Origin: Tomocerus qinae
Lineage: Eukaryota > Arthropoda > Collembola > Entomobryomorpha > Tomoceridae
DNA: 64,000 bases
Assembly: GCA_020055645.1 (NCBI GenBank)
Contig: CM034548.1
Coordinates: 29,004,201-29,068,200, forward strand
Direction: 5' to 3'
Notes under the pieces: generated by a model
Seen by the model: the letters and a program-made list of their open reading frames with translations, nothing else
Told to the model about the DNA's origin: nothing
Database searches by the model: none
Program-made: the position numbers and the translations under genes
Part shown: piece after piece, positions 1 through 64,000 of the stretch
How positions within the stretch are numbered: the first letter of the stretch is position 1
Layout: each line of letters opens with the position of its first letter

Positions 1-1920
1 ACCCAGCACCTAAAAAAATGTCCAGCGGCTAGGGCCTAGAAATTCTTCCAAGTCCAAGCAGCGTCTAGTGTCTAGAAATAAGTCCAGTACCTAAAAACAA
101 TTCCATAGTGCCTAAAAGAGGCCAGCTCCTGTGCGCCATAAATAAGCCGGAGCCTTGCGCCTAGGAATATTTCCACTACCTACCGCCTAGATAATGTCCA
201 GAGCCTAGCACCTAGAAATATAACCAGTGCCTAGCGCCTAAAAATATGTACAGCGACTAGCGTCTAGAAATAAGTCCATCGCCTAGAAATAATTATAGTG
301 CCTAGAATAAAGTCCAGCGCCTAGCCCCTAGAATAGCTTTTAGCGCTTAGCGCCTATAAATATGTGCAGAGCATAGTGGTTACAAATATTTCCAGCGCTT
401 AGCGCCTAGAAATATGTGCAGAACCTAGTGCCTAGAAATATGTCAGCGCTTAGCGCTTATAAATATACCCAGAGCCTGTCGCCTAGAATTATGTCCAGTG
501 ACAAAAAATATGTCCAGCTCCTAGCGCCTAGAAATATGTCCAGCTCCCAGCGCCTAGAAATATTTACAGCGGCTACGCCTTAAGTCCAGTGCCTAGCGCC
601 TAGAAATATGTTCAGAACCTAGAAATATGTCCAGCGCCTAGCGCCTAGAAATATGTCCAGCGCCTAGAAATAACTCAAGCGCCTAGCGCCTTGATAGATG
701 TCTAGACTCTAGCGCCTAGAAAAACTTCCAGCGCCTGGAAAAATCCAGCGCCTAGCGCCTAGAAATAACTCAAGCGCCTAGCGCCTTGATAGATGTCCAG
801 ACTCTAGCGCCTAGAAAAACTTCCAGCGCCTTCAATAAAGTCCAGCGCCTAGCGCCTAGAAAAACTTTTAGCGCCACTTCCTAGAAATATGTCCAGCGCT
901 TAGCGCCTATAAATATGTGCAGAGCATAGTGGTTACAAATATTTCCAGCGCTTAGCGCCTAGAAATATGTGCAGAACCTAGCGCATAGAAATATGTCCAG
1001 CGCCTAGAAATACGTCAAGCGCCTAGCGCCTAGAAAAACTTCTAGCGTCTAGAAATATCTCCAGCTCCTAGCGCTTAGAAATATGTCCAGCTCCTAGCGA
1101 CTAGAAACATGTCCAGCGACTAGCGCCTAGAAATATGTTCTGCGACTAGCGTCTAGAAATATGTTCTGCGACTAGCGCCGAAAATATGTCCAGCGCCTAG
1201 TGGCTAGAATAACTTCTAGCACCTAGAAATACGTCCAGCGCTTAGCGCCTAGAAATAATTCTAGCGTCTAGCACCTAGAAATATGTCCAGCGTCAACCGC
1301 CTAGAAATACAACGCCTAGCGTCTAGAAATATCTCCAGCTCCTAGCGCTTAGAAACATGTCCAGCGACTGGCGCCTAGAAATATGTCCAGCGCCTGGCGG
1401 CTAGAATAACTTCTAGCACCTAGCAATATGTCCAGCGCTTAGCGCCTAGAAATATTTCCAGCGCCTAGCAACTGGAAATATGTCCAGCCTCAAGCGCCTA
1501 GAAATATATCCAGCACCTTGCGCCTAAAAATATCTCCAGCGGCTAGAAAGAAACCCAGCCCCTAGAAAATAGCCCGGCGCCTAGAAATATGCCAAGTGCC
1601 TAGCTCCTTGAAAAAATTCAGCGGCAGCGCCTAACGCCTTGGAAAAAGTCAAGCGCCTAGAAAACGTCCAGCGCCTTGCTCCTAGGGAAACGTCCAGCAC
1701 CTTTCATGCGTCTAGTGCTTATAAACTGCAACCTATATACCGCCTAGAAAGTGTTCCCTAGCGCCTAGAAACTCGAACCTATTGTCTAGCGGCTAGAAAT
1801 AGTTCCAGCGCTTAGAAATAAGCTTAGTACATTTGGTGGAGCTAACGCCTATAGGAACATAGATAGCACCTAGCAACATTTACCTAGTATTTAGCAATAG
1901 GAAAACTGGAATTCAGTGTC
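1..1920. repeat. Degenerate CTAG-rich minisatellite
   Basis: This stretch is a tandem array of a roughly 25-base unit built from CAGCGCCTAG, CGCCTAGAAA and TATGTC, repeated with many substitutions and indels. It is already running at base 1, so its left end lies outside the window. Copies degrade towards 1700-1920, where the motif fades out. Larger blocks of about 80-100 bases are themselves duplicated (343-442 with 895-994; 661-736 with 757-832), so units were copied in groups as well as singly. No coding potential is visible. Confidence 0.9.
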
Positions 1921-2200
1921 TAGGAAATTGCAACATAAAGTAAATAAATTAAATATAAATCAATTGCGTCATTCCCCATTTGAAAAAAACAAAGCAAAAA
2001 CAAATAAGGAACTTTTTTACCTTTTATCTTATGATTTGGCTTTATCATAAAAAAGTTAGGAGTAAGATTTATAAAAAGCAGTCCTTTTTTTGCTTTTTGA
2101 CCTTTTCTGATGTTGCAGCGTGCCCCATTTACTTCCACTTTACATGTAAACAAGGTAAAAAGGACTGCCTTTTTTAGAAAAAGTAGCTAAAAAAGTAGTT

Positions 2201-2385
2201 AAAAAGGAGTTCCTTTTTTGTTAAAAAGGAGTACTTTTTGTAAAAAAGGAGTACTTTTTGTAAAAAATGAGTACTTTTTGTAAAAAAGGAGTACTTTTTG
2301 TAAAAAAGGAGTACTTTTTGTAAAAAAGGAGTACTTTTTGTAAAAAAGAAGTACTTTTTGTAAAAAAGGAGTACCTTTTTGTTCC
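2201..2385. repeat. 20-base tandem repeat (AAAGGAGTACTTTTTGTAAA)
   Basis: About nine head-to-tail copies of a 20-base unit lie here, with only one or two substitutions between neighbours, so the array is young. Each unit contains the imperfect palindrome AAAAAGGAGTACTTTTT, so single units can fold back. The flanks (about 2020-2200) contain looser AAAAGTAGT-like relatives. Confidence 0.9.
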
Positions 2386-2872
2386 CTGGTCTACTCGTTC
2401 ACTCCAATTTATAATGATACGTTATAAATTATTACTATGAGTGCACTCTGCACTGTCTGCACTCTGTACTGTGTGAGTGGATCTACAATGTGGCTCTATA
2501 GTGATTTAACCGAAATGGTGTTTAGTTTTGTAGCGGAAGTATTGCGTAAAACTGAATTCAATTTGTCTTGATGTAATGTAATCCACTGAAATTTTTGTTC
2601 TGGTAATATTTTTAACTGCATGTAGTATCTTCAATATCTAGCTTACTATAATTAGAGTTTACGTTTAGGGGCTACGTTTAGGGGAAGACTACGATTTCAT
2701 AGACATGTTCACTTTTATGTATTTACTAGGCCTTTAGAACTCCTAGTGAATTTTAAGAGATTGTCCGTCTATATTTAATTTAACTTTAACTTCGAAACAT
2801 TTTTATCCCCAGAGTGTACATCATTGTTTTATGTAATAACCCATCGCATAAGCGCTTGCGCATTTAGGCCCT

Positions 2873-3150
2873 ACCTACCAGACATACGTATACCTAGATA
2901 GATAGATATCTATAGATATACTAGTAGCTCCCAGCCCAGTATACGCGACTCGATTTCGAAAGGCATTATTGTAGTAATAATGACTTCTTTGATCATCGCG
3001 GTAAAATTTAAATCTGCCCTACCAACCATACATAGATATATAGGTATATAGGTAAATTTTTCCAAGTCAACGATTATATTATAGATTATTATTGTATATG
3101 TAGGTAGATAGATTGGATTATTGGTTTATTTCTTCTGTGGTTATAATATA
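2873..3150. repeat. Dispersed repeat, copy 1
   Basis: The segment starting CTACCAGACATACGTATACC, the block TAGTAGCTCCCAGC and the block GACTCGATTTCGAAAGG recur in diverged form near 22393-22455 and 21920-21959. The two loci share several short blocks in a different arrangement, which suggests fragments of one old interspersed element. The family is not recognised. Confidence 0.45.
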
Positions 3151-3504
3151 GAGATAGTCGCACGGAAATTGTTGGCTTTCTTTGACGAATATGATTCAAA
3201 AGTTTTTGGTATTTTGAAAAGTAATTCAATTTTCTTTTGGGTGGGTCTTCAGCCCGTAAAGCCCCTACAATCCTTGTTGAATTGTGTGACTAATCAAATT
3301 AGTTATATGGTATTGCATGAATTAATTGTGGGTGATTTTGGTTGGTATATTTATGGGTAAACATCTATTAGAATTATACAAGTGCTTTTTAAAATAACCC
3401 TAGTGAAATTCCAGCTTCATCTGGATGCATGTTAAAATAAATTGCTTTACCTGGGGAAATGTCCTCCCTAATCTTCTCAGTCACAAGATTAGTGATCACG
3501 TGAT

Positions 3505-3663
3505 CAGGCACGTATCCAGAAATTTGATGAAGGAAGGGCGCAACCCAAAATAATGTCTCGCGAAAAATTTTGCAATTTTAGCCTTTTTTTGGGAAAAATC
3601 TTCTCTTTTTCTCAAATTTAGGGAACGGGTGCTACCCCCCGCCCCCTACTAGATACGTGCTTG
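3505..3663. mobile_element. hAT-like MITE, family 1 copy A (diverged)
   Basis: Terminal inverted repeats read CAGGCACGTATCCAG at the left and AGATACGTGCTTG at the right. The body resembles two better copies at 20687-20865 and 49443-49627: a GCGCGAA-like block, a T-rich block, then a run of C. No matching target-site duplication is visible here, unlike the other copies, so this is an older or rearranged insertion. Confidence 0.7.
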
Positions 3664-3909
3664 CTAGTGACTATGAAGTCTTCCCAAATTAAAAGATGCA
3701 AAACAAAATCATCTCAGTCTCGGGAACATTCTTAAAATCCTCCCAAAATTAACAAATCAAAATTAAGTTGTCTAAGTAGTCCTCTTTAAACCAACCTGGG
3801 TGATGCCTCTTCGAAGCTCGTCCCCACATGTGTTTAATCCACATTAAGGACTACTTCCCACTTTATAACATAGATATGTACACTCTAACTAACTCTGTAA
3901 TGTTGAAAG

Positions 3910-4402
3910 GGCTGAATTTAGGCAGCGGATTATCGTAACCACCGCAACCACCGTAACCATCGTAACCATCGTAACCATCATAAAAAACGTAACCACCGTA
4001 ACCACCATAAGAACGTAACCACCGTAACCACCATAAAAAACGTAACCACTATAACCACCGTAACCATCATACCCTCCGCAACCATCGTAACCACCGCAAC
4101 CACCGTAACCACCGCAACCACCGTAACCACCGTAACCATCATAACCTTATATAAGGACATCTTAGAGCATTGAGTTGTGAGTAGCGATACACTGCCTTAT
4201 ATTATTATAAGGTTACGATGGTTGCGGTGGTTACGATGGTTGCGGAGGGTATGATGGTTACGGTGGTTATAGTGGTTACGTGTTTATGATGGTTACGGTG
4301 GTTACGTTTTTATGGTGGTTACGTTTTTTATGATTGTTACGACGGTCACGATGGTTACGGTGGTTGCGGTGGTTACGATAATCCGCTGCCTAAATTCAGC
4401 CG
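3910..4402. mobile_element. Foldback element with arms made of a short tandem repeat
   Basis: The outer ends are inverted copies (GGCTGAATTTAGGCAGCGGA at the left, its reverse complement at the right). Both arms (about 3910-4147 and 4200-4402) consist largely of the 9-base motif GTAACCACC, in opposite orientations, with interspersed CATAAAAAACGTAACC. A centre of roughly 50 bases joins them. The whole can form a hairpin of about 200 bp. No transposase is present. A non-autonomous foldback/MITE element is the likely identity. The apparent reading frame in the arm is only a product of the repeat. Confidence 0.8.
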
Positions 4403-5186
4403 TTTATTAGAAAGTACTAAGGGATTTGGAAGTCCATGTGGGAAAAAACATTATTTGGCAGATCAATGTAAATTCCTACTAAATTTTTTAATTTTCAAAA
4501 AGTGATTTTGCACATTTAAAATCATTTTTTCAAAAATTTGCTCTTCAGGTGCCCTAGATAGAAACCTCGACTTTCAGAATATTATAATCGTTTCAAAGCT
4601 GTGCTTTGACTCTTCATGCTGCAACATGTTATCATTGCAGGCAGAAATGGAAAGTCACCCTTAAGTCCACTCATTGCTCATTGCCCATCACTCGCACTCT
4701 GTAGTTTTTTTGTATGTAAAAATGTTCGTGTGAAGAGATAAATGAGCAGGGCAGTGCAGTGGTATAGAAATCTGCGACGGTGCGGTGGTGGTGCCTACTA
4801 GATTAGTCATTTTGTATTTTGTGGTAGGCTTAAACGAAGTGTGAGAGACCAAGTTGAAGTTGAGTTGTTGATAGAATGTGAATGGAACAACAATATCATC
4901 CTGCCACTGCCCCAACTTCCTCTCCTGCGGTATACTCGGGTGTTGGTCGTTTCAGTGCACATTATTATTAACAATTTTAAGCTGTCAATTCAACTTTTAT
5001 TGTCGTTATTATAGGGAACAGTCGATTGTCAACGAAAATTAGTTAATTTACCAAATTAACTGATAACAGAATAAAATTCGTATGGAATCAAACAATTAGT
5101 AACGCCGTGGAAGTTGATTAAACTTACTTATCTAGGTTTAGATACGCCGACACTCTAGTCTCTAGAGGTTCATTGCCACTTTCAAC
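4403..5186. other. Gene-free stretch upstream of ARPC3
   Basis: No coding region is recognised between the foldback element and the ARPC3 start codon. The promoter and 5' leader of ARPC3 must lie here, but no clear TATA box or initiator stands out. Confidence 0.5.
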
Positions 5187-6485
5187 ATGGTATGTCAATT
5201 TTAAGTTGAATTGAAAATAATGAACTTATATATTAATTATTATTGATATTGATTGATAAATATGGAATATCACATGTTCCGGTTACACTCTAACTCTCTA
5301 ATATTCATGTTTGAAAATTTGCCGGCCTATTTATTGCAAAAATTCTCTTGTATTAGATATTATTTCAATGAAATACCAACCAAAATGGTATTACATAAAA
5401 GTTATATTTGATTATCAGGCTTACCATTCCACGTTATTGAACTCGAACCAAACAATAGGAAATATGGCACTACTTCCTATTAGAACCCAAATCAGGGGAC
5501 CAGCTGCAAGGGATACGTCAGAACAGGATATAATTGACGAAGCCCTCTTTTACTTTAAGGCAAATGTCTTCTTCCGCACCTATGAGATAAAGGTATATTA
5601 CTATTATTTGCTATTGAATAAAATGATTAATCATTATCTATTTACTATTTTCATTTTCGTATTATGTATTCGTTTTCGCTCGTTTTGAATATCTTCATAT
5701 GTGAATGTGAATGTCATCGTATCACACTTTTTTGCTTTTCAGCAGCATAGTGTACATTCTCCAATAGAATATTAAATTTAGAATTTTTTTACGATTTTAT
5801 AGAGTGAAAGTGACAGACTACTAATATACATCACTCTCTATATAAGTGAATGCCTTAAGAAACTCGCCAAGTGTACAAACAAGAATCAAGGGATGCAAGA
5901 AATGTACACTCTTGCTATCAGTAAATTTGACATTCCTGGAGATCCTGGTTTCGTACTTAATTCCGTTTATGGAAAGCCTGCAACACCCCAAGAGGCTGGT
6001 AATAATGAAAATCTTTTTATTATTCTACTAGGCCGCCAGTACTGCTATTTCAAAAAATTCCCCTATCAACACCATTTTGTTTTAATTTCGAAATAAGCTA
6101 ATATTGACCCAGAGTGTAAAAATCATTTTTCTGCACAAACTCAAGAAAAATGGTTAAATAAGTTTAATTATGTAATGACTAAATTATTGAAAACTGTAGA
6201 AATGAAACCGGATAGAAAATGGGCGACTGTTTCATTAATAAGCTGTCTTGATAAAATAAGTTGAACAATGAGGGCAAAAAGGACTAATTTTAATGTGTGA
6301 AATATTTAATGGGATCTTCTATTGCAGAATTACTGCGTCAGTATTTGCAACAAGCAAGACAAGAGTGTGGTCAAAGAGTCTGTGAAAAAGTATTCAGTAC
6401 TGAAGATGGGAAGCCATCTAAATGGTGGTTATGCTTTTCAAAGAAGAAGTTTATGGACAAATCTCTATCTGGTCCTGGACAGTAA
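5187..6485 (+). CDS. ARPC3: Actin-related protein 2/3 complex subunit 3 (ARPC3, p21)
   Basis: Subunit of the Arp2/3 complex, which nucleates branched actin filaments in the cytoplasm. Four exons were assembled: 5187-5189, 5419-5592, 5803-5998 and 6328-6485, giving 176 residues, close to the usual ~178 of the family. The first exon codes for only the initiator methionine (ATG followed directly by GTATGT). The protein then reads [10 protein letters not shown] and [10 protein letters not shown], and later [14 protein letters not shown]-type [10 protein letters not shown] and the terminal KPSKWWLCF...SLSGPGQ, all signatures of ARPC3. Exon phases 0, 0, 1 close exactly at TAA 6483-6485. The single-codon first exon fits both the family start (M-x-AYHS) and the donor, but a different upstream start exon cannot be excluded without RNA. 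Confidence 0.95.
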
Positions 6486-6579
6486 GAGTCAAAAGCATCG
6501 ACAGGCAGGTCAATCAAACTGTCAATACATTTTAAATTTAATTGTATTTAATTGATTACAAATTATATAATATCTTCTT

Positions 6580-6585
6580 AATAAA
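6580..6585 (+). terminator. Probable ARPC3 polyadenylation signal AATAAA
   Basis: AATAAA lies about 95 bases after the ARPC3 stop codon and is followed by a GT/T-rich stretch (GATTGTTGTCG, TGTGTCTTTTTTTT), as expected of a cleavage and polyadenylation site. Confidence 0.65.
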
Positions 6586-6599
6586 AGACATTGATTGTT

Positions 6600-9340
6600 G
6601 TCGATAGCAATGTGTCTTTTTTTTACCCTGCTAATTTATGAAAGTGAAAACTGCTAAATTTATTACATAATATTGCATGGGAATGAGAAACAGAAACCAC
6701 CAAAATCCGTTTTAGTTAGATAAGACGATTTACGTATCTATTCTATAATATATGTACTATAGGTATAAACAATTGCCAGGAGTTAATATACTTTCGTGAT
6801 TATCATTTTGTGGTTTTTAATGACAACTGAATACATCAATACATGTAATCCAAAATTAGAATGTTGCCGTTACTGTAAGTTTAAGTAAATTAAAGCCTGA
6901 TTAAATCTAGGTACTTATATTATGACACTTGCAATTATTTAAAGAATTTTCTCCCAGCCAAGCAAGATGATATATTGTATAGATGTTCAGCTCATTCTAT
7001 TTGCCGAAGTTCTTCAATAGACTTCCCTTTTCATGATATGATTAAGTCATTCACTACTGGGCGAATAAGCCTATCTGAACTCAAGGATATTTGGCTGAAA
7101 TGGAAGACTACTAAGACTAGTCAAGCCAATAATATTATTATGATCTAATCTTCTAACGTCATATGAAAAGGAAAGAAAAAATTGAAATATAGCTATCAAT
7201 GTATTATATTTCTCTTCATTCCATGAATTAGATGGTTTTACTGCACAGAATGTTTCATGCTTCTTGCTTTTACAACCTGCTTTACAATTCACACAAAATT
7301 ATGACTCGCAAAAACGCTAAACTACCTAACTAAAACATCTCATGGAATTAAATAGCTTTGTGATTTATAATTGTACATTTTGCTTGATGTGTTTGATTGT
7401 CACTAAATCTAAACTGCAGTATAGTTTGAAACAAGTGGCTGGTTTTTTGAAACAGGACACTCTAAATTAATGATTGGTGCATAATAATAGTAGTGATTGG
7501 GGAGAAAATTATTATTAAAACATTTTTTCAAAAATGTCTATAAAGGTAAAAACGGATTTAGGAATATTATATTATTTGGTAGTATTATTTTTAAAAGGCT
7601 CTATATTCGATATCTCACACTTTCTGTCAATTGGTGAGTTAATAAAGCAGTAAATTATAAACTTGTTGCAACAAGGCAACAATTATTAGATAATTTAGCA
7701 TGTCAATTTTGTCAACGTAAATTGAATCATAAGACAAAATTACATGGGGACTGTAGAGACACCATATTAGCATTTAAACGAAATATGCAGAATGTGTTTT
7801 ATTATTTAAATATGTTGGAAAACCACTTTTCCCAAGGGAAAGTTTCATATACGGAAAATGGTACTTTATAAGTTAATTCATTATACCTTATTGCATTGGC
7901 TTAAAAAATTAAGTTCTTCCTGGAGGTATAAATTTTTTTAAGGTTGATTAGTACTATTTTCACGAAGAATTAATAGAAACAAAATGGTTAAAAAGTGACA
8001 GATGTAAGCACAAAATAAATCCTATTTAATAGTACATTAAAGATATCGTGGTTTTGTCATAGCATGTGCAGTTTTGAAAGCTGTATATTTAAGAAACATT
8101 TTAAAATACTTTTTTCTTTTGCATATTCTTGCCCTCTGAGGAACCTACCAACCTTCTTTATGGGTAAATTAAACAACCGAACCATGTTAACACAAACTAA
8201 TCCTAAGATTAACGTCTACCCGTACCCGGTTATCCAAATTAGGGGATTAGCGATAACTGGACATGTTCCCTTAGTTCCATGAAATATCACGAAGTCTTGA
8301 AACACTGTTACTATGTAGTGTCACTACTACGTTTACGCTACCTGAAAAGAATACATTATAAATGGGCTCATCGATGACCGAATATTTTCATACCATATGC
8401 AGCCCCGCAGGGGAGAATAATATCAAAAATTTTCTCACTCTTGACGAGTTGGGCACAATAGAGACAAATATTTTGATTTTATTGTGAGGTTAAAGGGCAC
8501 TGTGAAATGCTTCTTTAGGCAATGCTAAAAACCCGTTTCAGGTAAGGTAGTATTATTTCACTTTAAGGTCAAAAGTCCTCACAGTACTCATTACATCAAC
8601 GGAAGAGGTTGTGCTGCATAAAATGTGCAGTCTCCATCTCCACTAATCAAGACACGTTTGCTCCGATTCCGATGTTGCAGCAAAGCAACAAAGGCGCGAT
8701 GATTTGGTGAATTTGCCAATTGCTAACGCAGTAGCCAACATTATACGTAAATATAGGTATTTACCTATTATTTTAACGTGTATCTAGAGTTGTTTCATCC
8801 TGCAGTTGCACAAATATACCCCGTGTTCCTGTGTCCCTGTCTTACTTGAGTGATGTGAGTATGTGAGTTCTTAATATTGTGTGTGATGTAGCATTTGATG
8901 GGTACTGCAACTGCATGTACGCCGATTGCTGTACCAAACCAACATCAAAAATTTTCCTTCGAAACAAATCAATTCATGGAAATATTCTAAAGTTTGATAC
9001 AAGAATTGATTTTCAGAGCGTTCGTCAAATCTTGTAGCACCCGCAAATCAAAATTTTCTGGAAATAAATCTACCACCTCTGTGTTGTTTCCAACACTGAA
9101 CGTCATATTTACAACGCGAAGTATTCTAACGTAACGTACTTCAATACAATTTAATAATAATAATATATATCGGTAATTCAGTAACACTTCTTTGATACCT
9201 TTTGGTATCACATAATTTCATTGACCAAATTTTATTATCATGCTAGAAGTGCAAGAAAATAATGGTAAGTGATTACCAGTTAGTAATAGGCGACTAAGGC
9301 ATGAGTAATAATATAATATTTTATAATCTATCAGTAGAAG
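6600..9340. other. Gene-free intergenic stretch
   Basis: Both strands carry only short scattered reading frames without recognisable domains or consistent splice structure. The stretch is AT-rich and I see no clear element ends in it. Confidence 0.5.
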
Positions 9341-9455
9341 GGAAAACCCCAAATTGTCAAAAATTTTTGTCAACACCTTTTATACATGGTTATGTTAGGT
9401 TAGATTAGGTTATAATGTTGGCAAAAACGTGTTGACAATATGGGGGTGAATCCAG
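9340..9455. repeat. Small imperfect inverted repeat with TTAGG-like centre
   Basis: The left part (AAACCCCAAATTGTCAAAAA, TTGTCAACACC) and the right part (GTGTTGACAATATGGGGGT) are imperfect inverted copies. The centre contains TTAGGTTAGATTAGG, resembling the arthropod telomere repeat but too short to be an interstitial telomere array. It is probably a decayed MITE. A related GGGGAAAACCCCAGATTTTG occurs at about 31925. Confidence 0.45.
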
Positions 9456-9844
9456 TAGAATTAGTTTGTACCTACAGCTGATGAATTTGTAAACTTAGGT
9501 TGACAGATTAAGACTTGTGTGCCAAAAGCTGGAGACTTTAAAATTTAATTCTATCCAATTTTTATGCCTGAATTATTGTACAAACTCTGACATCTGTCAT
9601 CTGTGTAGGTATAGGTATCAATTTTATGCAAAAATGAGCATTTATTTTATGACTATGTATCTAATATTTTAATGTCTCTGTCAAAATGTTTATATTTATC
9701 AAAAGCTCAAATCGGTTTCAATTCTGATTCCTATTGTTTTAACTCTGTCTAAAATGAATGATTAATACATGAAATGATGAACACACATGGTTAAAAAATT
9801 TGACTATTAACTTATAGCAGTGTAACTTGGAAAAAATAGGCCAC

Positions 9845-11525
9845 ATGAAAATGCGGTACGCTCAAATTGTAATGGGCCTAAAAGGAAATGGCAAGGTAAG
9901 GAAAAGTATGATTATCCCTATTTAACATTTAAATTGATACGTAGAGGGTCATTAAAAATTTTTATTGTTGATACTTCGAACAAATAAATACTGTCAGAAA
10001 TCTTTCATCCTAACTACAAATTTCCTTTAACAAATATGTAAACATGAATTTATAATCATATCATTTAATAAAATGTGTTGGATCTTATAGCCAATTCTTG
10101 AGAATTGAATTTACTATTTTACTTCTGTCACACCTGTACCTGAAAAATAATTATCTTACTAATTATTTAAACATTTTCTAATAGAGCACGTATTGTAAAT
10201 TGATGGCCAAATATGCTGAATCGAAAGGGAGAAAAATGCGCGTTGTCAATCTTGATGTAACTGCTAGTGTGCTAGTGTATGAACAGCCAATTGCTGATAT
10301 TCGTGATGTAATAAAAATAGAAGAGTTTGAAGAGGCAGATGCAGTAGTACCAGGAAGTGGAGCTGGATTTGAACACACTTTGACGTAAATAATTATTAGA
10401 GCATTAAAGCTGATCTCAAATTATATACAAGTTATATTTCAAAACATGGTGTCACATTCATGGCCAAATTTTGGGTTCATACCTGGGTGGTAAAAGTACT
10501 TCATGAAACAGGTATTTTCTGAAATATACTTTTTTTGAAAATGTTCCATTTCGAAGTTATCGCGCACTTGAAATTTACGCGGAGGTCGCTTGGAATGTCG
10601 TAATGAATGAAAGTTCATATCGATACGCCTATACCAACTCACCCTGGAATCCAATAATTAATGTTTTCAATAATGTAATAATGTAATTTCATGTGCTAAT
10701 TTAGCACATGAAGGTATGTGTTGGGGTACATTATTGAAAACATTAATTAGTTTTGGAGATATAGTGTACTGTACACTCCGAGCGACCTCGGCGTAAATTT
10801 CAGAACGCGATAACTTAGAAATGGAACATTTTCAAAAAAAAGTATATTTCGGAAAAAAACATTGTACTTGGGGCCTATTATATAAAAGTAGGAATAAACA
10901 AAGTTAAGAGTGTCTAATGCTTAAAGACATTTTAAATGGAAAACTATTTTGTTCGTCTTATTATAGTTACGTGCTTGACCACCCAGAATGGCTTTTTGGA
11001 GCCATTGGAGAAGACAAAGACAGTGATTACATTCTATTTGACTGTCCCGGAGAAGTAGATTTTCATGCTCATCTAAAAACTATGAAGGTGTTCGCTGCAA
11101 TGCTAGTCGTTAAAAATTTCCGCACTTGTGGTGTTTTTGTAAGAGACGCACGTCTTGCTTTAAATGGATACAACTTTATTGCCAGTTGTCTGACTCCACT
11201 AACGTCATATATAAATTTATCCATACCCCACGTCAGTGTTATGATGAAAATTGACTTACTGAGTGAAGAAGACAAAACGAAACTTCAGTTGTTCATCAAT
11301 TCGGATATTAAAGATGTTCTTCGCTACGAGAACTCTCGAAACAAACCAAACGAGACTCCAAAAGAATTGATTGATTTAGCTAAAATATGTACGACTGCCG
11401 CTGCTGTTATAGATGGCCACAACTTGGTTCGAAAAAAGTACTATGGACTCGATATTCGCGAAGATACTAGTTTTAAAGGCTTCTTGTCAGTTCTGGATGA
11501 TATGATGGGTATCACTGAAGACTGA
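9845..11525 (+). CDS. GPN3: GPN-loop GTPase 3 (GPN3-like), divergent
   Basis: GPN GTPases act in cytoplasmic assembly and nuclear import of RNA polymerase II and III. Three exons: 9845-9895, 10185-10384 and 10967-11525, giving 269 residues (267 if the second Met at 9851 is used, which fits the family start M-x-RYAQ better). The Walker A motif is split by intron 1: GLKGNGK then ST. Other landmarks are VVNLD, YILFDCPG (G3), CGVF and MKIDLLSEED (G4, usually TKxD). The name-giving Gly-Pro-Asn loop, normally GPNGG in this region, reads PGSGAGF, so the GPN triplet is missing, and the C-terminus is slightly shorter than in animals I know (about 284). Exon phases (0, 2) close exactly. Similarity is clear but lower than for the other genes here. 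It could be a fast-evolving orthologue or a diverged copy. Confidence 0.85.
10511..10862. mobile_element. Foldback MITE in GPN3 intron 2, with a second MITE at its centre
   Basis: The left arm (about 10511-10595: GAAATATACT, GAAAATGTTCCATTTCGAAG, TTATCGCG, AATTTACGC) is repeated in reverse complement at about 10780-10862 (GCGTAAATTTC, GCGATAACTTAGAAATGG, AACATTTTC, AGTATATTTC). The centre (10656-10748) is a shorter palindromic element beginning AATTAATGTTTTCAATAATG, the same as a free-standing element at 26904-26998. This suggests one element inserted into another inside the intron. Confidence 0.75.
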
Positions 11526-14500
11526 ATTCTCCTGTCTCTCCGTTATTCAACTATATTATTTTCAGCCATTGCTTTCTCTTACTACCTTGCCCAATCGACA
11601 TCGAGAAGAGAAAATGGCAATTTGTAGGCAGATATAAGTTGTGTGTTTGGGGATCTGTTAAGTTGGATCTGAGTGCAAAATTCTGAGCATAACAGGAAAT
11701 GTTAATTACTCTCTCAGACTTTGAAGAAATTGGGGCGGTTTTTATCTCTGGGCGGGCATGAGCAGTGAATTTAGGATGCTATGCTTTGGTTTCTATTTCA
11801 TGATTTTCTTTTACATGACTGGTTCATTCCAGCTTCCTAATTTGCCATGAATATAAGACGAAATGAAACATCCGTTTAAATAATGGATTTCTTTACTTGT
11901 AATACTCGGAAATATCTTTGATGTAGATATGATTGAAGACAAAAGAGAATATCGTTGCCTGCTATCATAAATTTCTGTACAATGCCATTCAGTTGAATTG
12001 AAGAGAACGGATATTTGTATTATTCGGTTAATTTGCTGAAAATGAAAGCATATTATACTATTTCCTCTCTTTTCATCTGTTTGTGTGCTTGTATTATTCT
12101 TCGAAGCGAAATATTGAATGCTTTAGATTTTCCTGCTAATTTACTGCTTTTGTTGACTGAGGTGGTAATTTAATGGAAGTCGAATTTTGATTTTTGAGTG
12201 CTAGTACTAATCAACAATTTTATTTAGAATGGCCGAATTTAATTAAAATAGGACACTTCAGCCAAAATTACTAATAATCTTTATATTAAAGTGTCGTTGT
12301 AGATTAGATTTGTATTTAAATATCATGCAATATCAAGTTATTGTAAAAAAGACAACTAGATTTACAATACAAAGTATGTGTATAAGTGTTTTTGAGAGTT
12401 TACGTATTCTATGTAGTAGTGAAATATCTCTAACATGTAAACTCTCTTGTTTGTGTAAAATTGTGGCAAAGAATTGTAGATTACAAATAGAAACATCACT
12501 GCTGTAGATTGGTTAGTTAATTTTGTTTAAAATACTATTTACAAATGAAATGTACCTATGGTATACTAACTAAGGAGACTTACGACATTTAATAGTTATT
12601 TCATCGTCTTTCTGATGTATGAACACAACATACAAATGGTTCTTGTTATTGCTTACTCTGTGAACGCAGTATGCTTTGTGTGGATAAATTTAAGTATTAT
12701 ATAGTAGATACAGACTGTACAGACTGTGCCACTCGCAATCGCAATGACAATGAAAAAATTGTTAAAATGACTCATCAATGATACCTACCTGTTTGGGTTT
12801 AATTTTCGAATGAAATCTTTTGTATTTAATATAGTCGTCATTAGTTAATAGAAATAAAACTTTCAAAACTTAATGTTTATCACAAATGTGAAGTAAATTG
12901 TGTTTTCTTTCACAGGGGCACTACAAAATTTGACATATATTTGATTATTGTTCATGTAAATGGGTTAGCATTTTAAATCAAAGCAACTTTATGCAGCTTG
13001 CTTGCGCATTGATTGTTCTATTATTATGTTGAAAGGTACACTATATTTACTGCCTTGTATATATCCCATCGTTTTCAAAGATGCGCTAGTATAAGTTATA
13101 AATTTTGGTTTTTAACTTTTTGTCATTGCCCTCTATTGTTAAATTCATTTAATAATGTTATATTCTGATATTTTTGACCAGTAACTAACATACTGGTCAA
13201 AGTTTAGTTACCTATAACTAAACACTTATAAGAAAATTTATTACCAAAGTGGATAAAACTGGATTATTAGTAGTTCAAAGTAAAAATCCAATGCACATAC
13301 ATTGTTTTGCAATTGCATCGCCATTGATGGCACATCAAAGAAGTTATAATAACGCACACTCATTTTCTGAGTTCAAGAGTCCTTAAACAGAACGCATCAT
13401 TATTTTACTCCTTCATTGTCATTCATGAATCTTCAGTATATTTTAATGATAAAAAATGAAAGAATATTTTGTGCCCATCTCACAAAACTTATTCACATTT
13501 GGGAACCTAGAGAAAGTAAATAGGTCTAAGACAAATGCCCATGAAAACCTTAATAATTGTTGTTCCATCTTTATGATAATATATCTCTATTTGCTATTGA
13601 CTAATAGCAACCACCTCTCAGTGAGTGTAATCAATCATACATGGTGATTTTATTAGTAGCATTGTCAATTATAAATGTTTATTAAATATACTAAAGTCTA
13701 AATACGAGTGGAATCCCCTCAGTGGATTCTAAACAAAAAGCAGACTTAAAAAGGATAGACAGTAAATATATTAAATTAGGAAGGGATGCCATAAGCCATG
13801 AATCTCTTGGTCTGGTTTATATCTGTTGTGTTGCATTTCATGAAAAAGCTACTTGAAATGAGAACGTTCATATTCAGAGTCTCATTGTGCGTCTGTCTCT
13901 GGTTCTCCTCTTCTCTCCTCGTTGTGTCTAACAACTCAAACAAGTAAAAGCAATATGTCTAGGTTATAGATGTATTATAGATCAGCTACATGTATAGCAC
14001 AGAAGAGAGAAAGCCTGAGAGAAAGCCTCCTTTCTCCTTCTTGATTAGGATTGGTAGACGTCCATTTACATTCACCAATGACAGTGTGCCTCATCAGGTA
14101 GAACTGTCCTTCCCAGTCCTATTGTAAAGCAACTGCAAGAATAAAGTATTTATTGAAAATTTTTGTGACGTGACGGTGACTTGGTTCGATGATTCTGTCG
14201 TGTTCGTGTCTCTACATGGACTCCAGACTCGTTTGTATCCTCTATTGAATTGGCAAAGCCCACAACACACTTGTGCAAGAACACAAACAGACGTCCTTAA
14301 GCGACAAGGTACTTTTTTATATTGCAACTTACATCATTACACCTTGTAACTTGTACTTGTATCTAAGACATTTTTAAGCCTTTAATAATAGTTACTTAGC
14401 TTTACCTGCGTAGCTGAACCGACAAGTAGAACAGTCACTTTCCTGGTAAAGATAGTGTCCGGTCTCATTTTTACTAATGACAACAATACAATACAAAATT

Positions 14501-14780
14501 GTACATTTGTGAGTAGTGAGAGTCGAGAGTGTCGGTTTCATAATTCTTCACAGCAAGTGTTTGCTAACTAAGCTAAAGTATTTAATCAGTAATTATTAAG
14601 TTTTTCAAATTAATTGGATTGGAATTTATTAAGAAATTTTCTTTTTGGCAGCTATAGAACACGCTGGTGCAGTGTTAACCCCCAATTGGAACATATAATC
14701 TGTTGGAATAACTTAAATATACATATAAATGCTTAATTGACTACCGACCTTTAAACTATCTAACGGTTGTACAGATACAA
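11526..14780. other. Gene-free intergenic stretch
   Basis: The GPN3 3' UTR must begin here, but I cannot place its end; the first clear AATAAA is far away (12853-12858). There is a small perfect hairpin at 13174-13200 (TTGACCAGTA, 7-base loop, TACTGGTCAA). No gene is recognised on either strand. Confidence 0.5.
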
Positions 14781-14792
14781 AGCATTGTCAAG

Positions 14793-14874
14793 GTAAGCAA
14801 AATTTGACTGTTTGAATAAGATTTCCACCTAAAAAAGTAATAATGATTGTGATTTTTCGATGACTTGATTGCAG
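14793..14874 (+). other. Probable 5' UTR intron of the ERp29 gene
   Basis: A good donor (CAAG then GTAAGC at 14793) is followed 82 bases later by an acceptor (TTGATTGCAG ending at 14874) four bases before the ERp29 start codon. This would make the coding exon begin with AATA-ATG and place a non-coding first exon upstream. It is inferred from splice signals only. Confidence 0.5.
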
Positions 14875-14878
14875 AATA

Positions 14879-17800
14879 ATGACGGGATTGAAGCCCTTGA
14901 AGATGTTTCTTCTGACTCCTTTTATTTTCGTCCTGGTCCTATCCTATGTTACAAATTTCTGTGCTGCTGTAAATTGTAAAGGATGTACTCCTCTGGATAC
15001 ATATTCTTTTGAAAAGGTATTTGCATTACCCACAATAACTGATCATAAGATGAATTTTGAATCTGGTGACCTATCTTCACAAGTCACTTAGATAATACTA
15101 AAAGATATTTTGGACTGACCCAAAGACTTTTCATTAGTATAATATGGATTACCTGGTGGTTTCTATCTTTCCTTAAAAATTGTGCATGTATTTTTCTCAA
15201 GCCAATTTTCTTTGAAGTGCCCCTCGTATTTCTGAAAAGGTTAACCCTAGACTTATACCCGATGATTTCCCAAATCAACAGTAAAATATTACTAGTCTCT
15301 TCAGGAATAGCCAATTACCGAGCTCCATTGGCGGAGGCTTGTTGGTCTGCTGACATATGGATCTTTCGAAGCCTTATGGGTCCCGAGAGGGACTATGTCA
15401 TCCTTTAGAAACATAACTTGGGATGTTTTTTCATTCTATAATTTTTATATATCCTTGGAGGATTCCAACTACCTTCAATTTAAAAATATAAGTAGATAAA
15501 TGAATTTCTGACAAATACAAAAGCCCTGAGGTTATTAGACATGGCCATCCTTGACCACTAGACACTTTTTGTAGTCCCAAGAAGTAATAAATCCCGGTCT
15601 AGGGAGTATAAATTGTTTTCTCGATTCATATTTTAATTTGTTCACGATGTAAAATTGTTCTCATGATGTCACTTTGAAATTGACAAATATAATCAATTTG
15701 TAGCTTGACAGAAAATCAATAATCATGTTCCACTTTGTTCATTCAAACCCTCGGTTCCCGAATTCTCTACAGCAGTTTAAACATTTTCTCCTTATGAATA
15801 CCTGAAAACTTATTACACAGAGAACATGTATAACAAGCATAGATAGTGCCAGATGTTAACTAATGGTTTATCCCCTCCTTTATGAAAATGCCGTGTCTAT
15901 CTGTTGGTTGTGAGCCCATTATAAGAAACATGAGTACATTTTCTGTCTCTTTCTAGCCACAGTGTCCATTTATTTATTGCATTCTGCTAATCATCGCTCC
16001 TTTTTTACAGCCATTTTACAATGGTTTGTCATTTCTACCCACTAATGAATAATTTATTATCCAGTTTGTGTTGAGAACGTTACTATGCTGTCTACTGACA
16101 GGAGATATGTGTACCTACAGATATAATGATATACTACATATTTATACCTACTTCGCTATTACTATTTGTACATACTTAGATGTTATCACACGCACGATAG
16201 ACACGTTTTAAAAATTCACGTAACATCTTATATACAAAGTAGAGAGCCCACTTAATGCTAGCTTATGGCTTAAATGTTTACTAATGTTATATATGTTAGC
16301 AGAAATAAGTGAATTCAGACATTAGGCCTAATGCCTAGAGAGGCATTAAGCTTAATGCCTAAAAATGCCCGGCATTAGGCCTAAAGACTAGTCTTTACGC
16401 TTAAAGCCTAGGCATTAAGACTAATGCCTGAATTTTGCTCGGCATTAAGCTTGATGCCTGGTCTTATTGCCTGATTTGGATGGAAATGAAAGTAAACAAC
16501 AAAAACTTAAGTCTAATACACACAATCGCTGTGTATTCATGTAAAATATAAATGTATAATATGTACACCTTGCTAAATAATACTAATCTGCACATGTAGA
16601 ACATGAAAATGGTTGGAAAAAATAGATAGTGTAACATGCGAACAAACATTATCGACTATTTCAAATCATCTCCAAAGAAACGGAATTCACTTATTTTTAT
16701 TTCTGAAAATTTAAGTATTAAATCTTGTCAGAAGAATATTGAGAAAATAAAAAAGTTTTTAATGGGGTATAAAGTGTGAATAATGTCAACTAAAAAGAAC
16801 AAGAGTTTCCAAATCAATAGTGGTGAAACCAAATGTATAAATGTTTTATGCATTGCCTGGTCGCAATGAAAAAAATGCAATTTTTTCTTAATACATCCCA
16901 TTGATCTTTGAACTCAACAACTTTAAAATTCTTGGATTGAAAGTGGTTGAATCCTTATTTTCTGTACCCGGTCTCAATAAAAACTTTTTATTTCCTCAAT
17001 ATTTGTCTGACTAAAGGATTTGGATTTTCGCATGTCACACTATCTATTTTTTCCAACCATTTTCATGTTCTACATGTGCAGATTAGTACTACCTACCAAG
17101 ATGTACGATGTACATATTATACATTTATATTTTACATGAATACACAGCGATTGTGTGTATTAGACTTAAGTTTTTGTTGTTTATTTTCATTTCCATCCAA
17201 ATCAGGCAATAAGACCAGGCTAATGCCGAGCAAAATTCAGGCATTAGTCTTAATGCCTAGGCTTTAAGCTTAAAGACTAGTCTTTAGGCCTAATGCCGGG
17301 CATTTTTAGGCGTTAAGCTCAATACCTAGGCATTAGGCCTAATGCCTGAATCCACTTATTGCCGCTAACATATATAAGGCAGAAAAATTCTGTCTTTCAT
17401 TTTATCAGAACAAGAGGTTTGTTTCTAGAGTATAGTCCCAATATACAGAGAGTAATTTATTCATTAGGGGTGTTTTTGTGCAAATACAGGTAGTATGACT
17501 ACATATAGAAAATAGTAGGTATTAATAGTTTTTATATCTATTGTCCTATCGAACAAATTTCGCTTTCCATTTGCGTTAATTTGTTCAATCCTTATAAATA
17601 GATATAATCGCTAATTTGTAAGTTTTGTACACCAAACTCATTTTGATTCTTCATTACGATTGAATTTTCTGACTAAGGTTATTGAAGATAACGATTCAAG
17701 TTTTACATCTTTGAGTTGCATTAATTAGTAATTTGTAAGTGAATGATTTAAATCTTTAGCAATTGATTGTCTGTTTTGCAGGTTATTACTAAATTCCGCG

Positions 17801-18411
17801 CAGCTCTCGTGAAATTCGACGTTGCGTATCCCTACGGGGATAAACATGATGAATTTGCAAGAGTAGCAGAAGCTACACGGGGAGTCTCGGATTTAATCGT
17901 TGCCGAAGTCAATGTCAAAGATTATGGTGACAGGGATAACGCAGACCTGGCAACTAAATACGAAGCGAAACAAAAAGATTTCCCGGTACTTCGTCTTTTC
18001 AGAAAAGGTCTCGGAGATCCTTTAACTTTCAAAGGAGATTTCAAAGCGGATGACATAATTCAGTTTGTGAAGATCAATACTGGCGTCTACATTGGTTTGC
18101 CTGGTTGCATAGAAAAGTTCGACATGCTCGCCTCAGAATTCATTAAAATCCGAGACAAAGAAAGACGGCAAGACATTTTGAAGGAAGCCCAAGAATTAAT
18201 ATCCAAAGGATTTGATTCGGAAAAAAGCGCTGACATGGCAAATATTTACTACAAATTGATGGAGAAAATATTAGAAAAAGGAGATGAATTTGTACAAGAA
18301 GAGATTCAAAGGGTTGAAAAGCTAAGGAAGACCAAAGTGTCACTGGATAAAAAAGAAAGTCTTCAGAAGAGGCTAAACATTCTGCAGTCGTTTGTTCATG
18401 ATGAGCTTTGA
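14879..18411 (+). CDS. ERp29: ERp29/Windbeutel-type ER thioredoxin-fold protein
   Basis: An endoplasmic-reticulum protein of the ERp29/Windbeutel family. In Drosophila, Windbeutel helps Pipe leave the ER; in other animals ERp29 assists secretory protein folding. Two coding exons, 14879-15016 and 17782-18411, give 255 residues. Residues 1-30 form a signal peptide (hydrophobic FLLTPFIFVLVL). The mature part begins with VNCKGC and YSFEK, then the thioredoxin-like domain (KFDVAYPYGDKHDEF, VKDYGDRDNADLATKY, FPVLRLF, YIGLPGCIEKFD), then the helical C-terminal ERp29 domain. The protein ends in HDEL, a K/HDEL-type ER retrieval signal. Splicing is phase 0 at the family-typical place (YSFEK|V). The 2.8 kb intron carries a large foldback element. 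AATAAA at 18657-18662 is a plausible poly(A) signal. Confidence 0.95.
16289..17375. mobile_element. 1.09 kb foldback element in the ERp29 intron
   Basis: The ends ATATATGTTAGC and GCTAACATATAT are perfect inverted repeats. The arms 16289-16642 and 17027-17375 match over some 350 bases with few changes; each contains a cluster of GGCATTAGGCCTAATGCC-type words that are themselves palindromic. Matching continues inward for a short block (about 16727-16762 with 16972-17015). No transposase frame is visible; a 106-codon frame in the right arm is an artefact of the arm sequence. No clear target-site duplication was found. Confidence 0.85.
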
Positions 18412-18656
18412 ACTGATATCTCGGACGGTACTTAATTGCTACAGAAAAGTAAAACTATTTAATGCACAAGTTAATTAGCTTAGTAGCATTTGTCCCTTAA
18501 ATGGATTAATTTTCAACATTCCTTCATAAATGAACATTCCTTTTGAGCTGCTGCTTTTCCCATCCCAACCCAGAGTAATTTTTCAGATATGAAAATAAGC
18601 ACCAACCATTATGTCAGCACGTAGGTCATTACTTACTAGTAGTTGAACAATGGACA

Positions 18657-18662
18657 AATAAA
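18657..18662 (+). terminator. Probable ERp29 polyadenylation signal AATAAA
   Basis: AATAAA lies about 245 bases after the ERp29 stop codon. It is the first canonical hexamer I see downstream of the gene. Confidence 0.45.
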
Positions 18663-20670
18663 GGATCTATCGTTTCAGAACACTTTGGAGAGCTAACAGG
18701 GAAGGACAAGCTGTAGCCTTTAAAAATGCTTGTGATCATAACCAAACGCCCAAAATAGGAATATGTATTTTCTGATTCCAATAATATCATATCCGTTCCG
18801 ACATGAAAACTATCGGTATTAAGTCAAAAGGTGGAAGCTGTGTTTCAAGTCAATTTGCACTGGGTGGAAATAAAAAAAGTAATTTGAAGTGCAAACTCTC
18901 TGTAAATTAATAATAGTGTAGATTGTTTAGTACAACATCTCACTAACCAATGATATTTATATTTGTTACATGTTTGTATGTTGTAATGTAAACCAATAGC
19001 AAACCTCTGAGAATATTTAGGCATCTAAGTAATTCAGGTATTCTCTGATAATAAACAGGTACCAATGTCGAGGAAACAGTGTACCGCTTGCAGTATAAAT
19101 CAACCCATTGAGAAATATGTACTGCGAAGATATAGCTTCAGAAAATGCACACAAAATATTAATTGATGTATGTGAAGTCTACCTTTAGATTGCATTTGTG
19201 CATTTGTCAATGGCTTAGTGAAATTTCATTGGACACCACATTCAATTTTACACATTACTTTTATTCGTATGGTAAATCGGTACAAATATTACGATTCCTT
19301 ACCAATTTGCGTCTCATTTATTACCCAAATGCTATTAAAATTATTTATTCACCGTCTGATATTGTTTTTTACCTTTTCCATACTAATATAATGATAAATG
19401 TATTTAATAATGTGTTTTCAAGAACTATCTTGATGTTGACAAAATTTAGACTAGAATGATGAATGATATAGAAGTTACCATTTCGACTAAAAAATGTTCA
19501 ATTATCAAAAAGAGATTTTTCTTTTATTTAATTGCTATTGTTATTATTTTTTAACTTCTACAACCATAAAATTGTTTTATTGTTGATTTATAGTATGACA
19601 TTTATTTCAAGTGATTACAAACTTGCAAATCTAATTTTTAAAGTTGGATTACTGAACATGCTAATAATGCAAGTGGGGGACAACTATATTACATATGAGT
19701 ATTACATGAAAATGTACGTAATTATTAAGGCTAATAACTAAAACGCATGCATATTATTTGTATGTACTTAAATGCAATTGGAAATCTGATTGACAGCGAT
19801 CTGATTTTAAAAACTGAATTTTAAGATTATTCCGGCGAAGGTCTACTATATAGAAATGAATTAAGCACCTAGATAGTCTGTAATTATAATTTTATCCAGT
19901 GATACTTTAGTTACCAACTTCTCTAGTATGTAATAATAAGTAATTATGTACTGGGAATCAGAGTATATTTTACTCGAAAATAGTTTCTCAATGTTGAAAT
20001 TTTTGGTTGTAAATTTAATTTATAAAATAGATTAGTGAACAAAAGCAAACAAGTATATAGCTATATTGTAAAACCAAAAAGTGTTTTAATTACAAGATTA
20101 CACTGATCTGGTTTAAGCATTTTTTGCTCATAGTTTAAAACATACAGATATGTTATACTAAGAGAAAATTGCATTGTAAAATAAAACAAATTGCTTTGGT
20201 GATAGTCATTCATTTGAGATTGAATCGGTGACAGAGCATGGTAAACAATTGTCTCTTAAAAATAAATTGGTGTTACTTGCTTTTATGTCAAAGCCAAGAT
20301 TGTAAATAATTTTTAGTCAAATTAAAGATTTTATTTCAGTTATACTTACTGTTCGTTCATTTCTTCATAGTTGACAACAGTAAAACGAAACGTATTATGA
20401 GTTTATGAGTAACCACTTTTAAAAATTGTGATTAATTACAAGCAGTATTAATTACAAACCATTAGAGTCTTCTATATTCATAATGACATTATAATATTTG
20501 TGTTGTTAATCATGTTTCTAACTTAATTACAATAATGCAAACAGTTTCAAAAGTCAAAGTAATTTACAATTTCTTTCTAAGTTATTTCTAGCCATTTCCA
20601 CTAGCAAAGCTACAAGGCCAAGAAGCTATAATATAGGAATAAGTATGAATCTAAAACAAATTCAAGAAGT
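18663..20670. other. Gene-free intergenic stretch
   Basis: This part is very AT-rich. Frames of up to 98 codons occur but have biased, low-complexity composition and no domain features. No repeat with clear ends was seen. Confidence 0.5.
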
Positions 20671-20686
20671 TTCATGAAATGGCATT

Positions 20687-20865
20687 CAAGCACGTATCAG
20701 AAATTTGACCAAGGGGGCGGGGGCACCAAAATATATTGGTAAAATGAAGACATCTTCGCGCGAAGCGCGAATTTTTTTTGGATTTTTTACCTTTTTTGAC
20801 AAAAAAATCGCCTTTTTATGAAAATTTAGAGGGGGCCCGGGCCCCCCCCTTTGGATACGTGCTTG
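20687..20865. mobile_element. hAT-like MITE, family 1 copy B
   Basis: Terminal inverted repeats CAAGCACGTATC and GATACGTGCTTG bound a 179-base element. It is flanked by a perfect 8-base duplication ATGGCATT (20679-20686 and 20866-20873), the target-site length of hAT transposons. Inside are the palindrome TTCGCGCGAAGCGCGAA and a GGGCCCGGGCCC block. It is non-coding and non-autonomous. Confidence 0.9.
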
Positions 20866-21919
20866 ATGGCATTCACATCTAGTATGGCACTAAATGTTTC
20901 AGTTCTTATATTATCCATAGCATGGAAATATTATATCACAAACATCCCGAGCAGCACACAAGTCGCTCAGTAGCTACGATTTTAGTAGTAACCTACTCTG
21001 CAGTTTTACGTAGCTACTTAAGTGAAGTTTCTACGTCCCTGAAGCTACCCAAGGGCTACGTGTCAGTAGTAATTAAGTGATTTCAAAAGGTCATATGTAC
21101 CACAAATAATGCCCAAGTTATCAACTGAGCCAGTTTGGGCGAGTGGCTTAGGCGCTCAGTTAATAGCACACATAGTTAGCATGACTTGAGACAGGCTATT
21201 CGGCATGTAAAGAATCTTAAACGTTTAAAGTCATTTAAAAAATTACCTATATATAGATCATATTATCATGACGATCATGAAAAATACAAAACATTGTCAA
21301 AATCAAAGTACTTCATAGTTCATAGTTCAAAGTACTTCAACTGTAATTAATTTGTTAGGGTTGACACAACAACGAACATTTTCTAGATGCTCGGAACATC
21401 TAGAAATTGTCAGTAGTGATTATCTATTACAATTTGCGCCTAATCAATCGATCGGCAGCCAAAGGAACCCGGGGATATAACTTCTGTTGTTATAAATTAC
21501 GAGTTTTTATAGTACTATGGGTAAATGATTCATAATGATTCGACTTCGTTGTTGTATATTGCAACGTTTAAACTTTGTGTACATTGTGTGTAATATTTTT
21601 TATGGATTGTATTGTATTTTGTAGTAATCGCAAAATGTTGTTAAAATTCCCCCATCTGGGGAATCTATAGAATATTCATTACTGCAATAACCAATCAGAT
21701 CGCTGGATTCAAAAAATTTTGACCAATCAGAATGCGTATCCAGGTGCAACTCCCAAATAACGGTTTCACGGACTACTGAAACTATCAGTAATACACACAT
21801 TACGATCATTACAAAATGTCCCAGTTCGCTAATCATTACCATTAAATCACCAATAATCAATTTTTAGGTGAATGTCTATTATTGCTTTATCAAGTCTACG
21901 ATCGATCATAATATACAGA

Positions 21920-22130
21920 TAGTAGCGCCCCCAGCATGCGTGACTCTATTTCGAAAGGTAGGCATCCAGCATAATCATGTGTATTAGTTAATTTCGAAAT
22001 ACAGTAACCTATTAAGTGTTTACTGTTAACCCGTGGTGAACTTATTGTTATGCATACGCGCTTCGCTCTTGCGCATTGCAACAAAAAGCCGCAAAGTCCA
22101 TGGCATAAAATACAGTTACATAGAGACATA
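21920..22130. repeat. Dispersed repeat, copy 2
   Basis: TAGTAGCGCCCCCAGC followed by GACTCTATTTCGAAAGG matches the block at about 2922-2965, and the nearby CCTACCAGACATACATACAT (22393 onward) matches about 2873. These are pieces of one old interspersed family whose ends I cannot define. Confidence 0.45.
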
Positions 22131-22258
22131 CATACATAGTTGAAACATAGTTGGAAATAATTTTATTTATTGTGATGATTGTTTTGATGTCATAATAATT
22201 TATGAAACAACTCATTTCGGTGGTTTAGAGGAAGTGAGCATGCGCATTTTGGTTTAAA

Positions 22259-22386
22259 GGAACCTGCATATATTACGTATGTAGTTGTTGGGGGAGGAGG
22301 AGGTGGAATCCAAACGTGTTACAGTCAGCACTTGCGTTACAAATTGGGGAGGGGGTTTTGCATTACGTAATGTATGCAAGTTTCCT
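22259..22386. mobile_element. Small MITE with about 25-base inverted ends
   Basis: The left end AGGAACCTGCATATATTACG and the right end, read in reverse complement, AGGAAACTTGCATACATTAC are imperfect inverted repeats bounding about 130 bases with a G-rich interior (GGGGGAGGAGGAGGTGG). No clear target duplication is visible and no coding capacity is present. Confidence 0.65.
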
Positions 22387-22459
22387 AAGCTCTCCTACCA
22401 GACATACATACATAGATAGATTGGTAAATTTATTGCTTTATCTCTTTTCTGTGTTTATA

Positions 22460-24140
22460 ATTATAAATTATAACTCTTAACTCTTTTATTAAAAATATTG
22501 TCTTTTAATAGGCCAGCAGGCTTTAACCACAAACTCATAATTGGTCCATAATCTCAAAAACTTTAGAAAACAGTTGGCGTGTGTAGGTGTTAAAACGGGA
22601 AGCCATTTATATTTTTATCCAAAATAAGCAAGTTTGACAATGATTATTGTATATGAATCTTGTAAACTGGTGACCTCGAATTATTATCTATGCCGACTGG
22701 ATAAAGACAAATCCATCCACATCTTCGATAGTAATGAATGACGCCAATTAATAATACGTAAAAGTGCATGTCGAAATCTAGTTAACTCTTTTATTTAAAC
22801 CAACGACTATAAATAAGTCTACGCGTGCATTATTTTTTTGCGGTTTTCTTGCATGCATTTGCAAATCTGACTGATAGATATTTGTTCCAATAAAATTCTG
22901 CACTACAAAGTAAAATGAGCGATTAAATACATGTAATAAATATAAGAATTATTATTGATACTGTAGATTCTTTTTTACCACGGAACGGTACAAAGGATCG
23001 GACTACTATAATCTCTGAAGGCCCTGTTAAAGGTAAATCCTCCGATGCGAATGTTCCCATTACCATTCATTTCCAAACTTTATGCGACATACATCAAAAA
23101 TCCTAGTCTAGGGGTTCACTGACTGATATTTAAAACTAACCGCAAAGCAAGGTACCTTATTTTTGGGAAAAACAATAAACACTTAGCCGAATGTTTGTAG
23201 GCTTCCCCGCCGCAGTGTCTAACTATCCGTCGGCGGTTTCCCTTGTCGTTTTGTAACTCTATGCTGTGGCGCTGCTGATTGTAGTGTGAAAATATATAAG
23301 CCTGGTGGAGACAGAATTTGCTCCTCCGGAGACAGTTTTTGGACCTGAGCCTCTTAACTCTTTCGTACTGCTTTGCAACGTAAAGCGTAAAGTCGAAAGA
23401 GTATATATATCTTAACTACAAAAATCCATATGTCTTAAGGAAGTGGCCTATGCTAGTATGCTAACAACTAACCCTTACTTTTAAAGCTTTAAAAAAAGAT
23501 TCTTAATAGTGCAAACAAATGCATAGTGCACATAGTGCATAGCAAGCAAGAAAAAACCTATGATTTTATTGCCCGCCTGCAGATTTCAGGACGGACACAT
23601 GATGATCATAGGTGAGTATGAAATTGAGACATGTCGCGACGATTTGTCACATCACATGTAATTTATTAACTTAGTGTCATTTCTACGACTTTGTTGTATT
23701 CAGTAATGTACTTCTACGTGCTACACATAGTAGGTAAACCACTACTATCAATATTGTAGGCTCCTCCAGAAAGTCTGAATGCTACTAAAGGCTGTAGTGT
23801 AGATTTTGTACAGTGTCTCGTGAAAGACATTCAACAAGAGTCATACGGTCATATACCCCATAATTTAAAATATATATGACAAGTAATGACAACTGTTTGT
23901 GCTCGCCAATGTTTCATACTTCTTTCATTCTATTCAAAGCAGAAATTTTGCTCTAAATCTAAATAATAATAGTGAGTACAGGTATAGTATCGATCTTACA
24001 ATAGGACGACTCACAGCAAGAAAAAATAATCGATAATGGCCTCAATATTTTTATCCTATCCTCTGCGCAACCGCGAAAGCTCAAATTAATAATAATGTTA
24101 CCAATTTTTTAGCCAGTCTGAAGTAGCTCTTTCTGGTTGT
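22460..24140. other. Gene-free intergenic stretch
   Basis: No gene, RNA gene or element with definable ends was recognised here on either strand. Confidence 0.45.
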
Positions 24141-24153
24141 AAGCGATTATGAT

Positions 24154-24302
24154 CGGGCATGAAAAATCCATTAGTTTTTGCTGTTTGATCCCAAAAGTCC
24201 AACCCAAAAACCCGGCTTTTTGGGTTTTGCTATTTGGAGGTGTGAGCAAAAACCATAGCTTTTGCTGTTTGATACCCAAAAATCCGGGTTTTTCATGCCC
24301 TG
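24154..24302. mobile_element. hAT-like MITE, family 2 copy A
   Basis: The left end CGGGCATGAAAAA and the right end TTTTTCATGCCCTG are inverted repeats of CAGGGCATGAAAAA, with one base lost at the left. A perfect 8-base target duplication ATTATGAT flanks it (24146-24153 and 24303-24310). The arms continue inward with GTTTTTGCTGTTTGAT-type sequence, so almost the whole 149-base element folds back. A related element is at 50112-50385. Confidence 0.85.
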
Positions 24303-24310
24303 ATTATGAT

Positions 24311-26900
24311 CTTTTACCTGTGCTGACATTTGACGCAAAATTGTGTTGGAATTAATCAATTTCGAGCACTCAATGCCGCAGCAAATAAACTTTCTATCCG
24401 ATTCGATAAAAATAACAGTATAGGGTCAATGCGCAGTTGCTAGAAATTTACTTTGCAACATTTATAGCACATTTTGCTAGGTTTGCAGCTAGTTTAAATC
24501 TTAATCTACTAAATTACTAAAATAAATTTTACTAATTTAATAAAAAATATAACAAAAGTCTTGTGTGAAACAACTAATGTCTTGTGAAACAAAAAAGACA
24601 CTAGTACGTCGAAAACATCCTTTCGAGGGTTTAAAACAAATCTGTTAGAAAAAGTCCTATTTAATCGCATTGAAAATTTTTGGACAGTTTTAAATGCATT
24701 TCAAAATTTTGGATGTCACCGTTGATTAGTTTGTGTACACTACACATCCCCCGAAATGTCATATATAACTGCAACATATAGACTAGAAGCAGGAAGCAAG
24801 CCAAACCAATGACAAACTATGTCTCTATAATTTGCAATTGTACGACAGTGTATTTACGTAATACTATCATAAGACTAATTTTACCATTTCCTAACGTAGC
24901 CTGTTGAGTGTCATCATTGCCATTTTTAGACTATTTTAGACTCATTTTTGTCAAAAAAGGCCAAAAGTTAGTTCTGTATACTTGCTTGCCCATAAATTTG
25001 TATGGTGCACCAGCCTTACAAAAAAACTGCGTGTTATAATAATTGTAACACGTTGGTATAGAAAATTAATTATGCATTAATAAAGCTAAAGCAAAAAGAA
25101 GTTTACAAATAATATGATAGCCCCTGTGTGAACACAGAGGGAATACGAAACACTGCATGGGCACATTTACGACTTACAACTTTTACGCTGCTGTAAGTGT
25201 GTGAGCAAAACTACCTAACCTACTACTTGTACTTACTACTTACTACCTAAGTACCTACCTGTAGTATTGGTGTATCTGTCTGGATACATTTTGTGTACTT
25301 TTGGTTGGGTGTAGTTAGTAGTAGAGCGGAGTATTAGATTAGAAGAGGAGGCGTTTGCAATGAATGCTATAACTATAACTTGTAGTGTACTAAAAGAAGA
25401 GAGTGAAACTTGTTATATTATACTGTCTGCTGACGGCAAGTTACCAAACAGCCTGTCTTATAAAACAGCCGAAGCCTTAGATTGAATTTAAACACTGAAG
25501 TGGGTAGTAAAACTCACATTCATTAGCAGGAGGTCATAATTGGAAGAAATTTGCAGAAAACAATAAAATGTTACTTGTTGGAACTACAGGAAAATCAATG
25601 CCAAACACCTGACCCTACTGACTCAGGTCATCAGGTCAACTAATGTCTGCTTTTTGTGTATTAAAAATGTCTAAAAATTGCTATGTGCATATTTTTTCTC
25701 TCATGTGCCCCCCCCCCCCCGAAATTTGCTGCGGTCCTGGTTATAATTATTATAACTATATAACCCTATGTGCTTGGATACGTGTTCTACGTATGACTAC
25801 CAACTACCATAATATTATGCCCTGATATCCTAAAAACTTTACGCGTGGATATCTTCTAATTATATATATATTATATAATACTAATATATTATTATATAAT
25901 ATTATATATTTAGATAAGTAATAATAAGAGCGAACCTCTTATTAATAATTGGGACGAAAATATTTTATGTTAAAACCAGACTCACATAAATAACAAATTG
26001 GGAGAATGGCTGACGACCTGAACAGTGTGAACAGTTATCAAGCCTTTTGTTATGGAAATGAATGCGGCACTTAGGTTTTCAATGTACAATTTTTTCTTAA
26101 CTATTTCAACTTAGTTCAAAAATTTCACACGACGCGTGCTAAGTGGTGAATCTGTACGCTAAACAATTTTTTTATTTCAGTTTTTTGTCCATTATTGCGA
26201 GAATAAAGTTGAATTAACCATTTGTACTGTGTCATATAATTGCATCAGATATTGGTATTAATGATTATTTTTTTCTGATAGATATAGGTAAGAATTCTTT
26301 GGTCCTAATAAATGGAACGTTATGTTGCGTATTTTTATATTAGCCTTGTATTATTATTGTGAAGTGAATATGTCTACAGTCTACGCTACATTGTAGCGAG
26401 AACAAAATTGTAGGTAGGACTTTTCCGGAGGAAAGGGATAAAGCATAAAGTATTTTGATGTAATTGTCTTGTTTATAATAATATAGAAATGAATACTCTA
26501 GTCCAGAATTGAGAAAACATTAGCTCTATTTTCCTTTGTTACCATTATGGGATTTTTTGTATTGACCCGATTAAATCAATATGAATATCAAATGTATTGA
26601 CGACTATGACGACATAGATTGAACAAAATTATATCCTAAGGGACTATTATTTCGAATAGGAGACTCAGGGAGGGACCTAAAAGTATAAATTTGTGGATTA
26701 TTCATAACATTATTTCCACAAATGTTCTCTTCCTGCAGAAATTGATTTGAAAGGGGTAAGTTATCAGTTAATAGTAACCGATGTTAGTTCACCATGAAAC
26801 AGATTTTCTAAACTGCTTAGTGCAGATTTATTTTACAATTTAAAGTTTTGGTCCGTTTTTGTTAAAATCGAGTAAGGCAGAGGGAAAATCGTAATCTATC
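24311..26900. other. Gene-free intergenic stretch with simple-sequence tracts
   Basis: No coding region is supported. A run of about 14 C residues lies at 25708-25723, followed near 25773 by GTGCTTGGATACGTG, which resembles one end of MITE family 1. A TA-rich self-complementary tract covers about 25855-25915. Confidence 0.5.
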
Positions 26901-26903
26901 AAG

Positions 26904-26998
26904 CAATTAATGTTTTCAATAATGTACCCCAACGCATACCTTCATGTGCTAAACATCCACATGAATGTGTTGGGGTACATTATTGAAAACATTAATTG
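26904..26998. mobile_element. 95-base palindromic MITE
   Basis: A 30-base perfect inverted repeat (CAATTAATGTTTTCAATAAT... at the left; its reverse complement ending ATTGAAAACATTAATTG) surrounds a short centre that is also partly self-complementary (CTTCATGTG, CACATGAA). The same sequence is found at 10656-10748 inside the GPN3 intron, where the left arm has diverged. Confidence 0.85.
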
Positions 26999-26999
26999 T

Positions 27000-29000
27000 G
27001 AGAAACCTTTATTCACTGCCGTATTTATGAAGACAATGAAGAATAGGGTTGCTAAAATGCAAACAATTCTTACTTTGTAAGTCACTCTAAACAGGCATAA
27101 TTTTATTTATTAACTATTACAGATTTAATGTTAGTTTTCGGAAAAGTTAAGAAATGTCAGTTGTCGGCTGTGCGGCATCGAAGAAAGTACGTCAGGCTAA
27201 GGCGAATGTGTTGTATTTTGTGTAGTAGAGAGATAATCTGAATCTATCATTTCTGCACATGACGGTGAGCGAAGCACGTCACAATCAAACACTAGTGTTG
27301 TCCTCTTCTAAATCTTAAACACAAAATGTCTAAATTGTTGAAACCTCAGTCAAAAATTATTTATTTGTTTGGCTAAACTAATTTCTACCAGAAGAAGCCT
27401 CATTTTATTGACTGGAAGAATACTCAAACTTCAAAAGGTGATCACAGAGTCGGACATTGGAGTCTAATTAACTGCTATCATTTCAGTCGAACAAGATTGG
27501 ACAACCACAGGAAATCCACTTGTCCTGCCCTTTGAGGTACGTTGTCCTTTTGATCATTAATCATTAATTGTAAATAATCAGTATTTTTAACAGATTATAA
27601 CTATCTATAATTGCATGGTCAATGGTTGACTTGTTCATTCATCATTATCATCAATTTTTCGAAAGCAATATTGACATTTAAAACCATTGAGTGTTCTCAG
27701 TTATCTGTGTTTACAATCCATAATAGCAAAAACTGAGATTTTGTCAGCATATCGTGAATGGTTCTCCAACAAATGACAAAATCTACCAGGCGAATTGCTG
27801 ATTGAGTAGTCTTTTGTTAATTGTCAATTTTTTTCGAATTAAGACACCATTTGCACTTATACATTCATTTAGCATATATTAAAAATGTAGCAATTATCCA
27901 TTATTGATTATTATCATAAGATTGAATGTCATATCTGATATCCCCATAGGTGATTCTAGACCATATAATGGTTACATTTGATTGTTGATATTTAGCTGAT
28001 TTGACATTTGGTGTTTGATGATAATGACACTAAATTACTGTTCATTGTCTATTGTAATAATCAAAGCACAAATAAAAATGGCATATGAATGGGATCAGTA
28101 GGTTTAGTCAGGTTAGTTATTGTTTCCAAGATTAGGTAAGGTTTATGTTCCACTCCACAGTAAACAATCAACTATTCAGAATACAAGTCAATAATTTCGA
28201 AGTTCAGGTTCTTCACGTGTTTATTAAAATCATCAAACCTACCTACACAAAATAATAAAAGCTTGAGGTCAAAGAATGTATTTTATTTGGATTTTTACTT
28301 AGACAAAACGAACTGCATTTTCAATTTTACGAATAACAACAAAAGTGACCAATAGTCGTTTAATTTTGATTGTGTTCAACATACCAAGTCAACATTGATT
28401 GTGACTTGAAGTTTTGACTTACAGTAAGAAATAATATTGTTCTATAATATTGTTCTCAAATGTCATTATGATTGCAATGCTAAAATGTCATGGATAAAAA
28501 GGAAATTAAAAATTTTGCTGTACAGTCAACAGTAACAGTCAACAATGGCAATATGAATCAGGAACAGGGAATATTTATGATTATGACATGACGTTATGAC
28601 AGCATCTTATGATAGTAATAATAGCAAATATTACAACTACCTGGTACTTAGTACATATCCATGTTCATAATATTAAACAAGATTTAAAAAAAGATCCATG
28701 TAGCCAATAGTCATCATTCATTTTTCATCAAATAACATAGCCAATGGGTCACCATCGCGATCACCACACTCACCAACAGAGTCAATTAATTGTAAGTTTA
28801 CTAATAATTATTTAGTATATTCAGTCAGTCCAGTAGTCAAGAATCAGTAGGTCACTGTCACATTGATACATCAGGCATTGAGATCCTAGCGTAAAACCAA
28901 ATAAAAATAATTTCTTACAGTTGGTCACTAACAACTAAAAAGTCACTAACCTGTCAGTCACTAAAATTCATTCAATAATGGCCAGGGTCAGTGTCTAAAT
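27000..29000. other. Gene-free, increasingly repetitive stretch before the satellite
   Basis: No gene is recognised. From about 27540 the sequence becomes rich in CAAT, GTCA and AATCAT words, resembling very decayed forms of the tandem arrays that follow at 29015. Confidence 0.4.
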
Positions 29001-29014
29001 AATATTCAAAACAG

Positions 29015-30570
29015 GCTTAGTAAACAATAGTTACTGACTTGGCAAACAATAGTCGCTGACTTGGTAAATAATAGTCGCTGACTTGGTAAACAATAGCTGC
29101 TGACTTGGTAAAAATAGTTACTGACTTGGTAAACAATAGTCACTGACTTGGTAAACAAAAGTCACTGGCTTGGTAAACAAAAGTCACTGGCTTGGTAAAC
29201 AATAGTTACTGACTTGGTAAACAATAGTCACTGACATAGTAAACAGTAGTCACTGACTTATTAAACAGTAGTCAGTAGTCACTGACTTATTAAACAGTAG
29301 TCAGTAGTCACTGACTTATTAAACAGTAGTCAGTAGTCACTGCCTTATTAAACAGTAGTCACTGACTTATTAAACAGTAGTCACTGACTTATTAAACAAT
29401 AGTCACTGACTTAGTGACTGACTGATATTCAGCACTGACTTTGTGACTGACTGATATTCAGCACTGACTTTGTGACTGACTGATATTCAGCACTGACTTA
29501 GTGACTGACTGATATTCAGCACTGACTTAGTGACTGACTGATATTCAGCACTGACTTAGTGACTGACTGATATTCAGCACTGACTTATATAGTGACTGAC
29601 TGATATTCAGCACTGACTTACATAGTGGCTGACTGACTGACTGATATTCAGCACTAGTAACTGATTTAATAAACAATAATCAACACTGTCTTAGTAAACA
29701 ATAATCAACACTGTCTTGTAAACAATAATCAACACTGTCTTAGTAAACAATAATCAACACTGTCTTGTAAACAATAATCAACACTGTATTAGTATACAAT
29801 AATCAACACTGTCTTAGTAAACAATAATCAACACTGTCTTAGTAAACAGTAGTCACTGACTTAGTAACAGTAGTCACTGACTTAGTAACAGTAGTCACTG
29901 ACTTAGTAACAGTAGTCACTGACTTAGTAACAGTAGTCACTGACTTAGTAACAGTAGTCAGTAGTCACTGACTTTCTCAACAATAAATTTAGTCACTGAC
30001 TTTCTCAACAATAAGTTTAGTCACTGACTTTCTCAACAATAAATTTAGTCACTGACTTATTTCTCAACAATAAATTTAGTCACTGACTTTCTCAACAATA
30101 AATTTAGTTACTGACTTAGTCAACAATAAATTTAGTCGCTGATTAATCAACAATTTAGTTACTGACTTCATCAACAATAAATTTAGTCGCTGACTAGGCT
30201 GCCTTAATTGTTAATCAACAATTTAGTCACTGTTGATTGTTTATTCAATAAATTTAATCATTGAAATTGCTAGTCAATAAATTATAGTCATTGAATTAAT
30301 TACTCAAAAACAAATATCCACTGAAGTTAATAGTCAATAAATTATAGTCACAAAATTTTGTAGTCAATAAATTGTGTAATCACTGAACACTGAATGTTAG
30401 TCAATAAATTATAGTCACTGAATTTGTTAGTCAATAAATTATAGTCACTATGATTTTGTTAATCAATAAATAATAGTCACTGAATTTGTTAGTCAATAAA
30501 TTATAGTCACTATGATTTTGTTAATCAATAAATTACAGTCACTGAATTCGTTAGTCAATAAATATCCACT
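29015..30570. repeat. Chain of seven tandem subarrays sharing a CACTGACTT-like core
   Basis: Seven consecutive arrays have different unit lengths but a common joining word (AGTCACTGACTT or close forms). They are: about 29015-29250, 22-base unit CTTGGTAAACAATAGTCACT...; about 29250-29408, 22- and 29-base units with CAGTAGTCAGTAGTCACTGA; about 29409-29655, 29-base unit with AGTGACTGACTGATATTCAG; about 29656-29840, 25-base unit TAGTAAACAATAATCAACAC; about 29841-29965, 21-base unit AGTAACAGTAGTCACTGACT; about 29966-30130, 28-base unit with TTTCTCAACAATAAATTTAG; about 30131-30570, roughly 31-base unit with AGTCAATAAATTATAGTCAC. Within a subarray, copies are nearly identical in the middle and more diverged at the outer ones. 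There is no coding potential. Confidence 0.93.
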
Positions 30571-30906
30571 GATGACTGAAGCTAGTCATCAAATAGTCAA
30601 CAACTTCGTCAGTCAGGCAATCAAATGTGACTTATATAGTATATGTACATTTGACATTATATCATTCATTATTCATTCATTATCCTTATTACAGTAATAG
30701 ACTCAGTCAGTGCAAAGTCTGCTAGGTACAAAAATCTAGCTTTGTTTTGAGCTTGTGACTTAAAACAGTTGTCTAGGTCAGGTCGCCAATCATTCTACTG
30801 CATCTGTGCAGCCTCAAATTCTGTCGTTTTCATTTTACTCGTTGTTCGAAACTTGTTCTAAACCAAGATCCTAAGTCTAACCTAAGTCCGGATCTTGAAA
30901 TTTTTT

Positions 30907-31084
30907 GTTATAAAAACCATATAGTGTACAATTCGACCGACATTCGATTCGAGTGCCAAGAGTTCAGACACAGAGAACATTCATCATAAAATTCATAATT
31001 TAATAAATAACTCGACAGTAAACATTGACTGGCGATGGCGACTGAGTTGGTGTTGTACTCCTGACTGGCCTGACTGTCAGAGGT
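30907..31084 (+). promoter_or_regulatory. Possible core promoter and 5' UTR exon upstream of USP32
   Basis: A TATA-like word (TTATAAAAACC, about 30908) is followed by a more GC-rich, non-repetitive stretch and then a plausible splice donor (GTCAGAG then GTAATT at about 31085). An acceptor-like TTTTAG at 33139-33144 lies just before the USP32 start codon. Together they could be a non-coding first exon of USP32, but this is inference from signals alone. Confidence 0.2.
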
Positions 31085-31099
31085 AATTTTTTAAACAAA

Positions 31100-33140
31100 T
31101 TACCTAATTATTACGTCCGACAGTACATTAATATATGAATGAATTAAAAATCATAATATCTATCTTATATCAATTGAAGATTGCAGGCCGAAGGTCAAAA
31201 TAATATAGCCATTGTAGGTATCCATTCAATTATTTATCCCTTCATTCAGTTCATTCATCATTGGTATACATAGAGTAACTATTTTTTTGTTCTTGATTTT
31301 AGTCGTTGTACTTTTTGTTGACTTCGCTTTAAGGGAAGGCAAGGGTGGCAATGTTATATTACCTACCATTCACTTATTGTGGTATTAGCTTTAGAATAAT
31401 TGGTCATTAAAATTTTATTGTTTGTCATTTGACTCACGCATCAGTATATTGGTATAATAGCTGATAGCTATTCATAAAATTATTTAGCAAACGTTGCAAT
31501 ACGATACGATAAACGATGGAGTTTCCATCAAATTATTATTTTATATTCCCAGCTAACTACTTAAGAATGTCAATTAAGAGTTTTTTCACCCTATAACTGT
31601 AGTTACTGCTGAAGATGTGTAGTCAGTCATTTATATTTGTAATGTTTGACACAAGATTATGACAGTACTATAGTATTTTTTATTAATTCGTGTACAATGA
31701 GCGCAATTAGTATTATATGTGCACGTTTCGGGTCGTTTCGTTTCAAATTAGTTGACATTTAACATTTAAGTGAATCACAATTCACATTTAAAATCGTTGA
31801 AATTTAAAATAATCAAGAAGTAGTAGCTTTGAAATGAAAAATGGGCAAGGGTTTAGCCATTACTATAGATTGTGAGACAATAAATATTCAATTTTGTATA
31901 TTCAAAGTTTTTTTGAGTCGCTTGGGGAAAACCCCAGATTTTGGTTGTATCTCAATATTGCATTCTAGCAAGTCAGAAACTTCAAAATAAACCAGCACAT
32001 ACGGGACAATGCGACCATTTTGTAAGATTTCTACAAGGTACCGTTGTCAGCTGTGCCCAAAATAATGACAGAATTGCTATAATAACTATTTCGTCTTTAT
32101 CAGCTGGCATAAATTGCCATAACAAATTCATTTTTGGAGTTATTTTGAACGCCAAACTACAATGTCAAAGTATCAAGTATTTACGATTAATTATCTTTAT
32201 TTTCATTATTTATCAAGCTGTCATAAAGTCAAGTAATTGTGTTATCTAATCAAATAAATCAATACAATACAATCGGAAATTAAACCTTCATGAGAGACAA
32301 GCAGCAGTGAGCTCTTACACCGACTGTACATGCAGTTGACAGTAATCTCTGGGTTTTAAATCTGCATAAACTAGGTTGACAGGCATTTAATTTTTACATT
32401 TGCTTGCATTGAAATAAAAATAGAACGGAATGTCTTCAGTCAATACCTGCAAAAATGATTAAGTAAGCAAAGTTAATGTACTTACAAACCCTAGGAATTT
32501 TAGTACATCATGATAATTCATGAGTGGAAGTACATCGTACTTCGTACTGCAATATATTTCATACCCTTTATTTAATGTTAAATCGTTAGCTATTTTGAAC
32601 TGAGTTTAATTTGAACTAAGTTTGAATTTTTTTTAATCATTCAGCTAATAATTCCAGATAGTATAAACACATTATATTTCTTCTAAATGTGCATATAATT
32701 CAGCAAACTGTAGATTTGTATTGTATTTTGTATCTGAACAACTTTTTCTTAACGTAGATTTTTAGTGTTGCTATTTCATGCGATTACATATTACGTGACA
32801 TGTGTATTTTGTAGTCAAAGTAGTAGTAATATTTTTATTATTGTGATTTTTGATTTTAGGGCTATTCTAATTTTGGGAGAAAATATCACGCACTTATAAT
32901 CTAATTGTTCCGTCGTTCGGTGTTTCACATAGGGATTAGCAAGTATCCCATTGTCTTGAATAATTTTGTTGTTCCGACACGTCTATTAAATGTATCTTTA
33001 GACATATGCCGACCGTATCCGTAAGTTCATTGTCTTTTTATACGTTTAATAACAACATTCATTCAAAATTACGACCATAGTTCATTATTCGTAGCTATTT
33101 TATTTGAAAACAATTCAATTGAATTTGTGTTTATTAATAT
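31100..33140. other. Gene-free stretch upstream of USP32
   Basis: AT-rich sequence without a recognisable coding exon. A 102-codon frame at 31941-32249 has no domain features and no codon pattern that sets it apart. It may be a 5' intron or intergenic DNA of USP32. Confidence 0.45.
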
Positions 33141-33203
33141 TTTAGAAGTCTCTGACTCCCGGCTAGCATGTTTAAGTCGATATTTAATTCGATATCAACC
33201 GCG

Positions 33204-36200
33204 ATGGGGTTAAAAGAATCTAAAGCGGTTACTCTCTCGTTTGAGGAAGCTCGGTCTCGAAGTAAGTCAGAGTGAATGTACAATACTTTTCAATTTATAT
33301 AAGATTATGGTTTGTATGATAAACATGATAAAAATTTTATTTTTACAGTAACCGAGGCGGAGTATCGGAGGCTATATGATGCGTTCAAACGAGTTGTCGT
33401 TCTGGACAGTCACATGTCAAAACAGGCGTTTATCAGAGAAGTACTTGGGGAACTTTTCCCAGTGGAAATATCGGAGGTAGATGGTCGATTCGTATAAAAT
33501 AATAGTATTTTCGTATTAATAGTGTGTTATGTAATCTGATCTTCATTGAGATTATATTTTAATTTTACAGAGTTTATATGTCACATGCGGAGGGACAGCA
33601 AAAGGAATAACCTTTAAAGATATGGTCAGCTCATTGGTCGTTCTAACTAAAGGAACTATAGATGAAAAAATACGATGTAAGTTTTTGAAAAAATATTCTA
33701 TACTGTGGCAGTGAAGGTAAACATGTTTTGTAGTAACACCAGTAACACAGCATTAAAACTTTTGTTTTCTTAATTATTATTAGATATCTATTCACTGTAT
33801 TGTGGGGACAACATGCTAATATCTAAAGACGAGTTTATGAGATTTCTGCAGGACGTAGAAAATTGCCCACTGCCCGAAAATCTTGGGAGACTTTTCCTAT
33901 CGGTAATGAGAGATATTGTTTAAAACTTTATATTTTTGCATTGGCTATTGGCTGACAAAACTGTTTTTAGGGGGCAACGGCAGACTACGATCAGTTTAGT
34001 CGGTGGATCCTGGAAAATCGTTCTGCGACATCAATATCTTGTTGGCTATTAGAAGAAATATGCTGCTCGCCATCTGGGGAGCCTAGAAATCACACATTTG
34101 CATTAACGGATGATCATGAAACTCCAACATTTTACCAAACGTTAGCCGGTGTTACTCATTGTAAGTTGTACGCCCAATTTTTATGGCATTGAAAATTGGT
34201 TTGTGTAGTTGAAGTAAAATTCCTATTTTTACAGTGGAGGAAGAAGATATTATCGAACTGGAGGAAAGATATTGGAAATTGCATTCCAGATCGCACACTG
34301 GCAAAATGGACATAGGAACCCTTATGCCTTTAGTCTGCCCTCCGCTTCCAGAAACAATAATTCAAGGGTTCATGGATGCCTTTGACGAGAATCGAGATGG
34401 CCATATTGATTTCAAAGAAATGGCGTGCGGAATTTCCGCGGCTGCTAGAGGTCCCTTAATTGAGCGTCAGAAATGTGAGATATTATTCTAGAGTCTTAAT
34501 TAAATTTTTTATCATATAAAGAAATGAATGAATTAATGTTTTAACTTCTTTTACAGTTTGTTTCAAAATCTTTGATGGCGACAAGGATGGCTATTTGTCT
34601 AAAGGAGAACTTAATCGAATGATTTCTGTTATGAAATTTGTGATGGAAGAAAACCTGCCAATCAGTCCCAAAGAAGATATAATTTGCATCCTTACGAAAG
34701 ATGATTCTGTTATAGTAGGTGAAATTTTGGAAGGTTCGGGTCCGGAAGGAATGAATCTAGAAGAATATTTAGTTTGGTCTTTGTCAAATCCTCTTCCTGA
34801 AAAGTTTCTTACTTTACTCTACCAGGTAGTCAATATCAATTTAATATGTATTTGTTATTTTTGAATGCATATAGAATTTTCACTTAGCAATAATTATTAT
34901 TTTTAAATTTTAACATTTTTAATATTTTATTGATTAGATCTGCCAAGTTGTATTAGGACTGAGACCGTTAGATCCAGCGGAAGAGTTTGAAGTCGTCAGT
35001 TCGTGGTTAGCAAGAGAAAATAAACGTGGAATACAACCTGGACAAATATGGTATCTGATTTCGATAGACTGGTGGAATGTTTGGACTCACTACGCCTGTC
35101 CAAGTAATCCGTTTATGATGAGCCCCAGTGATAGTGGAATGGGATCCATGTAAGTTGTTAAGAGTTTTATTTAGGGTAATTAGCGTAAGCATACTATTGT
35201 AAGTTTCCTCTTTATAATTTAACAGAGGCGGCAGCATAAGCAGCCATCACAATAGTATTAATAGTATAACTGATAATCCTGGAAACTATGCTGTAAATGA
35301 AAATAATGTCTCCTCCACTAACAGCATCAATGGTCCTTCAACTGCTCTCAATAATAGCTCTGAAAACAAAGTTAATGGTAAAACCAGTCGTAACTGTTGG
35401 TCTTCGAAAAATAAATCTACTGTTGAGGCATCAGTGGCTACAGATAATAGTCAAAACGTTGTCGTGACTGCCATTAGTTCGTTAGGTAAGTATTGCATGC
35501 TTATATACTTCCTACATTTTTGCATGAACATAATTTTATTTTTAAATATTTCGAACTTTGCATGCGTTCTTCCCTCTCCCACCTCGCGCCCCCTTACTAG
35601 GATTTTGTCGTTTCCTTTCTAATTCAGATGTGGAGACGGAGTTGGAGAGACCCAGTAATGGAAGCGTCGCCCTAAATCGCCATGCGAAAGCTAGCTCAAG
35701 CTCACTGTCCTTAGCAACACTCGATAGTTCAAGGTTTTTATTTTCACAATGTGATTCCATTTCCAAAGGCTTGTAATTAGCTATTATTCTAATGTAAGCT
35801 CATTTTCACTTACAGCAGTTCACCTAGTCCTGTAAATTCCCCAAGTAGCTCAAGGAAGCAACTGAATGGTACGGCGCTTAACGGATCTTCATCAGTTGTC
35901 AGAAAAAAACGACGTCCCGGAGCCATAGATAACACTTGTCTCATCACATCTGTTCCCCCTCATCTCCAGAAGATTCCATCGTTAACCGGCGAAGGAGGTC
36001 GTCTTAAGGAAGGTTTAGAAGAAGGTCGCGATTTTCAGGCTGTCCCTCAAGCCTTATGGAACGCCCTTCATCAATGGTACGGGGCCTCCGTTTCCCTCCC
36101 ACGACAGGTAAAGCAGTAGCAATTTATTTATTTAACTTTTACAATCGCATAAGAATAGAAACGGATTTTCGAAAATGTCCTATTTACTATACCATTGTTT

Positions 36201-39200
36201 AGAACTACTTTCTGATTGTTTGTACATATGTTATAGATTTTAAATATGTAAACATTATAATATTAATTGATGACCGAAATGGCTCATCTGTATATTTTAG
36301 CTAATTCTCGAGGGAATTTTAAAAAGTAATGACATATCGCGCTAATAATATTTTCGTTGTTTAATGAAAAGGTCATTGAAGATGAGAAAAAGCTAAAATT
36401 AGAGATATATCCGATTAACTTCTATTTGTACCGTCATCAAACTCCGAATGCCACAAAAGTCAACACAGCAGATAACGGAGCTCCGTGGACTGGAATGGCC
36501 GGAATGTACGGCGCTGCTGCTCTCAGCTCATCAATAGCATATCCTAATATTTCTCCTCCTAAAAGGTATTTGTTATAGTTTCTATTCTGTGGGTTTTGTA
36601 GTAGTTTGTTTTCTTCTTACACATCATGAAAGTTATATTTTGCAGGTCACTAGCAAAGCTTATAAATGCTTTTATGGCAATATTAACATGAATCAGAAAT
36701 ATCAATACAGTTGCTATTAACAGTAAATTATAACTTTCACTTTAACCACCCATAATATAGTTTCTCAAATTTCCTTTCCTACAACCATTGTGTTGTCTAG
36801 TAATTAGATGATAAAAGCACTTCAACGGTGACAGTAGGGCTATTTATGCACACTTTTACACAATCAATTTCGATTTATTTTATTCCTTTGCAATTATAGT
36901 TTTAATTTCTTTTAATGCAAGTGAAACTGGTTTATTAGTGATTGTTAACAATTGTTTTTGTTGTAAAGTATTTATTTAAGCATAATACAACTTTTGAAAA
37001 TGTTTATATAAATACTCTCTTCTCTCTTATCATACTATTTTACTATTTTAATGTAATAATATCTACCAACTCTTTCTACTCTGATTCTCAATACTCCTGT
37101 AGAAGAAAATTATTACAACTCTTTTAGTAAGGTTCTTTTCTGAACTTTTTGATTTCATTGCTTTGCTTCTAAATATCTATTTTGTGCAGAATTTTATGTT
37201 CTCAATTATGCTTCTCTATTTGTAACCAGAGATGTCGAAAGCATGCACACAAATCGAAAAATAACATTTACTACTGTGGGACTAAAACTGATCAAGAGAT
37301 TAAAGAAGCTTGTAGAGCATATTTCAGGATTAAGCGACATAGATAATAAGTTAAAAATGTTATACCGTAAGGTTAGTCGCTCCAGCGTTTCCAAAAACAG
37401 GTAAACGCTTTTGGTTTTTATGACCAAGTATCCATATTAAATAATTTATTAATTGTAGATCCTAAGAATAATAATGATTTTGCAAAATAGTATTTTCCCA
37501 AATCGGGGTGCAAACCTATTTAAATATAAATTGAGATCTGAATTTAAAAATTTTGATTTAATTTAAATGGGTTTAAAAAATTTTGATAAAGATAACACAT
37601 GTATATACACAATTTATATCAGTACACAAAATTTCTTACAGTCTCACTTTGTATAATTTTCTGTATTAACTTTCCTTATCTTTCTTTCATTTAGTGCTTT
37701 CAATTCTATATTCAAATTGTTTATTACCAACTACCTAGAGAAAAATCTTGTTTTATATTTGCGTAATTCAATTAGGTATGTTAATTGTATTATTTTTTAC
37801 GTGGTTATGTGCTTTCCCTTAATTCCAGATTGCTAGCTTTTACTGCTTCGTTCAGCAAGAAAAGTACATTGGGGCAAGTCAGTAACTTCCTATGTCAAAA
37901 GTTGAGATTGTCTCCCAAAGACACCCGACTGGATCTACTCTTAGAAGACTTGTCCTTTGTTATGGTACTTGAGGAAGAAGAACAGACTTTAAAAGAAGCG
38001 TCCATACTGGACAATTCTAATATTTTAATGGAAACAAGAAACAAGGATCAGACGTGGCCTGAAGAAATTGGGTCGTTCGGAAATGATCAACAAAGATTAT
38101 CGCGTGCCATGTCTATCGTCAGTGTTGAAAAAGGATTAACTGGACTGAACAACTTGGGCAATACGTGCTTTATGAACTCAGCCATACAATGCATGTCCAA
38201 TACTAAACCATTGACACTATATTTTCTCCGGAAGATGCATATGTATGAATTAAACCGAGTGAACCCATTAGGATCCAAAGGACATGTCGCGAAACGATAT
38301 GGAGATCTTTGTTGCGAAATGTGGAGCGGCACTACGAAAACTATTGCTCCGTTCAAACTTCGGGTACGTTTTTGAAAAGAATTGGTTCTCACATAGGTAA
38401 TCATGCCAAATACAAAAAAAACTTTCATTCTTCTTTTTCATTTCTAGTGGACAATCGGAAACCTTCAGAGACGCTTTAGAAATTTCCAACAAAATGACGC
38501 GCAAGAATTACTTGAATATCTATTGGACGGTCTTCACGAAGATCTAAATCGAGTTATGGAGAAGCCTTACACCGAACTCCAGGAAAGCGATGGTCGTCCC
38601 GACGTCGTATGTGCACAAGAGGCTTGGGAGAATCATTTACTTCGAAATAAGAGTATTATTGTCGATTTATTTCACGGCCAACTTAAATCGTGTGTTACTT
38701 GCAAGGAGTGTAACCACGAAAGTGTTGTATTTGATGCTAGTTTATGCCTTGCTTTGCCGTTACCTATGGAAAGTTATTTCTTAGTCGATGTTATTGGTGA
38801 GTTTTTAATTCTCGTATTTACTAAAGGAATTGTGGAATTATTCATTATTATTTTTATTGTAATCATAAATATTTATTTAGTTATTCGACAAGATGGCTCT
38901 ACTCCAGTTCGCTACGGTCTCTTGCTGTTAAGCGACGAAAGCATCGCTGATTTGAAATCTCAGTTATCTCGGCTAACGAAGCCAGTCATTCCTGCAGATA
39001 ACATATTACTGACGGAGATGAGAGCCGCACGTGTTAATCAAATATTCTATGATCACCAGAAGGTACGTGTGTTGATGAACACTCGTCCGATTTATGCTTA
39101 TCAAATCGTCGATGCCACCGAAAATGGAAACATGTCAAAATCAGAGACAGATCAGCAAATACAAAAAATACTGACGTCCTCAAAAAATCAGAGCAACCCA

Positions 39201-40957
39201 GGATCATTGCGTGTGGGGGATACGGCGAATGCAGGTGGGCATTCTAGACAAAGTAGTTTCTCTAGTTGTGATGGAGGCAGTTTGCAGATGACTTACGGTG
39301 AACCTGCCAACTCAAATCGTTCGAGCTGTGATAATGTCGTCATTGTGGCTCATAGAAAAGTAATTCGACAGGATATATATATATTGGCTCATCAAAAGAC
39401 TAAGCATATACTTTTCGGGCTGCCCATTGTTATCCCGTTTGTTGAGGGAATGACCCATTTGGATCTGTATAAGTCTGTCTGGGCGGTTGTTGGGCGATTT
39501 CTTTCACCGCTTCCCCCTACTGAAGGAAATAACAACCATGCCCAGGACTGGTAAGCAACCACATTATTATTTAAGCACCGCAATCGTACTCCAATATTGC
39601 AAAATATAAATTTTGAATTAATGTTTTGATTTATTTTATAGTGATGATAGTCTCGGCTATGAATTCCCCTTCATGTTGTCACTCGTTATTAAAGATAGAG
39701 AATATATGTGTGGTCGCTGCCCATGGTTCCACTTTTGTCGTGGATGTCCAATTAGTTGTACTGATACGATGCAGCTGCAGAAATTAAACCCAAATAAAGT
39801 CTCTGTAGCCATGGACTGGGATCCTACCGCACTTCACTTGCGGTATCAAACTAATCAAGAGTTGTACCATATTGAAGACCCTAGTCTTGCTGCTGCCATC
39901 AAAAAGCATACAGAGAGCGTTGCCTTATACTCATGTCTGACCGCCTTCACCACGGAGGAACAGTTAGGAGAAAACGAGCGATACAACTGTCCGAAGTGCA
40001 AAACTTCTCAGTTGGCCACTAAAAAGCTTCAGATTTGGCGCCTTCCACCAGTGCTGGTATGTCTTATACGTTATTTTAAATGTTTGGAAATTAGGTCATG
40101 ACTATTACCCGTTTAATGATTGTATTCTGTTGTCGTTGTTAAAATGGTAAACATACACTAATATTTTATGCCATTGGACAGGTTGTAAATCTTAAGCGGT
40201 TTCAAGCCCAACGAGGAGTGTGGATTAAGTCCAACAAGAGCGTGGATTTTCCATTCGAAAATTTCGACCCAACTCCTTTCTTGGCTGAAGTTCCTCGGCG
40301 AACTATCGAACTGGCTCTTGAAGGCAAAAAAGAATTGTCTAATGATACAGCAGAAGAGGATAAGCCTCTCTACCCCCTTCAAGACTTCCATCAGCATCGA
40401 TTAGTTGACGGCGTGGATCCATTCAAATTAGACTACCGTCTGTTCGGAATCATCGTACGTTCAGAACAATTTTGTATTTAGAGTACTTACTGTCAATAAT
40501 ATGAGTTGAGCTGCTTGAATGGAAGTTCATATTTATCAAGTGTATTTTAGAGTTTGTTTATTTTTGGATACGATGTTTAGTGTCACTCTGGTATTATGGG
40601 AGGAGGTCATTACATATCGTATGCAAAAGGTGCGAGCGGGAAATGGTATTGCTTTAACGACAGTAGCTGTAAGGTAAATCCGCTCTACTGTGATCTATTT
40701 TTTTTATTTCTGTCTTTAATTTTATTTTAGAAGACTGCTTTCGATTGTTTGGGGTTGACTCAGAGTTTTCCTAATTTCAGGAGGTGCAAGAAGAACATAT
40801 TGACAAAAGCTCCGCATATATACTTTTCTACGAACGTTTCGGACTGGACCCTGATGCCTACATGCCGCGAATTGATCCCAAAGCCACGCCGGTTGTCAGT
40901 GATGAAGAATTAGAAGCGGAAGAAAACGAATTGAAAAAGAGCTGCAGTACTATTTGA
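33204..40957 (+). CDS. USP32: Ubiquitin carboxyl-terminal hydrolase 32 (USP32)
   Basis: A membrane-linked deubiquitinase. Exons: 33204-33261, 33349-33476, 33571-33676, 33784-33902, 33971-34160, 34235-34474, 34557-34825, 34938-35149, 35226-35485, 35628-35733, 35816-36107, 36372-36565, 37230-37400 (cassette), 37829-38363, 38448-38796, 38881-39550, 39642-40056, 40182-40454, 40581-40673 and 40781-40957: 1618 residues, or 1561 without the cassette. Start MGLKES matches the family and is a myristoylation-type N-terminus; an in-frame ATG lies at 33168. Two EF-hand loops ([12 protein letters not shown], residues 251-262; [12 protein letters not shown], 287-298), a DUSP domain from about 371, a Ser/Asn-rich linker, then the split USP domain: Cys box [13 protein letters not shown] (Cys895), zinc-binding Cys pairs, and [10 protein letters not shown] (His1539) with FNDSS. 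It ends in CSTI, a CaaX prenylation box as in vertebrate USP32. All phases close. Confidence 0.95.
37230..37400 (+). other. Phase-neutral cassette exon of USP32 (57 codons)
   Basis: The stretch is bounded by acceptor AACCAG (to 37229) and donor GTAAAC (37401). It is exactly 171 bases long, open in the frame needed after exon 12 (phase 2), and rejoins exon 14 in the same phase. It encodes a Lys-rich segment ([16 protein letters not shown]..., [20 protein letters not shown]...) placed between the linker and the ubiquitin-like part before the catalytic domain. I do not recall this segment in vertebrate USP32. It may be constitutive or alternatively spliced. Confidence 0.6.
38797..38880 (+). other. 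84-base USP32 intron, in frame and stop-free
   Basis: Donor GTGAGT and acceptor TTTATTTAG give a family-consistent join (SYFLVDVI then [13 protein letters not shown]). The intron is 28 codons long and has no stop in the frame of the flanking exons. If retained it would insert a strongly hydrophobic segment (FLILVF...[14 protein letters not shown]) resembling a membrane helix into the USP domain. Confidence 0.8.
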
Positions 40958-41066
40958 TTAGAATATTTAAGGAATAATTAATGTTACATTTCCGGGCTAA
41001 AATTATTTTTTAACAATGTCGTGGTTTTTAATTTTCTTAGGTTTAATATCCATAGGTCTGATGTAG

Positions 41067-41109
41067 AATAATAACGAAAACGGAAAAGGTTTCTGTTTTC
41101 GTTATTATT
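41067..41109 (+). other. Stem-loop just downstream of the USP32 stop codon
   Basis: Arms AATAATAACGAAAACGGAA (41067-41085) and TTCTGTTTTCGTTATTATT (41091-41109) pair over 19 positions, with one G-U pair in RNA, around a 5-base loop AAGGT. It lies about 110 bases after the stop, presumably in the 3' UTR. It could be a structured UTR element or a tiny foldback remnant. Confidence 0.6.
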
Positions 41110-41289
41110 TGAAAATGGGGAGATGTTCGGTGTATATTTCCTTGTGTTTGTTTTGCCTTCCCACCAATCTAACTAATTTTCCCATGCTTTGTTTAATCAA
41201 TTTTTTTATTGCAGGATATAAGCTCTGGAAGTTCCGCATACGATGGCGTTTGTTTTGGTCCAAGCTCCGTCGGCGTAAATTTTAATTAA

Positions 41290-44200
41290 AATGTTTCAAA
41301 CCTTGCGTATTCACTCTCACTGCCTGCGAATAATCCCTCGATCCAGCTGCCTTGCTCTTGTGCTTTCAGTTCTAATTTCGTTTTATATATACGTAATTTA
41401 CAGCTTTTATGAATAGTTTTCAAATTTATAGCATTGTCTTGTGTTTACTTGTTTAACTTTGTTTTATGCAGTTGAAATGGTGTTTATACAGTTTATATTT
41501 GATGTCTTGATGTTCGGAAAGTGGTTGTTGGCTTTAATAATTTTGTTGTATTTGCTCTATTGGTAATGCTCATAATGCTTTAGTAACAAGTAGAATGTAG
41601 AGTATGCACCCATAGCATTTCACAACATAATTAACGTATGGCCACCTTTGCTAAGTATAGGAATTTGCACATGGCACAATTAATCATCTATTATTGTTTA
41701 TTTTTTTGAAGTATGGACTGTTTTTTTGTGAAAGGTTAACTGACAAGTCGTAGTAATTGTCATAGTAAACAAAACATTATTAACTCTGTCGTCATGTGTC
41801 ATACCGTGGTCATACCAATGCAATCCTATATCGTCACTTTTTAGAGTTGTGTGTTTCTACAGTGATAAAACTGACTTGCCAATTGACATTTCAGAATTCA
41901 GTACAAGTAATTTCGACAAAACAGTCCATACTTCAAAAAAATAAACAATAGCAACAATCTGACATTACTTGTTCCGGCTCTTGCGTTGTAATTATGCAAT
42001 TTGCCTTGCACACGTTTTATTCTTACAAAATTAATTACAGGTTATTAGGAACTCATTATTAACGTATAAAGGCCATTGCCAGTACGTTAAATTATAGAAT
42101 GTCGTAGTTTTGAAAGCTACGACATTTTATAGTGTAAGTCAGAGTATGTAAACTTTATCCGCAAAAAAATGGCTTCCTACTATCCCAAACCTGCGTTATT
42201 AATTATTTATTTAACTTTCAAGAATGGGTGAAAGACTTTTTTTGCTTACGGATTATTTTTTTGCTGGTGAGTTGATATGAACATATATTTTCAGTTATTT
42301 CTAAATTGCTCTTTGCAGCGAATTAATATAGCAATTTTTTTGCATTATTTGATAAACACCGTAACATTGAAAGCCATTTAAAACTAAACCATCATTAGGT
42401 ATTCGTAAAAGTATACATTTTAATTCAAAATATGCACATTTATTAAGAATTCCGAAACCACTGATAATCAAATGTTCTAATAATTTAACCGGTATTTTAG
42501 TCAAACGTGGTAAACAAATGGGGCAGGCGAAATGATATACTTAATTCAGTGCCTAATCAATCAATATAAATTGGTAGACAAAGAATTCTTATGCAATCAA
42601 TTACAATGAAGTTTCTATATCTGGTGCTTAGCTCCGTCGGCCGCAGAGACTCAATATGTTATATAATATGGTCAATGTCACTACATGCAACGAACATCGA
42701 AAGGTAAAGTGAAAAGTACATCTTGAAACAATAATTTGGTATAAGTAAGACGTTATGGTAATGTTAATTAATATTTAGGTCAGCGTGTATATTCAGCTGT
42801 TTGATATAAATCCAGCCATTACAAGGGCTTATGAGTGTTGTTTGAGACTTCCTCTTAGTAGTCATGGTAGATAGTTGCACACGTAATAATATTTTAATTG
42901 ATATAAATTATAGCTGAGTGCTTAGAAACTAGAGATCGGTAAGTTTCTTCCAAGTTTTCCGCTACATGACATTACCTACTTCTATTGTCGGTCAAAAGTG
43001 AAATAGATTAGAAGTTTTTGTGTACTAGTTTTTACTACTTTAATCAATGAACACTGTGATCAAGTACTTCAATTTAGCCATGATTTCTATTTCTCTATCC
43101 GTTAGCTAATATTTTTAGTAATGAAACCTCTCACAGGCATGTAAAGATAATCACACTAATCAATGTCTTGCAGTTTTTTTTCATCAAAAGATTTTTCCAA
43201 AAGCAGAATTAATTTCTGAATTGTAGAAATAAAATGTATACTTATTTAAGTTAAATTATGTATATAAAATGGCGTAGGTAAATAATAATATTATATGTAG
43301 TCAAATAATTCAAGTGATATATTTTCCATGGTCTGGTCAGGGCGCTCTAAATGCTAAAGAATTGTCAAAAGCTTAAACTAGTTATTGAATGGGTTACGAA
43401 GACTCATTAATAATATTATGCTTATTTATTAATGTATTATAGTATACTGAATCGTGTAGTTGCTCGCTAGATCGTTTAAATAATATATGAAGCAATAACG
43501 AATAACGACGATACTAATTACATAATTGTTACGACATAAAAGATTTTATAAGGTTCACGTACAAAGGGATTCCAGTGTAGATATAGTACTAATTAATGAC
43601 TAATTATGAGTATTAGGTTTTCAATTGAATGTTGTGGAAGGTGGAACTGCTTTGCTTTGAATGACGAACAAGCTCCCGTAAATATTAGTGAGGAAACTCC
43701 TCATTTTCCATAACTTTGTGATCGTTTTCTGTTGGTGGATGTACTTTAATATTGTAGGTATTAGTTCAAGTGCAAAGGGTGAGCTTTTCATGTTCGCAGA
43801 CGTATTAGAAAGATTAAGTGAGAAAGTGTTTTTTAAACTGAGTATCTGAAAAGGAATGAGAGCGCAAGGAGTCCCTGAATTCTTTTTGCGTTTGTGTTAA
43901 AACAATTCCAGTCTTACATTGTACTTCACATAAAGTTTATTATAATATTATGTGTTGTCCATTTGTATTATATTGGAGTGTCAGGGTATATCTAGTTAAG
44001 ATTTTATTGCTCATCATTATCCATATTACTGCTCAAGTTCTTTTAGGACTCTTATATATTAGGTTAAAATACTGTTAAAATATGCGTACTTTATTCAAGG
44101 GGCAATACACGAACCAATTTATAGTAATAGACAGTTGGCAATCGCGTCAAGTAATAATTCAGATTTCATTTGCCCTTAATTTTTGATTGGTTAAAAATTA

Positions 44201-47200
44201 AGGATGATATTACCAGCTCATGGTGTCCAATGTTCAGACAATTTAAAAAATTGCAAAGGTACGAATATTTCATGTTTTATGGTCAGTTTAATATTGCTGA
44301 GTCTGCGTACTTTACTGGAGCATTGATTTTAATGATTTTATTTCACATCAGGTAATACCAATATTATTAGCAGTGTAGTCAAGTCATTTTCAATTAATGT
44401 GCCTAAATATATACGATAGCTCGTATATAATTGAAATCGCGCAAAGCGCATAAAAATAACTCGTCAATTGTAGCATTGTTAAAAAACTTTCAATTATTTT
44501 ATGGCAGAATCATTTATTATTGTATTACAATTATGTTTTAATCAATATTGCTACTTATCTTGTCAAGATGTAATTTTAGGTACTGTCATTAGCGATTATA
44601 TAATTATCGAAAAATTATTCAATTGTTTGGTAATTGTAGTGATTAAGCTGGCAGGCATCATAAAGTCAAAAGCAGAATTCGGAAATTGCCAAAATTTCAA
44701 CTGTAGTATTTAAATTGACTAAAATATGCTATTTTAATTCGTTGTATTGAACCTACTTAAATATTGCCGACTGTCTCAGTAAATTTATAGTTCAGTCCTC
44801 CCAAAAATATTAATTACTTATTACTTGTATTTGTATTCAAAAATAAATTCAATTACACATACCATTGCAGTTTTAAAATTGTAATATTATGTGTAGGTAC
44901 GCATTCGTAGTCTGCGTACAATGTAGTACAAAAAAGTAGATACCTAAACGTAAAAGCAGATCTAGTGACTAATATTTTCTTTTACTTGTGAACTGTATAC
45001 TAATACAATATTGAAATAGAAATTGCATAATTAAAATTCTGCTGTGGATTTTTTATGCCAGCTCAACACTATACTGTTGCCAAATTATATTTATACGACG
45101 TTGTATTGGATGTACGGAATTACTCTTAGTTCCCCTTACTACCTTGTTTGCACGGTCATGTAAATTATTATACATCACAATTCTAAGCTAAATTGTAAAT
45201 GTACTTGGTGATGTAGTACAATAGAATTATGTACGAAACCAAACAATGATATAAGCCACCAACGTATATTTGTAATAATAGTATAGGCAGTGATCTAACC
45301 TAGATATATTTAATATCTAAAACGAGTGATGTGTGGTTTTGGCTGTCCAGTGATTCTGATAACGAGCCAAAAATAGCTTTAATAATGTAACGAGCCAGAT
45401 TAATGCATTGAGCCTTGTAAAATGCGTTAGATAAGTTCATTATAAAAATTTCCATTAGTACAAATTGCAAAAGTAGTTGGCGGTCGATAGAAATCCACCA
45501 GCAATCGTCTAATTGCAATCGCTTTGTGAACAATTTTAGATTTCATGAAACTCAATATCATGATTTACCTTAAATTAAAAACAAAGTATTTGAAGTACAG
45601 TATGTATTTAACTATTAGTGACAGTCAGGTTTCTATATCATAACTGTAAGTGTGAATAACGAACGTAGCCACTTATTTAATTGATTTAATTGATAAATCA
45701 TCCTAAATAATGTTAATCTTGTCTTGTTAGCCGGTGTCATGTTTTGAGCTCATCAATTATAATTTAGTGCCATTTATAAAAGAGTATTGAATTGTTAATA
45801 GTGAATTGTATTTATGTTTGTTGGTAACTTTTGCTCATTTGTCCCAAAAACGTCTGATTGAGAATAATTAATTGTAAACGAAGCAGTGAGAAAATCTGGT
45901 CTCAAATGATGACCGCACACACTATTAGTAAATGCTAATTGTGAATGGAATAAGAATGAATGGAGAGTGTGTTGAAATTATTTGTTGTGTGTTATAACTG
46001 TACATTATGGTAAATGAAACAGATATAATATTAACTAATTACCATAAGTCCGATACCTACAGTGATTAGTGGTTAAGTCTAAGTACTAAACAGAATACTT
46101 ATTAAAATGGGATGTAAAGACTGTTTGCCTATATGTAAAGAAATGTCCGATCTTTGCAACCGTCAGTCTATAGTGTCCTGTTTTTTGGAAGAAATCAATG
46201 AAATAAATAGTTGAGAAAAAAGACGCTAAATACCTTTTTAATAAAGTTTTTCCATCGTGGTATCCAATGCCCAAATATGCACGGAATCAAATAGTAAGAA
46301 CGGAAAACGAAACTACCTATTAATTTATGATGCATATAAAGTAATTAGGTAACTAACTACTTGTTGAAGTAGGTAGACTATTATTTAAAAACATTTTTGT
46401 TATAGCCTATAAGTACACATCTTTTTATTAGAATTTGTTATTGTAATTGCAGTGTGTGCCCACTAGTATTGTTTGTACTACTATTACTTAATTTGCAGCA
46501 GTACCTACCTAATACAACTATTTGTTATCAGCATAATTCACATGATTTCTACAAGTATTTCTAACCGTTTGAAATATAATGTTATTATAGGTAATACTTT
46601 TTGAAGTATATAAATAAAAATATATTGTTTGCCAGAATACGCTATTGTATATTATTATATCTATCGTAAATTGTAGGTATGAAATAAAATCGACAAAAAT
46701 GTTTATCGAATGTTATATATGTTACGTTACGTCTCGTTTGAATAAAGACTATATAATTACTTACATTTGGTGCCCAACAACTAATGTTTTTTAGCAATTA
46801 AAAGAAGTAACATACACCCATCCAGTAATCAGGGAATGCCGATTGCATATTATATTCATTTTGATAATTGAAAATGTATCCATAATTAATAACAGAATTA
46901 TTTTTACTTTTCAAGTTCTTTGTAAATGAAAATTATAAAACTATTTTGTGCACCTACACTATATTGCCTATGAAAAGTGTTAATGGGAAAATGCAAAAGT
47001 TTGTCATAAATGGAGTATTTGAAGTATGCATTTTATATAGAACTAGCCTTGCCTATAGTCCCTATAACACTTAACACACACGCATGCCCATTCAAATAAA
47101 AATCCGAGAAGTTCATGGCAATAGTATTACATATAGATTATAGATACATGGAGACATTTACATACATTCATGCGACGTTGGAATAAATATTTTTATATTT

Positions 47201-47570
47201 ATAGAATTCACCTGTATTTCGTTTGAAATTGTAACTCTTATTTGCAAAATAACAGACAAAACAGAACGTCCATTCGAATAAAGTAGCTTAGCAAATTTGC
47301 AATCAAGTAATCATAAGAATTACAGTATATGAAAGCCAATGCGATCAGCATTTATCATTTCTTCTCATTCCATTCGATATTTGGCCATGAAGATAATGAA
47401 TTTACTGTGATGTGAATATATATTTCCCTACCAACTGAGCGATATTGGATCATCATTCATCAATTTAGAAATGTGTATTCTAGTACCATAGCTTTTCATC
47501 GGCTTATAAGTACATTATTAGTACAGCCATTAATTGTAATGAAATGGTTAGAAAGTTTTGCAAAAATTGT
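41290..47570. other. Long gene-free intergenic stretch
   Basis: About 6 kb of AT-rich sequence without a supported gene. Frames of 60-77 codons occur on both strands but show no domains and no splice partners. Short hairpins occur at 42093-42131 (TATAGAATGTCGTAG with its near-inverse) and 44174-44203. One clear inverted-repeat element lies at 41692-41950. Confidence 0.5.
41692..41950. mobile_element. MITE with 33-base perfect terminal inverted repeats
   Basis: TATTGTTTATTTTTTTGAAG... (41692-41724) is repeated exactly in reverse complement at 41918-41950. The interior is about 190 bases and non-coding, with further weaker inverted similarity (GACAAGTCG with GACTTGCC). A non-autonomous DNA transposon is likely; the superfamily is not determined. 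Confidence 0.8.
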
Positions 47571-47576
47571 CAAAAT

Positions 47577-47663
47577 CGCCCAGAAGGAGGAATCGAACCC
47601 CTCTGACGCTAATCAGCTACAGGTTTGAAGCCTGCACCCCGTACCAACGAGGCTCATCTGGGC
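47577..47663 (-). tRNA. tRNA-Sec: tRNA-Sec (selenocysteine, anticodon TCA)
   Basis: The minus strand reads GCCCAGATGAGCCTCG..., then GGTGCAGGCTTCAAACCTGT (anticodon arm with TCA), a long variable arm (AGCTGATTAGCGTCAG) and the T arm GGTTCGATTCC, ending in TTCTGGGCG. The length is 87 nt, as in animal tRNA-Sec, with the extended acceptor stem, and the anticodon-arm sequence matches the strongly conserved animal one. Directly after the 3' end (minus strand) is ATTTTGACAATTTTT, giving two Pol III termination tracts. The gene looks intact. It decodes UGA as selenocysteine with SelA-type synthase SepSecS, eEFSec and SBP2, none of which lie in this window. Confidence 0.95.
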
Positions 47664-47664
47664 G

Positions 47665-48560
47665 ATCGGATAAGATTTTTCACTCTACTTAAACCACGTT
47701 CTGGTCTACTCAATATGCCCCAACGGTAATACTAACCTTTTAAGCCATCTGTTAAAGTTAAAAATTGAAATGAACTTGATAAACTTATTCCACTTTTATT
47801 TATAATATAAAAAGAGGTTTCTATCTGTACAAATGAAAACTGATTTGAAAGTGTCGTTTTATTACTTCTCCTCATTCGGGGACCGACGCGATTATGCCAA
47901 CCAAGTACAAAATCAATATTATAATTATTAGATCGATACGCGTGATATATGTGATGTGTGCGTGAAGAACGAAGAAAGGAATAAATAATGGCACACGAAA
48001 AGACCGCAGGAGTATGAACCAGTCTGCGCATGTAGGAATTCTGTGAATTGTTGTTGTCGTCAGTGTGAGTGAAAGCGTGGGTGAAAATAAGAGCAGTTAG
48101 AGCCAGAGCAAATTAAAAGTTCGTAAAAGTTGATGAAAACCTTTTAAACTTCTCCCAAATACCATTTATTGTATCGTAGTACAATACATTGAATACATAA
48201 TAGTAGGATTATATATGTTAATATATAAAGCCTTTTAACAGTCATATTATCAAGCTGTCAGTGCTGCGTGAGCGTGAGTGAACGATTCTTTATTTCCACA
48301 TACAACAAAAACTAATAATCTGTAGATCTTCTTGCGTGTAATTTGAATGAACATCGCTTGCCATTAATCAATTAAAAAAAGTAATAATTAATAAATACGA
48401 TAAAAGTACTTGCCTATTGAGTGACAATAGAGGTTTCCCACAATTGGTGACCGGTCACTAAATTAACATGAATAGGTATTGAAATGACTACAGTACCTGT
48501 ACCTGCCTGTGTTATCCTGGAATTGTGGGAAACTTCTATATATAATATAGTATTTGCACA
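47665..48560. other. Gene-free stretch upstream of tRNA-Sec
   Basis: This holds the upstream (minus-strand) control region of tRNA-Sec, which in animals uses external promoter elements. No clear element was identified by eye. A 99-codon minus-strand frame at 47732-48031 has no recognised features. Confidence 0.4.
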
Positions 48561-48567
48561 GTGTATC

Positions 48568-48844
48568 CAGTGTTCCATTTTAGCCGGCTAAAAATGATTT
48601 TGACCAGCCAGCCGGCTAAATTGGCTGAAATGGCTAGTGGCCAAAATGGCCAAAAATCATGGGTTTTCAAATTTCCCGCCAAATCAAGGATGATTTTCTC
48701 AGTTCACATAGCCCCATTTGACTATTTTTGGCCTTTTTAGCCATTTTCGCCATTTTAGCCACTGGCTAAAAAGAATTTCAACCAGCCGGCCGGCCATTTT
48801 AGCCAGCCATTTTAATCAACCAGCCGGCTGGTCAACGAACACTG
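48568..48844. mobile_element. hAT-like MITE rich in GGCTAAAATGGC words
   Basis: The ends CAGTGTTC and GAACACTG are inverted repeats, and the flanking 8-mers AGTGTATC (48560-48567) and TGTATATC (48845-48852) agree at 6 of 8 positions, consistent with a hAT target duplication. Both arms are filled with AGCCGGCT, AGCCATTTT and GGCCAAAATGGCC, so the 277-base element can fold into a branched hairpin. Confidence 0.8.
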
Positions 48845-48854
48845 TGTATATCTA

Positions 48855-49430
48855 GTGTATATTGATATATACTTAATACTTTTTATATAAACCTTATCCT
48901 TGACAGAATCATTTGCATGAACAATAAGAAGCCAACTTCTAGTAAAGACTTATTACCATTAATTAAATATAACAGTATTGGTGGATATATTATTCAATAT
49001 CCCTTTATTTAGTGGTTTTAATTCCTTTCACAACTTTTATAAGACTTATTTTTTCGGCCACCTGGTTCACAAGTTTTCATACAATATTGCTTGCATCTAA
49101 ATCACTCCTTATCATTAAGAGCTGTCCATAAATGACACATCGGTAATAAAATGTAGAATAAAACATTAAAACTGTCAATAAAAATTTATTTAAAAAATTA
49201 AACTACCTACTATTGACTAATTTGTGGAAAATAAATGACATAATTAAATTCGTGACAGAAAGATCATATTAAGTTTTATTTTTAATGCCTGGAGTTTTAA
49301 AGCGAATACGACGACGACATTTCATTCAGAACTAAATGGATGTTTCTAAATTAATACATTTTAACCCATAAGACTGTCACTCTTGCTACCTAAATGACCT
49401 ACCTATACAGATTTACTGGGATATGAAGTA
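48855..49430. other. Gene-free stretch
   Basis: AT-rich sequence between two MITEs. Nothing further was recognised. Confidence 0.45.
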
Positions 49431-49442
49431 TACATGTCAACA

Positions 49443-49627
49443 CAAGCACGTATCCAGGAATTTGACCTAAGGGGGGCCCACCAAAATATATTGATGAAAT
49501 TTAGACATATTCGCGCGAAGCGCGAAAATTTTTTGGATTTTTAACTTTTTTTGACAAAAGAATCGTATTTTTTTGGGAACTCAGGGGGGGCCCGGGCCCC
49601 CCGGCCCCCCCTCTGGATACGTGCTTG
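49443..49627. mobile_element. hAT-like MITE, family 1 copy C
   Basis: CAAGCACGTATCCAG and CTGGATACGTGCTTG are the inverted ends (CTGGATACGTGCTTG read on the plus strand at the right as TCTGGATACGTGCTTG). A perfect 8-base target duplication TGTCAACA flanks it (49435-49442 and 49628-49635). The body matches copy B (20687-20865): TTCGCGCGAAGCGCGAA, a T-rich tract and GGGCCCGGGCCCCCC. It lies about 200 bases upstream of the zinc-finger gene. Confidence 0.92.
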
Positions 49628-49822
49628 TGTCAACATAATTGTTTCTGGTTTTCTGCAAAGAAATAACCGATGCAGAAATGCTTTGGCTATTTCCATTCAA
49701 AACATTTTAAATACTAGAAAAATGATATAATATTGCCCTAAAGACCTAAAAAATACTTTATTCATTACAATGATAAATTGTTGAACTTTTAGATAGACTT
49801 AATTAGAAGAGGAGCAGTCAAG

Positions 49823-52800
49823 ATGGCTACATGTCAGATGGCATGGGATCCGATGGACATCGACCGAAACACATGTTACATTTGTTACGCTAGGTTTGAA
49901 AGGGATTTCAACGATCAGCCCCAGGAATATCGGAAGCGGGTTATGGAAAGTTGTACCGACATTTTATTTTCAGAAATAACAGGTTTAATAATTTATTTGC
50001 TTTTTGAATGCAATTTTGATAAATGAACATTAATGGGTTAAACTGTTATATGTCATCCTTGATGCACGCGATTTTCGATTTCTGGCTTTAATTAATTTTG
50101 CGAAGCAAAAGCAGGGCATGAAAATAATGAAAAAGGTTGCCTTTTGCTAGCAAAAAGTCAAAAAAGCACCTTGAATTTGAGGTTGTTACAAACTTCTTTT
50201 TACATAAGAAAAATAGTTTTGCCATTTTCTATAAGTTAATAACGCATAATAGTTACAAATTTCAATTTATTTTATTTAATTAATTTAACCAAAAATGCAC
50301 CTTTTTGTTAATTTTGCTGGGGCAAAAAAGGCAACCAAAAAGGCAAAAGTGCAAAAAGGAACTTTTTTGCCTTTTTCATGTCCTGATTAAAACGTGCAAT
50401 TTTTAAAGAGAAGAACACCTTACAGTTTTAAGTATATATTTGGTTCTATAGACAATTTTTTCAGTAGGATCCATAATGCCACCATATGTATTTTAATTTT
50501 TTACACGGTTTGTGACATGTTATTAATAGTATGTTTTCCAATTGAATACTAATTTTTTTGTAATATTTTTCTACTAGGGTGTGAATTTGATTGGAATCTA
50601 ATCATCTGTAATGACGATTTGCCATTTTGTCACGGATGTTGGAATTCAATCGAAAAAATTTTTAATCTTAACAAAGAAACCGAACAGACGGACAAGGCAA
50701 TGGAACAAATTATATTGGGCATAGCGATGAAGGTTTTACTCAATAGAAAATATCTGAAGAAGAAGGGATTGGCGACCTCAAAAAAGGATCCGATTTCTCC
50801 TTTTAATGGGGTGAAAGTTGAAGGATATATAGCCAATCAGATCAAATGCAGATTGTGCCACAATGTTTTCAGTGTGGGAGACTATACTAATTTATACACT
50901 ACGGATATGTCCGTCAAAATCACGGAATGCGTCGAGAAACATCTATTCCCAGAACTCTTCGACGAAAACTTTTTCGATTGGAAAATTCCATTTTACAATC
51001 TCGTTCCTTTCTGCGGGGAATGTTCAACGGGTATCAAAAGTATGATAGAGCTGGATGAAAAGCTTTCAGAAATTGAGGATTTTGTTTCAAGCAATGTGGA
51101 TATGTTTACATTGACCGTATTGAAATGCAGAAAAAAGGTGAAGAAATCGGACAGACGGGCATTTCGCCGGAAAAATAAGCATTGCGATGATTCAAGTATA
51201 GCTGACTCCATTGACAGTCAAGATACAGTAGATTTTGATGACGATTGCCAAATCATTGATGAGACCAATCCAGATACGGATATTTATCCTAGTAATTTCG
51301 CAGAACCTAGACTTGACGAACCCCCTGAACAACTTATGGAACAGTCCACAAATTTTGCGACATTAAACTCCATACGCAGTGGATACAATGAAGGTAACGA
51401 TCCATATAATAGATATACTTATTAAAAAATAATAAAATAGTATTATTTATTATTTATGAATTGCAAATAAAATAGTTATTTAATTATTCATGAATTGCAA
51501 ATAAAATAGTTATTTAATTATTTATGAATTGCAAATAAAATAGTTATTTAATTATTTATGAATTGCAAATAAAGTAGTTATTTAATTATTTATGAATTGC
51601 AAATAAAATAGTTATTTAATTATTTAATAAGATAATTATTTAATTAAATAATTATTTGATACCTAATTTAATAAAATAATTATTAAATAATTTAATAAAA
51701 TAATTGTTAAATAATGTAATAAAATAATTATTAAATAATTTAATAAAATAATTATTAAATAATTTATTAAAATAATTATTAAATCATTTAATAAAATAAT
51801 TATTAAATAATTTAATAAAATAATTAATAAATAATTTAATAAAATAATTATTAAATCATTTAATAAAATAATTGCTAAATAATTAAATAAAATAATTACT
51901 AAATAATTTAATAAAATAATTATTATTAAATAATTTAATAAAATAATTATTAAATAACTTAATAAAATAATTATTAAATAACTTAATAAAATAATTATTA
52001 AATAATTTAAGAAAATAATTATTAAATAATTTAATAAAATAATTATTGAATCATTATTAAGTAATTTTATAATATTGAAAATTATTGAATCATTATTATT
52101 GAATAATTATATAATATTGAAAATTATTGAATCATTATTATTGATTAATTATATAGTATTAAAAATTATTAAATCATTTTTTTGAATAATTATTTAATAT
52201 TAAAAATTATTGAATCGTTATTATTGAATAATTATATAATATTGAACAATTATTGACTCATTATTGTTGAATAATTACAGAACATTTATTATCAAATAAT
52301 TTCCGAACAGTTATTATTGAATAAACTTCGAACAATCATTAGTGAATAATTTTTGAACAATAATTATAACCAAAACTAAAAAATACTATAATTTGCATAT
52401 TTAGTTGCGAATGTATTGCATTATTAAATATTTCATAGAAATATTCATAGTGTTGCTTGTAGCTTTGATTCCATTCCTAAAATTGGAATTGAGAAGTAGA
52501 AAACCTTTATTGTAAAATGAATGAAAATTATTTTGATTAAGATCCAATTCAAATCGAAGAAACGGTGCCCCTACTTGGAGGAAATGGGCCCTCTATTCCA
52601 GGATATTCTTTCGCGAACGGAAACCAATCAGAAAGACCGAATTCAGCAGAGACATGCGTTATTCCTGCACAGACCCAAATTTCGACAGATCTGGTTATGA
52701 CAGATCAAGCGAATCTTCGAAAAGAAGGGACTTTAATGACTGTTCCATTGAGCACCATCACGAAAGGAAATGGGACAAATGGTGGCGTTGTGCTGGTTAC

Positions 52801-53950
52801 CACTGCTCAACCACCAAGTGCCGGCGGTTCTGGAACTGAAACTACTGGAGGATTGAGGAAATGTCCGACCTGTACGAGGTTGTTTGTTCATACAGATGCG
52901 TGGAACAGACATAAGAATATATGTCACCCAGGCCAACAAACTGGTCACTTTGACCCAGAAATTTGTAGCGAAATGACTTCCACTGATGAAGATGAATATA
53001 ATATCCATCTCGTATCACAACAGACTATGGCTGCTAGTGAACAATCTGATTGTTTGCTAACACGATCACAATCCCAAACTTCACTTCAGCGTTCACCGCC
53101 AGACATCCCACAAGATAGAGGCAGACGAGCTCAGTCTCAAACTCTGGAAGAGACTTATTCCTCCGAACCGACCCTTCTGGAGTATCAATGCGATTACTGC
53201 CCAAAACGATGCAGGACTAAAGCTGGATTAAATCTTCATACACATATCCATACCAAAACTCCCTACAACCGGGCAGCGCCGCCGACGCCTAGTATTTCAC
53301 CAAGAAAACGAGCTGCATCCCAATCTCTGGATGATTATATACTTGGGGAAATCCCTCAAGAGTATCAATGCGATTACTGCCCGAAACGCTGCAGGTCTAA
53401 ACGAGGGTTGAGTAATCACATGAATTCGCATACAAATATTCCCCATAACCCTGCGCAGCCATCCACTTCATCAAGAAATGACAGGCGATCTCAATCCCAG
53501 ACAAGGGAAGACTTCCCTCAAGGCAACGTCAGCGAAGGCACCTCGGTCTATTCTTGCGACCGCTGCCCAAAACGCTGCAATTCTAAAAATGGCCTCAAGC
53601 TTCACGTACAAAGTCATTCAAAAAAGGCAACTTTAAAATGTTGCCTATGCAGTTCATTCTTTCGATATCCTATTGAATTGAAAGCACACTTAACTAAATC
53701 TCATTCTGAAAATCCTTCCCAATCAAATAAAACCAACTGTTCTCCAGCGTCGAAAGTTTCGAGGAGAGGGGTAACAGATTTTGCATGTCCATTTTGCCCA
53801 TTCCCTGTTTCTAACAGAAGGAAATTAATGGCGCACGTACAGTCACACTATGATATTGCTGTCGAACATAGATGTGAGGTTTGCAAAGTTGTCTTTTCCA
53901 GTAAGAGATCACTTGGACCGCACAACAAATCATTTCACAGTCAAAACTGA
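49823..53950 (+). CDS. C2H2 zinc-finger protein with two N-terminal ZAD-like Cys modules
   Basis: Probably a DNA-binding nuclear regulator; the target is unknown. Three exons: 49823-49982, 50578-51393 and 52542-53950, giving 794 residues with phases 1 and 1. The N-terminal region has two Cys-pair modules: C18-x2-C21 with C71-x2-C74, and C144-x2-C147 with C199-x2-C202, like the zinc-finger-associated ZAD dimerisation domain but not a sure match. A basic patch (KKVKKSDRRAFRRKNK) and an acidic stretch (DSQDTVDFDDDCQ) follow. Exon 3 carries seven C2H2 fingers starting near residues 433, 542, 602, 664, 692, 741 and 770. Fingers 2-4 share CDYCPKRC and sit in a repeated linker-plus-finger module. 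The start ATG has a good context (AAGATGG). Without splicing, exon 2 would end at a stop 51423-51425, giving an N-terminal product alone. No orthologue name is assigned. Confidence 0.85.
50112..50385. mobile_element. hAT-like MITE, family 2 copy B, in zinc-finger gene intron 1
   Basis: The ends CAGGGCATGAAAA and TTTTTCATGTCCTG are inverted repeats. The flanking 8-mers AGCAAAAG and ATTAAAAC agree only partly, so the target duplication is decayed. The inner arms (AAAAGGTTGCCTTTTGC with GGCAAAAAAGGCAACC) are inverted as well. The ends match the element at 24154-24302; the body is longer. Confidence 0.75.
51432..52345. repeat. AT-rich minisatellite filling zinc-finger gene intron 2
   Basis: Three successive tandem arrays occupy most of the 1148-base intron. 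About 51458-51628 has five copies of a 34-base unit (GAATTGCAAATAAAATAGTT...). About 51669-52045 has some sixteen copies of a 23-24-base unit (AATAAAATAATTATTAAATA...). About 52045-52345 has copies of a roughly 40-base unit (TTATTGAATCATTATTATTG...), decaying to the right. Confidence 0.9.
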
Positions 53951-54686
53951 TAAAAAGAAGACACTAAGCCAATTTTTGGTGATGGTGTTACAGATGAATA
54001 TTTGCATTGATCTCTAAAATCGAAGTTAGTAGAAAATTGCATTTATTCACAACGTGAAACTAATCGTAAAGCATGAAAATAACTATATAGTTTCATTGAA
54101 TAACGTATAAATTTGGCAACTTTTTGTTTTCATTTCAATGCAATTTTCTCATTGCCAATAAGCTTGATTCCAATAACTGATTACACTATTACCCCAGCTT
54201 CCAATTATATGTAGATATTTCTAGTCCCTGCCTAAAACGATACAAGTATGATTAAGTATAACCTCTGGTAGAGTATTCCTATGAGACGAGCATTATGTAC
54301 AACTTTATTATTATATTTTTGTACTTTGTTTATTAAAAATGTGACCATTATACTCCTAGTATATGTTCACACGAATTGGTCAACGATTGCTTATTTATAT
54401 TTCTAGATGTATGACATTTTATGAGCTAATCTTTCTCTACAATGCTGCATGGCCCAATAACAAAAACCAAGCTTCAATTACCCCCAGCTAATTCAAAGCT
54501 TAGTGTTTTAGTTATACTACAAACTAGGATATTCTTTAAAAACGTATCCAAAGCTATTGCACAGCTAACTAATTATGATTTGTTTATAAATGTAAATACT
54601 AAACTTGTAATAAATATGTTCGATGTAGATAAATATAAAAATGAGTTTTATTATATTAGTACATTGCGTAAGAGGTTATTTGATAT
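53951..54686. other. Spacer between convergent genes
   Basis: Holds the 3' UTRs of the zinc-finger gene (+) and BUD23 (-). A minus-strand AATAAA is at 54334-54329 and another at 54309-54304, while a plus-strand AATAAA is at 54609-54614, so the two transcripts could overlap in this spacer. Confidence 0.4.
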
Positions 54687-56115
54687 TCAAAATCTAGAAG
54701 AACGTTTTCTACCAGTGTACTTCGAATCTGGCCGTGTTTCTTTTCCTTGTCGACGTCTTCTTTCTTTCTTACTCTGAATCCAGTCCTTAACACTTTTTAC
54801 CCCAGATCGATTGCCTTTTCCAGCGTTTCCCTTACTGTTTGATGTTCGCTCGGCATAACTAACAGTGTTTCTCGTCTGACTGGTGAGTGACTGAGGCAAA
54901 ATGGGATTGCCATTTCCTCCAACCATTAGCACCAAGTAGTACTTCTTAGCTTTACTTGATTCAGGAAAATCTATCACAAGACCTCCATTAAAGCCTGCCC
55001 GTTTGGCTTGTGATGTGATTAAATCTGTCTGATTCTGATCGGAGGGGTAAAATTGAAACACTGCTCGGCTTCCAGTGTTCTGCAATATAAAATGAAATGT
55101 GGAAACTAGCATGGAAATTCATTTCTATACAATAATAAATTAATATTTGGTACATATTTTTAATTGCTTACCAAAGTTGCGTACAAACTCGTGAAAAAAG
55201 TGTACAATCTTTTGGCAGGTTTGTGATTGGTTTTGTCAGCATTGCACAGCCATTGAAGAGCACTAATACTAATTGCGCCATCAAATGAACCGGCACGAAA
55301 TGGAATTCCTTGTCCCATGTCTCCCAATATCAAATCTCCTTCGACTTCACGGTCTCGAGCAACATCTACAGTTATGCACAAATTATTAAATTTCGGAATA
55401 TTCCTTAATATTCTATATTATATGTTAATTTATTAATGTTAAGTTTTTAAAAGTTATGAAGATATTAACTTACTCAACATAGCTGCTGATATATCTAATC
55501 CTACCCACACATGGCCTTGTTCATCTAGCGCAGTTCCACTTAATCCAGAACCGCAACCTATATCTAAAATAAGTTTAGGCTCATCCTCAGGTAGTTCTAG
55601 CAGTTCTATTGCTCTTTCTGCCATTTCCCCTTGAATTTCCATCATTCGAGAGCTGAAAAAGAAAACAATGATTGATTTAAAATTCACATACAAAATAAAT
55701 TGTACTTTATATAAACCTAAATGCAAATACAATACCATTCATTCAATAAATAAATAAACTTACTTTTGAGAGTACTTTTTGGCCTCATCTTCATTGTAAA
55801 ACTGAAAAATATATGAAATATGAAAATATTTATTTATTATTCCTTTTTTCATCCTTATTGCATTGTAAATTTTAACCTTAAATCCCCTTTAATTGTAAAC
55901 TACCAAACCTTAATTAAAAAGCGCTGAGTCAGATGAGCTAATTACCAATAAAAAATTAGTATTTACAGATAAGAGCTAATAAGTTTAGTGTGATGTGTTT
56001 AACAACATATTTTTACACGGAAAATAAAAGATTGAGTAATAATGACTTGATGACATGATAAACAACTTACGAACTCCGGCGGAGCGCTTAATTCAGGACG
56101 CTTCCCAAAAGACAT
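54687..56115 (-). CDS. BUD23: 18S rRNA (guanine-N7)-methyltransferase BUD23 (WBSCR22)
   Basis: The SAM-dependent methyltransferase that modifies one guanine of 18S rRNA and helps small-subunit maturation in the nucleus, with TRMT112 as its partner. Five minus-strand exons: 56115-56071, 55801-55764, 55652-55474, 55365-55172 and 55079-54687, giving 282 residues (human 281). The start [25 protein letters not shown] is family-like. SAM motif I is [11 protein letters not shown] (residues 57-67), followed by [51 protein letters not shown] and KAGF-type [10 protein letters not shown]. The C-terminus is the basic tail [23 protein letters not shown] of the family. Exon phases close exactly at TGA. Nothing in the catalytic core looks broken. 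Confidence 0.96.
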
Positions 56116-56860
56116 GGCTGAAGAATAAATATCCACTTGTTTGTGTGTAATAGTTAAGTTAATTCTGTTTTAGGAAATTATTGCCTTAGTGTTATCAATA
56201 GGATGATAGCCTTCGTAAAGTTAACCCGAAAATCTCCATTCGGAAATCGGAATGTGCTTCAAATTCAAAACTACCACGTATTATTAGTTCTGGCCAATCT
56301 ACAGCATACGTAGAACTCCCTCATTCTTTTCTAACCTTGACAAAGTTTAGGCTTAGGCTGTCAATATTCAGTATACCCCATCAAACCGTTACTTGATTGG
56401 CACTGCTTACTAGTTACTGTGTTAGTGTGTTACTATACGACTAGTCCACTATTCACATAAATGTATGCATCCAGAAAAAACCTAGTAGGGGTTCACCTGA
56501 GTTCAGAGTTCAGCTTTATTCAAGTGACAAGATAGGCCCTTCAATTACACGAATCGAAATAGGTGATAGTTAGTAAAAACAATCACCGCTCTTCACCAAC
56601 AGTCACAATACAAATAAACATTAATAACTAGTAATTAATAATAACAACACATAATTACATCAGTAAAAAATAAACATATTATCCCGCTTCGATTCCAATA
56701 TCGTTTTAAATTAACCTAACTATATAACCGTGAAACATTTTTTACATTTTTGCTTCCTTTTTTCGAATTCGGGTTGGCATGAGTCCCTCAAATGGTTAGC
56801 GGATCTGTCAAGCGTACACAAATGACAATAGTCAAGCCGGAGTGTAAAAAGGCCAAAACC
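56116..56860. other. Gene-free stretch upstream of BUD23
   Basis: The BUD23 promoter should lie here on the minus strand; no clear core element was recognised. Confidence 0.4.
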
Positions 56861-56865
56861 AAGCA

Positions 56866-57035
56866 ATATTGGCGACAGCTAGCGTTTCGGCCCTGGACTT
56901 TTTGTATGATGTGTAAAGTTAGTTAATATTTAAACTATAAGCTGATCTACTTTGCCTCTGTTAACTCGCGCAGTGTTTAAATTTCCTTTGTCTTCGCTCC
57001 TAGTCCAGGGCCGAAACGCTAGCTGTCGCCAATAT
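56866..57035. mobile_element. MITE with 34-base perfect inverted repeats
   Basis: ATATTGGCGACAGCTAGCGT... at 56866-56899 is repeated exactly in reverse complement at 57002-57035, around a 102-base AT-rich centre. Both ends read TATTGG/CCAATA, compatible with a TA target site as in Tc1/mariner elements, but this is not certain. The element is GC-richer than its surroundings, and the identical arms suggest recent activity. Confidence 0.85.
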
Positions 57036-58230
57036 AAAAAGACACTACGCACATGGGACCTCAAGCTCGTTCACGTCCTCCAGAAAAGGAGATTTTATCA
57101 TAATATGAATATCAAAACAATCTGCGATTTGTGCTCTTTATATCTGTTATTTATTAGATCATAATGACTCATTACATGTAGGTTGGAAATCGTAGGTAAA
57201 TTAATAGGGCCAGTGAATTATGCATACGGATTAATAGGGCTTTGCATAAGGGTCTTGTAAGCAACAAATCATGTAATCGTGGTAAGGGGTGCTTCTGAGT
57301 TAAATGCTTCTGTTTCTATTATTTGTATGGTCAAACCTAAAAATTCCATCCTACAAGCCTTGGCTTATTTAGCCAACAGACTGGACTAAAATTCCTCGAC
57401 TAAGGCCTCCTCGTCAAAAATTTCAGTTTCAGCCAATAGTACGCTATACTCCAAAGAGGCTCAAAAGTCAGAGTGTGATGTAGCCGACTATTTCCAATGT
57501 CACTATTTTCAGATTATGAAACATCCTTGTCACCCGGCATAGTAACAAGTACTCAAATAGGTTTAAGTACGACAATGTATGATTGCACATTTTGAAACCT
57601 ACAGCAAGCCGTAACAGTAGCTCGCCTGATTAAAGGGAACCGTGTGTACATTTTTGGTAGAATAATAGTAAGAATTAGATTTGTTTTGATTACTAAAATT
57701 AACAGTAATTCAAATTCGATCAATATTGACCATAATGGGAAAGAAAATAATAATTGAAAATCGATCAACATTGAATATCAAAGTCAGTAGAAAATTAAAA
57801 CATCTCAATATTTTATTAACTATCAAAATCTAGAAACAAAATTTATTAAAACTGATTATAGTAGTAGTAGTAAAGTATTTATTGATCGTTTCTTACACAC
57901 ACAATCAAACATTTCAATACATCGAATTAAGTATGTCAATTAATTATTAATAGTTAACCTAGAAAATACTACCCATCTGGTCTACTTCACACCCCCCCCC
58001 CCACATAAGTTCCACACAGTATTAGTACAATGTTTGGGTTTAAAACTGATTATAAAAGTACAAAAGTCATAATAGAATAACCTTGACTATACAAATCTAC
58101 ATAAAGTCAAAATAGATTAATGTTGACTATCAAAATAATTAGAAAATCGAAATAGGTCAATATTGACTTTTAAGATAGCAGTTATTTTTTTTGATTTATT
58201 TGATTTATTACTAAATTTCAATTTTGGTAT

Positions 58231-58556
58231 AGTCCCCTCAAACTAACTTTTTTTGTATGGATGCTATACCTTCCATAATATATAACTAAAATATCGCGGG
58301 GTTAGATTTGTCGCCAATACGGTGTGTTAAAATTGATTTTAACCTGTGAAAGCTATGTCACACCCTACTGTCCCGTTCGAAAGTCATTTTGGATATGATC
58401 TCTAGGCTGTTTCCATAGGGCTGTAAAAAACAGATCAAATTGGCCAATCTCCATTTAAGTTCTAACCCGGTGTTATTTTAGTTACCATGGAAGAGATAGC
58501 ATATTATACCATCCATACCTTTATGCACAAAAAAGTTAGGTAGTTTGATGGGACAA
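58231..58556. mobile_element. Small inverted-repeat element inside the larger one
   Basis: The left end GTCCCCTCAAACTAACTTTT and the right end, in reverse complement, TTGTCCCATCAAACTACC then TAACTTTTTTG are imperfect inverted repeats. TA dinucleotides sit at both borders (58229-58230 and 58557-58558), as for a Tc1/mariner-type MITE. It is non-coding. Confidence 0.65.
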
Positions 58557-59329
58557 TAGAAGCGCCATGAAATATTTCATTCTATTAATGTTACAATGTA
58601 CCTATAATATAAGAATTGCGCAATTGGACTTTTTAAAGCCCATTTTTCAATTTGGCTATCAAAATGGAGACAAAGTAAACGCGCGGTATCTTAGCAACCG
58701 AGCAACCTATTGATCGATTTGAACCAAAATGAATAGGGCTAGTCGTATTTTACTAACAATGAACCGAAAATAGATTAAAAGTTAAAGCGTCTATGTACAA
58801 TAATGGGTTAATATTGTCTACCAAAAGAAATCGTCATGCTTTGTTAAAAGCACATTTAAATTTTCAATTTAATCTTTAGTACCCCCGTTTTTCGGCAACT
58901 GGAAGCAGTTTTAACAAATAAAACTCAAACCCTCAAATGTTTCTATTACCATTTTTGATTTCCACTAACCGGATCAGTTTTAAGTTGAAACGTTTATTGC
59001 GACTATAAAAATATTTATTAAAAGCAAGCAGAATAAAATGGACAATTTGAACGTAGAATATCTTAACCAATAATTTGCCAATTAATACTCTTTACTACAT
59101 GTTATTTATGAGCAGAAACTCATGTTTGAAAACATTTATTTTAGTCTGTGTTTAACAAACATTACCAATATTTCAACACGTTTTCAATAAAAGCAGCATT
59201 ATTCAAATCAACAGTAACGGCAAAGATTAAATAACATATTTTTGGGTTGTTATTTGCGAACCATTGGACATATTTTCAACAATCAATACGGATAGTCACA
59301 AGCCCATAGACGACGTTTTTGCCAAGTTT

Positions 59330-59450
59330 GGTCAAATTCTGTCAATTCCTTCGGGAGTTGACGGACTTGGGACGGACTTGGGGTAGTGTCATGGTCTTGG
59401 GACGGACAGACTGTGCGATTCTATATAGCTCGTCAGGCGAGCTAAAAATC
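59330..59450. repeat. GGACGGACTTGGG repeat and palindrome TAGCTCGTCAGGCGAGCTA
   Basis: A short direct repeat of GACGGACTTGGG-type words is followed by ACGGACAGAC and then by a hairpin (TAGCTCG, TCAGG-centre, CGAGCTA). It looks like the tail of an interspersed repeat, but its ends were not found. Confidence 0.4.
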
Positions 59451-59881
59451 GCGCCATGAAATATACAGGGCATACCAGGACCCGATTTCGTGGGGCCTAA
59501 CCTAACATAATTAAAACAATAACATTGATAGGTATTTGTACAACCACTGTCTTACTTCAACCCTCACATTTTAGCTTAAACTTAAAAAAATAAACCGAAA
59601 ATTCGGGTATTATTCACTAAATGTTTACATCATATTAAAACTACAAATCCTTGTAAAAGTAACGTAGTTTGACGCCCGGGTGACAACGATGTTTCATAAT
59701 CTGAAAACTAGTGACATTCTATGCAATTGCCGTAATGTAATGGCAATGGTCGGCTATGTCTTATTCTGACTCTTGGGCCCCGATGGAGTATAGGATGCTA
59801 TTATATCTAAATGGTATAATAATATGGTTTCAGGGCCGGTAGTTTGGGTATTGTATGGGCAGAAAAGTAAGCAAGAGTAGT

Positions 59882-60367
59882 TCAGAGACAAAAAAAGGAG
59901 TTTAGATTCAGATAGTTGAGCAGAGAGGAGAGATAGGACATTGCGTGCTGTGGTGGTGGAGTTGGAGTGTGGGCTGCAGATGAATAGCGTGGAATGAAGA
60001 TCCCACGTTCCACCTGTTTCAAATTTCTTGCGTCTTTTCTGGCCTGGATGATGTACTTTTCTCCAAGCTTCCAGAATCTCAAATCAATAGCCATAGAATG
60101 CTCCCTTATGATGCGAGCAAAGATATTACGCTGCTCGCATTTGAGTTGAGGGCCAGAGATAGGATAGGGGGATTGCTTCAATCTTTGTTGCATATTGTGC
60201 ATCCTCCGCCGCCGGATAAGGATAAAAATAATACGACGATTCTCGTTTCTCATAATAAATATAAATAACTGTAATATATTACATACAGCATAGATATGCC
60301 ACCGCATGCACATCACATTCTTATTATGCTGTTTTGTGTTGCTTGTATCATTACATATCATTGTCAT
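59882..60367 (-). CDS. Unsupported 161-codon reading frame
   Basis: The longest unexplained frame in the right part of the window. The translation is rich in Met, Arg and Ile and has a basic run (FILIRRRRMHN) and a Pro-rich patch (HTPTPPPQ). I recognise no domain, and no splice partners or promoter are evident. It is more likely chance or the remnant of an element than a gene. Confidence 0.15.
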   Translation of the reverse strand: MTMICNDTSNTKQHNKNVMCMRWHIYAVCNILQLFIFIMRNENRRIIFILIRRRRMHNMQQRLKQSPYPISGPQLKCEQRNIFARIIREHSMAIDLRFWKLGEKYIIQARKDARNLKQVERGIFIPRYSSAAHTPTPPPQHAMSYLSSLLNYLNLNSFFCL

Positions 60368-60399
60368 CTTTTACCGAATTTACGTGATGTAGATAAACA

Positions 60400-63300
60400 G
60401 ATCAAAAAATAATATAGCGACCCCATTGCTTCACCCATTGCTGCATAGCCGACAATGACAATACGACCCATAATTTCATGCTATACATGCTAATAACGTT
60501 TCATGCGTCCTGACCGGAGATTTCACCGGTGGTGAACTGAACTTGATGTAAAAATCCAATCATAGCATATATAACCACACAATACGCAGTATACAGGGTC
60601 TGCTTAGTAATATTTGTACCTACAATAAAAACGAACATAATCGTTTGTGGTTAAGAGTTAATCGGAAAACTCTGAAAAGGCTAATGAGGTTTATATATAT
60701 TTATGTATATATATGCCGTGTTCGAAAATTGACAGAAATTAAAAAAATTAATGGAATGTGTCTAGCCTGGACGAAACATTTTTTGCTCATGGACGACACC
60801 CATAAAATGACCTTATTGGGATCAGTACAAAAAGTATTACAACCAAAGGCTTTCAAGGTTTGATTCTGTACATACCAGGAAAATTGCATATTGCATGGTC
60901 AAAGTATGCATTAGAACTGGCAAGTCTGAATCTAAAGTGTGCATTTTCATATCTCACAAATACAATTTAATTTTTTTTTAAATGACGATAAAACTTTCTA
61001 AAAAACGGCTTCTAGAGTATAGCTAAAGGCAGTTTTTCCTGTTATTTGAGATTAATTATGGCTTTCCGGGTCACACTATAGTTTTAAATAACTGACGATG
61101 GAAAAACTCATTCATTTAACTCATTTGATGTTGGCTTAGCCACATTAAGGGTTTACGGCAGATTAACCCTCGTCCTTATTATCAGTGGCAAGTCGCTATG
61201 GCTATGCTATCACTAGTAGTTGTGCTAAATGGAATGAAAATGAAAGTGCTATGTATATGCTAGTTTGATGTGAGAATTATGTAATCTAATTCATTCTCTT
61301 CGCGACTCTCACCGAGTAATTTCATATTGAATAGGGAATAAGACTAACCTAAGGCCTCCATGGTATGAAACTTAGTCTACAGGTAGAGCTAACGTGCTGG
61401 CTGCGATTTTCACGGTTGAGGTACATTTAAAAAAGTAGAATTTTCTTAGTCTCAAATAATATTATATCATACAATTTATGATGTAAAAAAGTACGAAATA
61501 CTTTATTTATGGTATGTTAACTTGCGAGGGCGTGTAAATATTAATGGGGCTTTAAAATACCAGTAAAAGTGGAACGTCGGATTGTGGTTCGTAGAAATTC
61601 TTAAAGTTCATGTTTTCCATTAGGTCTCTCTTAAAGAACTAACGTTTATATTTTTCTCCAATTCAATTTTACTTGAATTGTTTTAATATTGGTTTGGTCA
61701 TTATTTTATCAACTCTTTGTATTCCATTGCTATATTATTATCATTCTTTGTAAAGCGCGTTTTCAGTTTTCAATAAATTATTACCGTTTACAAAACTACC
61801 CACTTGTTAAGCATTAGTTATAGTAAAACTTAATTAAAATGAAAAAGCATTTACTGGTTTTTCCGTATATAAAACCCAACCAGCTCTACCAGGCAATGCA
61901 AAACGTTTTAACTGTTTGACATAACTTTCAAAAGCGTCTTCGTGGATTAATATTTATGAACAATATACCCATATGCATGAATAATAAATAGTTAGAGAAC
62001 TAAGATAATTATTTTTCTGACTTTGTCTATGCCTATTCCATATTCGACCACTAAAAATATCTCATTTACTACCAAAAATAGTTATTAAATTACAAAGTGA
62101 TCTTTTAATAGTTCAGTACATGTTAATGGTTAAAATATATACTAATGTTAACTAGAGTAACGGAACTGCAGGACTTAGAGTAAATGGAGGTTCTGTTGAA
62201 ACAAGCTATAACCTAAAATGTAAATGGTTGTCTAAGCCCGGCCCTAAGCCAGACTTCGATGATGCAAAAGATGAACAATATTGTGCAACACTCAATGTGA
62301 GCAGATACCTAAATACATGCGTGTGCCGGATCAGGTTGGTTTTGTAGGAAGTTGATCTCTACATCCCCTCTCTGTACGCATCTGTTCGGGTACTTCTCGA
62401 CGGGAGAAATCTTTCCTCCTCCAGTGTCGGACTCTTGCACAGCCATCACTCATTTGTTGCGCGATTTTGCGGGCTCTTCACTCGGAAGATGTAATATGGA
62501 TCAGGCTTCCCTTGTGCAGCTCCCGCTTCATTTATCCGAATAACCGAATTTTACATAGAGACGGGTTGCGTTTTTTAAAAAATTTATCAACTTTAGTAAG
62601 ATATGAATAATTAGTAATGCTATAAAGCAATCTGCTATTTTTTCATGCGTTGTTTAATGCCAGTACAGATGAGAAATGGGGAATTTAGATGCAAATATAT
62701 AATGCAAATATATTTTCTATTCCGCAAAAATTCCGTTTTACCAAATAAATGATTAGTATTTGATCAAAAGAAGTAATTGACAGCTTGAAATTATTTATTG
62801 CGTTTTTATTATATACACATACATTAGAATCATAAAGTGAGCCTCTATAATTACTGAGCACTATTATTGATGAGATATTGTACAAAAGAGCCTTTTACAC
62901 TTTGCTTTAGTAATTAACACTTTAACCATGACTTTAACTTTCACCGCTAAGGTTATTTTATACAAATCCCAAAAATGCACTAATAATATTATTTACAATC
63001 ACTCAAATACAATAGAAATTATTATTTAAAAAATTCCAGAATAAATACTAGAAAATTGCAAAACATTAGCCTAGATCTTGCAGAGACAAAAAACTTTTTA
63101 GAAAATAGTTTGTCAACTAATTTGCACAATTTATGTTCATGAAGACGATTGAAGATCATTAAATAAACGTATATAACCACATCATTAGCATTAATATCAC
63201 TGGTAACGGGAGATGACACTTTGATAACAATATTAGATCACTTAATATGTTTATTTATTTCCTTGAGAATGTGGATTTATTACATTACCAGCAATTTCCA

Positions 63301-64000
63301 AAAACAATATTTCTAAAGATCTAAGCTTGGTCTGATTGGAGTTACATGTCTTAACTTAATTCTATATGGACGGTTATTAAATATTGCCTCAGGCTAAGAA
63401 TGAGTACATTTCAAGATGATCATAGTCTCGAAATATATAGAAAAAATTCAGAAGCATTCTCTTAGGGAGAGAAATAAGTTTCATTAGTACTAATCGATGT
63501 CTGAAGTATTGATGATTTTTTGTATAAAAGTTATAACTAAAAATCAAAATTGGGTCAAGGCTTGTCACAAATGAAAAACGCCGCACTGTAATATCAAATT
63601 CTATCCAGTAGAACTTACCTATTTTATTACTTATTGGAGGCCGGGTATTTTATTCGTGTACGTATTTTAAAATCCCAAAATTGCTTTAAATATTGCAGCG
63701 AAACGTATGCATTGCATCGGTTTGACATTCTTAATTATCCGCTATGTTTATTTAGTTCGAAGTACTTCCATTATGTGATGTAGTAGGTAACACCTTCACA
63801 ACGTAAACTTAAATACCTAGTGCCGATCAACTTTGAAACCGAATATTTTATAATTTTTAAACAAAAAACACAAAAATTTAACATTGGCTGCTAACAGGGA
63901 AATGTATAAAAATACGTCTATAAGAGATAAATTTAGAAATTTGCATATCATAGCTTACAGGTTTCAGTTAAACGACCATATACTTACAAAATTTGAAGGT
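60400..64000. other. Gene-free right end of the window
   Basis: No gene is supported. A GC-richer patch at 62350-62545 carries a 63-codon open frame (+) without recognised features and could be a remnant of a processed or mobile sequence. The rest is AT-rich DNA without clear repeats. Confidence 0.45.

Follow-up and report, generated by a model that had tools for sequence, protein, structure and literature searches.

A chain of seven adjoining tandem arrays, upstream of a probable USP32-like gene of Tomocerus qinae, has the look of an ordinary patchwork minisatellite whose centre is homogeneous and whose ends are more diverged (Table 1). With a probability of about 0.85, we regard it as a compound (multi-variant) minisatellite that arose from one ancestral unit by local slippage or unequal exchange, and in which the core word common to the units is not a selected motif. 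It offers a readable case in which nested rounds of local copying diversified one short unit into several sub-arrays and left intermediates and a hybrid in place. All coordinates refer to the window, i.e. the whole stretch of 64 000 nucleotides that was analysed.

The chain is 1548 bases in length, and Tandem Repeats Finder (TRF) periods along it were 22, 29, 25 (49), 21, 28 and 30. Decomposition at the core, using manually placed cut points, gave 57 units from 29032 to 30566 in seven blocks (A to G), in agreement with the seven adjacent arrays described in the first-pass annotation. The main units of the seven sub-arrays are 22, 29/22, 29, 25/24, 21, 28 and 30/32 bp long, respectively; most of the 57 units fall between 21 and 35 bp, and two are longer. 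Minisatellites are head-to-tail arrays of ~10–100 bp units extending over hundreds to thousands of bases, and the size of this array and its main units (21–32 bp) lie within these ranges; it also displays local amplification, resemblance between neighbours and variant units grouped in blocks. In sub-array A, 15 of 198 sites deviate from the consensus of nine equal-length units, and its last unit (29229) is an A/B intermediate in the unit list.

Table 1. Features of the compound array and of the neighbouring gene (window coordinates).
Feature	Start	End	Strand	Description	Basis
Whole compound minisatellite array	29016	30563	+		TRF, decomposition
Left border, possibly decayed unit-like sequence (weak)	28801	29015	+		Local alignment score, GTCA count
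Sub-array A	29016	29250	+	22-bp unit CACTGACTTGGTAAACAATAGT; comparatively diverged, ten units in the decomposition	TRF, unit alignment, decomposition
Sub-array B	29251	29403	+	CACTGACTTATTAAACAGTAGT; three 29-bp units, identical and carrying an additional CAGTAGT, followed by three of 22 bp	TRF, decomposition
Sub-array C	29404	29658	+	29-bp unit CACTGACTTAGTGACTGACTGATATTCAG, six copies, then two longer units at the end	TRF, spacer alignment, decomposition
Sub-array D	29659	29831	+	25/24-bp units CACTGTCTT(A)GTAAACAATAATCAA, partly alternating as a 49-bp double unit	TRF, decomposition
D/E hybrid unit	29832	29853	+	Left side D, right side B/E-type GTAGT; switch within the spacer	Unit alignment, decomposition
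Sub-array E	29854	29965	+	21-bp unit CACTGACTTAGTAACAGTAGT; four identical copies and one with extra CAGTAGT	TRF, decomposition
Sub-array F	29966	30227	+	28-bp unit CACTGACTTTCTCAACAATAAATTTAGT, decaying rightward	TRF, decomposition
Sub-array G	30228	30566	+	~30-bp unit CACTGAATTTGTTAGTCAATAAATTATAGT, most diverged; 62-bp double unit at 30416–30539	TRF, decomposition
Possible USP32 promoter and non-coding first exon	30909	31088	+	TATAAAA at 30909; splice-donor-like AG/GTAATT at 31081–31088	Read by eye, presumptive
Probable first coding exon, USP32-like gene	33168	33262	+	Encodes 31 residues; EF-hand-like and UCH exons downstream	Translation

The sequence to the left of the array may include decayed unit-like DNA. 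The best local score in 28801–29000 was 25 against a background 99th percentile of 26, with the reverse strand also scoring 25 against its own 99th percentile of 24, and GTCA occurs nine times in these 200 bases, compared with an average of 0.9 per 200 bases across the window. The spacer of sub-array C, which might derive from this flank, aligned to it (~28990–29021) with a score of 24, between the 95th (22) and 99th (26) percentiles of the background.

The shared core is far beyond chance. Exact CACTGACTT starts 24 of the 57 units, 44 carry it with at most one mismatch and 50 with at most two, while composition shuffles of the array contained on average 0.002 exact cores (maximum 1 in 1000 shuffles). 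The rest of the window contains no exact copy on either strand; allowing one mismatch, the plus strand has 44 copies in the array and four outside, and the minus strand two and 11, respectively. The statement that almost every unit ends in the core is generous: sub-array D has CACTGTCTT in five of its seven units and sub-array G has CACTGAATT in three and CACTATGAT in two of its 11 units. Decomposition yielded a shared core and many related spacers rather than unrelated units lacking a common word, the outcome that would have spoken against the chain.

The spacers themselves are mostly related. Their versions, read from the spacers and from a unit alignment covering blocks A to F, are GGTAAACAATAGT in A, ATTAAACAGTAGT in B, AGTAAACAATAATCAA in D, AGTAACAGTAGT in E, TCTCAACAATAAATTTAGT in F and TGTTAGTCAATAAATTATAGT in G; AACAATAAA is present in F, and G resembles F. 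Spacer-only alignments were better than those of shuffled spacers (≤ 26 of 2000) in nine of the 21 sub-array pairs (A–B, A–D, A–E, A–F, B–D, B–E, C–D, D–E and F–G), five of which survived Bonferroni correction (A–D, A–E, B–E, C–D and F–G). The other 12 pairs missed this level, i.e. A–G (47 of 2000), B–F, B–G, D–F, D–G, E–F, E–G and five of the six pairs involving C. These alignments place A, B, D and E in one family to which F and G are attached stepwise (G via F), with C as an outlier that resembles D only. A single unit, approximately CACTGACTTAGTAAACAATAGT, has drifted to give A, B, D and E, and C alone looks like a spacer swap, its spacer resembling that of D. Whole-unit distances of C and G to the other blocks ranged from 0.31 to 0.44, and most of them did not fall under the 5th percentile obtained with shuffled units (0.36). 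The first-pass annotation had the rest of the unit changing abruptly from array to array, each new unit replacing the spacer and keeping the core. Neither idea fits most of the sub-arrays, in which the spacers are homologous and the transitions include the intermediate unit 29229 and the hybrid unit 29832.

Successive rounds of amplification, also proposed there, are supported. Unit distance rises with separation along the array (Mantel r = 0.414, reached by none of 2000 permutations), and 52 of the 57 units have their nearest relative within five units; the nearest relative also lies within the same sub-array for 52 of the 57. Double units are nested in D (49 bp, TRF) and in G (62 bp, decomposition), and a 7-bp duplication, CAGTAGT, is found in B and again at the end of E. 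Substitutions relative to the local consensus of equal-length units are rarest in the middle of the array and commoner towards both ends (A, 0.076; B, 0.000 and 0.030; C, 0.011; D, 0.048 and 0.000; E, 0.000; F, 0.042; G, 0.107 and 0.219). Mean distances between adjacent units agree with this gradient (0.06–0.08 in B to E; 0.11 in A; 0.17 in F; and 0.24 in G), which is nonetheless not clean, as all-pair mean distances with indels counted (A, 0.14; B, 0.16; C, 0.13; D, 0.09; E, 0.10; F, 0.20; G, 0.24) fail to separate A from B and C.

These patterns are consistent with the following history. An ancestral unit of ~22 bp, close to CACTGACTTAGTAAACAATAGT, would have multiplied locally through replication slippage, unequal exchange or both, its copies gaining substitutions, small indels and the 7-bp CAGTAGT duplication, and now and then a single variant or a pair of variants would have been re-amplified. 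Copying would have been latest in the middle of the array, which would explain the few substitutions there and the larger number at the two ends. The shared word would then reflect descent from one unit and the alignment that slippage requires, rather than being a motif kept by selection. The respective parts of slippage and unequal exchange, the order of events and the lack of function are all three things that we infer.

Stitching of unrelated repeats during assembly would be a further explanation for such a chain, given that repeat copy numbers are often wrong in assemblies and that this locus is known from a single assembly. We consider this most improbable, as real local evolution is expected to give intermediate and hybrid units (29229 and 29832) and a similarity that declines with distance, and the array takes up just 1.5 kb of a 51.6-Mb contig.

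Inside sub-arrays the core shows no excess conservation. Among the 46 of 57 units with an equal-length partner, which is the count that we rely on, the core deviated from consensus at 23 of 414 positions (0.056) and the spacer at 46 of 782 (0.059; Fisher P = 0.90). Without sub-array A the figures were 15/333 and 39/665 (P = 0.46), and in a hand-chosen subset of 35 of the 57 units (without 29659, 30109, 30160 and all of G) they were 10/315 and 12/554 (P = 0.38). Between sub-array consensuses the core is quieter, with 0.04 differences per column and pair against 0.29 for the spacer (A, B, D, E and F), or 0.04 against 0.36 when C, with its intact core beside a largely different spacer, is included. 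Because the core had been chosen as the most constant stretch, we computed the chance that any nine-column block would be equally quiet: this was 0.45 without C, 0.05 with C and 0.19 with C and G (the last from approximate column counts), compared with 0.05, 0.004 and 0.017, respectively, had the nine columns been fixed beforehand. Chance clustering could account for the quietness of the core between sub-arrays, although the values with C included leave some probability for constraint on the core or for core-guided joining. A word common to adjacent arrays need not be functionally conserved.

The same lower variability between sub-arrays could also be expected if the near-palindromic AGTCACTGACT were a preferred site of breakage and joining, with spacers exchanged around a fixed core. 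Two transitions, B-to-C and E-to-F, do switch directly after an intact core, AGTCANTGACT has 17 copies in the array and none in the rest of the window, and Box 1 of the Meloidogyne satellites, as outlined in PMC3694981, provides a precedent. The core as a recurring join nevertheless holds for these two of the six transitions read off the unit list, since the core is broken at C-to-D, the D-to-E switch lies within the spacer (unit 29832), and A-to-B and F-to-G are gradual. By our estimate the core and its shared flank make up about half of a unit, so that two of four sharp switches at this position are near the chance expectation; moreover, many spacers are homologous rather than swapped. Hairpin-driven slippage was considered by folding tandems of eight units as DNA, each on both strands, and comparing them with composition-shuffled tandems (16 tests), and the tandem units did not fold clearly better: the best result (29-bp B unit, minus strand) was equalled by two of 200 shuffles, followed by the same unit on the plus strand (9), F minus (10) and E minus (12), with nothing for D and G, which is unconvincing over 16 tests. 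We find core-guided shuffling unlikely, and such a mechanism is not needed for the array. The extended version, in which joining takes place preferentially at AGTCACTGACT or this sequence is fragile, the array is a small natural record of core-guided spacer exchange and its length, given its place just upstream of the possible USP32 promoter, could tune that gene, is very unlikely. Only breakpoints that stay at the core in different alleles or related species would make the array more important.

A location about 3 kb upstream of USP32 had been proposed, and this is close to what we found: the array ends ~2.6 kb before the probable start codon of the USP32-like gene and ~0.35 kb before the TATA-like site. 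Exons downstream encode an EF-hand-like domain (E ~1e-4, below Pfam's own cut-offs) and a UCH domain (above the cut-off), and a further downstream exon matches ubiquitin hydrolases in the PDB, the best being USP4 and USP15. We take the gene to be USP32, the name given in the first-pass annotation, from this pair of domains together with an apparent resemblance of its N-terminus.

Proximity to this gene might suggest that the array is a cluster of regulatory repeats controlling USP32, through AP-1 as the first-pass annotation had supposed or, more plausibly, through another factor. The AP-1 part is not supported, as full sites (TGA(C/G)TCA) number zero in the array and seven in the rest of the window. 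In an AP-1 site the half-sites face the opposite way to those of AGTCA-C-TGACT, which are everted (back to back). As to other factors, GTAAACAA, presumably forkhead-like, occurs 12 times in the array and six times in the rest of the window, and AACAAT, which we take to be SOX-like, 24 and 94 times, respectively. These counts show only that tandem repetition concentrates all the words of a unit, and any word inside such a unit will appear as a 'cluster of sites'. With the core not being extra conserved within sub-arrays either, a regulatory cluster is highly improbable, and we see no evidence in the sequence that the array acts as a switch for the neighbouring gene.

A search of the 334-Mb genome for other arrays with the same core, as the first-pass annotation had recommended, detected no second array with three degenerate unit probes (≤ 3 mismatches) or with the whole array as query. 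Inside the array lay seven of 17, seven of seven and 17 of 23 probe matches; the other 10, 0 and 6 were scattered singles, compared with 6, 0 and 6 for reversed-pattern controls. The exact double-core pattern has two genome matches, both within the array. The whole-array search returned the array itself and one weak match of 69% identity (C2:71597235), by eye a different AT-rich repeat. The 15-base word ARTAGTCACTGACTT gave 42 matches (six for the reversed control), 13 in the array and 29 outside; 20 of the latter were inspected as possible related arrays, of which 19 belong to one dispersed repeat family unlike the array region and one is a lone match. The array is probably a single locus, likely rather than proven given that the genome DNA search skips simple repeats, and arrays at several loci, as in a dispersed satellite DNA family, were not found in the whole-array and unit-probe searches. 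The dispersed family that carries the 19 matches shares ~88–99.9% identity over ~0.55–3 kb and contains AATAGTCACTGACTT.

Dispersed sequences do occur to the left of the array, i.e. a palindromic repeat at 26904–26998 and segments at 27146–27585 and 27712–27753 with diverged relatives in the genome, and the array could be thought of as internal repeats or a remnant of a transposable element. However, at least ~1.3 kb separates these left-flank fragments from the array, the genome search located neither the array nor the right flank (30571–33000) a second time, and nowhere in it did array or flanks recur together; along with the dissimilarity of the inspected ARTAGTCACTGACTT family to the array region, this leaves a transposon origin with hardly any probability. 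The repeat at 26904–26998 is itself inverted, its two 34-bp arms being 97% complementary (RNA fold z −14), and is a dispersed, MITE-like repeat, with at least 84 matches among the 40 candidates that were scored, out of 1024 at first look, and many loci matched on both strands.

Different units in tandem at one locus are also a feature of human complex tandem repeats, which PMC10502081 describes as abundant in human genomes, linking repeat divergence to recent replication slippage. As characterised there, human complex arrays tend to have units < 10 bp, whereas those of the present array, known from one assembly, are mostly 21–35 bp. In Meloidogyne a conserved box is common to divergent satellite units and units switch at this box (PMC3694981), a likeness to the short word common to the divergent units described here. 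The Meloidogyne case, in that account, involves several satellites whose Box 1, 17 bp long, resembles the CENP-B box, and junctions of ~20 bp, while the present array is a single locus of 1.5 kb whose word has 9 bp and coincides only partly with the unit switches.

Chained arrays with a shared word are not rare in this genome, as two more were detected in the window, at 150–1676 (CTAGAAATA 27 times; 14 spacings) and 51431–52366 (AATAAAATA 19 times; 6 spacings), and one clear case in the sample from contig C1 (L036:8921–9495; CCCCATTCG 12 times; 7 spacings), together with two looser ones (L034 and L048). The corresponding values for the array near USP32 are 24 copies of CACTGACTT and 9 spacings. 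The rate is rough, being drawn from 20 stretches of 10 kb (200 kb) of contig C1 only. The chains at 150–1676, at 51431–52366 and in L036 share with the present array adjacent blocks, differing periods and a short word in common, but differ from it in sequence and composition and were decomposed in less detail.

Several other repeats and genes were encountered. The array at 150–1676 is degenerate, built of GCGCCTAGAAATATGTCC-like units of many lengths, and that at 51431–52366 (9% GC) lies between a zf-AD-like ORF (50553–51425; match below Pfam's cut-off) and a C2H2 zinc-finger ORF (52541–53950); zf-AD is a domain type associated with arthropods. A selenocysteine tRNA gene (tRNA-Sec) is located at 47578–47663 on the minus strand; it is the sole Rfam match at gathering threshold in the window, and no structural RNA was found in the USP32-side array. 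Two 9-bp arrays of opposite orientation at 3934–4379 (CGTAACCAC then GGTTACGAT) have long inverted repeats and could be Gly/Tyr-rich coding repeats. In the contig C1 sample, an 8.6-kb array with an AT-rich unit of 40 bp (L041:3–8570) fills most of the sampled stretch, and the unit of another array (L037:8311–8759) is similar-looking.
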